From Haladaptatus sp. R4 (lineage in GTDB: Archaea > Halobacteriota > Halobacteria > Halobacteriales > Haladaptataceae): a stretch of 64,000 nt of DNA. The stretch lies in NCBI RefSeq assembly GCF_001625445.1, contig NZ_LWHG01000028.1, forward strand, positions 1 to 64,000. The letters run 5' to 3'. Positions 1 through 64,000 of this stretch are shown here, in pieces. The position numbers and the translations under genes are program-made. The notes beneath the pieces were generated by a model, which did not search any database, was not told the DNA's origin, and saw only the letters and a program-made list of their open reading frames with translations. Numbering within the stretch: position 1 is the first letter of the stretch; every line of letters starts with the position of its first letter.

Positions 1-84
1 GGCCAGTGGTCGGCGAACCGCCTCGTCAGAATCGTGCGAGGGATGACGACCGAGGAGCGTCAGCGACGAGCGGAGTTCTCGTGA
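1..84 (+). CDS. possible 3' end of an unidentified gene (partial)
   Basis: Frame 1 is open from the first base to a TGA at 82-84 and reads about 27 residues, ending in a charged helix-like tail (MTTEERQRRAEFS). This could be the C-terminus of a gene starting before the window. The last part overlaps a repeat-like stretch, so it could equally be non-coding. No family is recognisable from so few residues. Confidence 0.22.
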   Translation, partial: GQWSANRLVRIVRGMTTEERQRRAEFS

Positions 85-180
85 ACGAAGTGAGGAGAGC
101 ACGGGAGAGCGAAGCTCTCCCGGAGGAATCGGCTGGGGAGGGTGTGGCTGTCGCGGTGCGGTCGGGGTGGGACTGAAAGG
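71..180. repeat. repeat-like intergenic segment with GGGACTGAAAGGGG motif
   Basis: A gene-free stretch holding a perfect 9-bp hairpin (CGGGAGAGC at 102-110, GCTCTCCCG at 114-122) and, at its right end, a GGGTGGGACTGAAAGGGG motif. Bases 75-104 resemble 60637-60667 near the tRNA gene, with a shared gttctcgtga core and a shared gagagca ending. From memory, strings like GGGACTGAAAGGGG or GGGACTCAAAGGGG recur between genes in many haloarchaeal genomes. That recollection is unverified, so a dispersed non-coding element is an inference. Confidence 0.4.
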
Positions 181-182
181 GG

Positions 183-281
183 CCGCCCGCTCGCGTTTAT
201 CGTAGTCGTCTGCACGGGCCAGTATTCGTGCGGGCGGTGCGGAGAGCACGAATATCCCGTGCAGCGACCGTGAGCGGGCGG
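183..281. repeat. nested inverted-repeat element
   Basis: Three stems nest inside each other. The outer pair is 183-192 with 272-281 (CCGCCCGCTC / GAGCGGGCGG), the middle pair 211-218 with 256-263 (TGCACGGG / CCCGTGCA), and the inner pair 223-231 with 246-254 (TATTCGTGC / GCACGAATA). All three are perfect. A separate 14-base palindrome lies at 302-315. No reading frame explains the structure. It could be a small RNA, a palindromic dispersed element or a terminator. The bases from 316 to 435 hold nothing else I can support. Confidence 0.6.
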
Positions 282-435
282 GGGCTTTCGAGGTCGTGGT
301 CGCAGTAGTTACTGCACTCACACCTCACTCAAACACCTCCGTTCGGACCGAGTGAGAAGTGTCATTGGAGTAGCGACGCTCCTCCTCGCTGTCGGTACCC
401 ACACGCCTTTCCCTGCCGCCCCCCAACCGCGAGAT

Positions 436-1510
436 ATGCGAATCGGCGTGGTCGTCAATCCCATCGCGGGGATGGGTGGACGAGTCGGCCTGAAGGGAAC
501 GGATGGCATGGTCGCGGAGGCACGGGAGAGGGGGGCGGAACGGTGCGCACCCGACAGAGCTATCGACGCGCTGTCGGCGCTGTACGAGCGTTCACCGGGG
601 ACGCAGCTTCTGACCTACGGCGGGGAGATGGGAGCGAACGAAGCACGGGCGGCGGGGTTCGACCCCGAAGTCGTCGGCGACCCCGAGGGCGAGAACACGA
701 ACACGAAGGAGACGAGCGCGTCGGACACCCGCGAGGCGGTTCACCGCTTGATCTCGGAGGGCATCGACTTGCTCCTGTTCGTCGGCGGCGACGGAACCGC
801 GGTGGACGTTGCGGAAACCCTCTCCGCCGAAGGCAGCGAGGTCCCCATGCTCGGCGTCCCGGCGGGCGTGAAGATCTACTCGTCGGTGTTCGCGGTGACG
901 CCGAAGGCGGCGGGACGGGTCGCGGCGGGGTTCGACCGCGTGGAGGAACGAGAGGTGAACGACATCGACGAGGAGGCGTACCGCGACGGCGAGGTCCGGG
1001 CGGAACTGAAAGCCATCGCCCGCGTTCCCGTGGCCGAATCGCTCCAGTCGAGCAAACAGTTGGGCGGCGGGACGGTCGAAAGCCTCGCGCAGGGCGTCGC
1101 CGACGACGTGCAGGCCTCACCTACGTTCTCGGCCCCGGAAGTACGGTCGGAGCCATCAAAGCCGAGTTGGGATTCGAAGGGTCGCGCTCGGCGTGGACGT
1201 GTGGCGCGACGGGGAACTGCTCGCTCGGGACGCGAACGAGGAGGAAATCCTCGCTGTCCTCGGGAACGAAAACGTCATCGTCGTCTCACCGATCGGCGGA
1301 CAGGGCTTCGTCTTCGGCCGTGGCAATCACCAGCTTTCACCGGCCGTGATTCGCCGTTCGACCGTCGAAATCGTCGCCTCGAAGACGAAACTCGACGGGA
1401 TCGGCGTTCTCCGGGCGGATACGGGCGACGAGGATGTGGACGAGTCGCTTCGCGGGTGGCACAAAGTGCGCGTGGGGCGCTTCGAGCGACGTATGTTGAA
1501 ACTATCGTGA
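436..1510 (+). CDS. ATP-NAD kinase family protein (two frameshifts)
   Basis: The protein resembles NAD/diacylglycerol-type kinases (COG3199-like), which phosphorylate NAD or a related small molecule with ATP. The start MRIGVVVNPIAGMGG is the usual family start, so the upstream GTG at 352 is rejected. The phosphate-binding GGDGTAVDV motif lies near residue 118. The family sequence moves from frame 1 to frame 3 near 1111-1118 and to frame 2 near 1179-1181, where a GGG run appears one base short. The last part reads LGVDVWRDGELL onward, as the family should. Each shift equals one missing base. Restored length is about 358 residues, normal for the family. Sequencing error is more likely than decay because the sequence stays conserved on both sides. 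The exact substrate cannot be read from sequence. Confidence 0.8.
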
Positions 1511-1534
1511 GACATTTAGTGGCATACGGTGAAG

Positions 1535-1540
1535 TTTAAG
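1535..1540 (+). promoter_or_regulatory. TATA-like box for the PhoU-type gene
   Basis: TTTAAG lies 24-29 bases before the ATG at 1564, the spacing of a haloarchaeal TATA box on a leaderless transcript. No Shine-Dalgarno sequence precedes the start. Confidence 0.45.
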
Positions 1541-1563
1541 GCTTCGTACACAAATGAAAGGAC

Positions 1564-2592
1564 ATGGAAACACGGAAAGTTCAGCGACTCGGGCCATCGA
1601 CGTTGGCGATGACCCTTCCTGCGGAGTGGGCACAGCAGCACGGGGTCGAGAAGGGTGACGAGGTTTCGTTGCGAATCAGTGGAAAAGGAACGCTCACCGT
1701 CCTTCCCGAATCGGCGCACGACGACGAGTCGGAGGCGACGATCCACACCGAAGAGTTGGATGCGGACGCCGTCGAACGTGCCATCGTCGCCCAGTACGTT
1801 CTCGGTCGGCGCGTCATCCACGTCGTGAGCGAGGAGACCCTCGAAAGCAGCCACATCAACGCTGTCTACAACGCGGAGACACAGTTGATGGGACTCGGCG
1901 TCATCGAGGAAACGCCCGAGAGCATCGCCATTCGATGCTCGGTCGACCCCGAGGATTTCGATCTGGACAACCTGCTGGAGCGACTGGAGAACACGGGTAG
2001 TACCATGCGCGGCGAGGCCGTGAAGGCGCTCGCCCACGGCAACGCCGACCTCGCCCAGCGGGCGTTGAACCGCGAACGACAAGCGAACAAGATCTTCGTT
2101 CTTCTCCTCCGTCTCATCTTCACCGCACACGAAAACCCCGCCATCGCGCGTGCTATCGGGTTGGAAAGCGGTTTCCCGCTCATCGGCTACCGCTCGATTG
2201 CAAAGAACCTCGAACTCACGGCGGACAACGCGGAGGACATCGCGGATATCGTCCTCGCGGCCAACGGCCATACCCTCGAAGTCGATAGCAGCACCATGCG
2301 GCGTATCCGGGAGTTCACCGATCAAGTGGACGAGATGACCGCGTTGGCGGTGCAAGCGAGCGTGGAGCGGGATTACGACAAGACGCTCGAAGTTCGACGC
2401 AAGTTCCACGAACTCGGTGACCGCGAGTCGGACATCCTCTCGGACCTCCCCGAGATGTCGAACGACGACCTCCTACAGATTCGGGACGTGCTCGTCAGCC
2501 TCCAGCACACCGCCCAGTACGCCATGCGAAACGCCGAAATCGCGGCGAATCTGGCGCTCAACGAGGAAAGTCGACACACGACGATCAACTGA
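1564..2592 (+). CDS. phoU: AbrB-PhoU phosphate uptake regulator
   Basis: A cytoplasmic regulator of the PhoU family, which links phosphate status to phosphate transport in bacteria and archaea. Residues 1-45 (RKVQRLGPSTLAMTLP...) form a SpoVT/AbrB-like swapped-hairpin DNA-binding domain. Two PhoU helical repeats follow, roughly at 120-200 and 220-330. At 342 residues this is the usual length of the archaeal AbrB-PhoU form. A TATA-like box sits at 1535 and a hairpin terminator follows at 2601. No phosphate ABC transporter is adjacent. A PiT transporter lies 11 kb away, but a link is inference. Family assignment is confident; DNA binding is inferred from the fused domain. Confidence 0.88.
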   Translation: METRKVQRLGPSTLAMTLPAEWAQQHGVEKGDEVSLRISGKGTLTVLPESAHDDESEATIHTEELDADAVERAIVAQYVLGRRVIHVVSEETLESSHINAVYNAETQLMGLGVIEETPESIAIRCSVDPEDFDLDNLLERLENTGSTMRGEAVKALAHGNADLAQRALNRERQANKIFVLLLRLIFTAHENPAIARAIGLESGFPLIGYRSIAKNLELTADNAEDIADIVLAANGHTLEVDSSTMRRIREFTDQVDEMTALAVQASVERDYDKTLEVRRKFHELGDRESDILSDLPEMSNDDLLQIRDVLVSLQHTAQYAMRNAEIAANLALNEESRHTTIN

Positions 2593-2600
2593 TCGATTAT

Positions 2601-2622
2601 CCCGATTATTTCTCGGGTTTTT
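2601..2622 (+). terminator. hairpin plus U-tract after the PhoU-type gene
   Basis: CCCGA (2601-2605) and TCGGG (2613-2617) form a stem with a 7-base loop, followed directly by TTTTT (2618-2622). It starts 9 bases after the phoU stop codon. Archaeal termination mostly needs only the U-tract, so the stem may be incidental. Confidence 0.55.
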
Positions 2623-2693
2623 CGTCCCGTAGTCGGAAGAATCAATACCCGAGGCAGACACGATGAGAACACGATAGAGCGTAGTCGACACCA

Positions 2694-4004
2694 ATGATAG
2701 AGCGAACGTATTCTGACGACATCACGACGGAACAGGACGGCGAAACGGTATCGATAGCAGGAAACGTCCACGACATTCGAGACCTCGGTGGACTCTCCTT
2801 CGTCATCGTACGCGACCGGGAAGGGCAGATTCAGGTCGTGTTCAAGGAGCAAAACGACGAGGAACTGTTCGAGGCGTCGAACGACCTCGGCAAGGAAGAC
2901 GTCGTTCGAATCACCGGGACGGTGAAAGCGAGCGACCAAGCGCCGGGCGGCGTCGAACTCATGCCCTCCGAACTGGAGGTCATCAGCGTGGCCGACTCCC
3001 CGCTTCCGATGGAAGTGGCGAAGGACATCGAGTCGGACCTTTCGACCAGGCTCGACAACCGGAGCATCGACCTCCGAAAGCCGGAGACCTATGCGGTCTT
3101 CTCGCTCCGCTCGAAGCTCGTCAACGCGATGGAAGAATGGTTCGACGGTGAAGGATTCCGTAACGTCGATACGCCCCTCCTCTCGCAGGAAGGTGCGGAA
3201 GGTGGCGCGGAACTGTTCCCCGTCGTCTACTACGGCGACGAGGTGTTCCTCTCCCAGAGCCCGCAACTGTACAAGCAGATGCTCATGGCGGCCGGGTTCG
3301 ACAAGATTTACGAGACCGGGACTGCGTTCCGCGCCGAAGCGTTCGCCACCTCCCGCCACGTTTCGGAAATTTCGATGTTCGACGTCGAGTTGGCGTACAT
3401 CGAGGACCACCACGACGTGATGGACGTCCAGGAGGAGTCGCTTCGCTACACGCTCGAACAGGTCAGCGAGAACGCGGCGGACGAACTGGAGACGCTCGGC
3501 GTCGAACTCGACGTTCCGACCGACCCGTTCCCACGCGTTACGTTCGAGGAAGCACGCGACATCCTCGCGACGGAGTTCGACCACGTTCCGGACGACGAAA
3601 CCGACCTCGACACGAAAGGAGAGAAATTGCTCGGCGAGTACTTCGCGGAGCAGGGTCACCCCGCCTTCTTCGTCGTCGGCTACCCGGACGAGAAGTTCTA
3701 CTACAAACAGGACGTGCCGGAGGACGACATCGCGTCCCGAAAGTTCGACCTGATCTATCTGGGTCAGGAACTCTCCTCGGGCGGCCAGCGTGAGCACGAC
3801 ATCGAGACGATGAGCCAGTACATGGAGGACCAGGGTGCCGACCCCGAGAACTTCCACTTCTATCTCGAATCGTTCCGCTTCGGTATCCCGCCACACGGCG
3901 GCTACGGGCTCGGTATCGACCGACTCGTCCAGAAGGTGGCTGGTCTCGAAAACATCAAAGAGGGAATCCTCTTCCCGCGCGACCCCGACCGCGTCACGCC
4001 ATAA
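2694..4004 (+). CDS. aspS: aspartate--tRNA(Asn) ligase
   Basis: A class II aminoacyl-tRNA synthetase that charges tRNA-Asp with aspartate, and in many archaea also tRNA-Asn for later amidation. An N-terminal OB-fold anticodon-binding domain covers about residues 1-105 ([15 protein letters not shown]...FVIVRD). The catalytic core shows motif 2 ([19 protein letters not shown]) near 210 and motif 3 ([14 protein letters not shown]) near 405. The length of 436 residues matches the archaeal type and is shorter than the bacterial enzyme, which has an extra insertion. The ATG at 2694 fits the family start. Sequence alone does not settle whether it is discriminating. Confidence 0.95.
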
Positions 4005-4073
4005 CGCCGTCGAAGTCGCGATTCGAAACCCTAATTTTTCGACCGTTCGACCGGGACTATCCACCGAAACGTG

Positions 4074-4481
4074 TTAGTCCGAGCCGACCTCCATGCTTCC
4101 CTCGGCGAACCGTTCGCCTTCCTTCTTCGCCATCAACGGGTTCCGGGAGGAAATCCGACATGGGAACTCCGGGTGCTCCCCGAAGTGACGAATCAACAGG
4201 TGTCGCCGCGACCCCGTGATTCCGGTTCGTCCCACGTCCTCTGCTGTGAACTCGTCGGGGAGTCGGTCGAACAGGCGAGCCATGGCGTCGAACGTCCGGA
4301 ACACTTTGGCGTTCCCTGCGGAGTCTGCACTCCGTCGGGAGACCTCGTAACTGCCGTCCTCGCGGAACGTTCCCGCGGTACGGAAGAACTCTCGGCGTTC
4401 GGTCAAGGCATCGCCGACGGCGTCCTGCAAGTCCGTCGCGGACTCGCGTGACAACTCGAAGGTTTTGCCGTCGATGTCCAA
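4074..4481 (-). CDS. conserved haloarchaeal protein of unknown function
   Basis: An acidic, soluble protein of about 135 residues with no membrane segment or metal motif. It has a polar helical first half (DLQDAVGDALTERREFFRTAG) and a conserved-looking end (RRHLLIRHFGEHPEFPC). I recognise the type from haloarchaeal genomes but know no function. The start is unclear. TTG at 4481 is the only in-frame candidate nearby, yet coding-like residues (VTATRDGESILL) continue upstream without an ATG. An ATG at 4573, on another frame below a TATA-like TTTTTATTCC, would join by one missing base, the same error type seen in other genes here. Confidence 0.6.
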   Translation of the reverse strand: MDIDGKTFELSRESATDLQDAVGDALTERREFFRTAGTFREDGSYEVSRRSADSAGNAKVFRTFDAMARLFDRLPDEFTAEDVGRTGITGSRRHLLIRHFGEHPEFPCRISSRNPLMAKKEGERFAEGSMEVGSD

Positions 4482-4619
4482 CAGAATCGATTCACCGTCG
4501 CGCGTTGCGGTTACGGAACTCTCATTACGGGAGAAGAACTCGACCAGGAGACTGTGTACTCCGTGCCATACATCTCTCTGTACTCGCCGGAATAAAAACT
4601 CTATCGGTGGGGGAGAATA

Positions 4620-5846
4620 CTACACCGTCCGGCGCATCTCGGCCAGCAGGTCGCCGAGAAGCCCGCCACCGTCGGTGGTCGTTGTGGTCGTCGCCGTAGT
4701 CGCCGTAGTCGTCGTTCCGGTGGCTCCGGTCGTTGTGGCGGTCGTCGTCCGCGTCGTCGCACTCGTCGACGAGTCCGTGGCAGGTGTCGCGGATTGCGTG
4801 CTCGTCCCCGTTTCGTCGTCCGTCACCGTGCTGTGGGTCGTCGTCTCCCCGTTTCCAGCCGTCACGTTCGTGCTGGCGAGCGTCCCTTCGGCGGAATCGT
4901 TCTCGAAGATGTGGGTTTGGATCTGTTTTTCGTAGGTGAGTTGCCGGAGCGGCACACGAACGGTCTTGCCGCTCGGCAGTTCGATTTTCGCGTAAAACCT
5001 GATCTTCAGGTCCGTCCGTTGGTCGTTACGGAGGTGACTGACCCACCAATCGTCCAACCGGTCGTTCTGGATGAAGGTTCGCATGCGGAGCGTCTTCTCC
5101 GACTTTCCGGGAATCGCATACGGTTGCTCGGTCGTTCCGTTTCCGACGGCGATTCCGTTCATCGTCATCTCGTACCCGATTTCGCTTACCGTGTACGTCA
5201 CGGATTTCGGATTGTACACCCGCATTCGCATCCGAATCGGCGTCTTCGAACGCGTCACTTCTCCCCAGTTCGCGCTCGTCTCGTTCACGTAGAGGACGGG
5301 GTCAGAGACGAGCGGCATGCTGGCGTTTATCGGACGCGTCTTCGTGGAGTTGAACCCACTGATGATGTCCGTGTCGATATCGTTGCTGTACGGGACGTCC
5401 ACCGACTTCTTTACGAGCGAGGAGTGAACCTTCGAGTGGATCCGAAGCGTCGTGTGTTCTCCGTTTCGGATGTGAGTCACCCACCACTCGGGGATTTTGT
5501 CGTTTCTCATCTTCGTCGAGAATCGTAACGTCGTGTTCCCCTTTTCGAGATGGAGATTCGACTGACTCCCGTTCGCCATCGTCACACCGTTCATTTCGAC
5601 GGTGTAGTTAACCGACGTGTTACCGGCCTTGAGATCGATGGGATTGGGATTTGCCACGACGAGCGCGGTTTGTATCCCAGTCGTTTGATTTGTCACTTCT
5701 CCGAACTCGTTGTCCACGCCGACGACGTGTGGGACGCCGAGAACGCCGTACAGTACGCCTGCACCGAGGAGTACGACGACGAGGAGGATTCCGAGAAATC
5801 CTCGCTTTCCGAGAGGTAAGATTCGCTTGAGCGTTTTACCAACCAT
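4620..5846 (-). CDS. LEA14-like (WHy domain) membrane-anchored protein
   Basis: A surface protein with a single N-terminal membrane segment (about residues 17-37, FLGILLVVVLLGAGVLYGVL). Two similar WHy/LEA14 domains follow, near 45-165 and 185-320; each carries an NP-rich strand (VVANPNPIDL; RVYNPKSVTY) and a WWV motif with a histidine (EWWVTHIR; DWWVSHLR). The tail from about 335 is rich in Thr and Ser, as in O-glycosylated haloarchaeal cell-surface stalks, and ends with GLLGDLLAEMRRTV. WHy domains occur in desiccation- and stress-related proteins. A stress role here is inference. The start ATG at 5846 immediately precedes the basic membrane-entry segment. Confidence 0.8.
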   Translation of the reverse strand: MVGKTLKRILPLGKRGFLGILLVVVLLGAGVLYGVLGVPHVVGVDNEFGEVTNQTTGIQTALVVANPNPIDLKAGNTSVNYTVEMNGVTMANGSQSNLHLEKGNTTLRFSTKMRNDKIPEWWVTHIRNGEHTTLRIHSKVHSSLVKKSVDVPYSNDIDTDIISGFNSTKTRPINASMPLVSDPVLYVNETSANWGEVTRSKTPIRMRMRVYNPKSVTYTVSEIGYEMTMNGIAVGNGTTEQPYAIPGKSEKTLRMRTFIQNDRLDDWWVSHLRNDQRTDLKIRFYAKIELPSGKTVRVPLRQLTYEKQIQTHIFENDSAEGTLASTNVTAGNGETTTHSTVTDDETGTSTQSATPATDSSTSATTRTTTATTTGATGTTTTATTATTTTTTDGGGLLGDLLAEMRRTV

Positions 5847-5956
5847 ATGAGGGTTCCTACGGAGCGACGGGAAAAAACTCCCGAATCGAAGTTGTTGGCC
5901 TCCCGTCGTTGTTCCGAGTAGAATGAACTAAGTCCGCACCGCAAAGAGACCAACGT

Positions 5957-6139
5957 ATGGCAGGATCACAGTCGGGTACGACGGATATGGGAATCGGCCT
6001 CTCTCTCGTGTTCATTTTCCTTGCGGTTGCTAGTGCAGCGCTAAGCTTCCTTACCCCTGGGACCGTCACTGCTGCGTGGGGCTTTGCGGCAGCAGTGACC
6101 GCGGGTGTGCTCGCGATCGCCGCCAGCCACCTCTACTGA
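5957..6139 (+). CDS. small two-helix membrane protein
   Basis: A 60-residue protein with two hydrophobic segments, at about 13-33 (GLSLVFIFLAVASAALSFL) and 40-58, separated by a short TPGTVTA turn. It begins at ATG 5957 after a polar Ser/Gly/Thr stretch. Small proteins of this shape are widespread in haloarchaea, with unknown function. It is divergent from the LEA14-like gene and stands alone. Confidence 0.65.
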   Translation: MAGSQSGTTDMGIGLSLVFIFLAVASAALSFLTPGTVTAAWGFAAAVTAGVLAIAASHLY

Positions 6140-6213
6140 CAGTGGCAGGAAATCGACACTTGTTTCGTGGAGGATAATGGTTAAGGCTGTCAGGCGCGTA
6201 GTGGGTTCCGAGG

Positions 6214-6438
6214 ATGACTGAGTTCAGCAACGAGGAACAGCGAATCCTCGAATTCCTGCGCGAAAGCGTGGCTGGTGGTGAACGCTACTTCCGCGCAAAG
6301 AACATCGCCAAGCATCTCGGACTTTCGTCCAAGCAAGTCGGCTCCCGACTTCCACGCCTCGCAGAGAAATCCGAGGACGTGGACATCGAGAAGTGGGGGC
6401 GTGCACGTTCCACGACGTGGAAAGTAAGTCCGAGTTAA
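6214..6438 (+). CDS. small winged-helix protein (DUF7123-like)
   Basis: A 74-residue protein with one helix-turn-helix: a first helix at EEQRILEFLRES, then YFRAKNIAKHLGLSSKQVGSRLPRLAEK as turn and recognition helix, and a short wing (WGRARSTTWKV). I recognise it as a small haloarchaeal family with DNA-binding character. The target is unknown. It sits upstream of and co-directional with the SRPBCC gene, 38 bases away. Confidence 0.75.
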   Translation: MTEFSNEEQRILEFLRESVAGGERYFRAKNIAKHLGLSSKQVGSRLPRLAEKSEDVDIEKWGRARSTTWKVSPS

Positions 6439-6476
6439 GTGGCTGGCTTTTTACCGCTACAGCCTAATCTAGTCGT

Positions 6477-6908
6477 ATGACTGTCCGGGTAGAGCGGACC
6501 TTCGACCTGCCGGTTCCGCCCGAGGATGTGTGGGGGTTCATCGCCGAGCCGGAGTACCGAGCGAAGGCCATCAGTGTGGTTTCGGACTACGACCTGAAAG
6601 GCGACGGCAAGCGAGCGACGTGGCACATCGAACTCCCGATCCCGTTCGTGAACCGAACGGTCCCCGTCGAGACCGAGGACGTGAAGCGTGAGAAACCACG
6701 GTACGTAAAGTTCGTCGGCAAGTCGTCGGCGATGCGCGTGACGGGTGAACACGAAATCGAGGAAACGGAGGACGGTAGTCAACTCCACAATCGGTTCGTC
6801 GTCGATGGCAGGGTTCCCGGCATCGAACGCTATTTCAAGAAACACCTCGACGACGAGTTGACGAACTTGGAACGCGCACTTCGGAACGAAGTCGGTGTCG
6901 TCTCGTGA
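6477..6908 (+). CDS. SRPBCC (START-like/CoxG) family protein
   Basis: A 143-residue ligand-binding fold. It opens with VRVERTFDLPVPPEDVWGFIAEPEYR, typical of the SRPBCC N-terminal strand and helix, continues through alternating strands, and closes with a long amphipathic helix (ERYFKKHLDDELTNLERALRNE) that would cap the hydrophobic pocket. The ligand is unknown. The stop codon overlaps the GTG start of the nitrilase-type gene by 4 bases, so the two are probably translated as a coupled pair. Confidence 0.82.
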   Translation: MTVRVERTFDLPVPPEDVWGFIAEPEYRAKAISVVSDYDLKGDGKRATWHIELPIPFVNRTVPVETEDVKREKPRYVKFVGKSSAMRVTGEHEIEETEDGSQLHNRFVVDGRVPGIERYFKKHLDDELTNLERALRNEVGVVS

Positions 6909-7705
6909 AACTCGCACTCGCACAGATCGCCGTCGAAGGGGGTGACGTGGCGGCGAACGTCGACCGAGCGACGGACGCCATCGAATCAGCGGCCGCGCGC
7001 GGTGCCGACCTCGTCGCGCTTCCAGAGATTTTCAACGTCGGCTATTTCGCCTTCGAGACGTACCAGCGAAACGCCGAATCGCTCACCGGACCGACGCTCA
7101 CACGCATCAGCGACCTCGCCGACGAGCACGACATCGCGGTGCTCGCGGGAAGCATCGTGGAGGACCTTTCGCTGACGGACGGCGAGACTCCCGCCGAGGA
7201 AGGGCTTTCGAACACGTCCGTCTTCTTCGACCGCGACGGCCGTCGGCAAGCGGTGTATCGAAAACACCACCTGTTCGGCTACGAATCGGCGGAAGCCGAA
7301 CTGCTCGTCCCGGGTGAGTCGCTCGGCATCGCCGAGTTCGAGGGTGTGACCGTCGGGATGACCACCTGTTACGACCTCCGATTTCCGGAACTGTATCGTG
7401 ATCTCGCGGAGGAGGGCGCGACGCTGCTGCTCGTGCCCAGCGCGTGGCCGTACCCCAGAGTCGAACACTGGAACGTGTTAGCACAGGCGCGCGCCATCGA
7501 AAACCAGTGCTTTCTCGCGGCGATCAACGGATCCGGTTCGTACGAGGATGCGACGCTCATCGGCCGCTCGACGGTGTACGACCCGTGGGGAACACTGCTG
7601 GCCAGCACGGGTGACGACCCGGAGTTAGTCGTTCGGGATATCGACCCGACACGCGTCGAGCAAGTGCGCGAGGAATTCCCCGCGTGGCACGATAGACGCC
7701 GCTAG
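6905..7705 (+). CDS. nitrilase/omega-amidase family carbon-nitrogen hydrolase
   Basis: A cytoplasmic hydrolase of amide C-N bonds. The catalytic triad of the family is visible: Glu in ALPEIFNVGYF (near 41), Lys in YRKHHLFGYE (near 121), and Cys in GMTTCYDLRFPELYRDL (near 157). The motif around the cysteine matches the omega-amidase/deaminated-glutathione-amidase branch better than true nitrilases. The length of 266 residues is normal. The GTG start overlaps the upstream stop by 4 bases. The exact substrate is not readable, but metabolite-repair amidase is the likely role. Confidence 0.85.
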   Translation: MKLALAQIAVEGGDVAANVDRATDAIESAAARGADLVALPEIFNVGYFAFETYQRNAESLTGPTLTRISDLADEHDIAVLAGSIVEDLSLTDGETPAEEGLSNTSVFFDRDGRRQAVYRKHHLFGYESAEAELLVPGESLGIAEFEGVTVGMTTCYDLRFPELYRDLAEEGATLLLVPSAWPYPRVEHWNVLAQARAIENQCFLAAINGSGSYEDATLIGRSTVYDPWGTLLASTGDDPELVVRDIDPTRVEQVREEFPAWHDRRR

Positions 7706-7713
7706 CCGACTGT

Positions 7714-7720
7714 AAAAAAA
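7714..7720 (-). terminator. T7 tract downstream of the archaellin gene
   Basis: On the minus strand the archaellin stop is followed after about 17 bases by TTTTTTT, a typical archaeal U-tract terminator. It lies between two convergent genes. Confidence 0.5.
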
Positions 7721-7737
7721 CCGATAGAAAGGGGAGA

Positions 7738-8337
7738 TTATAGTGCGATTGCGTGATTATCCGAGAGCGTTTCCGGCATGCTCTTGTGGTAGGTCACAGC
7801 ACCCGACCTCGTGACGATTTTGGCCGTAAACGACTGACGTTCCTTGAGACCGCCGGTGAGTTCCTTCGTGTTGAGGACGATGCGGAAACGGTCCTGCTTG
7901 TCCACGAGGACTGGGAGCGTGTCGTGCGTGTCACGAATCGATTGAACGGCGAATCGGCTCTTGTTCGCCTTGTTTCCTTCCACCAAAATAGTAGCACCGT
8001 CGGGACCGAGCCATTCGATAGTCGCCTTCGAGAGGTTGATGTCGCCCGCACCAGAGCCTTTCATCACCGTGAGGTTGACGTAATCGACTTCGTGGACACC
8101 GCTCGTCGAGTTGGTAGTGACGTTTCCGTACCCGCTGACGATGTGTACACGGTCCGTTACCTGTGCTGTACTCTGTGTACCAGTTCGCTCGGATTTCGAC
8201 TGGAGGAAGCCCGCCGTGTTGATGAGTACGCCCGCCGCAATCGCGGCGACCAGTACCATCGCGATGAACACGATGAGCGTCCCGATGCCGACCTGACCCC
8301 TGTCCGAGATCGAACCGTCGTTATTGTTCTCTTTCAT
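7738..8337 (-). CDS. archaellin (archaeal flagellin)
   Basis: The filament subunit of the archaellum. A class III signal peptide is cut after DRG by the prepilin-like peptidase. The mature protein then begins [19 protein letters not shown], the invariant archaellin N-terminus that forms the filament core helix. The following [15 protein letters not shown] is also a family signature. The exposed domain has N-x-S/T sequons (NVTTNST, NLT, NLS) for N-glycosylation. Length is 199 residues, on the normal side. No fla/arl motor or chemotaxis genes are adjacent, so this is an orphan copy. A TATA-like box lies at about 8402-8409, giving a short leader. Confidence 0.9.
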
Positions 8338-8401
8338 GTTTGTTTATCTTCTTTTATATGATTTTTGTCAGTCCAGTATTGCATGCATACGATAAGGAAT
8401 G

Positions 8402-8409
8402 TATTATAA
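8402..8409 (-). promoter_or_regulatory. TATA-like box for the archaellin gene
   Basis: Read on the minus strand this is TTATAATA, in an A/T-rich stretch about 65 bases before the archaellin ATG. It would give a leader of roughly 40 bases. A second candidate, CATATAAAAG at 8351-8360, is too close to the start for the usual spacing. Confidence 0.35.
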
Positions 8410-8538
8410 CCACCAGCTCATTATCATGTATGAGAACCCGATAAACAGGAATTTTTGACAGATGGGTGTCGGGGATTCAGTAGTGAAACGCGTCGCTACT
8501 GGGGAAGATACTATTGGAGAGAATCGTCGCGCTGCGTC

Positions 8539-8775
8539 TTAGTCTGCTTGTGGTGCGACCGCTTTGGGTTCGGTCTCACCCATACCCGACGTTATCGCCT
8601 CGGACAGTGCGAACACTGCCGCTTTGTGATCGGTTTTCGATTTGTGAATAGATGTCGGTCGTACGCCAAGGGCGTCGTACTCGTCCAGCGTAATCTGTTC
8701 TCCGTCCCGGTTCTCAAAGTGAGTGCCAACTTCCGCAAGCAGGCCGTGAAGGTGGATGAGCTCCTGCTTCTTCAT
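8539..8775 (-). CDS. UPF0058 family protein
   Basis: A small soluble protein of 78 residues that begins MKKQELIHLHGLLAEV, the hallmark of UPF0058, a family found across haloarchaea. The two His residues in IHLHGLL and a later pair (SIHKSKTDHKAAVFALSEAI) suggest metal binding; this is an inference. The ATG at 8775 is preferred over a GTG at 8781 because MKKQ is the family start. The function is not known. Confidence 0.85.
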   Translation of the reverse strand: MKKQELIHLHGLLAEVGTHFENRDGEQITLDEYDALGVRPTSIHKSKTDHKAAVFALSEAITSGMGETEPKAVAPQAD

Positions 8776-9064
8776 AAGCACACGAAGATAACGGTTGCAG
8801 GGTTATATTACTATCTTGAGTCCCGTTAGCACGCCGTATAGTCAGTTTCCCGGGGGTTTCAGAGGAGTTTCGAAAATAGATACAGTAGCACGGCGATGCC
8901 CTCGTCCGGACATGTCCGATTACGGGTGGTAGTAGAGTCACCCATCCGGTGAAACGACTCGTGGTCGGGAGCGCGTTAGGCGGTCATACCGTGAGTACCG
9001 GAACCGTATCAGCGAAAAGGGGTCGCCGCGAAAAGTGGGTTCGTTCGTCGATTACAACGTCGGC

Positions 9065-9244
9065 TTACTGCAGTTGTTTGAGCGTTTCGAGGTCACGCTC
9101 GGTTCGCGTGAACTCCGATGTCGCTCGGGTCGCGTGACAGTTAGGGCAGTTGAACTGTCGTTTCGGTTCCGGCAGCTCGTCCGGTCCCGATTCCCAGTGT
9201 TTTCCGCATTCTGGACAAAGTAATCGAACGTAGGTCTCCACCAT
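9065..9244 (-). CDS. small zinc-ribbon protein
   Basis: A 59-residue protein beginning METYVRLLCPECGKHWE in essence (MVETYVRLL...). Two knuckles, CPECG and CPNCH, about 23 residues apart, would hold one zinc ion. A charged helix (RTERDLETLKQLQ) follows. The ATG at 9244 is chosen because the 14 residues before it lack family character. The family is common in haloarchaea, and a nucleic-acid or protein adaptor role is inference. Confidence 0.72.
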   Translation of the reverse strand: MVETYVRLLCPECGKHWESGPDELPEPKRQFNCPNCHATRATSEFTRTERDLETLKQLQ

Positions 9245-9336
9245 ACTGCCTATATCGGTCGGAAAGGAGAAAAATCTTTTTGGCACTCCCCCGAAAGAGA
9301 GCAGTCGCTACGCGTCTCTCCCGTGACGAAATTCGA

Positions 9337-9531
9337 TTACAACCGTTCGAGATTCGTCGCTCGTGGGCCTTTGTCTGCCTGTTCGATGTCGAATTCGACT
9401 TCCTGTCCCTCCTCTAAGTCCGGGCCGCCGACATCCTCCATGTGGAAGAACACGTCGTCGTCCGCGTCGTCCGTCTCTATGAACCCGTAACCGCCGGTAT
9501 CGTTAAAGAAGGTGACCGTACCTTTCGCCAT
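9337..9531 (-). CDS. cspA: cold-shock domain protein
   Basis: A 64-residue single-domain OB-fold protein that binds single-stranded RNA or DNA. RNP1 (GGYGFIET) and RNP2 (DVFFHMEDV) are both present. The start MAKGTVTFFND at ATG 9531 is the family start; the open frame upstream is not coding. The protein is very acidic (DDADDD; EEGQEVEFDIEQ), as expected for a haloarchaeon. It probably acts as an RNA chaperone. Confidence 0.93.
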   Translation of the reverse strand: MAKGTVTFFNDTGGYGFIETDDADDDVFFHMEDVGGPDLEEGQEVEFDIEQADKGPRATNLERL

Positions 9532-9718
9532 TGCACGTAGACAAACCGCCGTGACGGGCATAAAAATTGCGGTTATTGATATCGTGTCACACGATACTGT
9601 GAGGCTTCCGCTCCACCGATGACCCAACATAGAACTAAAGTCACTTCTCGCTTCGATATTGCCTTGTCAACCCGTGCTATGACCGATGGAATATAGTGAT
9701 AAACCTGTCGTAATCGGA

Positions 9719-10447
9719 TTACTTGACGATGAACTGTCCGGCGATTTTCTTCACTTCCTCCATCGATTTCGCCTCGTCGAAGGCGTCCGGGTACGGCGAA
9801 ACGCTGTTGAGCGCGTTGAACGACGCCGCGTGTCGCGCTTCGACGCTGTGAATCGACAGGGCCGCAGAGAGGAGTTTGTCGTCTTTGATCGACGGGGCCG
9901 CACCTGCGTACGCCGACACACCGGTGTTTTCGAGGGCTTTCGCGACACCGAGGAACTCGGCTGGCGTCTCGTAGCCGAAGTCGTACTCGGCCGCCTCGAC
10001 CGGTTCGCCACCGAGTTGCTTTATCACCTTCGTGAGTTGGTCCACGTGGGCCGCTTCGTGTTCGCCGACGACTTTCACTTGGTCCGGTATTTTCATGCGC
10101 ATCTCGTCGCCGATATCACAGCCGAGGTCCGCGTTCATGAACTCGTCGTCCGAGAAGTCTTCCAACCCCTTCGCGTAGAACGTCGCTTCGAGGTGTTCGA
10201 GCGTCAACGCGTAGTTCAGGATGTCGACGTCGGTCATTTCGTCGTCGTTCTTGCTGTCTCCACCGTTCATGGAATCATCTCCTTTGTCGCTGTCTCCGCC
10301 GTCCGCACCGACGACGTTGATACCCGCTCCGGTCAACCCCACTGCCCCAACGGCCGCAGATCCTGCGAGGAATCCACGCCGTGACGTCAGTTGTTCCCGC
10401 GCCGTTTCACCGATGTTTCCGACTGCATCTTGATTATCGTCAGGCAT
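9719..10447 (-). CDS. Tat-exported ferritin-like domain protein
   Basis: An exported four-helix protein of the ferritin-like superfamily. A twin-arginine signal (SRRGFLAGSAAVGAVGLTGA) lies near residues 22-42, then a low-complexity Asp/Gly/Ser linker (about 48-70). The ferritin-like helices carry metal-type motifs: LTLEHLEATFY near 82, GEHEAAHVDQL near 128, and SIHSVEARHAASF near 198. Length is 242 residues. Bacterial and archaeal relatives (DUF4439/Ferritin_2 type) are linked to desiccation and oxidative stress. Iron binding is inferred from the ExxH-like spacing. It is monocistronic, with a long A/T-rich upstream region. Confidence 0.82.
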   Translation of the reverse strand: MPDDNQDAVGNIGETAREQLTSRRGFLAGSAAVGAVGLTGAGINVVGADGGDSDKGDDSMNGGDSKNDDEMTDVDILNYALTLEHLEATFYAKGLEDFSDDEFMNADLGCDIGDEMRMKIPDQVKVVGEHEAAHVDQLTKVIKQLGGEPVEAAEYDFGYETPAEFLGVAKALENTGVSAYAGAAPSIKDDKLLSAALSIHSVEARHAASFNALNSVSPYPDAFDEAKSMEEVKKIAGQFIVK

Positions 10448-10628
10448 GGTTGGAACCGTGCGCTTCGGCGCACACCATCCAAGTGGACGAATCTATTAAA
10501 GAAAATTTTCCGGAGTCTCACCCAAATTCATCTCATATTGGCTCTCGTGCCCGTCTCCAGGTGCTAAAGAATTTGACAGCACGTGTATTAATCATAGATT
10601 TTATATTTTTGCCCGGCACTTCGAACGG

Positions 10629-10910
10629 TCACGAAACCGCTTGGATTATCTTTTCGACCTCCGACCAGTTCCGTTCGGTTTCCGTCGATAGAACATACGT
10701 TGCTCCGTACTCCTCCGTTCGGATCTCGGCGAGTTCGTGTTTGACGAGGATATCGAGGTGGTGACGAACGGTGCTATAGTCGATATCGAGGTCGGTTGCC
10801 AACTGATTCGCGTTCCGTGGCTCCTCCGCGAGTTGTTCCAGCATGGCCGCCCGACGAGCACCGCCGCGACTTCCGGAGAGGACGTACCACAGTTTGCCGC
10901 TCCGGGTCAT
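10629..10910 (-). CDS. ArsR-type winged-helix regulator (copy A)
   Basis: A 93-residue DNA-binding protein. The start MTRSGKLWYVLSGSRGG matches the start of the related protein at 11412-11687, so the longer frame is rejected. The winged helix covers AAMLEQLAEEPRNANQLATDLDIDYSTVRHHLDIL, with recognition helix STVRHHLDIL, and is followed by a wing and a C-terminal helix (NWSEVEKIIQAV). There is no ligand-binding domain or metal-site cysteine, unlike classic ArsR. With the small membrane protein and the second regulator it forms a three-gene set in the same direction. Confidence 0.82.
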   Translation of the reverse strand: MTRSGKLWYVLSGSRGGARRAAMLEQLAEEPRNANQLATDLDIDYSTVRHHLDILVKHELAEIRTEEYGATYVLSTETERNWSEVEKIIQAVS

Positions 10911-11047
10911 CGCCCCTGCCTCCACGTATCCCCGACGCTGCGCGTTCGATGTGTCACGGACGTTCCCTACGAACGCCATGCCCCTTGCTATGGAGTGGCT
11001 AAACCGGGGTAAATTGTCATCTATTCCGACAAGGAAGGGTCAAAACA

Positions 11048-11353
11048 TCAGTCCCACGTGACCCACGTGAGAAACACGAGTGCGACGAATTCGAGGAGAT
11101 GGAGCGCGAGCATTGCTTGCCACGCAATGTCGGGCACCGCCGTTGCGAACCAATGGGACAGCGTCTCGTCCCACGAGTAGATGTACACCGCCAGCGCGTT
11201 CTGACAGAGGAGGAGGATAGCGAACACGGACAAGCCGAGCGTGTGTTTCGAATGGAACTGTCGGTAGTTGTCCAACCAGACGTAGCTCAAGCCGAGGAGC
11301 AACACCACGTTGAGGGCCGTAGAAACCCGTGCGACGTCTATCCAGATGCCCAT
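11048..11353 (-). CDS. three-helix membrane protein between two ArsR-like genes
   Basis: A 101-residue integral membrane protein with three hydrophobic segments: about 10-27 (STALNVVLLLGLSYVWL), 40-58 (LSVFAILLLCQNALAVYI) and 76-98 (AWQAMLALHLLEFVALVFLTWV). No catalytic motif is visible. It lies between two related winged-helix regulators and is in the same direction. Its role is unknown; a sensor or target of those regulators is inference. Confidence 0.7.
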   Translation of the reverse strand: MGIWIDVARVSTALNVVLLLGLSYVWLDNYRQFHSKHTLGLSVFAILLLCQNALAVYIYSWDETLSHWFATAVPDIAWQAMLALHLLEFVALVFLTWVTWD

Positions 11354-11411
11354 CCGTCGTACCTCCCTTGTGATCGCTCTCGCATATATGCTTTCCCAGA
11401 TTCGGCCATAC

Positions 11412-11687
11412 TCAGTCCATCTTCTCCATGATGTCCTCGATCGTCTCCCAGTGCTGTCGGGCTTGGTCGGTCAACAAATACACGGCACCGTAGTCGTCGC
11501 CGCTGTTCTCGACGATGCTATTGTCCATCAACACGTCGAGGTGATGACGAACGGTTTTGTAATCGAGGTCCAAGTCCTCCGCCAGTCGGTTGGCGTTCCG
11601 TGGTCGCTCGTCTAGCGCCCGAACCAATCGTACACGATTGGCTCCGCCGCGAGTTCCGGTGAGCACGTACCAGAGAACGCCCTCCAT
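11412..11687 (-). CDS. ArsR-type winged-helix regulator (copy B)
   Basis: A 91-residue regulator beginning MEGVLWYVLTGTRGG, clearly related to the product of 10629-10910. The recognition region reads NANRLAEDLDLDYKTVRHHLDVL, nearly the same as in copy A (NANQLATDLDIDYSTVRHHLDIL). The two probably arose by duplication and may bind similar sites. It stands first in the three-gene group and ends 58 bases before the membrane-protein gene. The ATG at 11687 fits both the paralog and the family start. Confidence 0.82.
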   Translation of the reverse strand: MEGVLWYVLTGTRGGANRVRLVRALDERPRNANRLAEDLDLDYKTVRHHLDVLMDNSIVENSGDDYGAVYLLTDQARQHWETIEDIMEKMD

Positions 11688-11745
11688 TACACCGGACCGA
11701 AACACCCCTCCCACCTAAGCGCATCGCCCTACTAATCGGAGATTG

Positions 11746-12030
11746 TCACATCGTGAACAGGTGCCCCTCGCGGGGAACGTCGAAGATTCCGATCCGTGCG
11801 CCTGCATCCAACCACGCGTGGCCGTAGGAAAACGACGCCAACGCGTTGACGAAATCGTCGTCCTCCTTGAAGTGTTTCCCGTCGTCCAGATACGACTGCG
11901 CCATCTCCCGACAGTCGAGCGCCGCCTCACCCATCGGCGTGTCAGTCGGTGCCGAAACCTCGGCGGCGTCGAGCGCTTCCGACAACAGGCGTTCGTACCG
12001 GTTCGTCTTTTCGACCAGATCTGCAGCCAT
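11746..12030 (-). CDS. DUF357 domain protein
   Basis: A 94-residue soluble helical protein. The arrangement (ETNRYERLLSEALDAA ... REMAQSYLDDGKHFKEDDDFVNALASFSYGHAWLDAGAR) is typical of DUF357, a HEPN-like helical family limited to archaea. It starts at ATG 12030, and 109 bases separate it from the divergent thioredoxin reductase gene. The function is unknown; a nucleotide- or RNA-linked role by HEPN analogy is speculative. Confidence 0.83.
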   Translation of the reverse strand: MAADLVEKTNRYERLLSEALDAAEVSAPTDTPMGEAALDCREMAQSYLDDGKHFKEDDDFVNALASFSYGHAWLDAGARIGIFDVPREGHLFTM

Positions 12031-12139
12031 GACCGAACCGTGGTGGGGTGCGAAGGTAAGGCCTGCGACACCGTCCGTGAAACCGGAAAGCAGGGGAGAC
12101 AGCGCAAGGTAAATACACTACGAAGAGTGATATTGCACC

Positions 12140-13468
12140 ATGACCGAAGAGCCTCGGGTGGAGATGTACACCAAGGAAAACTGTTCGTATTGCGAGAAGG
12201 CCAAGGACCTCCTCGACGAGAAGGGAGTCGAGTACGAGACGTACAACGTCACTGGCGACGATGAACTGTTCGAGGAGATGGTCGAGCGCGCGGACGGGCG
12301 CAAGACTGCGCCGGAAGTGTTCGTCGACGACGAACTCATCGGAGGGTGGGACGAGACCTGCGCGCTCGAACAGGAGGGGAAACTGGACGAGAAACTCGGA
12401 CTCGCCATCGCTGACGGGGGAGAAGAGGACGTCGAACACCGCAAACTCATCGTCTCCGGAAGCGGAATCGCGGGACTGACCGCGGCCATCTACTCCGCAC
12501 GGTCGAACAACGACCCCCTCGTCTTGCAGGGTGACGAACCCGGCGGACAATTGACGCTCACGACGGACGTGGAGAACTACCCCGGATTCCCCGACGGGAT
12601 CAGCGGGCCGGAACTGATCAACAACATGCAACAGCAGGCCGAGCGGTTCGGTGCCGAGGTGAAAACCGGCATCATCGCGGACGTCGACGAGTCCTCGCGC
12701 CCGTTCCGCGTCGAGTTGACGAACGGCGACGTGTACACGACCGACGCGCTCATCGCGGCCAGCGGCGCGAGCGCCCGAACGCTGTCGATTCCGGGCGAGG
12801 ACGAACTGATGGGGTACGGCGTCTCGACCTGTGCGACCTGCGACGGCGCGTTCTTCCGCGACGAGGAGATGGTGGTCATCGGCGGCGGCGACGCCGCCTT
12901 CGAGGAAGCGACGTTCCTGACCAAGTTCGCGAAGAAGGTGTACCTCGTCCACCGCCGCGAGGAGTTCCGCGCGGAGAACTACTGGCAGGACCGCCTGCAG
13001 GAGAAGGTCGATGCTGGCGAAATCGAAGTCATGAAGAACACCGAAGTCACCGAGATTCACGGCTCACCCGAGGAGGGCGTGGACCACGTCACTTTGGTGT
13101 CGAACCCCGAAGGGAAACCATCGCAAAAGCTCCACGACCCCGAGACCGAGGAGTTCGACTTCGACGTGGGCGCGGTGTTCCTCGCCATCGGCCACACGCC
13201 GAACACGGGATACCTCGAAGACACGGGCGTCGAACTGGACGAGGAGGGCTACATCCGAACGGAAGGCGGAGATGGCGGCAACCAGACGAAGACGGCCGTC
13301 CCCGGAATCTTCGGTGCGGGCGACGTTGTGGACTTCCACTACCAGCAGGCCGTGACTGCGGCGGGGATGGGATGCAAAGCCGCCCTTGACGCGGACGACT
13401 ACCTGGAGACGGCCGAACTCGGCGGAGCGAGTGCCACCCAAGAGAGCGCGGCGGCCTCCGACGACTGA
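12140..13468 (+). CDS. trxB: glutaredoxin-thioredoxin reductase fusion
   Basis: A fused redox enzyme. Residues 1-85 are a glutaredoxin domain with the CSYC active site near 17-20 and the TAPEVFVDDELIGGWDE cis-Pro/GSH-site region. From about 98 the FAD/NADPH thioredoxin reductase follows: dinucleotide-binding ISGSGIAGLTAAIYSAR type motif, redox-active CATC near 233-236, NADPH-site GGGDAAFEEATFL near 250, and FAD-binding GIFGAGDVVD near 392. Length is 442 residues, against about 320 for a plain TrxB. The flavoenzyme probably passes electrons to the attached glutaredoxin. Haloarchaea use gamma-glutamylcysteine rather than glutathione, so the natural thiol partner is uncertain. It has its own ATG and no operon partner. 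Confidence 0.9.
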   Translation: MTEEPRVEMYTKENCSYCEKAKDLLDEKGVEYETYNVTGDDELFEEMVERADGRKTAPEVFVDDELIGGWDETCALEQEGKLDEKLGLAIADGGEEDVEHRKLIVSGSGIAGLTAAIYSARSNNDPLVLQGDEPGGQLTLTTDVENYPGFPDGISGPELINNMQQQAERFGAEVKTGIIADVDESSRPFRVELTNGDVYTTDALIAASGASARTLSIPGEDELMGYGVSTCATCDGAFFRDEEMVVIGGGDAAFEEATFLTKFAKKVYLVHRREEFRAENYWQDRLQEKVDAGEIEVMKNTEVTEIHGSPEEGVDHVTLVSNPEGKPSQKLHDPETEEFDFDVGAVFLAIGHTPNTGYLEDTGVELDEEGYIRTEGGDGGNQTKTAVPGIFGAGDVVDFHYQQAVTAAGMGCKAALDADDYLETAELGGASATQESAAASDD

Positions 13469-13546
13469 TCCGAAGACCGAGAACCGTATTTTCGGGCCGA
13501 AGTTGCAGCCACAGGGTTTAGTTTCTTCACTCCGGTAGTGGACCGC

Positions 13547-13876
13547 ATGGACTTCGACCTCCGCGTCTCCGAACTCGAACCGCTTCACGGTCGACTCGAA
13601 GAGGCGCTCGAACGGGTTTTCGAGTTACAGGCGGGAACGCGTGTGAACTCGGACGAGTTCTTCTCGGAGGAGTTCATGCAAAGATACACCCAGTTCGACT
13701 CGTTTCACGCCTTCTACCGCGAGAGCGCGTGGAACCTCGAAGGGCCGGGTCGGATGGACGAACTCCCGGACGAACGTCTCGATAGCTACGTCGTGGAGAC
13801 GACGGAGTTTGCGACGTGGGAGGAGATGAAGACCGCCGCCGCGGAGGAAGCCATCGTCGACCAGTTGCTCTCCTGA
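13547..13876 (+). CDS. conserved haloarchaeal hypothetical protein
   Basis: A 109-residue acidic soluble protein without membrane or metal motifs. It opens with MDFDLRVSELEPLHGRLEEALERVFEL, has an aromatic central stretch (FHAFYRESAWNLEG), and ends in a helix (WEEMKTAAAEEAIVDQLLS). ATG 13547 is preferred; GTG 13538 would add three residues. It converges tail to tail with the phosphate transporter gene. I do not recognise a function. Confidence 0.6.
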   Translation: MDFDLRVSELEPLHGRLEEALERVFELQAGTRVNSDEFFSEEFMQRYTQFDSFHAFYRESAWNLEGPGRMDELPDERLDSYVVETTEFATWEEMKTAAAEEAIVDQLLS

Positions 13877-15097
13877 TCACGTGAATCCCGGCACCATCGT
13901 CAGCAGTCGATACAACCCGAAGCTGATGAGTCCGGCACCGACCATCGACACGACCCACGCGCCGATGGTGTACCCGGCTTTCGACGCGGAAACGCCGCCT
14001 CCCGAATTCGAGGAACGAACGGCCAAGCCAGCGCCGACGATGCTCGATATCATCACCTTGTTGAACGAGATCGGAATGCCGAGGACGATAGCGAGTTGAG
14101 CGATGAGGAATGCCGGAATGAGCGCGGCGATCGACCGCCGCGGGCCGAGCGAGGCGTACTCCTGTGCGACCGCCTGAATGAGTCGCGGTGCCCGCGTCCA
14201 CGCGCCGACGAGGATGCCGAGACCGCCGAGCGCGAGCAGGTACACCGTGGAGATATGCAGGTCGGTTTCGAAGATGGCTTCCAGCGGACCGGTCGCGAGG
14301 CCGACCTGTGTCCCGCCGCTCGTGAACACGACCATGAGACCGAGGACGACGAGAAACCGATTGATTCCCTTCTGTTCGTCGTTCACGAGCGCCAACCGAG
14401 TGACGAGGACGGCGAGGATGCCGAAGACGACGCTGACGACGACCATCCCGAGGGTGTAGTTTCCGACGAGGTGGCCCGGAAGCAGGTTCCAATCCGTGGA
14501 GAGGGTCCGAGCGACCGAACCGGGTGCTCCGTTCGATTTCGGAGTGACCGTGAGTTGGATGTTGGCTACTGCGTAGCCGACGAGTCCGGCCAGCGCGGGA
14601 ACGCCGATCGATTCCGGTACCGATTCGCTTCGCAGCGCTCGGGCGACGCCGTAGGCGATGATGGCGTTCGTGACCGGAATCGAGAACCAGAACGCGAGGA
14701 TTTTGACGTACTCGTGCGTCGCAAAGCCGCCGCCGAGCGAGATACCGGCACCGACCATCGCTCCCGTGACGGCGAAGGCCGACGGGATCGGGTATCCGCG
14801 CGTGTTGCCGATGGTGATGAGCGTCGCGGCCGTCAGGAGGGCCGCCGCGGCCGCGACCGGCGTTATCGTCACGCCGGTGACGAGGTCCTTTCCGATGGTC
14901 TCGGAGATGCTTCCACCTTGGACGATCGCTCCGAGTCCGGCGACGAGTCCCACCAACAGCGCGGCCCGCAGGACCGACAGCGCGTTCGCGCCGACGGCAG
15001 GTGCGACGGGTGCGGAGTTGCTGTTCGCGCCGACCGTCCACGACATGAACAGCGATGCGATCAACGCGACGACCACGACGAGAAGTACTGTAGCCAT
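13877..15097 (-). CDS. PiT-family inorganic phosphate transporter
   Basis: A polytopic inner-membrane permease of about 406 residues that moves phosphate with a cation. The PiT signature occurs twice in inverted copies. The first is the SWTVGANSNSAPVAPAVGANAL segment near residues 20-42. The second is ISFNKVMISSIVGAGLAV with SKAGYTIGAWVVS in the C-terminal part. About ten hydrophobic segments are visible. ATG 15097 (MATVLLVVVVAL) is chosen over an upstream start at 15124. Haloarchaeal PiT proteins often use sodium. No regulator is adjacent. Confidence 0.9.
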   Translation of the reverse strand: MATVLLVVVVALIASLFMSWTVGANSNSAPVAPAVGANALSVLRAALLVGLVAGLGAIVQGGSISETIGKDLVTGVTITPVAAAAALLTAATLITIGNTRGYPIPSAFAVTGAMVGAGISLGGGFATHEYVKILAFWFSIPVTNAIIAYGVARALRSESVPESIGVPALAGLVGYAVANIQLTVTPKSNGAPGSVARTLSTDWNLLPGHLVGNYTLGMVVVSVVFGILAVLVTRLALVNDEQKGINRFLVVLGLMVVFTSGGTQVGLATGPLEAIFETDLHISTVYLLALGGLGILVGAWTRAPRLIQAVAQEYASLGPRRSIAALIPAFLIAQLAIVLGIPISFNKVMISSIVGAGLAVRSSNSGGGVSASKAGYTIGAWVVSMVGAGLISFGLYRLLTMVPGFT

Positions 15098-15340
15098 TAC
15101 GAACGAGATGACCGCACGGCACACGTTCCTGTCACTATCGATTCATAGGGATGCGTCTCGGTCTGAAACATCGACCTACTCTACAAAATCCACCGTTAAG
15201 TGCCCTTTGGTACCGTTTTCGGGGAATAGGATGAAGGAAGTTACGAATAACCAGTTCCTATCTACTCAGATGATTGAAACCGTCGTCGCCGTGCAGTCGC
15301 CATCCACAGACCCTTAACGCTTCACGTCAAAACGGGTGGT

Positions 15341-15640
15341 ATGGTAGAAACAGATTCCGTCGAGACGGAAACGTACACCATCGAAGGACCGGACGGAAAC
15401 ACCGACGAGGTCGAGCTCCCGCCGGGACTCATCGACCTGCTCCGCGAGGAGGACGAATCGCGGGAGACCGTCATCGGCGACATGGCCGTCGTCTCCTTCG
15501 TCCAGCAGGCCCACGCGGCGGTTCACCACACGCAGGGCCAACCCGACGAGGAAGTCGTCGCCATCGAGGAGAAAGCACGAGAGCTGTTCGAGGAGCGGAT
15601 CGGCATCACGTTCGAGCAGGCGACCGGCCACTCGCACTGA
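15341..15640 (+). CDS. small acidic haloarchaeal protein
   Basis: A 99-residue, strongly acidic soluble protein. Its core (PPGLIDLLREEDESRETVIGDMAVVSFVQQAHAAVHHTQGQPDEEV) looks helical, with a pair of histidines (VHH), and the C-terminus ends GHSH. It begins at ATG 15341, 20 bases after a TTAA-rich stretch. I know the family only as a conserved haloarchaeal protein of unknown function. The His residues could bind a metal, but no full site is evident. Confidence 0.65.
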   Translation: MVETDSVETETYTIEGPDGNTDEVELPPGLIDLLREEDESRETVIGDMAVVSFVQQAHAAVHHTQGQPDEEVVAIEEKARELFEERIGITFEQATGHSH

Positions 15641-15668
15641 ACGCCCGAAAATCGTCGTTCGCCGTTTT

Positions 15669-16505
15669 TTAGCTCAGTTCGACGCGGTCACCGATCTCGA
15701 TGATCTTCAGTGCGTTCGGATAGTCGTAGCTCCGCGTGTGGTCGTACAGCGCCGTCGGGTCGGCCGTCAGCCCTTTCCACATGTCCCAGTGGGTCGGGAG
15801 GAGCGTATCGAGTTGGAGGGCGTTCGCCGCGTCGGCGATCTCGTTTTCGTCGCTGTACCACTTCGTGTACTTCGGTTCGCGGGTTTCCTTGTCGGGAATC
15901 CACCCGTCGGAACCGAAGGCGAGCACGCCGAGGTCGATGTCGTAGGATTCGCCGACGGTTTCGAGTTTCTCCCCGGGTTTGGTGTCGCCGCCGTGGAAGA
16001 AGGTGACGTCACCGTGTTCGATGACGTAGGAGACGGGATGTGTCGCGTCGGCGTCGTGGCTCGGTTCGACGTGAATCGTGAACTCGCCGACTTCGAACGT
16101 CTCTCCCTCCGCTACTTCCTCGAACTGGTCGTCCGAGACGTCCCAGTTGTCCGTCCACTGCTCGTCCTGACGTGCGACGGCGAGGCTGTCGTCGGGTGCG
16201 TAGAACGTCGCGCCGGTCGAGGCGAGGATGGGCGCTTGGCTTGGCCCGTGAACGTGGTCGGTGTGTTCGTGGGTCGCCAGCACCGCATCGGCTTCCGTCA
16301 CGTCTTCCGGGTCGAACGGGACGGGAATCATCCGGACGGTTCGCGGCGGATCACCCGTGCCGACGTACGGGTCGATGAACAGCGTCGTTTCGTCGCTCCC
16401 CTTCAGGATGAACCCGTTGCAACCGAGATACCAGAGCGCGATTCCATCCGGTGTCGTTTCCTCGACTTCTCGCGGGAGCCAATCCCCCCAGTCGCTACTT
16501 GCCAT
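15669..16505 (-). CDS. MBL-fold metal-dependent hydrolase (UlaG-like)
   Basis: A cytoplasmic metallo-beta-lactamase-fold enzyme of 278 residues. The metal motif THEHTDHVHGP (HxHxDH) lies near 84-94. Later ligands are EPSHDADATHP, FHGGDTKPGE and LLPTHWDMWKG. The closing segment (LPTHWDMWKGLTADP) resembles the UlaG/L-ascorbate-6-phosphate lactonase group rather than true beta-lactamases or RNase Z. The substrate is unknown. ATG 16505 (MASSDWGDWLP) is preferred to 16523. It is monocistronic. Confidence 0.84.
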   Translation of the reverse strand: MASSDWGDWLPREVEETTPDGIALWYLGCNGFILKGSDETTLFIDPYVGTGDPPRTVRMIPVPFDPEDVTEADAVLATHEHTDHVHGPSQAPILASTGATFYAPDDSLAVARQDEQWTDNWDVSDDQFEEVAEGETFEVGEFTIHVEPSHDADATHPVSYVIEHGDVTFFHGGDTKPGEKLETVGESYDIDLGVLAFGSDGWIPDKETREPKYTKWYSDENEIADAANALQLDTLLPTHWDMWKGLTADPTALYDHTRSYDYPNALKIIEIGDRVELS

Positions 16506-16732
16506 GTGAATACTGCCCGGCAAACGCGCCTAAATCTTGTGTTCGACTCGGGGTAATCTCGAATATATGTGCAGATACGTACAGAATGAATCGACGACAT
16601 GAACTCACTAACCAAAGACATATGCCCACTCAGTCACACTAACTTAACGCCTGCGGATAGTGTCTTCACTGTCGCGGCAGGCAGTCGGTACTGCAATGTG
16701 TCTCTGACGGGTGCGGCCTCTACCGCCGTACC

Positions 16733-17089
16733 TCACATTCTGATGGACGACCCGGAGATGCGGTCGAGAGACGTTTCTATCTCGGGGTCGTCGAAGGCGC
16801 ATTCGACCGTGTTCGTCTCAATGTTGTAACTGATAAGTCCGCAGTCCGAGAGTCGCGGGAGATGATTGTGGTGTAGTTCGATGGTAAGTTGTCGACGGTC
16901 CGCCGTGGGGACCGACTCGTCCTCGGCGAGGACAGTGACGAGTTCTGCCAGCGAGACAGGTGGTTCGTGCACCGAGAGATATCCGAGAACGATGCGACGG
17001 AGGCGGTGTTCGAGGACGGTGAGCAGTTCGGATGGTGATGGGGTGGTAGTTTCGTTTCTACGTCCGAGTGAATGCTGACTTGTGACCAT
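16733..17089 (-). CDS. DUF7344-type winged-helix regulator
   Basis: A 118-residue soluble protein with the haloarchaeal DUF7344 layout. A helix with the R-R-x-x-L core (LTVLEHRLRRIVLGYL) comes first, then a helix with PVSLAELVTVLAED, and then a region (LTIELHHNHLPRLSDCGLISYN) containing the LHHxHLPxL signature that identifies the family. Two relatives lie in this window, at 56725-57099 and inside 61096-62301. DNA binding is expected from the wHTH fold; targets are unknown. ATG 17089 (MVTSQHSLGRR) is chosen as the start. Confidence 0.78.
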   Translation of the reverse strand: MVTSQHSLGRRNETTTPSPSELLTVLEHRLRRIVLGYLSVHEPPVSLAELVTVLAEDESVPTADRRQLTIELHHNHLPRLSDCGLISYNIETNTVECAFDDPEIETSLDRISGSSIRM

Positions 17090-17340
17090 ACGTATCTCCT
17101 TGTGAGTGGGTTCGTGGTGGTATCGGGCCGTCGCGTAGCGGGAACCGACGCCCGAACCGAACGCCCGGGCGGAAAAACCATCGAAACGAGGGCTTATCAC
17201 TTTAATTCACCAAATGGAATTCGAAATCGAAAAATCGTATCTTCTCCTAAAACGGGTCTCGAATCCCGAACGAGGTTTATAACTGTTTCTGTGTTTTAAG
17301 CCAGATTTATAACAATCGGGTGGGAAACCGTCGGTAACTC

Positions 17341-18123
17341 ATGTCCGACGAGAGTGGACCGGAAGCGCTGATTTCGACAGTCGTCAAGCGTGCCGGATTT
17401 CTCGCCGCACTCTCGTCGGGACCGATCCCGAAACACCATCTCGGGGACGAACTGGGCGTCTCCCGTTCGACGGTGTACAAAGCGGTGCGGGAACTCCACG
17501 AGTACGACCTCGTCGAGCGAACCGACGACGGACTCGCCTTGACGCTCGTCGGACGGATACTCGCAAGCGAGTACGATTCCTTTCGAGCCACCGCCGAAGA
17601 CGTCCGTCGAACCCGCCAACTGCTCTCCACCCTTCCATCGGAGGCAGAGCTATCCACCGCTCTCCTCGACGACGCCCGGACGGTTCTCGCCGAGCGACAC
17701 GCCCCCAACTATCCGATACGGTCGTTCAGGGAGATGGTCGACAGCGCGGACGCCGTGCGCGGTATCTCGCCGGTGGCACTTCCCCAGTACGTCGAACTGT
17801 TTCACGACCGTGTCATCGACGGGGACATGACCGCAGAGTTGGTACTCGAACGCCCCGTGGTCGAGTTCCTCGTCACGGATTACGGTCCGCAGTTGAACGA
17901 AGCGCTGGACTCGGACCAGCTATCTATCTGGGAGATGGACGCGACGTTCCCGTACGGACTCATCGTCGTTGAAGGCGCACACGACGGCGTCAGTGTCGTC
18001 GTCTACGACGAGCGGGGCGAACTCCGTGGTATCATCGCGAACGACACTCCCGCTTCGGTAGAGTGGGGAAAAGACGTGTTCGAATCCTACCGCGAGCGGG
18101 CGACCCTCGTCGGCGGGAGGTAA
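17341..18123 (+). CDS. winged-helix regulator with FilR1-type sensor domain
   Basis: A 260-residue transcription regulator. The winged helix (about 12-75) contains ALSSGPIPKHHLGDELGVSRSTVYKAVRELHEYDLVER. The rest matches the methanogenesis regulatory protein FilR1 middle/C-terminal domain, including the FHDRVIDGDMTAELVLERPVVEFL and GLIVVEGAHDGVSVVVYDERGELRGIIANDTPASVEWG strings. In haloarchaea this family is common, although named from a methanogen. Two TTTATA boxes precede the gene (about 17275 and 17307). The effector is not known. It converges with the enoyl-CoA hydratase gene. Confidence 0.85.
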   Translation: MSDESGPEALISTVVKRAGFLAALSSGPIPKHHLGDELGVSRSTVYKAVRELHEYDLVERTDDGLALTLVGRILASEYDSFRATAEDVRRTRQLLSTLPSEAELSTALLDDARTVLAERHAPNYPIRSFREMVDSADAVRGISPVALPQYVELFHDRVIDGDMTAELVLERPVVEFLVTDYGPQLNEALDSDQLSIWEMDATFPYGLIVVEGAHDGVSVVVYDERGELRGIIANDTPASVEWGKDVFESYRERATLVGGR

Positions 18124-18963
18124 CTACCGGTCTTCCCATTCCGGGTCGCGGTCTTCGAGGAACGCGTCGATTCCCTCGTTTTTGTCCCCCGACGCGAACA
18201 GCAGGGCGAACAGTTCCGCTTCGTACTCGATTCCTGATTCGAGGTCCATCCGACTGCTCGCTTTCACCGCCTTCTTCGCCAGTTCGAGTGCCGTCGGGCT
18301 CTTATCGGCCATCCGACCCGCGAGTTCGTACACGCGGTCCTCGAACTCCCCGTCTTCACGGACTTCGTCCACGAGGCCGATTTCCCGGGCTTCCTCGGCG
18401 TCGATGATCTCCCCGGAGAGGACGAGTCGCATGGCTTGTCCCTCGCCGACCAGTCGCGCCAGTCGCTGGGTGCCACCGCCGCCGGGCATGATGCCGAGGT
18501 TGATCTCGGGTTGGCCGAGTTTTGCCCGCTCGTGTGCGATACGCACGTCGCAGGCCTGCGCGAGTTCACAACCCCCGCCGAGTGCGTGGCCGTTGATGGC
18601 CGCGATGACCGGCTTTTCCAGGTCGTCCACGTACTCGTACACGCGCGGCCGCTTGCTCGCTTCGCGCTGGGAGAGCGCGTCCCGTTCCCGCAGCTCCTTC
18701 ACGTCGGCCCCCGCGACGAACGCCTTCGCCTCCGACGCGCCCGTGAGCACGACGACGCGCACGTCCGGCGACGCCTCCACGGCGTCGAGGACGTCCTTCA
18801 GTTCGGCGCGCACCTGCGCGTTCAGCGCGTTGCGCGCATCGGGCCGGTTCAGGGTGACCGTGCCGACGTACCTCTCGACGTCGAAATCAACCGTTTCACA
18901 CTCGCTTGCGACCTGTTCGGGACTGCCGGGGCTGTCGTCCGATCCGGTGTCGTCGTCAGTCAT
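18124..18963 (-). CDS. enoyl-CoA hydratase/isomerase family protein
   Basis: A crotonase-fold enzyme of 279 residues acting in beta-oxidation. An acidic lead of about 20 residues precedes the core. The oxyanion-hole region is AFVAGADVKEL, and the active-site loop reads INGHALGGGCELAQACDVRIA, followed by GQPEINLGIMPGGGGTQRLARLVG. The catalytic Glu of hydratases in the PEINLG region is present. Its ATG overlaps the stop of the upstream 3-hydroxyacyl-CoA dehydrogenase gene by 4 bases (ATGA), so the two successive steps of the spiral are translated together. Confidence 0.9.
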   Translation of the reverse strand: MTDDDTGSDDSPGSPEQVASECETVDFDVERYVGTVTLNRPDARNALNAQVRAELKDVLDAVEASPDVRVVVLTGASEAKAFVAGADVKELRERDALSQREASKRPRVYEYVDDLEKPVIAAINGHALGGGCELAQACDVRIAHERAKLGQPEINLGIMPGGGGTQRLARLVGEGQAMRLVLSGEIIDAEEAREIGLVDEVREDGEFEDRVYELAGRMADKSPTALELAKKAVKASSRMDLESGIEYEAELFALLFASGDKNEGIDAFLEDRDPEWEDR

Positions 18964-19852
18964 TCGTCGTCACCGCCATTCATTTGTCCCGACACTCCCA
19001 CGATTTCGCCGTCCTCCCAGACGTAGAACCCCTCGCCGGTCTTCTTGCCGAGTTTTCCGGCGCGAACCTTCTGGCGCAGAATCTGCGGCGGGCGGAACCG
19101 CTCGCCGAGTTCCTCGCGGAGGTGTTCGAGGATACCGAGTCTGACGTCCAACCCGACCACGTCGCCGAGTTCGATCGGTCCCATCGGGTGGTTGTAACCG
19201 AGTTCCATCGCCGTGTCGATGCCTCGGGACTCGCCACGCCCTCCTGTAACATGCGAATCGCTTCGACGCCGAGAGCGACGCCGAGGCGCGAGGACGCGAA
19301 TCCCGGCGAGTCGTTGACCTCGACGCCCACCTTGTCGATGCCGTCCACGAACTCGGACGCGAATTCGACCGTCGTCAAACTACTCTGTTCGGGAATCACG
19401 ATTTCGACCAGTTTCATGATGTGCACCGGATTGAAAAAGTGTAGACCGATGGCCCGACTCGGATCGTTCAGTGCGCTGGCGATTTCGGTCAGCGAGAGCG
19501 ACGAGGTGTTCGACGCGATGATCGCGTCGTCGGACGCGAACTCCTCCACATCCGCGAACGTCTCGCGCTTTATATCCATCTTCTCCGGCACCGCCTCGAC
19601 CACCATGTCCGCGTCGGTGACGGCCGCTTCGAGGTCCGTCGTCCCGGAAATTCGGCCGAGTGCGGCTTCCTTCTCGGCTTCCGAGACCTTGTCGCGCTCG
19701 ACACCTCCTTGGAGGTTCGCCTCGATGCTCTCGATGCCGTTCTCCACGAACTCCTCCTCGATGTCGCGGAGCGTCACGTCGTGACCCGCCATCGCCGTCA
19801 CCTGTGCGATTCCGTGACCCATCGTCCCCGCTCCGAGTACGCCTACCTTCAT
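18960..19852 (-). CDS. 3-hydroxyacyl-CoA dehydrogenase (one frameshift)
   Basis: It oxidises L-3-hydroxyacyl-CoA with NAD. The N-terminal Rossmann fold starts MKVGVLGAGTMGHGIAQVTAMAGHDV. The active-site pattern IIASNTSSLSLTEIA...GLHFFNPVHIMKLVEIV is complete, and the C-terminal domain reads MGPIELGDVVGLDV and GKKTGEGFYVW. Near 19220 a GAGGGCATC-type string appears as GAGGCATC, one G short, moving the frame from QEGVASPE to the IDTAMELGYNHP part. Restored length is 297 residues, normal for the single-domain enzyme. The downstream hydratase overlaps by 4 bases. Sequencing error is the likely cause of the break. Confidence 0.88.
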
Positions 19853-20030
19853 CGTGCAAAAACGCGTTCGGACGCACGAAAAACGTTTATCTCCGGGTCC
19901 GATACGGCGGCAGGTCTCTGATATCGTTTATCCATCGTCCCTGTCTGTATGATTTCCGAGAATTACGTCGAACGTATTGCCACCGTAACCGTTTACAGAA
20001 AGCTTTTATCCTCGCCGGGAAATCGACTAA

Positions 20031-20058
20031 TTGTCTCGGGTAGGGGTACACGAGACAA
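20031..20058. repeat. 8-bp hairpin in intergenic region
   Basis: TTGTCTCG (20031-20038) pairs perfectly with CGAGACAA (20051-20058) across a 12-base loop, followed on the plus strand by GATTTCTTTC. It lies in the 512-base gene-free gap between the dehydrogenase and the HMG-CoA-synthase-like gene. The rest of that gap before 20247 shows no coding frame or clear motif. Confidence 0.5.
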
Positions 20059-20246
20059 GATTTCTTTCGAAGCAATCAGTTCGAGACGGGAGTTCGTCAC
20101 GTCTGCCCGAAATCGACTGACGAGTATCTAGTATCTTCGGCCCGTGATGGGGGAACTGTCGAGGGTCGGTTATTCGTTCGCTCCCCGTTTTCCTGCCCTC
20201 GCGCCGGAGTTCGACCTCCGATCGGTACGGAACCCCGACCCGATCT

Positions 20247-20394
20247 CGAGATTCAGTCAGTCGGCTGAACCTCGAACTACGACCAGAGCGGAGCTCTGGT
20301 CTAATTTAAAGTTCGTCTGTCGGACGAACTTTAAACCACTACTGGAGCATAGCGCCAGTATACTTTAAAATCTAGCCGGTGGCTGGATTTTAAA
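20247..20394. repeat. array of five consecutive hairpins
   Basis: Five inverted repeats follow each other with almost no spacer: 20247-20274 (10-bp stem, one mismatch), 20281-20301 (perfect 9 bp, loop GGA), 20305-20335 (perfect 13 bp, TTTAAAGTTCGTC / GACGAACTTTAAA), 20340-20360 (6 bp plus an inner GC pair), and 20364-20394 (9 bp, one mismatch, then 4 bp). The last includes the stop codon and final codons of the HMG-CoA-synthase-like gene on the minus strand. Two stems begin with TTTAAA. A compound terminator, an RNA-processing site or a small structured RNA are all possible. Confidence 0.8.
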
Positions 20395-21779
20395 CCCGTA
20401 CCTCGTGACGCCTTCCTGCGTATAGATACGACGCATCGTCGTCTCCACCGAATCGCCGATTTCGAGGGTTCCGGGTTCGGCCCCTGCCACCTGCGCGGGA
20501 ACGCTCGCCTCCCCGCCATTCGGTCCGGAGAGGGCGACGACCGCCACGTCGAAGTCGCCCGATTTTGCCTGCTGTTCGGCGAACTCGGGAGGAGCGCCGC
20601 CCTGCGAGATGGTCGTCACGGCTTCGACGGTTCCCTCGCCGGTCAGTCGCACGTCGTCGTACTCGCCCAGCGAGTTACAACCGTTACACGCGCCTTCCGG
20701 CGGGAAGTTCAGCGCGCCGCAGTCCGGACACTTCCCGGCGAGCAATCGGTGTCGCTGGTCGAGCGTGCGTCGCCACGACGGCACGCTGACGTACGCTCCG
20801 CCACCGCTCGGCGGGCCGGAGGTCAGGTCGCCGCGCAGTCGGAGATATTCGGCGTAGGAAACGGGGTCGTCGCCGTCGAGCGCCAGCGAGACGGGAACGT
20901 CGCCATCCGTCTCGATCACGAACGCGTCCGCCCCCGCGCCGCTGCCGAACGAGGCGGCGAGGATTCGTTCGTGACCGTCGGCGAGGGATTTGGCCAGGCT
21001 CAGCGGGACGCTCGCCGCGCCCGTGTCGCCGAGTTCGTGGTCGAGCGCGCCCGCCCGAATTTCGTCGATGCCGACGCCGAGCGCGCCCGCGGCGCGGTAC
21101 GGGAGTTTCCCGTCGGGTGCCTGCACCGCCGCAGCGTCCACTTCGTCGGCGTCCAACTGCCCGACTGCGCCCGCGAGCGTTTCCGAGAACGCTCGTCGGT
21201 CGTAGCTGGTGACGCCCAATCCCTCGACGCTCGACGCGCCGTCTCGCGGAAGCGCGTGCCGGGGAATTCCGTCGTGTATTCGGCCAGTTCGACCACGCTA
21301 GCGGGGCCGTCGTCCGCGAGGAGACGGCCGCCGCACCCGCGCCCGCCGCGTGGTCTTCTCCCGAATCCGGTTCGCCGCGGGGAGCGTCCGCGGCGACGAC
21401 CAAGCCGACGCCGTCGTCCCACGGGCCTGCGGCGAGTCCGGCCACGAGCGCCCGCGTCCCGGCGCGGGTGCTTCCGGTGACGACGGTGCGCGTCGCGTCG
21501 TCGGGTACGCCGAGCATGCCGCCGAGCTCGGGCGGTCACGTCCTCCTCGGCCATCGGCGGCGTGGTGGAGGCGAAGGCGAGGAACGAAATTTCCGGAGTT
21601 CCGGCGGCGTCGAGCGCCCGCCGTGCGGCCTCGTAGGCCATCGTCAGGGCGTCCTCGTCGGCGTTCGGCACCGATTTCTCGTTCACTCCGGCGGCGTGGA
21701 ACTGCCCCCACGCCTCGCGGAACTCGTCGGCGGAAATCCGGAACCGCGGCGCGTAGGCACCGACCGCGGCGATTTTCAT
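20365..21779 (-). CDS. HMG-CoA-synthase-like protein fused to DUF35 OB/zinc ribbon (three frameshifts)
   Basis: An HMG-CoA-synthase-fold protein (MKIAAVGAYAPRFRISADEF start; TRAGTRALVAGL; ELAEYTTEFPGTRFRE) followed by a DUF35 domain from about 340, with a rubredoxin-like zinc ribbon (CPDC ... CNGC) and an OB-fold (GEGTVEAVTTISQG). Near 21525 the frame changes by two missing bases or one extra, then by one missing base near 21325 and one near 21225. Restored length is about 472 residues. Where active HMG-CoA synthases have the catalytic Cys (AACKAGT) this protein reads GSTRAGT, so ordinary synthase activity is doubtful. ATG overlaps the thiolase stop by 4 bases; archaeal thiolase, HMGS and DUF35 form one complex (established), supporting a joint role. 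Confidence 0.78.
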
Positions 21780-22954
21780 GCTTCCACCTCCGATTCCTTT
21801 TCGAGCACGTGGACGACGGCCGCCCCGCCGCTCCCGCCGACGTTGTGCGTCAGGCCGCGTTTCGCGCCTTCTACTTGTCGTTCGCCTGCACTTCCCGAGA
21901 GCTGTTTGTACGCTTCGACCATCTGTCCGGCCCCGGTCGCGCCGATGGGGTGTCCCTTCGATTTCAGGCCACCGGAGGTGTTGACGGGGCGTTCGCCGCC
22001 GAGTTCCGTGGCGCCCGAGGCGACGAGTTCACCGGCCTCGCCCGGTTCGCAGAAGCCGAGGTCCTCGTAGGCCAGCAGTTCCGCGATGGCGAAACAGTCG
22101 TGGACCTCCGCGAAGTCGATGTCCTCGGGCGTGACATCTGCCATCTCGTAGGCCGATTGGGCGGCCTCGCGGGAGGCCGGAACCGAGGTGTAGGTGTCGC
22201 GCTGGAACAATCCGACGCGGTCGCTGGCCGCGCCGACGCCCGCGATTCGGATGGGGTCGTCGGTGTACTCGTCCACCACGTCCTCGCTCACGACGACGGC
22301 GCAGGCCGCCCCGTCGCTCGTCGGACAGCAGTGATACAGCGTGAGGGGGTCGGCGACGACTTGCGCGTTCATCGCGTCCTCCAGGGAACACTCGAAGCCG
22401 AGTTGAGCGTGCGGGTTCTTCGCGCCGTTGGCGTGGTTCTTCACCGCGACGCGGGAGAGATGCTCGGCGGTCGTGCCGTATTTCTCCATGTGTGCGTCGG
22501 CCATCTGCGCGTAGACGCCCGCGAACGTGGTTCCCGAGAGGCGCTCCCACTCGGTTTCGCCGGAGACGCCGAGCCAGTACTTCGTCGCGTCGCTCGACGT
22601 GTCGGTCATGACTTCGACGCCGCCCGCGAGGACGATGTCCGCCATGCCGCTCTTGACGGCCTGCACGGCCTGCCGGACCGCGTAGCCGCTCGCCGCACAG
22701 GCGTTCTCGACGCGGGTGCACGGGATTCCGTCGAGGCCGACGTGTTCGGTCACCGCCGGGCCGGAGAGACCCAGTTGACGGCCGCCGACGCCGAGCGTGC
22801 CGACGACTGCCTCGTCCACGTCGTTCGGGTCGATACCCGCCGGGACGCTGTCGCAGGCCGCTTCGAAGGCGGTGCGGAACAGCGACCGGTAGCTTTCGTC
22901 GGGGAACGACCCGAAATCCGTCTGGGCCGCGCCGACCAAGTACGCATCTCGCAT
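21776..22954 (-). CDS. thiolase family protein (SCP2-like)
   Basis: A 392-residue thiolase that makes or breaks acyl-CoA C-C bonds. The nucleophile Cys86 lies in RVENACAASGYAV, and the catalytic His in SGGLKSKGHPIGATG near 348. The C-terminal loop reads HNVGGSGGAAVV with no second Cys, the pattern of SCP2-type thiolases and of archaeal acetoacetyl-CoA thiolases that work with HMGS and DUF35. It precedes the HMGS-DUF35 gene with a 4-base overlap. The pair probably forms a channelled complex; whether it serves mevalonate synthesis or another CoA pathway is uncertain. Confidence 0.88.
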   Translation of the reverse strand: MRDAYLVGAAQTDFGSFPDESYRSLFRTAFEAACDSVPAGIDPNDVDEAVVGTLGVGGRQLGLSGPAVTEHVGLDGIPCTRVENACAASGYAVRQAVQAVKSGMADIVLAGGVEVMTDTSSDATKYWLGVSGETEWERLSGTTFAGVYAQMADAHMEKYGTTAEHLSRVAVKNHANGAKNPHAQLGFECSLEDAMNAQVVADPLTLYHCCPTSDGAACAVVVSEDVVDEYTDDPIRIAGVGAASDRVGLFQRDTYTSVPASREAAQSAYEMADVTPEDIDFAEVHDCFAIAELLAYEDLGFCEPGEAGELVASGATELGGERPVNTSGGLKSKGHPIGATGAGQMVEAYKQLSGSAGERQVEGAKRGLTHNVGGSGGAAVVHVLEKESEVEA

Positions 22955-23125
22955 GTCTCGAACTGGCAGTCGTGGGGGGAAATAACTGCCGTCACCGCCA
23001 CGCTTTCGCCGGGATGGGTTCCCATCGCTTCCACGATACCGGCGGGAGATTCAAGAACCTCGGCGGCCTACTGGCGACCGTGTACGGACACGCGGCAATC
23101 AAGGTGAAGGACCGGCACGGCTGAC

Positions 23126-23491
23126 GTGGTCGGCATCGACATCAGCGGTCGCCACGAGGAGGAAGGCGAGTACCTGATGGTCGCCGCCGCCGTCCACGCG
23201 ACGGTCGGAACGACACGACTTCACAGCGTACGGGGGATGGGCTTTGCGGTCAGTCACGCGGAACCGACGCTTTCGGAAACGACGAGAGTCGTCGCCGACG
23301 CCGTTTTCGACCTCCCGGACCCGACGGCGGAGCCCATCGTCGCCGAACGAGGAGAATTCTACGAGGAGCCGATTTGGATGGTCGAACAGTATCTCGAACC
23401 TGATTTTAAGTACGTCGAGAGCATAGCTGAACGTGAAACAGTGCAGGCCGCACACCACGCCGCGTACGCCGCCCGCAAACTACTCCTATGA
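23126..23491 (+). CDS. DUF2209 domain protein
   Basis: A 121-residue protein starting with GTG at 23126 (MVGIDISGRHEEEGEYLMVAAAV). The DIS opening followed by a strand resembles an RNase H-like first strand with an acidic residue, but the rest is unlike known nucleases. It ends AAYAARKLLL. The stop overlaps the ATG of hflX by 4 bases, a pairing that suggests co-translation. The function is unknown; the name DUF2209 is from family memory. Confidence 0.72.
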   Translation: MVGIDISGRHEEEGEYLMVAAAVHATVGTTRLHSVRGMGFAVSHAEPTLSETTRVVADAVFDLPDPTAEPIVAERGEFYEEPIWMVEQYLEPDFKYVESIAERETVQAAHHAAYAARKLLL

Positions 23492-24783
23492 AAGCGATAC
23501 TTGCAAAACGGGTAGATGACGGAACCGCTTCCATCGACGAACTGTCGGAGTTGGCCCGCGCCGCGGGCTACGACGTCGCCGCGGAAGTCACCCAATCGAG
23601 AGAAGAGGACGCCGCATACCAGTTCGGCGAGGGGAAGGTCGCGGAACTCTCCGCGGCCGTCACCGAACGGGATGCCGGAATCGTCATCTTCGACAATCAA
23701 CTCGGGCCGTATCAGACGTACAACCTGGGCCAGCGACTGCCCGACGGAACCGAGGTCATCGACCGCTTCCGATTGATCCTCGAAATCTTCGGCCAGCGCG
23801 CCCAGACGCGGAAAGCGCAGTTGCAGGTCGAGTTGGCGGAACTGCGCTTCGAACTGCCGCGCGTCGAGGCGAAGACGAGCCTCGCGAAACGTGACGAGCG
23901 GCCGGGATTCATGGGGCTCGGTGAGTACGACGAGAGCCACGAACAGGCCATCAAGGATCAGATAAGCCGCATCAAGGACGAACTGGACGCCATCGCGGAC
24001 AAGGAGGCGGACCGCAGACAGAAGCGCCGCGAATCGGGATTCGACCTCGTGGCGCTCGCGGGATACACGAACGCGGGCAAATCCACGCTCCTCCAGCGCC
24101 TCGCCGAGGACCTCGAAATCGGTGAGAACGACGATTTGCATCCGGACTTGGACCCGACCGCGGAAGCCGAGGACCGCCTGTTTACGACGCTCGGAACCAC
24201 GACCAGAAAGGCGGACATCGACCGGCGGGACGTGTTGTTGACGGACACGGTCGGGTTCATCAGCGACCTTCCACACTGGTTGGTGGAATCGTTCAAATCG
24301 ACGTTGGATGCGGTGTACTACGCCGACCTCGTGTTGCTCGTGGTGGACGTGAGCGAACCCGTAGACGACATCCGGGAGAAACTCGTCACCTGTCACGACA
24401 CGCTGTACGAGCGCAATCAAGCGCCCATCGTGACGGTGTTGAACAAGATCGATGCCGTGAGCGACGAGGAACTCGATGAAAAGCGGAAGGCGCTATCGGC
24501 ACTCGCGCCGAATCCGGTCGCTATCAGCGGTAAGGATGATCTGAACGTGGCGGAACTCAAACGGCGTATCGATATCGAATTACCCGATTGGGAGTTCGAA
24601 CGCCTCGTCATGCCGATGACGGATGAAACGATGAGCGTCGTATCGTGGGTTCACGATCACGGACGCGTGGAGGACGTGACCTACACCGACGACGAAGTCG
24701 TGGTCGAGTTCGAGGCACGGCCCTCTATCGTTCAACAATCCCGGTCGAAAGCGAGTGATCTGACGGCGGTGCCGTCGGCTTAA
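23488..24783 (+). CDS. hflX: GTPase HflX
   Basis: A ribosome-associated GTPase of 431 residues that rescues or splits stalled ribosomes in bacteria. The N-terminal HflX domain (about 1-150) carries FDNQLGPYQTYNLGQRL and the coiled-coil region around 165-195. The GTPase domain shows G1 GYTNAGKSTLL (near 192), G3 DTVGFISDLP (near 255), G4 NKID (near 320) and a G2-type TTLGTTTRK. It forms a coupled pair with DUF2209. The stop codon overlaps the convergent small gene on the minus strand by 3 bases. Confidence 0.94.
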   Translation: MKAILAKRVDDGTASIDELSELARAAGYDVAAEVTQSREEDAAYQFGEGKVAELSAAVTERDAGIVIFDNQLGPYQTYNLGQRLPDGTEVIDRFRLILEIFGQRAQTRKAQLQVELAELRFELPRVEAKTSLAKRDERPGFMGLGEYDESHEQAIKDQISRIKDELDAIADKEADRRQKRRESGFDLVALAGYTNAGKSTLLQRLAEDLEIGENDDLHPDLDPTAEAEDRLFTTLGTTTRKADIDRRDVLLTDTVGFISDLPHWLVESFKSTLDAVYYADLVLLVVDVSEPVDDIREKLVTCHDTLYERNQAPIVTVLNKIDAVSDEELDEKRKALSALAPNPVAISGKDDLNVAELKRRIDIELPDWEFERLVMPMTDETMSVVSWVHDHGRVEDVTYTDDEVVVEFEARPSIVQQSRSKASDLTAVPSA

Positions 24784-24944
24784 AGCATCGAATATAACGA
24801 TACGGCCCCGTTCGAGCGAATCCACGCGCAGTGGTTCTTTTGATCGTAAATGAGGACTGCGTCGTCCTGCACTTCGAGTTCGGCGTATCGGTCTTTGTCC
24901 CGGTTCGGTTGGGAGTCGTCTGCTTCGTGCGTGCTCGTGGTCAT
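24780..24944 (-). CDS. small haloarchaeal protein (DUF7331-like)
   Basis: A 54-residue acidic protein from ATG 24944 (MTTSTHEADDSQPN). The C-terminal half, YAELEVQDDAVLIYDQKNHCAWIRSNGAVSL, forms predicted strands with a WIRS motif that I associate with a haloarchaeal family of unknown role. An upstream ATG at 24971 would add nine residues. It converges with hflX, and the two stop codons overlap. Confidence 0.68.
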   Translation of the reverse strand: MTTSTHEADDSQPNRDKDRYAELEVQDDAVLIYDQKNHCAWIRSNGAVSLYSML

Positions 24945-25115
24945 GCGATTCGGTAGTTTGTTTGTCTCCATTGTTCGGTAGCAACCCCTCAGTGATAAGT
25001 GTTACCTACTACCATGGTTTCTCAGTATTCGATAGGCGACGAAGCATCATAACTGTTCGCTATCGGAGACATTCTATCTGAAGTACCGTTACGTGGCAAA
25101 ATCTAGTCGGGATGC

Positions 25116-25170
25116 TTACCTAACGGTATTTAACCCGGTAAAAAGCCGAAAAACGGTTACTATCGGTAAG
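25116..25170. promoter_or_regulatory. candidate operator (TTACC/GGTAA repeats) for the HxlR-type gene
   Basis: TTACC at 25116-25120 pairs with GGTAA at 25137-25141, and GGTAAG recurs at 25165-25170, just above a TATA box. Autoregulation by the HxlR-type protein encoded downstream is plausible but not shown. Confidence 0.3.
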
Positions 25171-25188
25171 TCGATTTCGTGACGTAAC

Positions 25189-25196
25189 TTTTTATC
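25189..25196 (+). promoter_or_regulatory. TATA box for the HxlR-type gene
   Basis: TTTTTATC lies 22-29 bases before the ATG at 25218, the usual spacing for a leaderless haloarchaeal transcript. Confidence 0.5.
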
Positions 25197-25217
25197 AGCT
25201 GACGACCTATTCCGCGT

Positions 25218-25592
25218 ATGAGCGACGAATCGGAACGGCTGACCATGTGGTGTGCGGGCGAGGATTGGTGTCCGATCACCGCGACGGCGACGCTCGTCGG
25301 CAAGAAGTGGCATCCCGTCATCGTCCATCGACTGCTCGTGAGCGGCCCGCTCGGGTTCAATGCCCTCAAGGAGGAAGTCGATGGCATTTCGAGCAAAGTG
25401 CTTTCGGATAGTTTGGAGGATTTGGGCGAAAAACGCCTCGTCAACCGCGAAATCGTGAGCGACAAACCGGTGCGGGTGGAGTACTCGCTGACGTCCATCG
25501 GTGAATCGCTCGAACCCGTCATTCTCTCCATGCGCGACTGGGGGTCGGAGTATCTCGCCCCCGCCGACGACCCGGACTCGGCGATGGTGTGA
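25218..25592 (+). CDS. HxlR-type winged-helix regulator
   Basis: A 124-residue DNA-binding protein. The pattern CPITATATLVGKKWHPVIVHRLLVSGPLGFNALKEEVDGISSKVLSDSLEDL is the HxlR family core, including the WHPVIVHRL helix and the SKVLSDSLEDL recognition helix. It ends in VEYSLTSIGESLEPVI. Two Cys (WCAGEDWCP) sit near 12 and 18, where redox-sensing HxlR proteins often keep one. Repeats upstream may be its operator. It converges with moaC. Confidence 0.88.
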   Translation: MSDESERLTMWCAGEDWCPITATATLVGKKWHPVIVHRLLVSGPLGFNALKEEVDGISSKVLSDSLEDLGEKRLVNREIVSDKPVRVEYSLTSIGESLEPVILSMRDWGSEYLAPADDPDSAMV

Positions 25593-25603
25593 ATCCGGGC
25601 CCG

Positions 25604-26104
25604 CTACCGTTCCAGTTCCCGTTTTTCCTTCTCGACCACGCGAACGTTCCGGATGGCGGTGTCCGGATACCCTCCGTCAGCGTCCTTCTCGACGGCCTTC
25701 ACCATGTCCCAGACGACGTTCAACCCCGTCGTGACCCCCTCCAGTGCTTCCATCTCACACCCCGTCTTCCCGGTCGTCTCGACGGCGACCGAGAGGACGA
25801 CTCGGTCGTCCCGCACGTCGAACTCGGTGTCCACGTTCGTGATCGGAATCTGGTGACACATCGGAATCGTCTCCCACGTGTGTTTGACGGCCTGTACCGC
25901 GCCGATTCGAGCGGTCGCCAACACGTCGCCCTTCTTCAGGTCGTTCTCCCGAATCGCGTCGACCGTCGAGGGTTTGAGGTGGATCTCGCCCTCGGCGGTC
26001 GCCCGACGAGCGGTGTCGGGTTTGTCGCCGACGTTCACCATCTGCACCTCGCCCGATTCGTCCGTGTGGGTCAGTTCACCGTCGTCGGTTCCGTTTTCAG
26101 ACAT
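25604..26104 (-). CDS. moaC: cyclic pyranopterin monophosphate synthase MoaC
   Basis: It converts 3',8-cyclo-GTP to cyclic pyranopterin monophosphate in molybdenum cofactor synthesis. Signature segments are MVNVGDKPDTARRATAEG near 21, ETIPMCHQIPITNVD near 78, and GKTGCEMEALEGVTTGLNVVWDMVKAVEKD near 112. The length of about 166 residues is normal. ATG 26104 is preferred to 26113. The start overlaps the stop of the upstream nnr gene by 8 bases, so moaC is the second gene of a two-gene operon. Confidence 0.94.
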   Translation of the reverse strand: MSENGTDDGELTHTDESGEVQMVNVGDKPDTARRATAEGEIHLKPSTVDAIRENDLKKGDVLATARIGAVQAVKHTWETIPMCHQIPITNVDTEFDVRDDRVVLSVAVETTGKTGCEMEALEGVTTGLNVVWDMVKAVEKDADGGYPDTAIRNVRVVEKEKRELER

Positions 26105-27524
26105 CGTCCGCACCCCACATCGCCGCCGGAATCGTTTCGAGCATGTCGGAGGCGAACAGTCCCTCGTAGCGGCCGTCGTCGTAGCACAGGTCGCCCGCGC
26201 GTCCGTTGACGAACGATCCGACGCAGGCGGCGTCGAACGCTTCCGTCGTCCCGAACAGTCCGGCGACGATTCCGGCGAGCAGGTCGCCCGTGCCGCCGAC
26301 CGTCATGCCCGTGTTGCCCGTCCGGACGACTCGCGTTCGCTCGCCGTCCGAGATCACGTCGGTCTTCCCCTTCGCCAGCACGACGTGGCCGATGTCGGCC
26401 GCGAGGTGCTCGATTTCGTTGGTGACTTCGGTCAGGTCGTCCGTGTCCGGCCCGCCCATCTCGGCCAGTTCCTTGCGATTCGGCGTGCAGACGAGGGTGG
26501 CGTCCGTTTCGAGGTCCGGAATCGCCGGGAGCGCGTCGGCGTCAACGACCGCTCGTCCGGTGTAGGATTCGAGGAAGTCCGTCGCCGCGTCGAGGGTTTC
26601 GTCGGCGTTCCCGAGTCCCGGCCCGATGACCACGGTGTCGTCGTACGATTCGGCGGTGTCGACCAAGTCGTCCACCTGCTCGGGCGTGAGAATGTCGCCG
26701 TCGTAGGGTTGGACGATGAGGTCCTCGGCGTAGCCCTGAATCACGCTCGCCACGGAATCCGGCGCGGCGACGAACGAGAGGTCCGCTCCCGCCCGTAGCG
26801 CGGATTGGCCGGCCAACGCGGGCGCACCCGTGAACGGCCCGCCACCGATGACGAACACGCGTCCGCCGACGTTCCCCTGCACGCTCCGGAGGTCGCCCGG
26901 TCCGACGATTCGTTCGGCGGCGGCGGGGATGCCGATGTCCGAGACGGTCACGTCGGATGCGACGTCCGCGAGTCCGGGTTTCATGTCGTGGAACGTGACG
27001 ACCGCGTCGGCTTCGACCGCAGTACCTTCGGATTCGCCCGAATCGGCGTCCACACCCGAGGGGACGTCCACCGCGAGAACGGACGCGTCGGCGTCGTTGA
27101 TGGCCCGCGCCGCCGTCGCGGCGGGTTCGCGGAGCGCCCCGGTCACGCCGGTTCCGAGCATTGCATCGATCACGAGGTCGCAGTCGGGGAGTTCGAACGC
27201 CCGGGAATCCGTCACCTCGGTCGTGTCGTAGTCGGCCTGCTGAAGGGCGTTCCAGTTCTCACGCGCGATGTCGGTACCGAGGGTTTCGGCGCGGCCAAGT
27301 AGCAGGACGGACACCTCGTACTCGTCGAGAAACCGCGCGGCGACGAAGGCGTCCCCGCCGTTGTTCCCCCGCCCTGCCACGATGGCGACGTTCGCTCCCG
27401 GCGAAGCCATCTCCCTGACGCGGCGGGCGATGGCGTTTCCACTCGATTCCATCAACTGTTTGCGGGGCACGCCGAGGTACTCCGCGTTCTCGTCCACGGC
27501 GGCCATCCGCGCTGCGGTTATCAT
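26097..27524 (-). CDS. nnr: bifunctional NAD(P)H-hydrate epimerase/dehydratase
   Basis: A metabolite-repair enzyme that epimerises and dehydrates damaged NAD(P)H. Residues 1-205 form the YjeF-N epimerase with AGRGNNGGDAFVAARFL near 51 and the DVPSGVDADSG loop near 151. From about 215 the ribokinase-like dehydratase follows, with VIGPGLGN near 300, CTPNRKELAEM near 360, and the GGTGDLLAGIVAGL ATP/ADP-site near 428. Length is 475 residues, normal for the fused enzyme. moaC overlaps its 3' end. Confidence 0.93.
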   Translation of the reverse strand: MITAARMAAVDENAEYLGVPRKQLMESSGNAIARRVREMASPGANVAIVAGRGNNGGDAFVAARFLDEYEVSVLLLGRAETLGTDIARENWNALQQADYDTTEVTDSRAFELPDCDLVIDAMLGTGVTGALREPAATAARAINDADASVLAVDVPSGVDADSGESEGTAVEADAVVTFHDMKPGLADVASDVTVSDIGIPAAAERIVGPGDLRSVQGNVGGRVFVIGGGPFTGAPALAGQSALRAGADLSFVAAPDSVASVIQGYAEDLIVQPYDGDILTPEQVDDLVDTAESYDDTVVIGPGLGNADETLDAATDFLESYTGRAVVDADALPAIPDLETDATLVCTPNRKELAEMGGPDTDDLTEVTNEIEHLAADIGHVVLAKGKTDVISDGERTRVVRTGNTGMTVGGTGDLLAGIVAGLFGTTEAFDAACVGSFVNGRAGDLCYDDGRYEGLFASDMLETIPAAMWGADDV

Positions 27525-27691
27525 ACCCGGCCGTTCGGTCGGATTCCGGGTTAACGTTATGGGCTAGGGCGGTTCGAGCCGTGCGATTCGGTAGCGGCTT
27601 CAAGAGGGAGGAATAGCGGTTCGCTCTGTTGGGGTGAGAGCGCTTTCAGGATACGCCTCTCGTTACCCCCGACTCATTCACGTTATCGTCG

Positions 27692-28108
27692 CTATCGCGG
27701 GCGTTTTCGGACGGACTCGTGGGCCGCCGTCTCGTCGCCTTCCTCGACGGAGTACAGCCGTTTCACCGGTACCACGGTGTGCATCTTGGCCACGCCGCCG
27801 TCGTGTCGTCGCCACTTGATCGAATCGTGAAGGATGTAGCGCCGGGGCGCGCGCGCCTTCAGTTCGGCGACCAACTCGTCGAAGCGCTCGGCGTCGAAAC
27901 GCTCCTCGGGGACGAAGTCGGTATCGACGACCAACGAATCCCGGCGCGGGACGCGGTCGAGTCGGCCTTCGCAGACGCGTTCGAACTCGACCGCCAACGA
28001 CGGTAACTCGGTGTCGAGCGGGAGCTTGACGTACGCCTGCCTGTAATCCGGCCGGTTCGTTTTGCGCTTCCAGTATCGCGAGAACCAATTCGTTATCCGC
28101 GTACCCAT
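27692..28108 (-). CDS. hypothetical protein
   Basis: A 138-residue basic-to-neutral soluble protein from ATG 28108 (MGTRITNWFSRYWKRKTNRPDYRQAYVKLPLD). The upstream extension to 28246 is less protein-like. It has an RFDELVAELKARAPRRYILHDSIKWRRH stretch that looks helical. No family is recognised. It lies downstream of the DUF3592-type gene with 134 bases between, in the same direction. Confidence 0.5.
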   Translation of the reverse strand: MGTRITNWFSRYWKRKTNRPDYRQAYVKLPLDTELPSLAVEFERVCEGRLDRVPRRDSLVVDTDFVPEERFDAERFDELVAELKARAPRRYILHDSIKWRRHDGGVAKMHTVVPVKRLYSVEEGDETAAHESVRKRPR

Positions 28109-28242
28109 TCGCGTGCCACCTTGAACCAATTCACTCAAACCGGGATAGTAGGTGTTTCGCTGTCCGTATCTCGCGGATTCGTGACGCATCAAGCGACGAC
28201 AATTCTCAAATACGAAGCAGCGCAGTTCCTCTCCACGAGAAA

Positions 28243-29052
28243 TCACAAATGCTTGACTTTCATCTCGATTACGACGCCCGCCGCCAGCACGAGCGCGCTC
28301 GCGTAGGCGACGTAGCCGTACGGTTGACTCGACACGAGGAAGTAGTGGCCCAGAACGGCGGCGGCGGCGAGGTAGAACCCCGCCGACAACAACAGCAGTC
28401 GACGGCCGTCGGTGACCGGGACTGACCCCGGAGCGTCCGTCGTGGAAGCGGATTCGCGTTGCGGCCAGTCGTCATCGTCGTCCCAATCCTCCGAGTCGAG
28501 GGACGGCGGGTCGGCGAGCATCGAGCCCTCGTTCGATTTACCTCGGGACGAACCGTGTCTGTAGAGTAACGTGCGTATCCACGACGTGCCGGGATTCAGG
28601 CTGTCGCGGAACAACAGCAATCCGATGAGGAGCGCGAAATACGCTGGGAAGAACGTGTAGCGCGAGGAGAGAAACGACTTCGACGGGTCGTTCTCCGAAT
28701 AGTGGATGACGACGCGTTTTCCTTTCGGATACTTGCTCAGAAATCTCGCGGCTTTCGATTGTCCCCCACTCCCGCCGGGCCGCTTGGCCGACGAGTAGAT
28801 ATTGTCGTTCGAATACGACGTCCCTCCGACTGAGTAGCTGTATTTGACGGTCGGGTAGTACGACTTCGAATCGCCGAACAACGACGGTTTCGTATCCTGT
28901 TCCGAATGAATGGACGTGGCGACGACCGTGCCGTTCGTCGTCTCGTACGTATCGACCATGTGATGTTGGCGATAGACGGACATCCCGCCGTAACCGATCA
29001 ACGCGATTGCGAGCACGAAGGCAACGACTCTGAGACTACGATTCTGCATCAT
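28243..29052 (-). CDS. DUF3592 domain membrane protein
   Basis: A 269-residue membrane protein. Segment 1 lies at about 8-25 (VVAFVLAIALIGYGGMSVY). An external domain follows with GTVVATSIH, YPTVKYSYSVGGTSYSNDNIY and GKRVVIHYSENDPSKSFL, the DUF3592 pattern. Then come segment 2 near 130 (FFPAYFALLIGLLLF), an acidic linker (DSEDWDDDDDW), and two more segments near the C-terminus. The function of DUF3592 is unknown. ATG 29052 is followed by a second ATG. Confidence 0.75.
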   Translation of the reverse strand: MMQNRSLRVVAFVLAIALIGYGGMSVYRQHHMVDTYETTNGTVVATSIHSEQDTKPSLFGDSKSYYPTVKYSYSVGGTSYSNDNIYSSAKRPGGSGGQSKAARFLSKYPKGKRVVIHYSENDPSKSFLSSRYTFFPAYFALLIGLLLFRDSLNPGTSWIRTLLYRHGSSRGKSNEGSMLADPPSLDSEDWDDDDDWPQRESASTTDAPGSVPVTDGRRLLLLSAGFYLAAAAVLGHYFLVSSQPYGYVAYASALVLAAGVVIEMKVKHL

Positions 29053-29219
29053 GCGACACTGATACTTCTATCGTCCGGTATAAATTACCTATCGGCCAAC
29101 ACGAACGCGACGGGTGGGAGAAAACGCACTACCCGCCACTCGTACCGAGGATTTCGGCCGTCTCCGAGTCTCTATCGCGCTCGGTACATTTCGTTCGTCA
29201 CGCGTTCGTCCGCGAACAC

Positions 29220-29248
29220 GCAGATATCACGCATCGCAGATATCACGC
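29220..29248. repeat. 13-bp direct repeat
   Basis: GCAGATATCACGC occurs at 29220-29232 and again at 29236-29248, three bases apart. The second copy spans the stop codon of the RNase HI-like gene, so the repeat probably extended or cut the original reading frame. Confidence 0.6.
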
Positions 29249-29872
29249 GTGTCTGTTAGCGCGTGACGGCGGCGGAATCTGCGCCTCGCTCGACCCCGGC
29301 GCGTTCGGGAGCAGGCACCGCTCGGGTTCGCGGTTGACGTGGGCGTACTGGTCCGGTGCGTTCGCCAGCGGATGAGCCGGATTCTGCTCGCTTCGAATCC
29401 GTGCGGCCCGGAGTTCGCCGAACCCGGCGATTCTGGCGCGGATGCCCCGCCAATGGTACTTACCCGCATGCGGGACGGAGAACGGTTTCGGCGGTCGCCA
29501 GTCCGTCCGGTTGTGAGCGAGAACGGCGTTGTTGACGTTGGCGGCCAGTTGGTCGTGGTCTACCAACACGCCGACTCGTGCGTGCTTCGGTGCGCGGACG
29601 GCCAACACGTCGAGTCCGAGGTGAAGCGCGCGATATTCGGCGACGTTGTTGTCGGGGACGCCGTCGTCGGGGACCGAGAGTCGGGCGACCCGCCTGCCGT
29701 CGCGTGTCTCGATGATGACCCCGAGACCACCGTCGCCCGTCTCCTGGTCGAACGACCCATCGCTCGTGATGTAGAAGTCACGATGGTGCGTGTGAGGCGG
29801 GTGGGCGATGTGTGGGGTGGGCGACTCATCGAACAGGTCACGTAATGAGGGATGACGGCCGTGAACGGCCAT
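29243..29872 (-). CDS. RNase HI-like protein
   Basis: A 209-residue protein with an RNase H fold in its first two-thirds. The first acidic strand is ITSDGSFDQETGDGGLGVIIE near 37, the Glu helix is NNVAEYRALHLGLDVL near 78, and the third acidic region is VGVLVDHDQLAANVN near 101. A His/Pro-rich lead (HIAHPPHTHHRDF) precedes it. The last 50 residues look unstructured and end with a tail encoded by a direct repeat. Such genes are annotated as ribonuclease HI or reverse-transcriptase-like; activity on RNA-DNA hybrids is inferred. Confidence 0.72.
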   Translation of the reverse strand: MAVHGRHPSLRDLFDESPTPHIAHPPHTHHRDFYITSDGSFDQETGDGGLGVIIETRDGRRVARLSVPDDGVPDNNVAEYRALHLGLDVLAVRAPKHARVGVLVDHDQLAANVNNAVLAHNRTDWRPPKPFSVPHAGKYHWRGIRARIAGFGELRAARIRSEQNPAHPLANAPDQYAHVNREPERCLLPNAPGSSEAQIPPPSRANRHA

Positions 29873-29970
29873 ATCTGTCGTATCGGTGTAGTATTACATA
29901 AATGTGCGGTTGGGTTCAGTAGGAAATGTCATGAGACAATAAAACGCGGGCGATGTTGTCCCATACCACA

Positions 29971-29979
29971 GATATATAT
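29971..29979 (+). promoter_or_regulatory. TATA box for the peptide ABC operon
   Basis: GATATATAT lies 24-32 bases before the ATG at 30003, matching a haloarchaeal promoter for a leaderless transcript of the whole operon. Confidence 0.5.
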
Positions 29980-30002
29980 GTAGTTACCCGCCATGTCAGG
30001 GT

Positions 30003-31631
30003 ATGCCCGACGAGAGACTCAATCGGCGGACGTATTTGAAATTTGCAGGCGGTGCGGCAGCGTCGGCGGCCCTGGCTGGCTGTCTCGGTGGCGGAGACGG
30101 CAACGACCAGAACGACGGTGGTGGCGATGGTACCGACAGTACCACATCGAGCACCGACAGCGGTGGAAACGGGAACTCGTCATCGGGCGACCTCCCCGCG
30201 ACCATCACGCAGGGACAGATGCCGTCCACGCTCGACCCGCACAACCACCGGGAGACGACGACGGACAACGTCGTTCTTCAAGCCTACGAAGGTATCCTCT
30301 CGCGCGATAAGAAGGGGAAGATCACGAAGCAGTTGGCGACGAAGTACGAGCGAACCGGCGACAAGACGGTGGCGTTCACCATCCGCGACGACGTGAAATT
30401 CCACAGCGGCGAAAAGCTCACGCCGGAGGACGTCGCGTTCAGCGTCAACCGCATCGTGAAATCGGACGTCGGGAACCTCGAAAGCCCACAGAGCGACCAG
30501 CTTTCGGGCGTGACCGGTGCGGAGGTCAAAGACGGCAAAGTCGAGGTCACGTCGGACGGCGTGAATCCCATCGTATTCGGCCTCTTTGCGACCTACTGCG
30601 ACGTCATGCAGAAGAAGTGGGTGCAGAGTCACGAGAAGAACTACATCGCGAAGCACATGAACGGAACCGGCCCGTTCAAACTCAAGAAATACACCGAAGA
30701 CGTGAAAGTCGTCTTCGAGCGCAACGAGGACTACTGGCGCGACCCGGCGGCGGTGTCGGAACTCACGTTCAACGCGGCGAAGGAGTCGAGCACACGGGTG
30801 AACCAACTGCTCAACGGCGAGACGGACATCATCGTCAACGTCCCGCCGCAGGATGCGGGGAACGTGAAAAATTCGAAGAAAACCACCCTCTCGGCCGTTC
30901 CGAGCACGCGCATCATCTACAACGCGATGCGCTACGACGCGAAACCGTTCGACAGCCCGAAGTTCCGACAGGCGATGAACTACGCCATCGACCTCGACAG
31001 CATCATCGAGAACATCCTCTCCAGTTTCGCCGGTCCGACCGGCCAGCCAACGCTGGAAGGGTTCACCGGCTACAATTCGAACGTCAAACCGTACCCGGCG
31101 AAGAAGAAGAAGGCCGAACAACTCGTCGAGGAGAGCGGCAACGCCGGGGCGAAGATTACACTTCACACGCCAGTCGGACGGTACCTGAAGGATGTGGAAA
31201 TCGCACAGGCGGTGGCCAAACAGATCGACCAGCTCAAGAACGTCAACTGTTCGGTGAAACAGCGCGACTTCAATTCGCTCGCCGGGGAGCTGACCGACGG
31301 CAAGATCGACACCGGTCCGAAGTTCTACCTCATCGGTTGGGGGAACGCGACGTTCGACGCGAGCCAAACCATCATCCCGCTCCTCACGACGAACGGGGCG
31401 CTCACGTCCTACAGCAACAAGGACGTGGACAAGATGATGAAGGAAGCACAGAACATGCCGGGCGGGGACAAGCGGAACCAGAAACTGTACAAGATCAACA
31501 AAACGCTCCACGACCAAGCGCCGTGGATTTTCCTCAACCGGCAGTACAGTGTGTACGGCGTCAGCCAACGCATCAACTGGGAGGCACGCCGTGACGAACG
31601 TATCGACGCCTACGCCATCTCTTCAAAGTAG
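30003..31631 (+). CDS. peptide/dipeptide ABC transporter substrate-binding lipoprotein
   Basis: A 542-residue family 5 solute-binding protein. A Tat signal with NRRTYLKFAGGAAASAALAGC ends in a lipobox with Cys near 27, so the mature protein is a surface lipoprotein. A Gly/Asp/Ser/Thr linker follows to about 62. The SBP_bac_5 domain shows STLDPHNHRETTTDNVVLQAYEGIL, KFHSGEKLTPEDVAFSVNRIV and the C-terminal Asn/Trp-rich region. The ligand is probably an oligopeptide or nickel-type complex, which is not resolvable. It is the first gene of a five-gene importer operon. Confidence 0.92.
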   Translation: MPDERLNRRTYLKFAGGAAASAALAGCLGGGDGNDQNDGGGDGTDSTTSSTDSGGNGNSSSGDLPATITQGQMPSTLDPHNHRETTTDNVVLQAYEGILSRDKKGKITKQLATKYERTGDKTVAFTIRDDVKFHSGEKLTPEDVAFSVNRIVKSDVGNLESPQSDQLSGVTGAEVKDGKVEVTSDGVNPIVFGLFATYCDVMQKKWVQSHEKNYIAKHMNGTGPFKLKKYTEDVKVVFERNEDYWRDPAAVSELTFNAAKESSTRVNQLLNGETDIIVNVPPQDAGNVKNSKKTTLSAVPSTRIIYNAMRYDAKPFDSPKFRQAMNYAIDLDSIIENILSSFAGPTGQPTLEGFTGYNSNVKPYPAKKKKAEQLVEESGNAGAKITLHTPVGRYLKDVEIAQAVAKQIDQLKNVNCSVKQRDFNSLAGELTDGKIDTGPKFYLIGWGNATFDASQTIIPLLTTNGALTSYSNKDVDKMMKEAQNMPGGDKRNQKLYKINKTLHDQAPWIFLNRQYSVYGVSQRINWEARRDERIDAYAISSK

Positions 31632-31661
31632 ATGAATCAGTTATCGATGGGGTGTTCATAG

Positions 31662-32648
31662 ATGTCGATGGGACGGTTCCTGTTCCGACGGGGCTTACAG
31701 GGAATCTTCGTCATCTGGGGGGTCGTTACCGTAGTGTTTCTCCTCAGGTTCGTCACACCTGGAAGTCCGATTACGGTCATCGCTCCGCTGAACGCCTCGC
31801 CACAGTTGAAACACAGAATCGCAATGGAACTCGGCCTGAACAAACCGTTGTACGTCCAGTACGGCGAGTACATCTGGAACCTCCTACACGGGGATATGGG
31901 GTACTCGTACGTCTCCGGGACGCAAGCCAGTTCGCGCATCTTCGCGCGGCTTCCGGCGACCATCGAACTCGCCGTCGCGTCCAGCATCGTCGCCATCGTG
32001 CTCTCGATCCCGTTGGGCGTCATCAGCGCGACGCGACGCCACGACCCGGTCGACTATCTGGCGACGACGTTCTCGTTGACGGGCATCAGCACGCCGAACT
32101 TCTGGCTCGGAATCATGCTGGTGTTGCTGCTGGCGGTCGGCGGGTCGTTCCCGACCGGCCATCGCGGCATGGGGTTCTTCCCGGCGGTTGAGATGCTTCT
32201 CACGCAGGGGAGCATTAGCGGACTCGTCACGTGGGGGAAACACATCTTCCTCCCGGCGATCACGCTGGGAACGTACTTCACCGCGCTCATCACCCGGTTG
32301 ACCCGGAGCGGCATGCTCGACGAACTCGGGAAGACCTACATCCGGGCGTCGCGGGCGAAGGGACTTCCGGAGACGCTCGTGCGATACAAACACGCGCTTC
32401 GGAACACGCTCATTCCCGTCATCACCGTTCTCGGTCTGCAACTGGGGACGCTCATCGGCGGCGCGGTCATCACCGAACAGGTGTTCGCGTGGCCCGGCCT
32501 CGGGACGCTGATCATCCACTCGATCAACACCCGTGACTGGCCGCTCATTCAGGGGACGCTCATCATCATCGGGACGGGCTTCGTCCTCGTGAACATCGCC
32601 GTGGACTTCCTGTACGCGTACATCAACCCGCAGGTGGTCTACGAATGA
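31662..32648 (+). CDS. peptide ABC transporter permease (DppB-like)
   Basis: A 328-residue membrane permease with six segments. It starts at ATG 31662 (MSMGRFLFRRGLQGIF), and the first helix runs IFVIWGVVTVVFLLRFV. The conserved GELGLNKPLYVQYGEYIWNLLHGDMG-type N-terminal loop is present, as is the EAA coupling motif near 234 (YIRASRAKGLPETLVRYKHALRN), which docks on the ATPase. It overlaps the next permease by 4 bases. Confidence 0.92.
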   Translation: MSMGRFLFRRGLQGIFVIWGVVTVVFLLRFVTPGSPITVIAPLNASPQLKHRIAMELGLNKPLYVQYGEYIWNLLHGDMGYSYVSGTQASSRIFARLPATIELAVASSIVAIVLSIPLGVISATRRHDPVDYLATTFSLTGISTPNFWLGIMLVLLLAVGGSFPTGHRGMGFFPAVEMLLTQGSISGLVTWGKHIFLPAITLGTYFTALITRLTRSGMLDELGKTYIRASRAKGLPETLVRYKHALRNTLIPVITVLGLQLGTLIGGAVITEQVFAWPGLGTLIIHSINTRDWPLIQGTLIIIGTGFVLVNIAVDFLYAYINPQVVYE

Positions 32649-33661
32649 TCTCTCCCCGGACGCTCCGGAACCTCAAACGCGAGTTCCGCAGCAGCCTGTT
32701 GGCGAAAATCGGCCTCGTGCTCGTCATCGCGGTCATCCTCGTCGCGGTGTTCGCGCCGTTCATCGCCCCGCACAACCCGTACAACCAGAATTTGGACGAC
32801 TCGAAACTGCCGCCGCTCGGCTTCAGCAAGCAGACAACGCAGACGAGTTCGAAGATGGTCGATGGACAGGTGAAGATCGTCAACAACACGACCTACGTGA
32901 AAGCACAACCCTCCCATCCGCTCGGGACCGACCAACTCGGGAGGGACATCCTCTCACGAGTTATCTACGGGGCGAGAACGTCGCTCCTCGTCGGTATCTT
33001 CGGGACCTTGTTGGCGATGCTCATCGGCGTCACCGTCGGACTGGTCGCGGGATACTACGGTGAACTCGTGGACGACGCGCTGATGCGAAGCGCGGACATC
33101 ATGCTGGCGTTCCCGTCGCTCGTGTTGGCGATTGCGCTCGTCGGCATGTTCGACCAGCAGGTCATCAGGGTCCCCGACCCCTTCGTGGCCAGCGGCCTCG
33201 TTTCCGGGATGCCCGCCAAAATCGGGGTCTCGGCGACGGTCGTCGTCGTCGTCGCGCTCGTCAACTGGGTGTGGTTCGCCCGCGTCTCACGCGGCGAGGC
33301 GCTGACGGTCGTCGGCGAGGAGTACGTCAAGGCGGCCCGCTCGGTGGGGGCGCGCCACTCGTTCGTCCTTCGTAAGCACATCCTGCCGAACAGCGTGACG
33401 CCCATCATCGTCCTGGCGACCATCCAGATTGCGGCCATCATCCTGCTCGAAAGCTCGCTGTCCTACCTCGGCTTCTCCGGGGTGAACCTCTCGTGGGGCT
33501 TCGACATCTCGCAGGGGAAGGACTACCTCGCCACGTCGTGGTGGATTTCGACGGTGCCGGGATTGGCCATCGTCATCACCGTCATCGGCATCAACCTCGT
33601 CGGTGACTGGTTGCGCGACGCGCTCGACCCCGGCATCGACGGCGAAGGGGGTGGCGTATGA
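32645..33661 (+). CDS. peptide ABC transporter permease (DppC-like)
   Basis: A 338-residue permease, partner of the DppB-like protein. N-terminal helix LVLVIAVILVAVFAPFIAP is followed by a long outside loop (about 40-95) and the LGTDQLGRDILSRVIYGARTSLLVG motif typical of DppC/OppC. The EAA motif is KAARSVGARHSFVLRKHILPN near 232. Both ends overlap neighbours by 4 bases, so translation is coupled across the operon. Confidence 0.92.
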   Translation: MISPRTLRNLKREFRSSLLAKIGLVLVIAVILVAVFAPFIAPHNPYNQNLDDSKLPPLGFSKQTTQTSSKMVDGQVKIVNNTTYVKAQPSHPLGTDQLGRDILSRVIYGARTSLLVGIFGTLLAMLIGVTVGLVAGYYGELVDDALMRSADIMLAFPSLVLAIALVGMFDQQVIRVPDPFVASGLVSGMPAKIGVSATVVVVVALVNWVWFARVSRGEALTVVGEEYVKAARSVGARHSFVLRKHILPNSVTPIIVLATIQIAAIILLESSLSYLGFSGVNLSWGFDISQGKDYLATSWWISTVPGLAIVITVIGINLVGDWLRDALDPGIDGEGGGV

Positions 33662-34860
33662 GCGACCTGCTTCGCGTGCGTGACCTCTCGACCCGTTTCT
33701 TCACGGAGAACGGGCAAGTCAACGCCTGTGAGTCAATCAGCTTCGACGTGCGGGAGGAGGAAGTGTTCGGAGTCGTCGGCGAATCGGGGTCCGGAAAGAG
33801 CGTCGCCGCGCTCTCCATCATCGACCTCGTGGAGTCGCCCGGCAGGATCACGTCGGGCGAGGTGTGGTATCGGAACCCCACGCTCGCCGAGGAAGTCGGA
33901 GGCAATCGTCCCGAGGCGGTCGACGGCGAGTTCGTGGACATCCGGCAGTTGACGACGCGGGAACGCCGCGCCCTGCGCGGCCCGTCGTTCAGCATGATCT
34001 TCCAGGACCCGATGAGCAGCCTCAACCCGTCGATCACGGTCGGCGAACAAATCGCCGAGGCGGTCGAAGTCCAGCGACGGGCGAAGGCAAACCCGCGTTC
34101 GACGCGCTCGCGGACGCAGGGCTACGGCCTCGGAAGCCTCATCGCGGGAACCATCTTCCCGTCCCGGGACTACGTCAGCGAACCGAGCCGGGCGAAGGCC
34201 ATCGAACTGCTCGAACAGGTCGGGATTCCCGACCCGGCGGACCGCGCCGACGAGTACCCCCACCAGTTCTCGGGCGGGATGCTTCAGCGGGCGATGATCG
34301 CCCAAGCGCTCGCCGGTGAACCCGACCTGCTCATCGCGGACGAACCGACGACGGCGCTGGACGTGACGATTCAGGCCCAGATCCTCGACCTGCTTCGGGA
34401 GTTGCAGGCCGACACGGGCATGAGCATCATGCTCATCACGCACAACCTCGGCGTCGTCGCCCGGATGTGCGACCGCGTCGGCGTGATGTACGCCGGGGAA
34501 CTGGTCGAACACGGGACGCTCGAAGACGTGTTCGACGACTCGGTCCACCCGTACACGCAGGGGCTGCTCGGGTCGCTTCCCGACTTGGAGGACCCCGCAC
34601 CGCGGCTGCAACCCATCGAGGGGAACGTCCCCGACCTGATCGATTCGGAGATGGACGACCGCTGTTACTTCGCCGACCGCTGTCCGAAGGCGATGGAGGA
34701 GTGTCTGTCACATCCGTCGATGCACGACGCGGGCGGCAGCCCCGAACACGAAGCGCGCTGTGTGCTCACCGAGATGGAGTACGACGAAGCGAGGGCGCTT
34801 CCGTCGAACCACTTCGAGGACGACGAACGAACCGAACCCATGGAGGCAAACGATGACTGA
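33658..34860 (+). CDS. peptide ABC transporter ATPase (DppD-like)
   Basis: A 400-residue cytoplasmic ATPase. Walker [13 protein letters not shown] lies near 42, signature [15 protein letters not shown] near 204, and Walker [15 protein letters not shown] near 224. The oligopeptide C-terminal region has the Cys cluster ([14 protein letters not shown]), which may hold an iron-sulfur or metal site. An insertion of about 40 residues between Walker A and the Q-loop enlarges it compared with bacterial DppD (about 325). Confidence 0.92.
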
Positions 34861-36172
34861 CCACCTCGTCCGCGTCGAGGAACTGCAGAAGTACTACTTC
34901 GAACAGGACACGCTGACCGACCGCCTGCTCGGCCGCGAGCCGAAGAGCGTGAAAGCCGTCGATGGCATCTCCTTCGCCATCGAGGAGGGCGAGACGCTCG
35001 GACTGGTCGGCGAATCCGGCTGTGGGAAATCCACGACCGGTGAGACCCTGTTGGGTCTCCGCGACGCGACCGACGGTCGCGTCGTCTTCGACGGGCAGAA
35101 CGTCTACCAGATGGACGACCTGACCGAATTCAGAAAGCGGGCACAGGTCGTCTTTCAGGACCCGTTTTCCAGCCTCGACCCGCGGATGACGGCGGGCGAA
35201 ATCATCCGCGAACCGCTGGACGTTCACGGCGTCGATTCGCGGGCGGAACGGCGCGAGCGCGCCCAGGAACTGATGGAGCGCGTCGGCCTGTCTGCGGGAC
35301 AGATCGACCGCTACCCGCACGAGTTCTCGGGCGGCCAGCGCCAACGTATCGGCATCGCTCGGTCGCTCGCGCTGGAACCCGAGTTCATCGTGTTGGACGA
35401 ACCCGTCTCGGCGCTGGACGTCTCCGTGCAGGCGCAGGTGCTCAACCTCCTGCAGGACCTGCAGAACGAACTCGGGTTGACGTACCTGTTCATCGCCCAC
35501 GACCTCTCCGTGGTTCGGCACATCTCCGACCGCGTGGCGGTGATGTACCTCGGCGAAATCGTGGAACTCGGACCGGTGGACGAGATATTCAACGACCCAC
35601 AGCACCCCTACACGAAGGCCCTGCTGGAGAGCGTGCCGCGTGCGGACACCAGCGAACAGGAGCGCGACATCCACACGCTGTCTGGCGACGTGCCGTCGCC
35701 GCGAAACCCGCCGTCGGGGTGTCACTTCCGGACGCGGTGTCCGAACGTCATTCCGCCCGAGGACGTCCGAATCTCCCAGTCGGCGTATCGCGAGGTGATG
35801 GACTACCGCGAACGCCTCGAATCGGGCGACCTGACGCGCCACGGGGTTCGGGAGTTGGTCGCCGGGGCGAACGAGAACCCCGAGGAAATCGGGGACGAGG
35901 CGCTTATCGCCGAGTTGTGGGACGAACTGTTCGACCACGAACTCGACGGCGACAACCGCGAAACGGTCGCCGAATCGTTCGAGCGGTTCGTCTCCGGCGA
36001 CCGCGAGGGTGCCGTTGCCGTCATGCGTGACCGCTTTGCGAGCGTCTGCGAGCGTCAGAATCCGGTGCTCCAGAACCGCGAACACCCGGCGGCCTGCCAC
36101 CTCTACGATCAACCGGAACCGCCGAAGACGGAGTCGGAATCCGAACCGGGAATCGAATCGTCGGCCGATTAA
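34853..36172 (+). CDS. peptide ABC transporter ATPase (DppF-like) with C-terminal insertion
   Basis: A 439-residue ATPase, partner of the DppD-like subunit. ATG 34853 overlaps the upstream stop by 8 bases. Walker [16 protein letters not shown] lies near 53, signature [16 protein letters not shown] near 157, and Walker [16 protein letters not shown] near 179. The C-terminal Cys motif starts at [17 protein letters not shown] but its last Cys (HPAAC) comes only after about 110 acidic residues, so an insertion splits the usual motif. Bacterial DppF has about 330 residues. The role of the insertion is unknown. Confidence 0.91.
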
Positions 36173-36255
36173 CCTCCCCCGATTATTTTCACGCTTCGAA
36201 CCCGTGTCCACGGACGAAGAGTTATACGCGAAGAAGCAGTACTAGATGAACCCCA

Positions 36256-36918
36256 ATGGTCGCCCGTGAGTACGATTTTTGGCTGCTCGATCTGGACGGG
36301 ACGCTCATCGACATCGACCCGGCGTACGTTCGCTCGGTGTTCGACCGCGTGAGCGACCGTCTCGGACGCGAATTTACCGACTACGAATCCGAAATCATCT
36401 GGCACGGTCTCGGCGGGTCACGCGACGCACAACTCAGCGCGTGGGGTATCGACCCCGTCGAGTTCTGGGAGGTGTTCCACTCCATCGAGGACCCGCAGGT
36501 CCGCGCGGAGAACACTTTCCTTTACGACGACGCCGAATTCGTCGCCGACCTCGACTGCCCGGTCGGATTGGTAACCCACTGTCAGCGCTTTTTGACCGAC
36601 CCGGTGCTCGACGGACTCGACATCCGCGACTGGTTCGACACCGTCGTCTGCTGTGACGAACAGTTGGGCTGGAAACCGAATCCCGAACCGGTCGAACACG
36701 CCATGACACAACTCGGCGTCGGCACGAACGAGCGTGGCGTCCTCGCCGGCGACGGGTCGAGCGACATCGGTGCGGCGTGGAACGCGGGATTGGACGCCGT
36801 CCACGTCGAACGCCACGACCCGTCCCGGAGAAAACAGTGTGTCCTCGGCGATTATCGGATCAACAGCTTCGACGAGCTATGGATGAACTCCCGGCAGACG
36901 TTCGAGAACACCGACTAA
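36256..36918 (+). CDS. HAD-superfamily phosphatase
   Basis: A 220-residue haloacid-dehalogenase hydrolase. The nucleophile Asp lies in LLDLDGTLIDID near 11, the Thr/Ser motif is LVTHCQR near 106, the Lys motif is WKPNPEPVEHAM near 140, and the acidic motif is LAGDGSSDIGAAWNAG near 163. The set resembles phosphoglycolate phosphatase-like enzymes. The start follows the peptide operon after 83 bases, and a separate promoter is likely. It converges with the MoeA-type gene and overlaps its end by 42 bases. Confidence 0.88.
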   Translation: MVAREYDFWLLDLDGTLIDIDPAYVRSVFDRVSDRLGREFTDYESEIIWHGLGGSRDAQLSAWGIDPVEFWEVFHSIEDPQVRAENTFLYDDAEFVADLDCPVGLVTHCQRFLTDPVLDGLDIRDWFDTVVCCDEQLGWKPNPEPVEHAMTQLGVGTNERGVLAGDGSSDIGAAWNAGLDAVHVERHDPSRRKQCVLGDYRINSFDELWMNSRQTFENTD

Positions 36919-38809
36919 CGTCGAATCGACCGCCGCGGCCAGTTCCGCTACGCCCTCCTTCTCCTCGCGGTTTGGATTGACGAGGATTCGAACTCGTTCC
37001 TCGCCGAGGGACACGAATCCCAATCCGAGTTTTTCCGCCGTCGAACGCAGGCCGAGGCCCGCATCCGCCGCGCCCGCCGAAACTTTTCTCGCCGGGCTTT
37101 CGTGGGCCTTCACGGTGAGTTCGAACCCGTCGACGGATTCGACCAGTTCGCGACGGGTCGTATCGCGCTCGTCGGCGAGGTCGGCGACTGCGTTGCCGAG
37201 CGTCGTCCGGAGGCCGGAGTCGGTCCCACGGTTGATGAACCGCAGGTCTCGGTCCACGAGGTCGGCCAACCCGTCGATGTCCTCGGGATTTCCGGACGGG
37301 ACGACCAGTCCCCACTCGCGGTGATAAGACGCCAGTTCGGTGCCGCCGCTCGCGTCCGAGGCGGAGTCGTTCGCCGTCCCAGTCGAACCACGCTCGGCGT
37401 CTCCTGAAACCACCGCGAAATCCGGCACGCCGTTCCGGAGGCGGCGCAGGCCTTCCCGGCTACCGAACGGGAGATAGCGCGGCGAGTCGAGAGAGTCGAG
37501 CAGTCGGGAGAGCGCGGGGTCGTCCTCGCCGACGCCGAGGACCGAGGGGGTCCGAACGTCGGGCGAGAACAGTCGCACGGAGACTTCCTCGCCTTCCCCG
37601 AGATACGCCGTATCCGGTGGGACCGTCACGACGCCGTCGGCTTCCACGAGGCTGGTCGTCGCTCCGCTTCCCTTGTCCACCGGATAGGCGAGCGTGCGGC
37701 CGTGTTCGTCCTCGACCAAGCCGGTCGGCATGAGTCGCATCCGGCCCTCGTCGTAGCGTTCCTCGGCGGCCATCCGGGCTTCGACGGTCGCCGTGGCCGG
37801 TTCCGGGAGTCCAGCGGCGTCGCGGATGGCGGGCGCGACGAAGGTCTGGAAGATGGTCAGCGCGGAGACGGGATACCCCGGCAGGCCGACGTACGCCGAA
37901 TCGGGGAACCGCCCGACGAGCATCGGTTTGCCGGGTTTGACGGCGACGCCGTGGAGCAGGAGTTCGCCGCGCGATTCGATGACGCGGTAGATCACGTCCA
38001 CCGCGCTCGCGCTGGTCGATCCGGACGACAGGACCAGGTCGCACTCCTCGGATGCCTCCAACAGCAGGCGCTCCATCTCCTCGTAGTCGTCGCCAGCGTG
38101 CGGATAGAGGACAGGGTCTCCGCCCGCCTCCGCCACGGCGGCCGCGTCGTGTAACTGTTTACGTCGTAGATCTGTCCCGACTCGTCCGAAAGCGGGTTGC
38201 CGGGACGGACGAGTTCGTCGCCGGTGGAGATGATGCCGACGGTCGGCGTTCCGCGGACGGGCACTTCGTCCGCGCCGAGCGCCGACAGCAGCCCGATTTC
38301 GCGGGCGGTGAGTCGCGTTCCGGGTCCGAGCGCTCGTTGGCCCGCCGCGATGTCCGCACCGGCGAGCATGGTGTGTTCTCCGGGCGTGAGAGCGGTACGG
38401 ACTTCCACGCCGTCCGCGCCGTCGCGCTCGACGTAGTCGGTTCGTTCGACCATCACCACGGCGTCCGCGCCGGGCGGCATCACCGCCCCGGTGGAAATCT
38501 CGACGGCTTCGCCCTCGCCGACCTCCACGTCGGGTTCCGTCCCCGCGTGCACCTCCCCCACGAGGTCGAGGACGGCGGGGTCGGCCTCGTTCGCGCCGAA
38601 GGTATCCCTCGCCTGGACCGCGAAGCCGTCCATGCTCGCCCGGTCGAACCCCGGCACGTCGCGGTCGGCGTCGAGTCGCTCGGCCAGTACTCTACCGCGC
38701 GCTTCGGTGAGCGGGACGTGCTCGCGGTCGCCGAGAGGTCCAACGAGGCGATCGCTTCGTGTGCCTCCTCGGGTTCCGCGAGGTCGCGGAACTCCTTTCG
38801 ATCGGTCAT
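36877..38809 (-). CDS. moeA: MoeA with C-terminal PBP-like domain (two frameshifts)
   Basis: A molybdopterin molybdenumtransferase followed by a substrate-binding-like domain. The MoeA part has the VPGFDRASMDGFAVQARDTFG motif near 60, GIISTGDELVRPG near 190, LSSGSTSASAVDVIY and LGYPVSALTIFQTFV-type segments. From about 420 the PBP-like domain begins (SRLLDSLDSPRYLPFGSREGLRRLRNG ... NRGTDSGLRTTL). Single missing bases break the frame near 38730 (CTCTCGG) and near 38150 (TACACGAC). Restored length is 644 residues. It overlaps the other moeA by 4 bases. In archaea this form may sense molybdate or tungstate, which is inference. Confidence 0.87.
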
Positions 38810-40140
38810 GCCGACCACTCCCAGTTTCCGACCGCGACGGTCTCTCCCGCTGGAATCCCCTCGCGCTCCTCGGGTACTTCGACCCATCCATCCGCCAGCG
38901 CGACGCTGGAGAGGATGCCCGAACCGCTCGCTCGCGTGGGGGTGGCTGACCGCTCTTCCCCGTCCTCGTTCACCGTCACCCGAACGAACGACCTGATACC
39001 GGGTTCGCTTCGAATCTTGCGTTCGAGCCGTGCATCCGTCGTCGGGAAGTCATCGAGCGGCAGGTTGCCCGTCCACTTCAGCGCGGGCCGGACGAACTGG
39101 ATGGCGTTGATGATGCAGGCGACCGGATAACCCGGCAACATCACGATCGGGGTTTCCTCGCCATCCGGGTCGGAATCCTCCGAATTCTCAGAATTTTCAC
39201 TGGCCATCGTGTCGTGTTCGACGATATTGCCAGAACTCTTCGAGTTCTGGCTGCCAATCGGGCTATGCCCGATGATGCCGAGGGCGACCGGGTGGCCCGG
39301 TTTCAGCGCGACGCCGTGGACGATCACGTCGCCGATGGAGTCGACGACTTCCGGAAGCAGGTCCCGTTCCCCCACGGACGAGCCACCCGTCGTGACGACG
39401 ATGTCGTGGTCGAGGTTCGACTCGATCGCCTCGCGGAGCGCCGTCTCGTCGTCGGTCACCACGTCGTGATACGTCGCGTCGCCACCCCACCGTTCCACGA
39501 ACCGGGAAACCGTGAGCCCGTTGGTTTCGACCACTTCACCCGGCTCGGGATCGGTTTGCACGAGTTCCTCGCCGGTCGGAATCACGGCGACGCGCGGCGG
39601 TTCGTAGACGGTCACCTCGCGCACGCCGACGGATTTCAGCATGCCGAGGTCGGACGGCCGCAGACGATGTCCCTGCTCGTAGAGTGACTGTCCTTTCTCG
39701 ACGTCCTCGCCGACGGACGCGACGTTTTCGCCCTCCGCGACGGCGTCGAACACTTCGATCTCGTCTCCGAATCGATCCGTTTGCTCTATCATCACTATCG
39801 CGTCCGCCCCCGCCGGTACTTCGCTCCCGGTGTGGACCCGAACTGCCGCGCCGGGGCCCATTTCCTCCGCTCTTCGGAGGGCTTCGGGCGACCGGCCGCC
39901 CGCTCCGAAGGTGTCCTCTGCCCTGACGGCGTAGCCGTCCATCGCGGCCTGCGAGTAGTGGGGGACGTTTCGCGGGGCGACGACTTCCTCGGCGAGCACC
40001 CGATCATCCGCGTCGAGCAGCGGGACGGATTCGGTGCGGTCGTGTCCGGCGACGACCTCTTGTAGTTGCTCACGCGCCGCCGCCACGCGTGTCGTTTCCT
40101 TGAACCCGGACTGCTTTCTGTCCGGTTGGTGGTCGCTCAT
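38806..40140 (-). CDS. moeA: molybdopterin molybdenumtransferase MoeA
   Basis: It inserts molybdate into adenylylated molybdopterin. ATG 40140 (MSDHQPDRK) is the likely start; the extension to 40215 is non-family. Core motifs are VPHYSQAAMDGYAVRAEDTFG near 65, GAAVRVHTGSEVPAGADAIVMIEQTD near 100, VIPTGEELVQT near 188, and TTGGSSVGERDLLPEVVD near 254. An insertion of about 50 Ser/Glu/Asp-rich residues (SENSENSEDSD) lies near 312-360 inside the conserved GMPVALG-like region, unusual for MoeA. It overlaps the second, PBP-type moeA by 4 bases. Confidence 0.92.
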   Translation of the reverse strand: MSDHQPDRKQSGFKETTRVAAAREQLQEVVAGHDRTESVPLLDADDRVLAEEVVAPRNVPHYSQAAMDGYAVRAEDTFGAGGRSPEALRRAEEMGPGAAVRVHTGSEVPAGADAIVMIEQTDRFGDEIEVFDAVAEGENVASVGEDVEKGQSLYEQGHRLRPSDLGMLKSVGVREVTVYEPPRVAVIPTGEELVQTDPEPGEVVETNGLTVSRFVERWGGDATYHDVVTDDETALREAIESNLDHDIVVTTGGSSVGERDLLPEVVDSIGDVIVHGVALKPGHPVALGIIGHSPIGSQNSKSSGNIVEHDTMASENSENSEDSDPDGEETPIVMLPGYPVACIINAIQFVRPALKWTGNLPLDDFPTTDARLERKIRSEPGIRSFVRVTVNEDGEERSATPTRASGSGILSSVALADGWVEVPEEREGIPAGETVAVGNWEWSA

Positions 40141-40213
40141 ATGAACCCGTTCGGGACGGCGGGCAAAAAGGAAGCGGGGAACACTTATCGTCTCGTAGAC
40201 AACACGGTTCGGC

Positions 40214-40987
40214 ATGGCCCTCCCTGATCAACCGCTCGCCCTGCTGATCGCCGCCGTTGCCGCGGTTCTCGGCTGTGCCCTGTTGTGGTACGGCGGGCGC
40301 GAACTCCTCCTCTCGTATCGAATCCTGACCAACGACCCGAGCGACGTGATGTCGCTCGGTGACGGCGGGCCTGTCGAGGTGGAAGGTACCGCGCAAGCCC
40401 AGGGCGGAACCCTCACGTCACCGTTTACCGGGAACGAATGTCTGGCATACGAGTACGAAGTAAAGGAGGAACGAAACTCCAAGAACGGTCGTAGTTGGAC
40501 GACCATCGACAGCGGCTACAACTTCACGGCGTTTCGCATCGAGGACGGGACGGCCAGCGCGCTCGTCGACCCCCGCTCGGCTGACTTTCGGTTGAGTGCC
40601 GAGCGTTCCATCGACGTTCGCGGCGGGAAACGGCCGCCCGAATCGATACGGGAGTTTATTCGGCGAAACAAGGACGTCGGGTCGGAGGAGAAGAGCCTCG
40701 ACCTGAAACTGTTCGAGTTGAACACCGGAAAGGACCGAAAATACGTCGAGAGACGCCTCGATGTCGGCGAATCGGTTCACATCCTCGGCGAAGCGCGGTA
40801 CGACGCCAGTGCGGGGAGCGAAGCCGGGGAGGTAAACACCATCATCGGGTCCGGCGACGACACCAAGTTCGTCATCTCGGATACGGACGAACGCGGTGCA
40901 GCGCGACGTGCGGCGTGGAAGGGACTCCCGTACGTGTTCGCCGGAGTCCTGTTTTTCGCCATCGGCGCGTTCGTCCTCGGCCTGTAA
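40214..40987 (+). CDS. GIDE-domain membrane protein (copy A)
   Basis: A 257-residue membrane protein. One segment lies at about 8-26 (LALLIAAVAAVLGCALLWYGG) and another at the C-terminus (YVFAGVLFFAIGAFVLGL). Between them is a GIDE-type domain: VEVEGTAQAQGGTLTSPFTGNECLAYEYEVKEE, FRIEDGTASALVDP, and VGESVHILGEA. This is the fold of the MULAN/GIDE E3 ligase without its RING finger. Its prokaryotic function is unknown. A related protein is encoded at 43889-44665. It is divergent from moeA. Confidence 0.76.
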   Translation: MALPDQPLALLIAAVAAVLGCALLWYGGRELLLSYRILTNDPSDVMSLGDGGPVEVEGTAQAQGGTLTSPFTGNECLAYEYEVKEERNSKNGRSWTTIDSGYNFTAFRIEDGTASALVDPRSADFRLSAERSIDVRGGKRPPESIREFIRRNKDVGSEEKSLDLKLFELNTGKDRKYVERRLDVGESVHILGEARYDASAGSEAGEVNTIIGSGDDTKFVISDTDERGAARRAAWKGLPYVFAGVLFFAIGAFVLGL

Positions 40988-41039
40988 TTCGACCGCCAAG
41001 ACCGCACCCTTTTTCGGCCCTGCGTCCTAAGACGGAACT

Positions 41040-41396
41040 ATGTCAGCGCTGCGCGATGCGTTGCGAGAACTCCCGGATGCCGTGTTCGCAGACCTACTGG
41101 AGAGCGACGGGGAGTACCTCCTCGTCCTCGACATGCCCGGCGTCACCGAGGAAACTATCGACATCGACGTGACGAATGGCCGCCTCCAGATCGAAGCGCG
41201 GCGCGAGAAGGACGTTCCCATCGAGTTCGACTACCTGAGCGAAGAACGTCCGCTCTTCCTCGATGCCGAACTTCCGCTTCCGCCGGATGCGACCGGTTCG
41301 GGTGCGGAAGCGACGGTTTCCCGCGGTGTACTCGAAATCACGCTCCCGAAACGGACGTCGGCTCCGGAGGAGTCGGTGCCGGTTACGAGCCGCTAA
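41040..41396 (+). CDS. Hsp20/alpha-crystallin family chaperone
   Basis: A 118-residue small heat-shock protein. The alpha-crystallin domain runs from about 22 to 108: EYLLVLDMPGVTEETIDIDVTNGRLQIEARREK, then ELPLPPDATGSGAEATVSRGVLEITLPKR, with the A-x-x-x-n-GVL-x-I-x-LPK signature. It lacks a C-terminal I-x-I, so oligomer form is uncertain. It is followed at 6 bases by the ABC1 kinase gene, suggesting an operon. Confidence 0.88.
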   Translation: MSALRDALRELPDAVFADLLESDGEYLLVLDMPGVTEETIDIDVTNGRLQIEARREKDVPIEFDYLSEERPLFLDAELPLPPDATGSGAEATVSRGVLEITLPKRTSAPEESVPVTSR

Positions 41397-41402
41397 GCGC
41401 GG

Positions 41403-43073
41403 GTGGTCACACTGGTATTTCTCCGCGCATATCGTCGGTTCGTTATCGTCGCATGGCAGTTCCTGCCGCTGTTGGTGAGCTATGCCCGCGACCGGAATCG
41501 CTTCCTGTTCTTCGGGTCGTCGCGGCAGGTGACGAGCGAGATGCGACGGGAGCGGGCGGATACGCTCCTCAGTTCGCTTTTGACCCTCGGTCCGACGTTC
41601 ATCAAACTCGGGCAACTACTGTCGAGCCGTCCCGACGTTCTCCCGCCGGAGTACGTGGACGAGCTTTCGAAACTGCAAGACGAAGTCCCGCCCGCCCCGT
41701 GGGAGGACGCTCGAAACGGCCTCGAAGCGGAACTCGGTCCCGTCGAGGCCAACTTCGCGGAGTTCGACACGGACGCGATAAGCGGCGCGAGTCTCGGGCA
41801 GGTGTACGACGCGCGGGTCGACGGCGAGCGCGTCGCGGTGAAGGTCAGACGCCCCGGCATCGAGGACCTGGTCGAGGCCGACCTGCGAGTCATCCGCTGG
41901 TCGCTCCCCATCCTCATGCGATTTCTGGGGCAGGGACGGGCTTTCTCGCTCGAAAACCTCGCCGACGAGTTCGGCCGGACGATTCGGGAGGAGATGGATT
42001 ACGGCCGCGAGGCGTCGATGCTGAACGAGATTCGGACGAACTTCGAGGACGACCCCGATATCGTCATCCCGCGCGTCATCGATAGCCACTCCGGTTCCCG
42101 CGTCCTCACGATGGAGTTCCTCGGCGGCACGAAGATCAACCGGATAGACGAACTTGACGAGGAGGGACTCGACCGCCACGAACTCGCCGTAAACCTCCAG
42201 CGGGCCTACCTCCAGATGATAATTCAGGACGGCGTGTTCCACGCGGACCCGCATCCCGGTAACCTCGCCGTCACGGACGATGGCAGCATCATCTTCTACG
42301 ACTTCGGCATGAGCGGGCACGTGGACGACTTCATCCAGCGCAAGATCGTCGAGTTCTACATCGCGGTGGCGAATCAGGACATCGAAGGCATCCTCGACGC
42401 GCTCATCGAGATGGGAACCCTCAGCCCCGAAGCCGACCGCAGGACGATGGGACAGGTGATGGAACTCGCCATCGAGGACGCCCGCGGCGAGGACATCGAG
42501 ACCTATCGCGTCCAGCAGATCGTCTCGCAGGTCGAGGACACTATCTACGAGTTCCCGCTCCGCCTGCCGTCGAACCTCGCGCTCGTGCTTCGGGTGGCGA
42601 CGGTCGTGGAGGGCGTCTGTGTCACCCTCGATCCCGGTTTCGACTTCATCGCGGTGGCGACGGAGTACCTCACCGAGGAGGGGTACCGCGAGGAATCCAT
42701 CAAACAGTACGTCTCGGAGACGGGCGATCAGCTACAGGCGTCGGCCCAGTCGCTCGTCCGGACGCCGCCCAAACTGGAGCGCGCGTTGGACAGAATCGAC
42801 CGCGACGACCTGTACGCCCGCGTCAGCATCGAGGACGACAACGACGTGTTCGACCTGCTGGCCAAACGGCTCATCTACGGCATCCTGCTCGCGTTCGGCG
42901 GGTTGACGACGGCGGTGTTGTACGTCGCAGAGGCGTTCCCCGCCGCCGCCGTCGCCGGACTGATTTCGCTGTTCGTCACGTTCCTGCTCTATCGTTCGTT
43001 CCGCAAACGGCGCGGGATTCGAACGACCCCACAGTTCACCCGACAGAACTTGCGGGAACGGGACGGGGAGTAG
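41403..43073 (+). CDS. ABC1/UbiB family protein kinase-like protein
   Basis: A 556-residue atypical kinase tied to quinone metabolism. The KxGQ motif is present as FIKLGQLLSSRPDVLPPEYVDEL near 65. The Ala-rich-type loop reads ISGASLGQVYDARVDGERVAVKVRRPGI near 127, with Lys in AVKV. The catalytic region is IIQDGVFHADPHPGNLAV near 276 and the metal site YDFGMSG near 300. Two C-terminal membrane segments follow near 490-535. GTG 41403 is the start, 6 bases after hsp20. The last 30 bases are repeated downstream at 43829. Confidence 0.91.
   Translation: MVTLVFLRAYRRFVIVAWQFLPLLVSYARDRNRFLFFGSSRQVTSEMRRERADTLLSSLLTLGPTFIKLGQLLSSRPDVLPPEYVDELSKLQDEVPPAPWEDARNGLEAELGPVEANFAEFDTDAISGASLGQVYDARVDGERVAVKVRRPGIEDLVEADLRVIRWSLPILMRFLGQGRAFSLENLADEFGRTIREEMDYGREASMLNEIRTNFEDDPDIVIPRVIDSHSGSRVLTMEFLGGTKINRIDELDEEGLDRHELAVNLQRAYLQMIIQDGVFHADPHPGNLAVTDDGSIIFYDFGMSGHVDDFIQRKIVEFYIAVANQDIEGILDALIEMGTLSPEADRRTMGQVMELAIEDARGEDIETYRVQQIVSQVEDTIYEFPLRLPSNLALVLRVATVVEGVCVTLDPGFDFIAVATEYLTEEGYREESIKQYVSETGDQLQASAQSLVRTPPKLERALDRIDRDDLYARVSIEDDNDVFDLLAKRLIYGILLAFGGLTTAVLYVAEAFPAAAVAGLISLFVTFLLYRSFRKRRGIRTTPQFTRQNLRERDGE
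43044..43073. repeat. 30-bp repeat, copy 1 (end of the ABC1 kinase gene)
   Basis: This stretch encodes the last residues (NLRERDGE) and stop of the ABC1 kinase. It matches 43829-43858 at 28 of 30 positions, differing only at two adjacent bases (gc versus ct). Confidence 0.75.
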
Positions 43074-43138
43074 GGAAACCGATTCGTGTTCGATTCGTTC
43101 CACAATCCTTTTCCAAACTCTGGTCATTGAATTGAACA

Positions 43139-43516
43139 ATGACGACCACCGTCACTCCCTCCAGCACCAGCGACCACGAGAGCCACTGGTGGATACTCCT
43201 GTTGCCGGGTTTGATTTCTGCTTTCATCGCCACCGTCGCACTCGGGGTCGCCGGATTCGTGCTCCACAGCGAACCGCCGCTCTCGGTTTCGACGCTCCCC
43301 GCTCCGATAACGTTCGTTCTCGGGCTTGCGTTACTCACTGCGCCCGCCGCCGTCGCCATCGGTATCCACTTCGACCGAAAGTACGTCGCGTCGGTGTCCG
43401 AGTGGAAACCCCGTTCCGAATACGTCCTCCTCGGCGTCGCCATGTGGTTCGGCATCGGCATCCCGTTCGCCCTGTTGTACCTCTATCGCCGCCATCAGTA
43501 CCTCGGCATCCCCTGA
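43139..43516 (+). CDS. small four-segment membrane protein
   Basis: A 125-residue membrane protein with hydrophobic segments at about 18-40 (WILLLPGLISAFIATVALGVAGFVL), 53-73 (ITFVLGLALLTAPAAVAIGIHF) and 95-117 (VLLGVAMWFGIGIPFALLYLY). The N-terminus is Thr/Ser-rich. No family is recognised. It lies inside the interval bounded by two near-identical 30-bp repeats. Confidence 0.65.
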   Translation: MTTTVTPSSTSDHESHWWILLLPGLISAFIATVALGVAGFVLHSEPPLSVSTLPAPITFVLGLALLTAPAAVAIGIHFDRKYVASVSEWKPRSEYVLLGVAMWFGIGIPFALLYLYRRHQYLGIP

Positions 43517-43523
43517 GTCGAAT

Positions 43524-43760
43524 TCACGATACCCTCGAACGGACGACCGGGGTCGATGTGATCTCTATCTCTGCGATTTCCGATTCTTCATCTATGGGTT
43601 CCAAGAGCACGTCGGTAACTCGGTACGACCCATCGCGGAGGACGACCGTATCCCCCACATACGGGAGATTCTCGTACTGAAGTCGTGTCGTGCCTGTGCA
43701 TTTTCCCGAACCGCGGAAGTAGAACATCGCCCTCATCTTCAATTTCAATACGATATCCAT
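43524..43760 (-). CDS. hypothetical protein
   Basis: A 78-residue protein from ATG 43760 (MDIVLKLKMRAMFYFRGSGKCTGTTRL). A later ATG at 43736 is possible. Strand-like segments (PYVGDTVVLRDGSYRVTDVLLE) resemble a small beta-barrel. No family is recognised. It is in the repeat-bounded interval, convergent with the membrane-protein gene. Confidence 0.45.
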   Translation of the reverse strand: MDIVLKLKMRAMFYFRGSGKCTGTTRLQYENLPYVGDTVVLRDGSYRVTDVLLEPIDEESEIAEIEITSTPVVRSRVS

Positions 43761-43828
43761 GTAAAAAAGAAGTGGACACTCTCTCCATCGATAGTCTATC
43801 GGTCTATCGACTCTCCCACCTCCCACGT

Positions 43829-43858
43829 CAGAACTTCTGGGAACGGGACGGGGAGTAG
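43829..43858. repeat. 30-bp repeat, copy 2
   Basis: A second copy of the final 30 bases of the ABC1 kinase gene, in the same orientation, 785 bases from the first. It would encode NFWERDGE and a stop but sits in no gene. This is a footprint of duplication or of an inserted cassette. Confidence 0.75.
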
Positions 43859-43888
43859 ACGGAGGGTTCCTCTACCGACACACGATTT

Positions 43889-44665
43889 TTACAGAGAGAG
43901 CCACGGGAGGACGGCGTACACGAGACCAAGAATTACGAAGAGGCCACCGACCGCGAACGGGAGCACCGCACCGTCCTTCCCCTCCTTGACCAAATCGTTC
44001 TCGGACTTATCCGAGAGGATGAAATCGCCGCCCTCCGTTGGCGCGTCGATGACGAACTCCGGGCCTTCCCAGTTTCCCCGCCACCTTCGAGCATTGCCGA
44101 GCACGTAGACGTCTTCTCCCGGTTCGATCACCCCCTCCGAGTACCGTCGGCTGTCACCGGCCTTCACCGGGCCGTAGCTCTTCCGGGTGGCTTCCTCGAC
44201 TGCGGGTTCGTTCGCCACGTAGCGTCGGATTTTCTCGGGGGGTTCGTCACCACGACCGACCTTCGTTTCGATCCCCTGTAGATTCAACCCCTCTCCCAAG
44301 GGCAGTTCGACTCGTATCGTTCCGGTACCGTCATCGATGGTTATCGGTCCGCCGAGCACCGCCTCGTGAATGGTCTCCCAACTGGAACCGCCGTCAACGC
44401 CTTGCTCCTCCTCGACCGTGACGTGAGCGACTATCGCATCCGTTGTTTCGATCGGGGATTCGAACAGGTTCCCGTTCTCGGGGGGTTGGACAGTTCCCTT
44501 GATCTCGACCCCTCCGGGCCGGAGGTCCCGGATTCGCGTGGTTTCGACATCGGCGATTCGTTCGGCTTGCGCCCACCGATTGCGACCTTTGTTCATCTGG
44601 TAGAGACCGACGACGAGCAGCGTCACGCCGATTCCCGCCCGCCAGAGAAGGGAGACGTGAACCAT
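43889..44665 (-). CDS. GIDE-domain membrane protein (copy B)
   Basis: A 258-residue relative of the product at 40214-40987. A helix at about 8-22 (WRAGIGVTLLVVGLYQM) and a C-terminal pair (VLPFAVGGLFVILGLVYAVLPWL) frame the GIDE-type domain: VEIKGTVQPPENGNLFESPIETTDAIVAHVTVEEE, ITIDDGTGTIRVELPLGE, and IEPGEDVYVLGNARRWRGNW. The long predicted soluble domain is probably outside the membrane. Function unknown. The gene points away from the kinase cluster. Confidence 0.74.
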   Translation of the reverse strand: MVHVSLLWRAGIGVTLLVVGLYQMNKGRNRWAQAERIADVETTRIRDLRPGGVEIKGTVQPPENGNLFESPIETTDAIVAHVTVEEEQGVDGGSSWETIHEAVLGGPITIDDGTGTIRVELPLGEGLNLQGIETKVGRGDEPPEKIRRYVANEPAVEEATRKSYGPVKAGDSRRYSEGVIEPGEDVYVLGNARRWRGNWEGPEFVIDAPTEGGDFILSDKSENDLVKEGKDGAVLPFAVGGLFVILGLVYAVLPWLSL

Positions 44666-44841
44666 CAGTTGTCAGCGATTGCTACTGGTCCGACATAAGC
44701 TTGCGTATCGAAGTGCGCAAGCGGGCGGGGAGTAGGAGATCGATAGTGTGTCAAAAAAGACCCCAGAATGTCTTTGTGAGTCGCTCGAACCGACTGCTTC
44801 ACCGAACGGCCGCTGGACTGGTGAAATTGCGAGGCCGGAAC

Positions 44842-45048
44842 TCAGCGGTTTCCGGTCAGTACGAGGAAGAGACCGAACAGAACACCCACCACGACGAGGA
44901 CGATACCGCCGATTCCGTATAGTTTCGGTGTGCTGTACTGGAGTTGGTCACCGTATTTCAGGATGGCCGCGGACAGGAGGAGCGTAAGCCCCGATCCGGT
45001 GAGAACGGTCGCGAGGTCGAAGCCGATTGGATTACCGATGTCTGGCAC
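44842..45048 (-). CDS. small two-helix membrane protein
   Basis: A 68-residue protein starting with GTG at 45048. Two hydrophobic segments lie at about 14-30 (TVLTGSGLTLLLSAAIL) and 43-64 (LYGIGGIVLVVVGVLFGLFLVL), with a charged turn between. No family is recognised. The neighbouring stretch 45049-45258 contains no gene that I can support. Confidence 0.55.
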   Translation of the reverse strand: MPDIGNPIGFDLATVLTGSGLTLLLSAAILKYGDQLQYSTPKLYGIGGIVLVVVGVLFGLFLVLTGNR

Positions 45049-45258
45049 GAACTTAATTGCCAGCGACGGTGGATACAGCTATTGCTTGCAGATACAAGCA
45101 ATCGACGGCGATCGGCGTTCGATTGAATCGACGAGTCGTCCACGACCAAGGCGAGTCACCCACTCCCACCGCGACTCCGTTCCGACCGTCCCCGAAAACA
45201 CCCGCTCCCCGACTGCCACATTCCGTAGCTTTTCCCCTCCTCCTCGCCAAGACTCGGT

Positions 45259-46329
45259 ATGCAGATCGAACCCTTCGGCTTGGAGCGCTGGTTCGCCGAA
45301 TACGAACACGAAGCCGACATCATGCTGGCCGAGAGCGGCATCCGGAGCCTCGACGCCAACCGCTTCGACCTGAACCCCGGCGAGTTGGGCTACGTCATCC
45401 CGACGAACGGCGACCCCGAGTTCCGCGCCGAGGTGGGCGAGCGCTACGGCCGGAGCGCCGACGAGGTGCTGTTCACCTGCGGAACGCAGGAGGCGAACTT
45501 TCTGGCCTTCCTGAGCCTACTAGACGAGGATAGCCACGCCGTAGTGGTCACCCCGACCTATCAGGCCCTCCACGCGGTGCCCGATTCGATGGGCGAGGTG
45601 ACGAGGGTGTCGCTCGAACCGCCCGAGTGGGAACTCGACGTGGACGCCGTCGCCGACGCGATTCGAGAGGAGATGAACGTCATCGTCCTGAACAACCCGA
45701 ACAACCCGACCGGGCGGTATCACCCGCAAGAGACGGTCGAAGCGCTCTACGACCTCGCGGAGGACGCTGGGGCGTACCTGCTCTGCGACGAAGTGTACCG
45801 ACTGCTGTCCGACGATCCGGTTGACCCCGTGGCGAGCATGGGCGAGTTCGGCATCAGCACGACGAGTTTGACGAAGGCGTACGGACTCGCCGGACTTCGG
45901 TTCGGGTGGCTCGTCGGGGCGGAGGAAGTCGTGGACGGCGCGTGGGAGTGGAAGGATTACACGACAATCTCGCCGGGTATCATCGACCAGCACGTCGCCC
46001 GGCAGGCGCTCGGCGAGCACGAGGAGGACATTCTGGCCGAGAACCGCGAACTCGCGGCGAGCAACCGCGGCCGCGTGCGGGAGTTCGTGAACGACCACGG
46101 CCTGGAGTGGTACGACCCGGTGGGTGTGAACGGTTTCGTCCGGATTCCGGACGGCTTCGAGGACGGCGAGGCGTTCTGTCGCGGCGTGGTCGAGGAGGAG
46201 AGCGTCGTCCTCGCGCCGGGGAACCTGTTCGGATTCGACCGCTACTTCCGCATCGGGTTCGGCCTGCCCGCCGACGAGTTGGAGGATGGACTGGCGCGCG
46301 TCGAGTCGTTCCTCGACCGACACGCGTAA
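45259..46329 (+). CDS. class I/II aminotransferase (PLP-dependent)
   Basis: A 356-residue fold-type I PLP enzyme. The nucleotide-like NNPNNPTGRY segment lies near 150, the Asp/Tyr pocket is LLCDEVYRLL near 175, and the PLP-binding Lys is in ISTTSLTKAYGLAGLRFGW near 204. Family members of this size in haloarchaea are often called capreomycidine-synthase-like or aspartate-type aminotransferases. The amino acceptor is not predictable. It is monocistronic and convergent with sdhA. Confidence 0.88.
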   Translation: MQIEPFGLERWFAEYEHEADIMLAESGIRSLDANRFDLNPGELGYVIPTNGDPEFRAEVGERYGRSADEVLFTCGTQEANFLAFLSLLDEDSHAVVVTPTYQALHAVPDSMGEVTRVSLEPPEWELDVDAVADAIREEMNVIVLNNPNNPTGRYHPQETVEALYDLAEDAGAYLLCDEVYRLLSDDPVDPVASMGEFGISTTSLTKAYGLAGLRFGWLVGAEEVVDGAWEWKDYTTISPGIIDQHVARQALGEHEEDILAENRELAASNRGRVREFVNDHGLEWYDPVGVNGFVRIPDGFEDGEAFCRGVVEEESVVLAPGNLFGFDRYFRIGFGLPADELEDGLARVESFLDRHA

Positions 46330-46422
46330 CCGCCGCTGTCATCCCGAACCTTCGAATTTCAGGGTTTCGACTGTCGGAAAAGCGAATTCGAGCAGTAAAA
46401 ACGACAGCGGAGAACGGAGAAG

Positions 46423-48258
46423 TCAGTAACTGCGAACTTTCGGCTCGTACTTCTTGTTCTCGCCTTCGAGGATGGTCGGCCTGTACCAGAGTTCCGGTGT
46501 GCCGTCGTTCCACGAGAGCATCGTGTGCTTCAGCCACACGTCGTCGCGGCGGTTCTGGTTCTCCTCGCGCCAGTGAGCGCCACGGAACTCGTCGCGGGCG
46601 AGCGCGCCGAGCGTGATGGCCTCTCCCAAATCGAGGAGGTTGCGCATCTCGATGGTGTGGATGAGGTCGGTGTTGAACGTGCGCGACGGGTCGTTGACGT
46701 ACACGTCGCCGTAGGACTTCCGAATCTCGTGGATGTCTTCGAGCGCCTGCTTGAGACCTTCCTCGTTCCGGAACACGTTGACGTTGTCAGTCATCGTCTT
46801 CTGGAGTTTGGCGCGCAGTTCGGCCTGCTGGACGCCGTCGTCCTTTTCCAGAAGCGTCTCGATACGGGCGCGTTCGACTTCCAACGTGGCTTCGACGGTC
46901 TGGGACGGGTCGGCGAGCGAGGTCCCGCCGTCGGCCACGGCGCTGTCGTCGTCCGAATCGACCGCGCCGGGTTCGACGGGCGTATCGACGTCGCCCATCT
47001 CGATGTCGCCGCTCTGTCCGGTCTGAATCTCCGGTTCGCCGAGGTCCTCGCCCGCGGCGTGGCGTCCGGCGCGGGCGCCGAAGACGATGAGTTCCGGCAG
47101 GGCGTTGCCGCCGAGGCGGTTCGACCCGTGGACGGACACGCAGGCACACTCGCCCGCGGCGTACAGTCCGGAGATACAGGTCTCGCCGTTCTCGTCGGTT
47201 TCGATGCCGCCCATCGCGTAGTGCTGGCCGGGTTTGACCGGCATCGGTTCTTCGAGCGCGTCGACGCCCTCGAAGTCCCGCGCGAGGTGGAGGATGTTTT
47301 CGAGTCGGTCCGTGATGCGCTCCTCGCCGAGGTGGCGCATGTCGAGGTGGACGTACTCGTCGTCGATTCCGCGTCCGTTGTTCACTTCGGTCAGTTCGGC
47401 ACGGGCGACCACGTCACGCGAGGCGAGTTCGCCGTCGTTGTTTGCGTAGCCGTGCTCGAACATGAACCGTTCTCCCTCGCTGTTGTAGAGGATGCCACCT
47501 TCGCCACGCACACCTTCGGAGATGAGAACACCGGTCGAAGGGAGCGTCGTCGGGTGGAACTGGATGAACTCCATGTCCTCCAGCGGGACACCCGCACGGT
47601 ATGCCATCGCGGCACCGTCGCCGGTGTTGGCAACCGCGTTGGTCGTGTGGTCGAAGACCTGGCCGAGACCGCCGGTCGTCAGGATGACGCCGTTTTTGGC
47701 GGTGAAACCTTCGATCTTGCCCGTCTGGATGTCGTAGCCGACGACGCCGTGACAGCTACGTTCCGAGGGGTCGTCCTCGTCCGTGACGGCGAGTTGGGTG
47801 ACGTACCACTCGTCGTACACCTGAATGCCGCGTTTGACGACCTGCTCGTACATCGTGTGGAGCAGGTGGTGACCCGTCTCCGCCCCCGCGTAGGTCGTTC
47901 GAGCGAACGACAGTCCACCGAACGGGCGCTGGGAGACGCGTCCGTCGTCCTCGCGGGAGAACGCCATTCCCCAGTGTTCGAGCTGGATGGTCTCTTTCGG
48001 GCTGTCCTGACAGAGGGTTTCGATCGCTGGGGCGTCGCCGAGATAGTCCGACCCCTTCATGGTGTCGTAGGCGTGGAGTTCCCAATCGTCGCCCTCTCTG
48101 AGTGCCGCGTTGATACCGCCTTCCGCTGCGCCGGTGTGGCTTCGAACGGGGTGAAGCTTCGTGACGAGGGCGACATCTGCGCCCTGCTCGTGGGCCGCGA
48201 TGGCCGCACGAAGCCCCGAACCGCCAGCACCGACGACGATTACGTCGTGTTCGTACAT
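46423..48258 (-). CDS. sdhA: succinate dehydrogenase flavoprotein subunit
   Basis: A 611-residue catalytic subunit of complex II. The FAD-binding GAGGSGLRAAIAAHEQGADV begins at residue 10, and the covalent-FAD His41 sits in RSHTGAAEGGI. The active-site region HPTTLPSTGVLISEGVRGEGG is near 230, and HGSNRLGGNALPELIVFGARAG is near 375. An acidic Asp/Ser/Gly insertion (about 405-450) is a typical halophilic feature. It is last in the sdhCDBA operon, 16 bases after sdhB, and converges with an aminotransferase gene. Confidence 0.96.
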   Translation of the reverse strand: MYEHDVIVVGAGGSGLRAAIAAHEQGADVALVTKLHPVRSHTGAAEGGINAALREGDDWELHAYDTMKGSDYLGDAPAIETLCQDSPKETIQLEHWGMAFSREDDGRVSQRPFGGLSFARTTYAGAETGHHLLHTMYEQVVKRGIQVYDEWYVTQLAVTDEDDPSERSCHGVVGYDIQTGKIEGFTAKNGVILTTGGLGQVFDHTTNAVANTGDGAAMAYRAGVPLEDMEFIQFHPTTLPSTGVLISEGVRGEGGILYNSEGERFMFEHGYANNDGELASRDVVARAELTEVNNGRGIDDEYVHLDMRHLGEERITDRLENILHLARDFEGVDALEEPMPVKPGQHYAMGGIETDENGETCISGLYAAGECACVSVHGSNRLGGNALPELIVFGARAGRHAAGEDLGEPEIQTGQSGDIEMGDVDTPVEPGAVDSDDDSAVADGGTSLADPSQTVEATLEVERARIETLLEKDDGVQQAELRAKLQKTMTDNVNVFRNEEGLKQALEDIHEIRKSYGDVYVNDPSRTFNTDLIHTIEMRNLLDLGEAITLGALARDEFRGAHWREENQNRRDDVWLKHTMLSWNDGTPELWYRPTILEGENKKYEPKVRSY

Positions 48259-48274
48259 TGTGTCTAAATTTGGC

Positions 48275-49135
48275 TTACCAGAACTTGAGGTTGTTCTTCA
48301 CTGCCGAGCGCTTGAGTTCCTGGATGTGCTCGGTCAGCGGGATGTCTTTCGGGCAGACGTTCGTACAGGAGAACTGGGTCTGACAGCGCCAGACGCCGTG
48401 TTCCTGGTCGAGGATGTCGTACCGGTGTTGGTGCATCTCCTCGCCCTCGCGGTCGTCCATGGCGAACCGGAATGCCTTGTTCAGCGCCGCCGGGCCGAGG
48501 TACTGGTTGTCGCCCGCCGCGATGTTACACGAGGACATGCATGCCCCACACCAGATACAGCGCGTGGACATCTTGATCTTCTCGCGGTTCTCGCGGGATT
48601 GTCGCTGTTCTTCGAGTTCGTCACTCGGCTTCTCGCTCGTCTGGAAGTACGGTTCGACCGAGTGCATCTGGTCGTAGAAGTGCTCCATGTCCACGACGAG
48701 GTCCTTGACGACTTCCGCGTGTGGAAGCGGTTCGACGCGAACCGTTCCCTTCAGATCGGAAATCTGGGTCTGACAGCCCAGTCGCTGCGTGCCGTTGATA
48801 AACAGCGCGTCGCTGCCGCAGATGGCCTGTCGGCAGGAGTGACGGAAGGTAAGCGTCGTGTCGAAGTGGTCACGCGCGTAGATGAGCGCGTCGAGGACGG
48901 TCATCCCCTTCTCGTACGGAACGTGGAACTCGTCGAACCGCGGTTCCATCTTCCCCTCGACTTCGGGGTCGTAGCGGAACACCTTGAGGCGAACCGTCTC
49001 CCCGTCAGTCTCGGTCGATTCCTGCACTTTCGATGGTTCGTTCCCCCCCTTCTCGGCCCGTCGGCGGTCGCCGGGGGTTTCGGTGCGTTCGGTCTCGCTT
49101 TCCTGGTCCGCGTCTTCGGATAGTTGCGTGCTCAT
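48275..49135 (-). CDS. sdhB: succinate dehydrogenase iron-sulfur subunit
   Basis: A 286-residue electron-transfer subunit. The first 45 residues are an acidic, charged lead. The [2Fe-2S] ligands appear in HSCRQAICGSDALFINGTQRLGCQ near 100-120. The [4Fe-4S] motif is CIWCGACMSSC near 192, and later clusters use CQTQFSCTNVCPKDIP near 253. Start codon and the sdhD stop are directly adjacent. It links SdhA to the two membrane anchors. Confidence 0.96.
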   Translation of the reverse strand: MSTQLSEDADQESETERTETPGDRRRAEKGGNEPSKVQESTETDGETVRLKVFRYDPEVEGKMEPRFDEFHVPYEKGMTVLDALIYARDHFDTTLTFRHSCRQAICGSDALFINGTQRLGCQTQISDLKGTVRVEPLPHAEVVKDLVVDMEHFYDQMHSVEPYFQTSEKPSDELEEQRQSRENREKIKMSTRCIWCGACMSSCNIAAGDNQYLGPAALNKAFRFAMDDREGEEMHQHRYDILDQEHGVWRCQTQFSCTNVCPKDIPLTEHIQELKRSAVKNNLKFW

Positions 49136-49501
49136 TTACATCAACCCGTTCATGGTGAGTGCGACGTAGATACCCTGAATGGCCAGCAGGAGGCCAGCCA
49201 CGACGAGTACCCATTTCACCGCCGTCTTTCGGCTTCCCGTGAGACCCTGGTTCAGCAGGGCCGCGTACACGCCGTTCACGCCGTGGAACGTCGCCGTGAG
49301 GAGGAACAACGTCATCGTGGCGAAGTACCCCCACTGGGACATCCGCGCTTGCGTTCCGAGGAAGGTCACGTCCTCGGCGTGGTGGACGAAGTGGAGCATG
49401 AAGAGGTGGAACGCCAGCACGACGATGAGGAACGCCGCCGTAACGCGCTGGAGGAACCACGACATGCTGCCGCTTCGGAACGAGGAGTAGCGCTCCGCCA
49501 T
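49136..49501 (-). CDS. sdhD: succinate dehydrogenase membrane anchor SdhD
   Basis: A 121-residue anchor with three hydrophobic segments: about 15-37 (FLQRVTAAFLIVVLAFHLFMLHF), 53-75 (WGYFATMTLFLLTATFHGVNGVY), and 96-116 (VLVVAGLLLAIQGIYVALTM). His residues in FHLFMLHFVHH and FHGVNG are candidates for haem and quinone contact. Spacing to sdhC and sdhB is 1 base or none, so the operon is tightly coupled. Confidence 0.9.
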   Translation of the reverse strand: MAERYSSFRSGSMSWFLQRVTAAFLIVVLAFHLFMLHFVHHAEDVTFLGTQARMSQWGYFATMTLFLLTATFHGVNGVYAALLNQGLTGSRKTAVKWVLVVAGLLLAIQGIYVALTMNGLM

Positions 49502-49502
49502 T

Positions 49503-49895
49503 TCAGAACGCCCCCGTGAGTAGCGTCGGAATGCTCGCCAATACGATGATGGCGGTCACGATAAGCGACGCGTAGAAGCTCTTGTCCTGCGATTCCAGTC
49601 CGAGTCCGAGGTCGATAAAGAGGAGTCTGACGCCGTTGAGAATGTGGAAGACAGCCACGGCGATCAGTCCGACTTCGGCGATTCGGATGACGGTTAGCCC
49701 TTCGAGACCCTGGATCGTTTGGGTGTAGTATTTCCCGCTAACGGTCGAGGTACTCAGCACGGCGATATGTGTGAACAGATAGCCGATGAGTACCCACCCA
49801 GTAAATTTGTGGAAGATCCAGGCCCACATGCCGGCCGAAAACTCACGCCATCGGCCGAAGTCCTCAATGAGGCCTCGATCATACGATTGACTCAT
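49503..49895 (-). CDS. sdhC: succinate dehydrogenase cytochrome b-556 subunit SdhC
   Basis: A 130-residue membrane anchor. It opens [22 protein letters not shown], with segments near 25-50 ([26 protein letters not shown]), 74-93 ([22 protein letters not shown]) and 105-127. His in FHKFTGW, FTHI and FHILNG are likely haem or quinone ligands. It is first in the operon; a TATA-like stretch (read CTTCTATTTG on the minus strand) lies at 49922-49931, 27-36 bases upstream. Confidence 0.92.
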
Positions 49896-49921
49896 GCCAC
49901 TCGAATGGTCGGTACCGGGGG

Positions 49922-49931
49922 CAAATAGAAG
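49922..49931 (-). promoter_or_regulatory. TATA-like element for the sdh operon
   Basis: Reads CTTCTATTTG on the minus strand, 27-36 bases before the sdhC ATG. This is the right spacing, but the match to the haloarchaeal TATA consensus is modest. Confidence 0.35.
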
Positions 49932-50110
49932 TTACTACCTGTCCGCGTATGCGCCCCGAAAATACACCTCGGTTGACCACTCGGCCCCTCAGTACCGAAT
50001 CCGAAACGGACGCGCATCTCCGGGTCTCTATCGGCTTATCTCTACAACAAATACGGCGAACGTTTGAGTGCTTACAGGAACTAACTATCAGTAATATTCA
50101 AACCCACGGA

Positions 50111-50136
50111 TTGCCGCTTTCGGGATGAAGCGGCAA
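50111..50136 (-). terminator. 9-bp hairpin after the AspA/AstE-type gene
   Basis: TTGCCGCTT (50111-50119) and AAGCGGCAA (50128-50136) form a perfect stem with an 8-base loop, 19 bases past the stop of the minus-strand gene. No U-run follows closely, so it may stabilise the mRNA end rather than terminate. The rest of 49932-50154 shows no gene. Confidence 0.45.
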
Positions 50137-50154
50137 CCGTCGCGGATATCTGGG

Positions 50155-51231
50155 TTACTGGTCGCCGAGTTCGGGTGCCCCGACGTAGCCCGGCGGTTGC
50201 ACGTCGCCCTCGGTTTCCGCGTGTGCCCGGTCGCGTTTCAGCGCGCGGCGGGTGTCCGCGTTCAGTTCCACGATGTGACAGAGCGGGTTTCCGGGGTAGA
50301 CCACCGGATTCTCCAGCACACCGACGAGCAGGCCGGTGAACGGTGCCTTGACGGACTCGCTTTCGGTCTTGAACGGGTTCGTGATGGAACAGATTGGCGT
50401 CCCCTCGTACACCAGCGAGCCACGGTCGTAATGCATCTCGACGAGGCCCCCGACGTCCGCGCGGAGCCACGTCTTTTCCTTCTCATCGTCGATGACGGTT
50501 CTCCATCCCGGCCATTTCACCGGGTCGTCGGGGTGGAGATTGTACTCCGCGAAGGCGCTCATCACGCCTTCGAGCGCTCGGTCGATGAAGTGTCGTTGGA
50601 AGCGGTGTGCTTCGCCCATCTCGATGGTGATGGTCGGAATTCCCGAATCGGAGGCCTCGCGACGGAGCGTTCCGGACGAACCGTGCGAGGAGATGATGAC
50701 GTTCGAACCGAACGCGCGGGCGAGTCGGACGACTTCGGGATTCTCCATATCAGCACGAACGTGGAGCATGTTCGTCCGGCCGCGTGTGGACGTGTGGAAG
50801 TCGATACCGAAATCGCACGGTTCGAGGAAATTGCGATAGATCTGATCGGCCATCCGCTTCGCGCTCGTGGACCCCTGACGACCCGGGAACGAGCGGTTCA
50901 GGTCGCGGTCGTAGATGGGGAGGTATCGCTGCTGGGCGAGAAACCCGGGGACGTTCATCACGGGGAGACAGACGATGGTCCCGTGCAACTCCTCGTGATT
51001 CCAGTCGTAGGCGACTTCACGGACGACTTCGATGCCGTTGAGTTCGTCACCGTGGGCCGCCGCAGAGAGAAAGACGGTCGGGCCGGGATACTCTCCGTTG
51101 ACGATGGTAACGGGAATCCGAACCGGATCACCGAGATACGTCTCGCTGATTCCGTACCGGATGTTTTGGATTTCGCCCGGTTCCACGATACCGCCATTAT
51201 ACGTGAACGGCTCCGCCTCGTCCCCGGTCAT
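50155..51231 (-). CDS. succinylglutamate desuccinylase/aspartoacylase-type deacylase
   Basis: A 358-residue zinc enzyme of the M14-like AstE/AspA family. Zinc ligands are visible in AAAHGDELNGIEVVREV (His and Glu) near 59 and the later His in CDFGIDFHTSTRGRTN near 144. The substrate-binding signature YDRDLNRSFPGR lies near 107. The C-terminal part (KAPFTGLLVGVLENPVVYPGNPLCHIV) is a lipoyl/biotinyl-like barrel. The family removes acyl or aminoacyl groups from N-acyl amino acids or peptides. ATG 51231 is preferred. It is divergent from the RimK-retropepsin fusion, with a 133-base shared upstream region, which hints at a common substrate. Confidence 0.87.
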   Translation of the reverse strand: MTGDEAEPFTYNGGIVEPGEIQNIRYGISETYLGDPVRIPVTIVNGEYPGPTVFLSAAAHGDELNGIEVVREVAYDWNHEELHGTIVCLPVMNVPGFLAQQRYLPIYDRDLNRSFPGRQGSTSAKRMADQIYRNFLEPCDFGIDFHTSTRGRTNMLHVRADMENPEVVRLARAFGSNVIISSHGSSGTLRREASDSGIPTITIEMGEAHRFQRHFIDRALEGVMSAFAEYNLHPDDPVKWPGWRTVIDDEKEKTWLRADVGGLVEMHYDRGSLVYEGTPICSITNPFKTESESVKAPFTGLLVGVLENPVVYPGNPLCHIVELNADTRRALKRDRAHAETEGDVQPPGYVGAPELGDQ

Positions 51232-51364
51232 GTACACCACTCAGGGAGCACCGTATAAAAATATACTACTACACATGTCCCGTTCCGGAACTTTTCTGTG
51301 GGAGACGTTGACGCTTCAAATCAACTGGGAACGATTTAAGACCGAACGGACGAAATGTACGTTA

Positions 51365-52728
51365 ATGGATTCTAACGGCTCACCTGTACGGGTTGGGGTA
51401 CTCAGTCTACACAACAGCAAGGAAACGAAAGCGATCTGCAACGCTATCGAAGATCTCGGTCACGAACCGGAGTGGCTTCGCCACGAGAACACGGCGGTCG
51501 AAATCGAGAATGGGGAAGTCACGCTCGAACCGGATATCGACGTCGTCGCCAACCGCCTTCTGCTCTCCAATACCGAACAACCGTCCGAAGCGCTCGGACT
51601 CGCGAACATCTACGACTCTCTCGTTCCGATTCTCAACCGACCGCACGCGGTGATGACGGCCATTCACAAGTTCTCGACCGCGGCGAGTCTCACGAACGCC
51701 GGAGTCCAAGTCCCGGATGCGCTTCTCGCGCTCGACACCGACCGCCTCAACGACGGTCGGGCGAACTACGGCGAAGAGGCCGTCTACAAAACCGCCATCG
51801 GAACCCACGGCGGCGGGACGTGGAAGGTCGGTCCGGACGAACTCGTCAATCCGCGCGTCGGGGATCGCCAGGCGTTCTTACAGGACCTCATCGAGCGCGA
51901 CGAGGGGCGACACCGCGACCTTCGCGTCTACGTCATCGGCGATCAGATCGTCGGCGCGATGAACCGCTACGCGCCGGAAAACGACTGGCGGACGAACGTC
52001 GCGCTCGGCGGCGACGTCGAGGACATGACCGACGAACTGCCGGACGAAGTCGTCGATATCGCCCGGCGGGCGCGACCGACGTCGTCGGACTCGACTACGC
52101 CGGTGTGGACCTCATCGAGGGGAACGACGGCTGGTACGTCCTGGAAGTCAACCCGACGGCCGGATTCAAGGGCCTGTACAAGGCGACCGGTCGAAGCGCG
52201 GCCCCGTACATCGCGAAGGCGGCGATCGAGGCGGGTGGCGGGGACGTCGACCACCAGCGCGTGGATGAGTTGTCCGCGACGTTGGACGACTCCGTCCCGT
52301 CGTGCAAGCCCGTCAGCAGTAGTCCGGAACCGACCGAACCCGTCGTCATCGGCTACACCGAGGAAGTGCTGGTGAGCGGAACCAGCGGGTCGGAAACCGT
52401 CGTCGCGAAATCCGACACGGGTGCGACCCGGTCGAGCATCGACACGAAACTCGCCGCCCAGATCGGTGCGGGTCCCATCAAGAGCATGACCCGCGTCAAG
52501 TCGGGCAGCAGCAAGTCGAGCAAATCGCGCCCCGTCGTCGACGTCGTCATCGGCGTCGGCGGCAACCGCCACACCGTCACCGCTAGCATCGAGGACCGAA
52601 GTCACATGGACTATCCGGTCCTCCTCGGTCGGGACATCCTCGAACATTACCAGGTGGACGTGCGTCGCCGCGTCGATTCCGATGACGAAGCCGAGATGGA
52701 AGAGGAAGAGGAGCACGCCGAAGAATAA
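51365..52728 (+). CDS. RimK-type ATP-grasp ligase fused to RimB-like retropepsin (one frameshift)
   Basis: A two-part protein. Residues 1-300 are a RimK ATP-grasp ligase that adds amino acids, often glutamate, through an acyl-phosphate: VRVGVLSLHNSKETKAIC at the start, YKTAIGTHGGGTWKVG near 143, and VLEVNPTAGFKGLYKATGR in the metal site. From about 325 an aspartic-protease domain follows, with SDTGATRSSIDTKL (catalytic DTGA, near 350) and YPVLLGRDILEHYQ, as in RimB and ATP-dependent zinc protease proteins. A base is missing near 52070, in a CGGCGGGCGCG stretch. Restored length is about 454 residues. The tail is very acidic. The substrate is unknown. Confidence 0.86.
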
Positions 52729-52795
52729 GCAGGGTAAGGCGGACAGCTTTTTTGCCGTGGCTTCCTACCGACGAGCAACCGCTACGAGTGAGACG

Positions 52796-53383
52796 ATGAA
52801 CGACGACGCACTATCTACACTTCGGGAGGACCCCGTGATGGCCGAGTTGCTCGACAGACACGACCCGTACTCGGAAGCGAACTGGTCGGAGTACGAACGG
52901 CTCTGTATCTCGATAATCAACCAACAGCTCTCGACGGCGAGCGCGGCGGCGGTCAAAGAGCGCGTCTTCTCCCTGCTCGGGGACGTGACGCCACAAACCG
53001 TGCTGGCCGCGGACGACGACGACCTCCGGGACGCGGGTCTCTCGCGCACGAAAGTCGAATACCTGAAGAACGCGGCCCGCGCGTTCCAGCGGAACGATCT
53101 CACCAAGGAGGGACTCTCCGAGCATTCGAACGAGGAAGTCGTGGACGCGCTGACCGAGATAAAGGGTGTCGGCGAGTGGACCGCCAGAATGTATCTGCTG
53201 TTCGTGCTGGAACGGGAGGACATCCTCCCGCTCGGTGACCTGGCGGTACGCCGCGGCATCCAGCAGTTGTACGGAAACGGGACGGAGTTGACGCGCGAGG
53301 AGATGCGTGAAATCGGCGAGCAGTGGCGACCCTACCGTTCGGTCGCGACGCGATACATCTGGGCCGAGTACGAATCGGAGTGA
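52796..53383 (+). CDS. DNA-3-methyladenine glycosylase (AlkA-like)
   Basis: A 195-residue base-excision enzyme of the HhH-GPD family. The start region reads LDRHDPYSEANWSEYERLCISIINQQLSTASA. The helix-hairpin-helix is LTEIKGVGEWTARMYLLFVL near 120, followed by the catalytic Asp in ILPLGDLAVRRGIQQLYG near 150. It is the short form lacking the N-terminal domain of E. coli AlkA. ATG 52796 is chosen as the frame upstream is not family-like. It begins 68 bases after the RimK fusion stop. Confidence 0.9.
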   Translation: MNDDALSTLREDPVMAELLDRHDPYSEANWSEYERLCISIINQQLSTASAAAVKERVFSLLGDVTPQTVLAADDDDLRDAGLSRTKVEYLKNAARAFQRNDLTKEGLSEHSNEEVVDALTEIKGVGEWTARMYLLFVLEREDILPLGDLAVRRGIQQLYGNGTELTREEMREIGEQWRPYRSVATRYIWAEYESE

Positions 53384-53464
53384 GAAAACCGTTCGAAAAC
53401 GACGCCGGAGGGTGTCTACGGTCGTCCTTCCACGGATACCGTAGTTGGGGGACGGACGATGGAT

Positions 53465-54937
53465 TCAGTCGTCGTGTCCGTGGCCGTGGTCGTCATCGTG
53501 GCCATGGTCGTGGTCGTCATCGTGGCCGTGTCCGTGATGGTGACTCCGGATCGGTCGCCAGACGGCACGTCGGGTATCGAGATGTCCTTCGCCGTGATAG
53601 GTCGGGTCGTCGAGGTCGCGCGCGGTGTTTTCGAGGTGCTGGCGAACCTCGCCCGGCGTCGCGTCCGGGTTGACGCTTTTGATCAGTGCGGCAGCACCGA
53701 CGACCTGCGGCGTCGCCATGCTCGTGCCCGCTTTCCAACCGTACGCGGGAACCATGTCCGCGTCGTCGTCCTCGTCGCCCCAGTCGAACACCGTGCTCAG
53801 CACCATGTCGTACTGTGCGTTCGCGTCCTCCGGGGCGTCTTGATCGAGGTTTCCGCCGGGTGCGCTGATGTCGATGGCTTCCGCGCCGTAGTTGGTGTAG
53901 TACGCCGGTTCCCACGTCGGCTTTCGGAGGTGGTGGAGCGCCCGCTTGTAGTGGTGATGGTCGTGGTGCCAGTGGTGACCGTGGTGGTCTTCGTCTTCGT
54001 CCTCGTCCTTCTTCTCGTCGTCCCAGAGAAAGCCGATGGGACCGGTGGCGCTGATGCTCATGACGTTGTCGGCCTCGTTCGGGAGGCTGATGACGTCGCC
54101 GTCGGTATCGAGGTTCACGCTGTCGTTGCCCGCGGCCGCGACGAGGAGCGTGCCCTTCTCGTTCGCGTGCGAGGACGCCCGCTCGATGGACTCCTCCAAC
54201 AGTTCCGTATCCGAATCGTCCGGCAGCGGATACGCGCCGAGACTCATGTTCGCCACGTCGGATTCGATGTCCGCGCTGTACACCATCGCCGCGACGATGT
54301 CCCCGAACGTCGCGAACGGTCCGGTAAAGACTCGAAGCGCGACGAGGTCCGTGTCGGGTGCGGTTCCGATGACGCCGTCTTCGTTCGATCCGTCGGCGGC
54401 GATGATGCCCGAGACGTGGGTCCCGTGATCGCTGATGAGGGGGTTGAAGTCCCCGCCGTCCCCGGTGAAGTTCTTCGAGAGGTCGGTGTTGAGCGCGTGT
54501 TTCAAATCCGGATGGGTTTCGAGCGCCCCGGAATCGATGACGGACACGCGGGTCCCTTCGCCGCGCGTCCTTCGGTGGACTTGGAGCACGTTCTGTGCCT
54601 GTTTGTCCCACTGCAGGTCGTAACGCGTGTCGTGTGGGTGATGGTTCGAACGTTCGTGGTGTTCGGCCTCGACTCGGTTGAACTCCATCTTCACGTCCTT
54701 GGAGTACCGCGTTCCCGCGACCTCGCTCTCGTCACCTTTGACCACGGCGATGCCGATTTGGCTGAGATCGTGGACGACTTCGAGGCCGTCGAGGACGTCG
54801 GCCGAGCCATTACGCAGATCGACGATGTATCGGTCCGAAGTCGATTCCGCGGAAACGGTCGGGACGGTCAGTGTCAATCCACCCAGCGCAACCCCTGCGC
54901 CCTTCAAAAACGAACGGCGCGTCGGTTTTCGTGGCAT
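53465..54937 (-). CDS. Tat-exported subtilisin-like protease with His/Asp-rich tail (copy A)
   Basis: A 490-residue secreted S8 serine protease. Tat signal TRRSFLKGAGVALGGLTL is at 6-23, then an inhibitor-like propeptide (about 31-95). The triad is Asp135 (VSVIDSG), His171 (SDHGTHVSG) and Ser406 (KAGTSMATPQV), with oxyanion Asn271 (AAAGNDS). A His/Asp-rich insertion lies at about 309-330, between GFLWDDEKK and YKRALHHL. A tail from about 466 alternates His, Asp and Gly, probably binding metal. Part of the tail is encoded by short tandem DNA repeats. A second protease lies just upstream, 105 bases away. Confidence 0.91.
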   Translation of the reverse strand: MPRKPTRRSFLKGAGVALGGLTLTVPTVSAESTSDRYIVDLRNGSADVLDGLEVVHDLSQIGIAVVKGDESEVAGTRYSKDVKMEFNRVEAEHHERSNHHPHDTRYDLQWDKQAQNVLQVHRRTRGEGTRVSVIDSGALETHPDLKHALNTDLSKNFTGDGGDFNPLISDHGTHVSGIIAADGSNEDGVIGTAPDTDLVALRVFTGPFATFGDIVAAMVYSADIESDVANMSLGAYPLPDDSDTELLEESIERASSHANEKGTLLVAAAGNDSVNLDTDGDVISLPNEADNVMSISATGPIGFLWDDEKKDEDEDEDHHGHHWHHDHHHYKRALHHLRKPTWEPAYYTNYGAEAIDISAPGGNLDQDAPEDANAQYDMVLSTVFDWGDEDDDADMVPAYGWKAGTSMATPQVVGAAALIKSVNPDATPGEVRQHLENTARDLDDPTYHGEGHLDTRRAVWRPIRSHHHGHGHDDDHDHGHDDDHGHGHDD

Positions 54938-55041
54938 TCGTTCTCAATTCCTATCGGACATATATTAATGTTAATACTCACTTATCGATTAAAAATATGA
55001 AAGTACAGAATACGTTCATCTTTTTCTGAACGAGGATGAAC

Positions 55042-56505
55042 TCAGTCGTCGTGACCGTATCCGTGGTCGTGTCCGTGGCCGTAGTCGTGATCGTGGTCAT
55101 GTCCGTGATCGTGATCGTGATCGTCGTGATCGTGGCCGTGATGACCCCAACGGTCGTCCCCGATTTCCTTCCAGACGGCCCGCGCGGTGTCGAGGTGACC
55201 CTCCCCGTGATAGGTCGGGTTGTCGAGATCACGTGCCGTGTCTTCGAGGTGCTGGCGAACCTCGCCCGGCGTCGCGTCCGGGTTGACGCTCTTGACCAGT
55301 GCGGCGACGGCCGTCACTTGCGGTGACGCCATGCTCGTTCCCGCCATCCACCCGTAGTCCGGTACTCGCTCGCCGTCCTCCTCGGTGAAAATTGTGCTCA
55401 GAACGAGGTCGTAGTACCACTTCGAGTCGGTACCGATCTGGCTCTGGTCGGCGTTTCCACCGGGTGCGCTGATGTCGACCGCATCCGCGCCGTAGTTCGT
55501 GTAAAACGCCGGTTCGTACGTCGGCTTTCGGAGGTGACGAAGCGCCGCGTGGTAGTTTTCGTCCTCCGGATTCTCGTCGTCCCAACGGTAGCCGATGGGG
55601 CCGGTGGCGCTGATGCTCATGACGTTGTCGGCCTCGTTCGGGAGGCTGATGACCTCGCCGTCGGCGTCGAGGTTGGACGAATCGTTGCCCGCCGCCGCGA
55701 CCATGAGCGTACCCTTCTCGTTCGCGTACGAGGACGCGCGTTCGACGGAGTCCTTGAGAACGGCGGTGTCCGAATCGTCCGGCAGCGGGTACGCACCGAG
55801 ACTCATGTTCGCCACGTCCGATCCGATGTCCGCGCTGTACACCATCGCCGCGACGACGTCACCGAACGTCGCTTCCGGTCCGGAGAACACGCGAAGCGCG
55901 ACGAGGTCCGTTTCGGGCGCGGTGCCGGTCACGCCTTTCCCGTTCCTGTCGTCTGCGGCGATGATACCGGAACAGTGCGTTCCGTGGTCGCTCTCGACTG
56001 GGTTGAAGTCCCCGCCGTCGTCGGTGAAGTTCTTCGAGAGGTCAGTGTTGAGCGCGTGTTTCAAATCCGGATGGTCCTCGTACGCTCCCGAATCGATGAC
56101 GGACACGCGGGTCCCTTCGCCGCGCGTCTTCCGGTGAACTTGCGGGATGCGTTGTGCCTGCTTGTCCCACTGGTACTTGTAGAGCGGGTCCTGCATCCAA
56201 TGGTGCCGGTCGTGGTGGTGCCCGTGATGTTCCATCTCCGGGAACGTCACCGCCATGTCGACGTCCTTCGAGTACCGCGTTCCACTCACCTTTTCGTCAG
56301 TCCCCTTGACGACCGCGATGTCGATTTGATCGAGACGGTGGACGATGTCGAGCCCTGCCAGGTCGCTGTCCGATGTGGACCGAAGATCGACGATATAGCG
56401 GTCCTCCGACGGACTCGCGGAGACCGTCGGCATCGTCATCGTCAGTCCAGCAAGTGCCACCCCTGCACCTTTCAAAAATGAACGTCTCGTTGGTTTTTGT
56501 GACAT
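55042..56505 (-). CDS. Tat-exported subtilisin-like protease with His/Asp-rich tail (copy B)
   Basis: A 487-residue secreted S8 protease, clearly a tandem paralog of the product of 53465-54937. The Tat signal TRRSFLKGAGVALAGLTM and pro-region are alike. Asp (VSVIDSGAYEDHPD), His (SDHGTHCSGI, with an extra Cys) and Ser (AGTSMASPQVT) are all present, as is AAAGNDSS. It has no His-rich insertion near 310, where it reads DENPEDENYHAALRHL. The tail (about 455-487) is again an alternation of His, Asp, Gly and Tyr. ATG 56505 matches the paralog start. The upstream region is A/T-rich with TGAGGGAGAA repeated at 56686 and 56700. Confidence 0.91.
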   Translation of the reverse strand: MSQKPTRRSFLKGAGVALAGLTMTMPTVSASPSEDRYIVDLRSTSDSDLAGLDIVHRLDQIDIAVVKGTDEKVSGTRYSKDVDMAVTFPEMEHHGHHHDRHHWMQDPLYKYQWDKQAQRIPQVHRKTRGEGTRVSVIDSGAYEDHPDLKHALNTDLSKNFTDDGGDFNPVESDHGTHCSGIIAADDRNGKGVTGTAPETDLVALRVFSGPEATFGDVVAAMVYSADIGSDVANMSLGAYPLPDDSDTAVLKDSVERASSYANEKGTLMVAAAGNDSSNLDADGEVISLPNEADNVMSISATGPIGYRWDDENPEDENYHAALRHLRKPTYEPAFYTNYGADAVDISAPGGNADQSQIGTDSKWYYDLVLSTIFTEEDGERVPDYGWMAGTSMASPQVTAVAALVKSVNPDATPGEVRQHLEDTARDLDNPTYHGEGHLDTARAVWKEIGDDRWGHHGHDHDDHDHDHGHDHDHDYGHGHDHGYGHDD

Positions 56506-56724
56506 TCCAGTAGATATCAATACTTCCTCTGTTTAATGTTATCGGTTTCGGCAACTGTTAACGAGACACTCGAAGATAGATAATATCTTGAAAAACTTAA
56601 ATTCTAATATAATTGGGGAGGACTCAACTGTTGGGGATGGGACTAACTTTCCACGTTACTGGCGACTACGTATCCGTTATGGAGATTGAGGGAGAATAAT
56701 GAGGGAGAAAAGAACGGTCGTCGA

Positions 56725-57099
56725 TTATCGAAAACTCACGTCGGGTTCCAATTCGGCAGCAAGATCGAGATACGATTCGATAAGCGTCTCCGACCCGTCG
56801 AATCGGATTCCGTCGTCTTCCCATTCGATGATCCCGGCCGCTTCCATCTTCGGGATATGGTTGTGTCGTAGTTCGATGTGGATATTCCGTTTCTCCCCTT
56901 CCGTCGTATGATCGTCCTGATCCACGATTCGCTCGGCGAGGGTTTCCGAGTCGAGGGCGGAGTCGCTACTCCGAAGACAGTAAAGGACGTGCCGACGACG
57001 GTGGTCCGCCAGTAGTTCCATCACTACGTCGAGGTCGTTCGCTCCGGTGTGTTGTTCCGTCGAGCCCGTTCCCGAAGCACCAGCTGAATTGGAACTCAT
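56725..57099 (-). CDS. DUF7344-type winged-helix regulator
   Basis: A 124-residue regulator of the same family as that at 16733-17089. A Ser/Gly/Thr-rich lead (about 1-20) is followed by ELLADHRRRHVLYCLRSS, SETLAERIVDQDD and the diagnostic HIELRHNHIPKMEAAGIIEWED. Targets are unknown. It sits between two divergent or convergent accessory genes, and no operon is evident. Confidence 0.8.
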   Translation of the reverse strand: MSSNSAGASGTGSTEQHTGANDLDVVMELLADHRRRHVLYCLRSSDSALDSETLAERIVDQDDHTTEGEKRNIHIELRHNHIPKMEAAGIIEWEDDGIRFDGSETLIESYLDLAAELEPDVSFR

Positions 57100-57190
57100 G
57101 GTCGTCCGAACTATCGAAAGAGAAACCGAAAAGACCGATGCCTACACACTTAGGTATTCCAAATCGAACTCGGAACCCTTTAAACCGCGC

Positions 57191-58344
57191 TCAGAATCCT
57201 TTCCCGAGCAGTTCCCGGGCGATGATGTTCTTCTGTATCTCCGTCGTTCCCTCGTAGATCTGGGTGATCTTCGCATCACGGTACAGTCGTTCCACGTCGA
57301 AATCGTTGACGTATCCGGACCCGCCGTGAATCTGGACCGCTTCGTCGGCGCACTCGACGGCGGTACGCGAGGAGAACTCCTTCGCCATCGACGCCAACTG
57401 GGTCAGTTGCCCGTCGCCCTCGGAGACGCTCCACGCGGATTTGTAGGTGAGGTTGCGTGCGGCCTCCGTCTTCGTGTGCATCTCGGCGAGTTTGTGCTGG
57501 ATTGCTTGGAAGTCGCTGATGGAACGCCCGAACTGTTCACGCTCTTGGGCGTATTCGAGGGCGCGTTCGCACGCACCCTTGGCGATACCGACACCCTGTG
57601 CGGCGACGGCCGTACGGGTTTCGTCGAAGAACTGCATGAGTTGCAGGAAGCCCATACCGCGCGTGCCGACGAGGTTCTCCTCGGGGACGCGCACGTCGTC
57701 GAAGATGAGTTCGGCGGTGTCGGAGGCACGGATACCGAGTTTACCCGTGATCTTGTCGCTTCGAAGCCGTCACGGTCGGACTCGACGATGATCTGGGAGA
57801 ATCCGGCGTAGCGGTCCTCTGCTTCGGGGTCGGTCTTCGTCATGACGACGAAGAAGTCGCCGATGGACCCGTTGGTGATCCACATCTTGTTGCCGTTGAT
57901 GACCCACTCGTCGCCGTCCTTTTCGGCGGTCGTGGAGACCGAGGACACGTCCGAACCCGTGTCCGGCTCGCTGATGGCGGTACCCATGACCGCGTCGCCC
58001 GCCGCGACGGGAGCGAGGTACTCCTCCTTCTGTTCTTCCGTCCCGAATTCGCGGATGGCGTCCCCGCCGAACGCGGTGCTCGTGATACAGAGGCCGATAC
58101 CCGGATCGACGGCGAACAGTTCCTCGACGATGATGGCAACTTCGAGTGGCGAGTAGCCCGCTCCACCGTACTCGATGGGGATGTTCGCGCCGGTTAGCCC
58201 CATCTCGGCCGCTTTGTCGATGATCTCCCACGGGTACTCCTCCTTCTGGTCGTACTCCTTCGCGATCGGTGCGACCTCGTTCTCCGCGAATCGCCGCACT
58301 TCGTCACGAATTGCTTGCTGCTCTTCTGACAGTTCGAAGTCCAT
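57191..58344 (-). CDS. acyl-CoA dehydrogenase (one frameshift)
   Basis: An FAD enzyme that puts the 2,3 double bond into acyl-CoA. The start [19 protein letters not shown] is typical. The active-loop segment [16 protein letters not shown] is near 128 and [13 protein letters not shown] is near 156. After the break: [16 protein letters not shown], the catalytic-base region [24 protein letters not shown], and [17 protein letters not shown]. The frame shifts near 57765, where ACAAAG would restore [19 protein letters not shown]. Restored length is about 384 residues, normal for the family. The next gene divergently encodes the following two steps. Confidence 0.91.
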
Positions 58345-58459
58345 GTGAATGGATTACGGGGCCACGGATAAATCGTTTTGTAACCGGATATAAACTGGAA
58401 GAGAGTTTATTAGTTCACATAGAGAAACGTTGAAACACCCCCGTAACGAGGGTTCTTGC

Positions 58460-60425
58460 ATGGAGCTCGAAGATATCAACACCATAGCGGTTCTCGGCGC
58501 AGGCAACATGGGCCACGGAATCGCTGAAGTCGCGGCGCTCGCGGGATTCGACGTGAACCTGCGGGATATCAAAGAGGAGTTCGTCCAGAACGGCTACGAG
58601 GGAATCGAGTGGAGCCTCGGAAAACTGGCCGAAAACGACCAGATCAGCGAGGCTGACGCCGACGCCGCGCTGGACCGCGTAACGCCGCTCGTGGACTTCG
58701 AGGAGGCCGTCTCGGACGCCGACTTCGTCATCGAAGCCGTCCCCGAGAAGATGGAGATCAAAAAGGACGTGTACGGGGAACTGGAGGAGTACGCCCCCGA
58801 CCACACGATTTTCGCCACCAACACGTCCAGTCTCTCGATCACCGAACTCTCCGAGGTGACCGAGCGCCCCGAACAGTTCTGCGGGATGCACTTTTTCAAC
58901 CCGCCGGTTCGGATGCAACTCGTCGAAGTCATCACGGGTGCCCACACGAACGAGGACGTTCTCGACGTCACCGAGGAGTTGGCCGAGGAGATGGGCAAAT
59001 CCCCCGTCCGCGTGCGCAAGGACAGCCCCGGGTTCATCGTCAACCGCGTGCTCGTCCCCCTGATGAACGAGGCCGCGTGGATCGTCGAATCCGGCGACGC
59101 CACCATCGAGGAAGTGGACAGCGCGACGAAGTTCGACATGGGCCTGCCGATGGGCAGTTTCGAACTCGCGGACCAGGTCGGCATCGACGTCGGCTATCAC
59201 GTCCTCGAATATATGCACGAGGTGCTCGGTGACGCCTACGAACCGTGCCCGCTGCTCGCCGAAAAGGTCGAGGAGGGGAACCTCGGCAAGAAAACCGGAA
59301 CGGGATTCTACGACTACGAGGACGGCGGTGTCGATATCCCGACCGACGCCGGAAACGAGGATGTCATCCTCCGCCTGCAAGCCGTGATGGCGAACGAGGT
59401 CGGCAAACTCGTCGGCAACGACGTCGCGCCCGCCGGAGAAATCGATGAGGCGGTCATGCTCGGCGCTGGCTTCCCCGAAGGACCGGCCCGGATGGCGGAC
59501 GACGCCGGACTGTCGACGTTGCTGGAAACGCTCGAATCCCTCCACGAGGAGACGGGTTCGGAACGCTACGAACCCGCGGACTATCTCGAAGACGCGCCGA
59601 GGTCGGCGGCTTCGCCGACCCGGAAGATGACGAAGGCATCGAGTTCGAGGCCATCCGCATCGAGAAGCCCGGTGAGATGGTCGGACAAATCGTCCTCGAC
59701 CGCCCACACCGCATGAACACCATCAGCGGGGAACTGCTGGACGAACTCTCGGTCGCAATCGACCAACTGGAGGAGGACGACGAGGTCCGTGCCGTCCTCA
59801 TCACGGGCGAGGGCGACAAGGCGTTCTCCGCCGGAGCGGACGTCCAGAGCATGGCCGCGGGCGGTGCCGACCCCATCGGAGCCATCGAACTCTCGCACAA
59901 AGGTCAGGAGACGTTCGGTAAACTCGAATCCTGCTCGATGCCGGTCGTCGCCGGAATCGACGGCTACTGTCTCGGCGGCGGGATGGAACTGTCAATGTGC
60001 GCCGACCTCCGAATCGCCAGCGAGCGCTCGGAACTCGGTCAGCCAGAACACGACCTCGGCCTCCTGCCGGGGTGGGGCGGAACCCAACGCCTCCAGCACA
60101 TCGTCGGCGAGGGGCGCGCGAAGGAGATAATCTTCACCGCGGACCGCTTCGAACCCGAGACGATGGCCGACTACGGCTTCCTGAACGAAGTCGTCCCGAC
60201 CGAGGAGTTCGAGGAGAGCGCTTCGAACTGGCCACGAAACTCGCTGGCGGCCCGCCAATCGCACAGAAGTTCACGAAGCGTGCGATGCTCAAGGGATGGG
60301 AGAGCACGGAGGCCGGACTCGAAATCGAAGCCCAAGCGTTCGGCCACCTGATGGCGACGGACGACCTGATGGAAGGCATCACCGCGTTCATGGGCAAACG
60401 CGACGCCGAGTTCGAAGGCAAGTAA
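58460..60425 (+). CDS. 3-hydroxyacyl-CoA dehydrogenase/enoyl-CoA hydratase fusion (two frameshifts)
   Basis: A bifunctional beta-oxidation enzyme. Residues 1-375 are the NAD dehydrogenase (VLGAGNMGHGIAEVAALAGFDV; FATNTSSLSITELSE; MHFFNPPVRMQLVEVI), the rest is a crotonase-type hydratase (GEGDKAFSAGADVQSM; IDGYCLGGGMELSMCADLRIA; GQPEHDLGLLPGWGGTQRL). Dehydrogenase first, hydratase second is the reverse of bacterial FadB, and is known from Archaeoglobus and haloarchaea. One missing base near 59600 and one near 60220 break the frame. Restored length is about 655 residues. A strong hairpin follows the stop. Confidence 0.9.
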
Positions 60426-60430
60426 ACTGC

Positions 60431-60451
60431 CACCCCTTCCCAAAAGGGGTG
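60431..60451 (+). terminator. hairpin after the HCDH-ECH gene
   Basis: CACCCCTT (60431-60438) and AAGGGGTG (60444-60451) form a perfect 8-bp stem with a 5-base loop, 6 bases past the stop codon. No strong U-run follows. Confidence 0.5.
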
Positions 60452-60545
60452 ACACCAATTGACGCGGAATCGGCCCGCTGTCGGTCGATAACGGAAGGTT
60501 TAAACTAGTCCAACAGAAAGCAATGAGTGCGCAGAAGCGCAGGAC

Positions 60546-60620
<75 letters not shown>

Positions 60621-61095
60621 TTTTCCGAGGAACAAAGTTCTCGTGAGCGTAGCGAACGAGAGCATGGAAGACGCTGTTTGTCTTCCCGTGTGACGAGTAC
60701 TTTTCGAAGAACAACGTAACAAAAAGCGATGCGTTGGTGTGTTTTCGATTGAATCGAGATTCGAGCGGACAGTATCTACCACGAGAATGAAATTCGATGG
60801 ATCGAACCATATTCCCGATAGCCAACACTATCCGGGTTATTTCGAAGCATGCCGTCGTTCCGACCGTTCCATTCGAACAGACATTTCACGGATATGTATC
60901 ACATAGTTTTCAATAGTGCACAACCGTTCAAACGAGTGAAAATAGCGCAGAGACGAGTGGAAACGAGATGGCAACTCTCGATAGTTCAAAAGAACTAGCG
61001 GATATCTTTATTATCGTGGAATGCCTCTAGTTGACACAGTCAGACGATGCGTTCTCTGCACGGGGGACTGAAATAAGCGGCATATATGAAACGAC
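60621..61095. other. gene-free stretch after tRNA-Glu
   Basis: I see no supported gene here. The left part carries a repeat-like segment at 60637-60667 resembling 75-104, with CTCGT and ACGAG able to pair. A TATA-like TTTATTATC at about 61008-61016 lies some 80 bases before the gene at 61096. The stretch is richer in A+T than its surroundings. Reading frames inside it look random. Confidence 0.5.
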
Positions 61096-62301
61096 ATGAC
61101 TACAGCAGGTGATTCATCATTCGACGCGGGAAGCACGCTTCTCTCGACAGCAGCGATGGGGAGGGAGGGCGATTTCGACTGTGTGCATCGATTGTCTGGC
61201 GATGGGGCGAGCGACCGAAACGTCCTCATCGTAACCTACAATCGATCACCGGAAGTCGTGTTACAGCAGTGGCGATCGCGAATCGGCGACGAACCGACGG
61301 AACTCGGAATCATCGCCATCGGTGCTGGCAACGCACGAACCGGGACACACCGACTCGAACCACACGGCGATCAGAACTCCGTCTCGTTGTCGAACCCCGC
61401 GAGCCTCGGCCGACTCGAAACCACGATTCGACTGTATCTCGACGAATGGTCGGCGAACGACCATCCGACGGTGCTCTGTTTCGACTCCGTCTCGACGCTC
61501 CTCCGCCACGTCGACCGAACGACCGCGTTTCGATTTCTCGCTACCCTCACCGACCACCTCCGGCAGCTCGACGTCGTGGCACATTTCCATATCGTCCCGG
61601 ACGCGCACGACGGTTCGACCGTCGCCATGCTCCGTTCGCTGTTCGATGTCGTGCACGGCTACGAAGGGACCGAACCGGCGGTCTCGGCCGACGTTCTCCT
61701 CGCGCTGCTCGGTTCCCCTCGCCGACGACGCGTTTGTCGATACCTCTGTGAGGTCAGCGACTCGGCGACCGTCTCCGGAATCGCACGACAGATAGCGATG
61801 TGGGAGGGGTCGGGAGTACCGAGCGAGAACGAACGCGAACGCGTCCACGTCACGTTGTGGCACGTCCATCTACCGGAGTTAGCCGAGGTCGGCGTTCTCG
61901 AACTCGACGGGAACGTCGTCTCCTCGCTCATCGATCGGGATGTGCTCGAACGATACGTGCAACTGACGGCGGACGACTCGCCCACTGAACTGTTCCCGAG
62001 CCTCTCCGACAGCGAGCGAATTCGAACGAACGATCCACCCGAAGACGAGTCCGACGAAGCGTACTGGACGGTGTACGGCACCGCACACGATTCGATCGTC
62101 GTGACGTTGGCACGGGCGTTGGCGAACGTGCGAGACGTCCCGCCGACGGAATTACAACCGGTCCTCTCGGACGTCATCGACATCGACGCGCTCCAACGGC
62201 TCGCCGAGCACGAGGATATCTCCGTCTACGCGACGTTTCAGTACGAAGGATACGAGGTGGTGGTCGATAGCGGTGAGATCAAACTGTACGACTCACGCTA
62301 G
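61096..62301 (+). CDS. three-domain signalling protein (DUF7504-like, DUF7344-like, HalOD1)
   Basis: A 401-residue soluble protein. The first part (about 35-195) looks like a KaiC/RecA-type core of the DUF7504 family: NVLIVTYNRSPEVVLQQW, PTVLCFDSVSTLLRHVD, and LRQLDVVAHFHIVPDAH. There is no clear Walker A. The middle part (about 200-290) is DUF7344-type, with LLALLGSPRRRRVCRYL and VTLWHVHLPELAEVGVL. The end (about 325-401) matches the HalOD1 output domain: DSIVVTLARALANVRDVPPTELQPVLSDVIDIDAL and YEGYEVVVDSGEIKLYD. It overlaps the SpoVR gene tail by 9 bases, convergently. The signal is unknown. Confidence 0.76.
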   Translation: MTTAGDSSFDAGSTLLSTAAMGREGDFDCVHRLSGDGASDRNVLIVTYNRSPEVVLQQWRSRIGDEPTELGIIAIGAGNARTGTHRLEPHGDQNSVSLSNPASLGRLETTIRLYLDEWSANDHPTVLCFDSVSTLLRHVDRTTAFRFLATLTDHLRQLDVVAHFHIVPDAHDGSTVAMLRSLFDVVHGYEGTEPAVSADVLLALLGSPRRRRVCRYLCEVSDSATVSGIARQIAMWEGSGVPSENERERVHVTLWHVHLPELAEVGVLELDGNVVSSLIDRDVLERYVQLTADDSPTELFPSLSDSERIRTNDPPEDESDEAYWTVYGTAHDSIVVTLARALANVRDVPPTELQPVLSDVIDIDALQRLAEHEDISVYATFQYEGYEVVVDSGEIKLYDSR

Positions 62302-64000
62302 CCACTCGTCCGGTTTCGTGTTGTAATCGACCTCAGTCGCCGCGATGTCCTCGACCGCGCTCCACGGCAGGTCGCGCATCTCGAACTCGTCTCCGTCGTA
62401 GCGGATGAGTTTTCCCTGCTCTTCGGGTTCCGGCTCGCGGTCCCGCCGTCGTGCGATTTCGGCGTCGCGTTCGTCGATTTCCTTCACGATAGTCTTGAGG
62501 TTCACCGGATGGCCCCAGAGTTCGTAGATCCGTTCGAGCGTCCGCGTGGCCTGTTCGAGGTCGAGCATGACGCCGTTGTAGTGGTGACCGAGCAGGAGTT
62601 CGCTCTTGTTGTCGAAGTTACCGTCGTAGACGGCCATCGTCGGCTTGCCGAAGTTCGTGAACTGAAGCATTAGCTTCTTCTTCACGTCCTCGTACTCCGT
62701 GCTCGTCACCCGGTAATCGCCGGTCGTTCGGCTGAACTCGTAGGTGAAGTACTCGTTGTCGGTGACGAACTCCTTCGTCAGGAAGCCGTCCAGGAACGTC
62801 ACGTCGTTGTGACTCGATCGCACCTCGTACATCCGGTCCCAACCGACGGTGTACTCCACGTCGGCGAGCGCTTCCTCGATGCTCCCGTACCGCTCGTCGT
62901 CCATCATGTATCGGGCGTACTGTTCCAAGTCCGCCTGCGGGATTGCTTCGAGGAATCCCCTATTCTGGAGCTTACAGAGCGAGAAGTGGCGTTCCGCCAA
63001 CCCCTCGTACGAGAGCACCTTCCACGGATGGGCATCGACATCGATATCGCCAGCCTTCGCCTGCTCCAGCGCTTCGGTGTCGATCTTTTCCGCCGGGAGC
63101 GATTCGACCTCCGACAGCGTCTCGGACGTCACCGTTTCCAGTGCTGGATCGGGTTCGAGCAGTTCGTTGACCTGCTCGAAATCGACCACGTCGTGGAAGT
63201 TCCGCCACGTGATGCCCTTCACGCGAAGGATTTCACGCACGACTTCGCGACGGTTTTCGGTGTTCTCGATGTACTCCCACAGTTGCTTGCCGAGTTTGTA
63301 CGGGTTCAGTCCCGGCGACCCGAGAACGCGCGCTTGATGGTCCGCGTATTCGATGAACTCGTCGGACCCCGCGAAGCCCTCCTCGCCCATCATCATCGAC
63401 TCCCAGTACGCGGCCCACCCTTCGTTCATCACCTTCGTCGTCTTCTGGGCGGCGAAGTAGTACGATTCCGTGCGGAGCATCTCCAGCACTTCCCGTTGCC
63501 ACTCCTCCATCTCGGCGGCTTTGCCCTCCTCGGGGTCGTAGGCACTCCCGTGGTCACGGAGATACGCGAGGAGGTCCTTTTCGGGTTCTTCGAGCGCTCC
63601 CGATTGTTTTTCCTGCTGGGCTTCGAGCCATTCGTCGTCGAACACCTCCTGACGAACCTCGTCGCTGAGGTTCATCTCGGCGAGTTGGTCCGAGATTTCG
63701 TCGGGTTCGTGGCCCTCGTCCTCCTGAACCCGATGCTGGTGCTTGAACGCCTGATGCTGATCGATGTTGTCCTGCAGACAGAGCACGTTGTCGATCCACT
63801 TTTCGACCTCTTCGCGGTCGATTTCCGGGTCGGCCATGATGCGCCGGACCCTGTCGGCGTGGCGCGAGAGGAGCGCCGCCGCGTCGAGTTCGTCCGCGAA
63901 CATCCGGTACCAGCGGTTGTTGGCGAAGAAGTCCGAGTGGGCCTCGACGTGCGTGATGACCGCCTTCTGGTCGGACAGGCTGTTTGACTGTTGGAGGAAG
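62293..64000 (-). CDS. SpoVR family protein (5' end beyond the window)
   Basis: The C-terminal 568 or so residues of a SpoVR protein. The frame remains open through the window end (SNSLSDQKAVITHVEAHSDFFANN), so the ATG at 63903 is internal. Family segments include WIDNVLCLQDNIDQHQAFK, LRTESYYFAAQKTTKVMNEGWAAYWES, GFAGSDEFIEYADHQARVLGSPGLNPYKLGKQLW, and FGKPTMAVYDGNFDNKSELLLGHHYNGVML. SpoVR works with a PrkA kinase and a YeaH protein in many prokaryotes; those genes would lie past the right edge. In haloarchaea the role is not sporulation. Stress response is inference. Confidence 0.93.
   Translation of the reverse strand, partial: FLQQSNSLSDQKAVITHVEAHSDFFANNRWYRMFADELDAAALLSRHADRVRRIMADPEIDREEVEKWIDNVLCLQDNIDQHQAFKHQHRVQEDEGHEPDEISDQLAEMNLSDEVRQEVFDDEWLEAQQEKQSGALEEPEKDLLAYLRDHGSAYDPEEGKAAEMEEWQREVLEMLRTESYYFAAQKTTKVMNEGWAAYWESMMMGEEGFAGSDEFIEYADHQARVLGSPGLNPYKLGKQLWEYIENTENRREVVREILRVKGITWRNFHDVVDFEQVNELLEPDPALETVTSETLSEVESLPAEKIDTEALEQAKAGDIDVDAHPWKVLSYEGLAERHFSLCKLQNRGFLEAIPQADLEQYARYMMDDERYGSIEEALADVEYTVGWDRMYEVRSSHNDVTFLDGFLTKEFVTDNEYFTYEFSRTTGDYRVTSTEYEDVKKKLMLQFTNFGKPTMAVYDGNFDNKSELLLGHHYNGVMLDLEQATRTLERIYELWGHPVNLKTIVKEIDERDAEIARRRDREPEPEEQGKLIRYDGDEFEMRDLPWSAVEDIAATEVDYNTKPDEWLA

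Follow-up and report, generated by a model that had tools for sequence, protein, structure and literature searches.

The fusion gene and its frameshift

The window, i.e., the whole stretch of 64,000 nucleotides from Haladaptatus sp. R4 that was analyzed here, contains a gene in which a RimK-family ATP-grasp ligase domain precedes a retropepsin-like aspartic protease domain and a genomically encoded glutamate tail, with a divergently transcribed gene for an AstE/AspA-type zinc hydrolase located upstream (Table 1). The original prediction placed the ligase and a DTGA retropepsin on one chain, provided that a frameshift was discounted, and both its coordinates for the gene and the frameshift itself proved correct. 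In the window, the ligase half and the protease half are read in different frames (51365–52075 versus 52069–52725), and GCGCGACC is found where the intact congeners (L059–L065) have GCGACC, which amounts to two extra bases at about 52071–52074. The same locus forms one open frame in 8 of 8 congeners, and the fusion occupies a single frame at 80 of 80 named haloarchaeal loci from many genera, which rules out that correcting the frameshift would leave two separate genes, an outcome that the original prediction had allowed for. The single-chain fusion is confirmed as a real observation, far beyond chance.

Table 1 Features of the fusion locus and their positions in the window
Feature	Position	Strand	Basis
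Divergent partner, AstE/AspA-type zinc hydrolase (PF24827)	50155–51240	−	PF24827, E = 8e-48
Fusion gene, ATG at 51365, stop codon at 52726–52728	51365–52728	+	Sequence
RimK-family ATP-grasp amino-acid ligase domain, frameshift inside	51365–52312	+	PF08443/TIGR00768 on both sides of the break
2-base insertion site (GCGCG), frameshift in this assembly only	52071–52074	+	7 intact congener sequences
Retropepsin-like aspartic protease domain, clan AA, PF05618/PF13650	52342–52674	+	Pfam and PDB profile matches
Catalytic motif DTGA, with a D that never varies among 41 or 48 aligned sequences	52414–52425	+	Alignments, sequence
Genomically encoded C-terminal glutamate tail EMEEEEEHAEE	52693–52725	+	Sequence; conserved in kind, not in sequence

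For ten genes of the window a counterpart was identified in a close congener, and three of the ten are split by frameshifts, namely the fusion gene, a gene near 57760, and one broken at both 59590 and 60222. Since other genes close by are also affected, a local assembly or sequencing error appears likelier than a pseudogene as the source of the break. The R4 genome holds two more paralogues, of which one is intact (L003) and one is frameshifted at a different position (L002). Although these two broken copies would suit a decaying pseudogene, such decay is very unlikely, as apart from the break the window gene is 86–90% identical to the orthologue L147, the locus is intact in all congeners, and two nearby genes share the defect. 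A programmed frameshift is ruled out by the in-frame congeners and by the different break points of the two copies. The other split genes, both named by eye and both intact in the congener, resemble an acyl-CoA dehydrogenase (57191–58344, − strand) and a 654-residue hydroxyacyl-CoA dehydrogenase/enoyl-CoA hydratase (58430–60422, + strand), so that the gene predictions for this part of the assembly cannot be relied upon.

Domain assignments and active sites

In profile searches, the upstream frame (51365–52075) matched PF08443 (RimK, E = 2.5e-11) and TIGR00768 (4e-29), while the downstream frame (52069–52725) matched the C-terminal part of RimK (2.7e-6) and, above the curated cut-offs, PF05618 (7.4e-11) and the aspartyl protease family PF13650 (1.9e-6). 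Membership in the RimK-family ATP-grasp ligases is indicated by the PF08443 score over its cut-off, the catalytic residues, and a fold match to RimK/LysX; TIGR00768 is borderline, with fusions reaching about 100–159 bits at a cut-off of 143. The strict names “RimK” and “RimB” could not be upheld, as the RimK equivalog NF007764 gave 67 of 331 bits for paralogue L003 and the RimB equivalog NF052261 gave 16 of 200 bits for the window protease half, both far under the cut-off, and the ligase falls in a separate clade. The protease half is assigned to the retropepsin-like proteases (clan AA, PF05618/PF13650) by its profile matches, its DTG motif, and its hydrophobic-Gly motif.

Loss of the DTG aspartate or the ATP-grasp ligands had been considered as an argument against the fusion, and neither is lost: both catalytic centers are invariant among 41 diverse orthologues. 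In the ligase these are K142, D248, E260, and N262, which we take to have Mg/ATP roles by homology to RimK, and in the protease the motif K348-S-D350-T-G-A, along with R388 and R422, which like K348 are basic and lie around the protease site. RloA handles polyglutamate through such basic residues (PMC12239564), and K348, R388, and R422 may be their residue-by-residue counterparts.

An alignment of 48 sequences likewise has an invariant catalytic DTG. One paralogue carries DSGA instead, a motif that is also common among aspartic proteases. Such conservation would be needless for a pure scaffold, and both it and the DSGA paralogue make it improbable that the retropepsin half is mainly a dimerizing or stimulating subunit of the ligase with proteolysis secondary, even though RimB does raise both the ATPase activity and the polyglutamate synthesis of RimK (PMC11957791).

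Structure modeling, as suggested in the original prediction, was successful for the ligase part only. In the AlphaFold2 model of orthologue L147, this part has a pLDDT of mostly 70–97 and matches the PDB entries 4iwx (RimK), 5k2m (LysX/ArgX), and 5zk6 (RimK-RpsF), whereas the retropepsin part stays at about 30–40 in two models, one of L147 and one of the domain alone (pLDDT 40, pTM 0.29). Because these models are of low confidence, the retropepsin fold assignment rests on sequence profiles, namely the Pfam matches, PDB profile matches to 9g59 (the best), 2pma, and 9g58 (E 1e-10 to 8e-9), and an hhalign alignment to methanogen RimB that pairs DTGA with DTGA and LLGR with LLGR (E = 4e-4, probability 36%).

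Distribution, partner hydrolase, and origin

The proposed search of archaeal genomes for the same fusion showed it to be class-wide in the haloarchaea: of 145 haloarchaeal genomes, 133 have a PF05618 profile match, which nearly always lies within a fusion-length frame, and the Haloferax volcanii genome also gives a match to the fusion. In the window as at the named loci, the RimK domain precedes the retropepsin. Further copies reside on plasmids of Halolamina, Haladaptatus, Salinirubellus, and other haloarchaea, where the product names that are given (“RimK/LysX family protein”, “RimK family alpha-L-glutamate ligase”, and “ATP-grasp domain-containing protein”) cover the ligase only, so that the protease half goes unnamed. 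Elsewhere in the phylum, the PF05618 protein stands alone, with about 160–200 residues in nearly all cases, and methanogens encode ligase and protease as separate genes. A second, divergent family of stand-alone PF05618 proteins of about 180 residues occurs at other methanogen loci (among them L170 and L172), where no rimK or hydrolase gene is evident beside it. We found no report of archaeal RimK-retropepsin fusions in the open-access literature; a comparative-genomics paper on amidoligases from 2009 by Iyer and colleagues may mention RimK-peptidase associations.

The hydrolase gene lies divergently upstream of the fusion at 72 of the 80 named loci, and three of the other 8 loci are truncated upstream. 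The spacing is within 400 bp at 42 loci and 1.5–4.5 kb at 26. Among the 145 genomes, 132 encode both genes, 12 neither, one the hydrolase alone, and none the fusion alone (Fisher p = 1e-16), and thus the hydrolase is also missing in 12 of the 13 genomes without the fusion, which may reflect a single deletion where the genes are adjacent. Some extra copies of the fusion have a divergent hydrolase of their own (in genomes G063 and G023 and on a Halolamina plasmid), while none was present beside the Haladaptatus paralogues examined. Outside the haloarchaea, rimB, rimK, and the hydrolase gene follow in a row in methanogens and in the same order in Salinivibrio, and the order in Vibrio nigripulchritudo is rimK-hydrolase-rimB; the window hydrolase is 32–35% identical to the hydrolases of the methanogen and Salinivibrio rim operons. 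From this gene neighborhood and co-occurrence, the AstE/AspA-type hydrolase is probably the third component of the module. These sets in Salinivibrio, V. nigripulchritudo, and methanogens comprise the same three kinds of protein as in haloarchaea but as three separate genes, with a RimK that ends in RGKG rather than in glutamates.

In a tree of the RimK family, the haloarchaeal fusions form one clade (support 100/99), and the methanogen RimK, the bacterial RimK, and the RimBK hybrid of Thioclava fall in the other, although long branches limit inference on deeper relations. The bacterial hybrids, such as Desulfotalea psychrophila DP2392, likewise unite a retropepsin and a RimK-type ATP-grasp ligase in one chain, and protease activity of DP2392 has been demonstrated on polyglutamylated RpsF (Little et al. 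2025, PMC11957791). The writer-eraser concept is therefore already established by bacterial RimBK and is not a new idea of the original prediction. The bacterial order, however, is RimB-RimK (in Thioclava RimBK the DTGA stands at residue 29) instead of RimK-RimB, the Thioclava ligase sits in the true RimK clade, and its chain lacks the C-terminal glutamate tail. The reversed domain order and the separate ligase clade indicate an independent fusion, so that the haloarchaeal form probably arose independently of bacterial RimBK and a common origin is disfavored, with the long branches as a caveat. The RimBK paper surveyed bacterial accessions only and archaea are unmentioned in it (PMC11957791); what is new here is an archaeal form, apparently built independently, that reverses the domain order, encodes its own glutamate tail, and is inherited together with a third enzyme. 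The tail, the hydrolase, and the class-wide distribution were all absent from the original prediction. An independent origin with reversed order would suggest that the coupling of glutamate ligase and retropepsin was selected more than once.

Two other known systems are comparable in part. RimA-RimB-RimK of Pseudomonas also pairs a writer with a glutamate-specific retropepsin eraser (RimB), but it is encoded by separate genes, its third partner RimA is a cyclic-di-GMP phosphodiesterase instead of an AstE/AspA-type hydrolase, and its acceptor S6/RpsF is bacterial. To our knowledge, bS6 is absent from archaea. RloA-RloB-RloC of Pseudomonas aeruginosa also combines a retropepsin with an ATP-grasp protein, and among the NCBIfam retropepsin models the window protease half matches RloA3 and RloA2 best, with 9g59 as its best PDB match; unlike the haloarchaeal fusion, this system has secreted proteases and a membrane-bound inactive transglutaminase and is encoded by separate genes (PMC12239564).

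The glutamate tail and a possible writer-eraser module

The last residue is glutamate in 76 of the 78 named fusions and aspartate in none (0/78). At least four consecutive glutamates occur within the last 25 residues in 59 of the 78, compared to 1 of 820 neighboring genes, a background that comprises the other genes around the named loci rather than whole proteomes; the 78 fusions are related by descent, and their tail counts are not independent events. Over the final eight residues, the fusions have an E:D ratio of 8.6, against 1.4 for the 820 neighbors and 1.2 for the acidic tails among the latter; just before the tail, at positions −20 to −9, the fusions are rich in aspartate (E:D 0.23). 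The comparison with the 820 background genes rules out a chance acidic tail, and the mixed GAA and GAG codons in the window tail argue against simple repeat slippage.

Haloarchaeal proteins are acidic, and the short-tailed paralogues of the fusion end only in EE (in one case GE), both of which count against the writer-eraser reading given below. E. coli RpsF, the acceptor known for RimK, also has EE at its end (PMC11957791). Bacterial RimB cuts glutamate but not aspartate and needs six contiguous glutamates, or five in some contexts (PMC11957791). The bias of the tail toward glutamate and not aspartate matches this specificity, and the encoded runs, mostly of 4–5, lie just at or under the RimB length threshold. 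No such tail is present in the RimK sequences examined from bacteria and methanogens or in the bacterial RimBK, which terminate in RGKG or PRKA instead. Glutamate-rich ends were also seen in other proteins. In three Haladaptatus genomes (L185, L192, and L195), a protein identified by eye as FtsY (the SRP receptor) has four or five glutamates at its end, which makes it a candidate substrate, and small acidic proteins with long terminal runs of glutamate or Asp/Glu are encoded at L187, L194, L191, and L196, with up to 17 glutamates in a row in L194.

On balance, the gene product is likely to be a bifunctional enzyme that both writes and erases polyglutamate, and its own tail may be a substrate. 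The N-terminal ATP-grasp domain would use ATP to extend a C-terminal glutamate by further glutamates. The retropepsin in the C-terminal half, which probably acts as a dimer, would cut glutamate runs once these are long enough, and the hydrolase, as a third component, may trim residues singly. The encoded tail would most likely serve as acceptor, docking, or length-sensing segment, so that self-tagging may occur, either alongside the tagging of other proteins or in its place. As the ligase belongs to a clade apart from characterized RimK, both the added amino acid and the acceptor could differ from those of RimK. A more tentative extension, possible but on the unlikely side, is that the ligase extends the tail of the same protein and the retropepsin cuts it back past the length threshold, such that tail length would act as an intrinsic meter or switch and nearly all haloarchaea would own a self-contained reversible tag.

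It is less likely, and doubtful, that the enzyme writes and erases solely on other proteins or a small molecule; in that case its tail would never be modified and would serve for docking, autoinhibition, or solubility. Some RimK-family enzymes glutamylate cofactors, and the cofactor models MptN and CofF also match the ligase, at lower score. A few Haladaptatus proteins that end in EEEE, such as the FtsY above, could be substrates, and bacterial RimK modifies a separate protein, RpsF (PMC11957791). However, simple acidity does not explain a glutamate-specific tail that is retained while the flanking sequence diverges, and such a tail is missing from the bacterial and methanogen sequences examined. 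Less probable still is the synthesis of a free poly-α-glutamate metabolite, primed on the encoded tail and recycled by protease and hydrolase; we know of no such polymer in haloarchaea. In vitro, E. coli RimK does make free poly-α-glutamate, and RimB stimulates this synthesis (PMC11957791).

The favored reading, i.e., a polyglutamate writer-eraser, would give haloarchaea a near-universal writer and eraser, possibly with the acceptor, in one chain, together with a conserved third enzyme. Haloferax volcanii and similar genetic models would then allow direct tests of reversible amino-acid tagging in archaea. Protein polyglutamylation has been little studied in archaea, and we found no report of it in haloarchaea in the open-access literature. 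Downstream of the fusion gene, the window also encodes two tandem Tat-signal subtilisin-like proteases, named by eye (53465–54937 and 55042–56520, both on the − strand), whose C-termini carry long His/Asp/Gly repeats (HGHDDDHDHG) that are possibly metal-binding.
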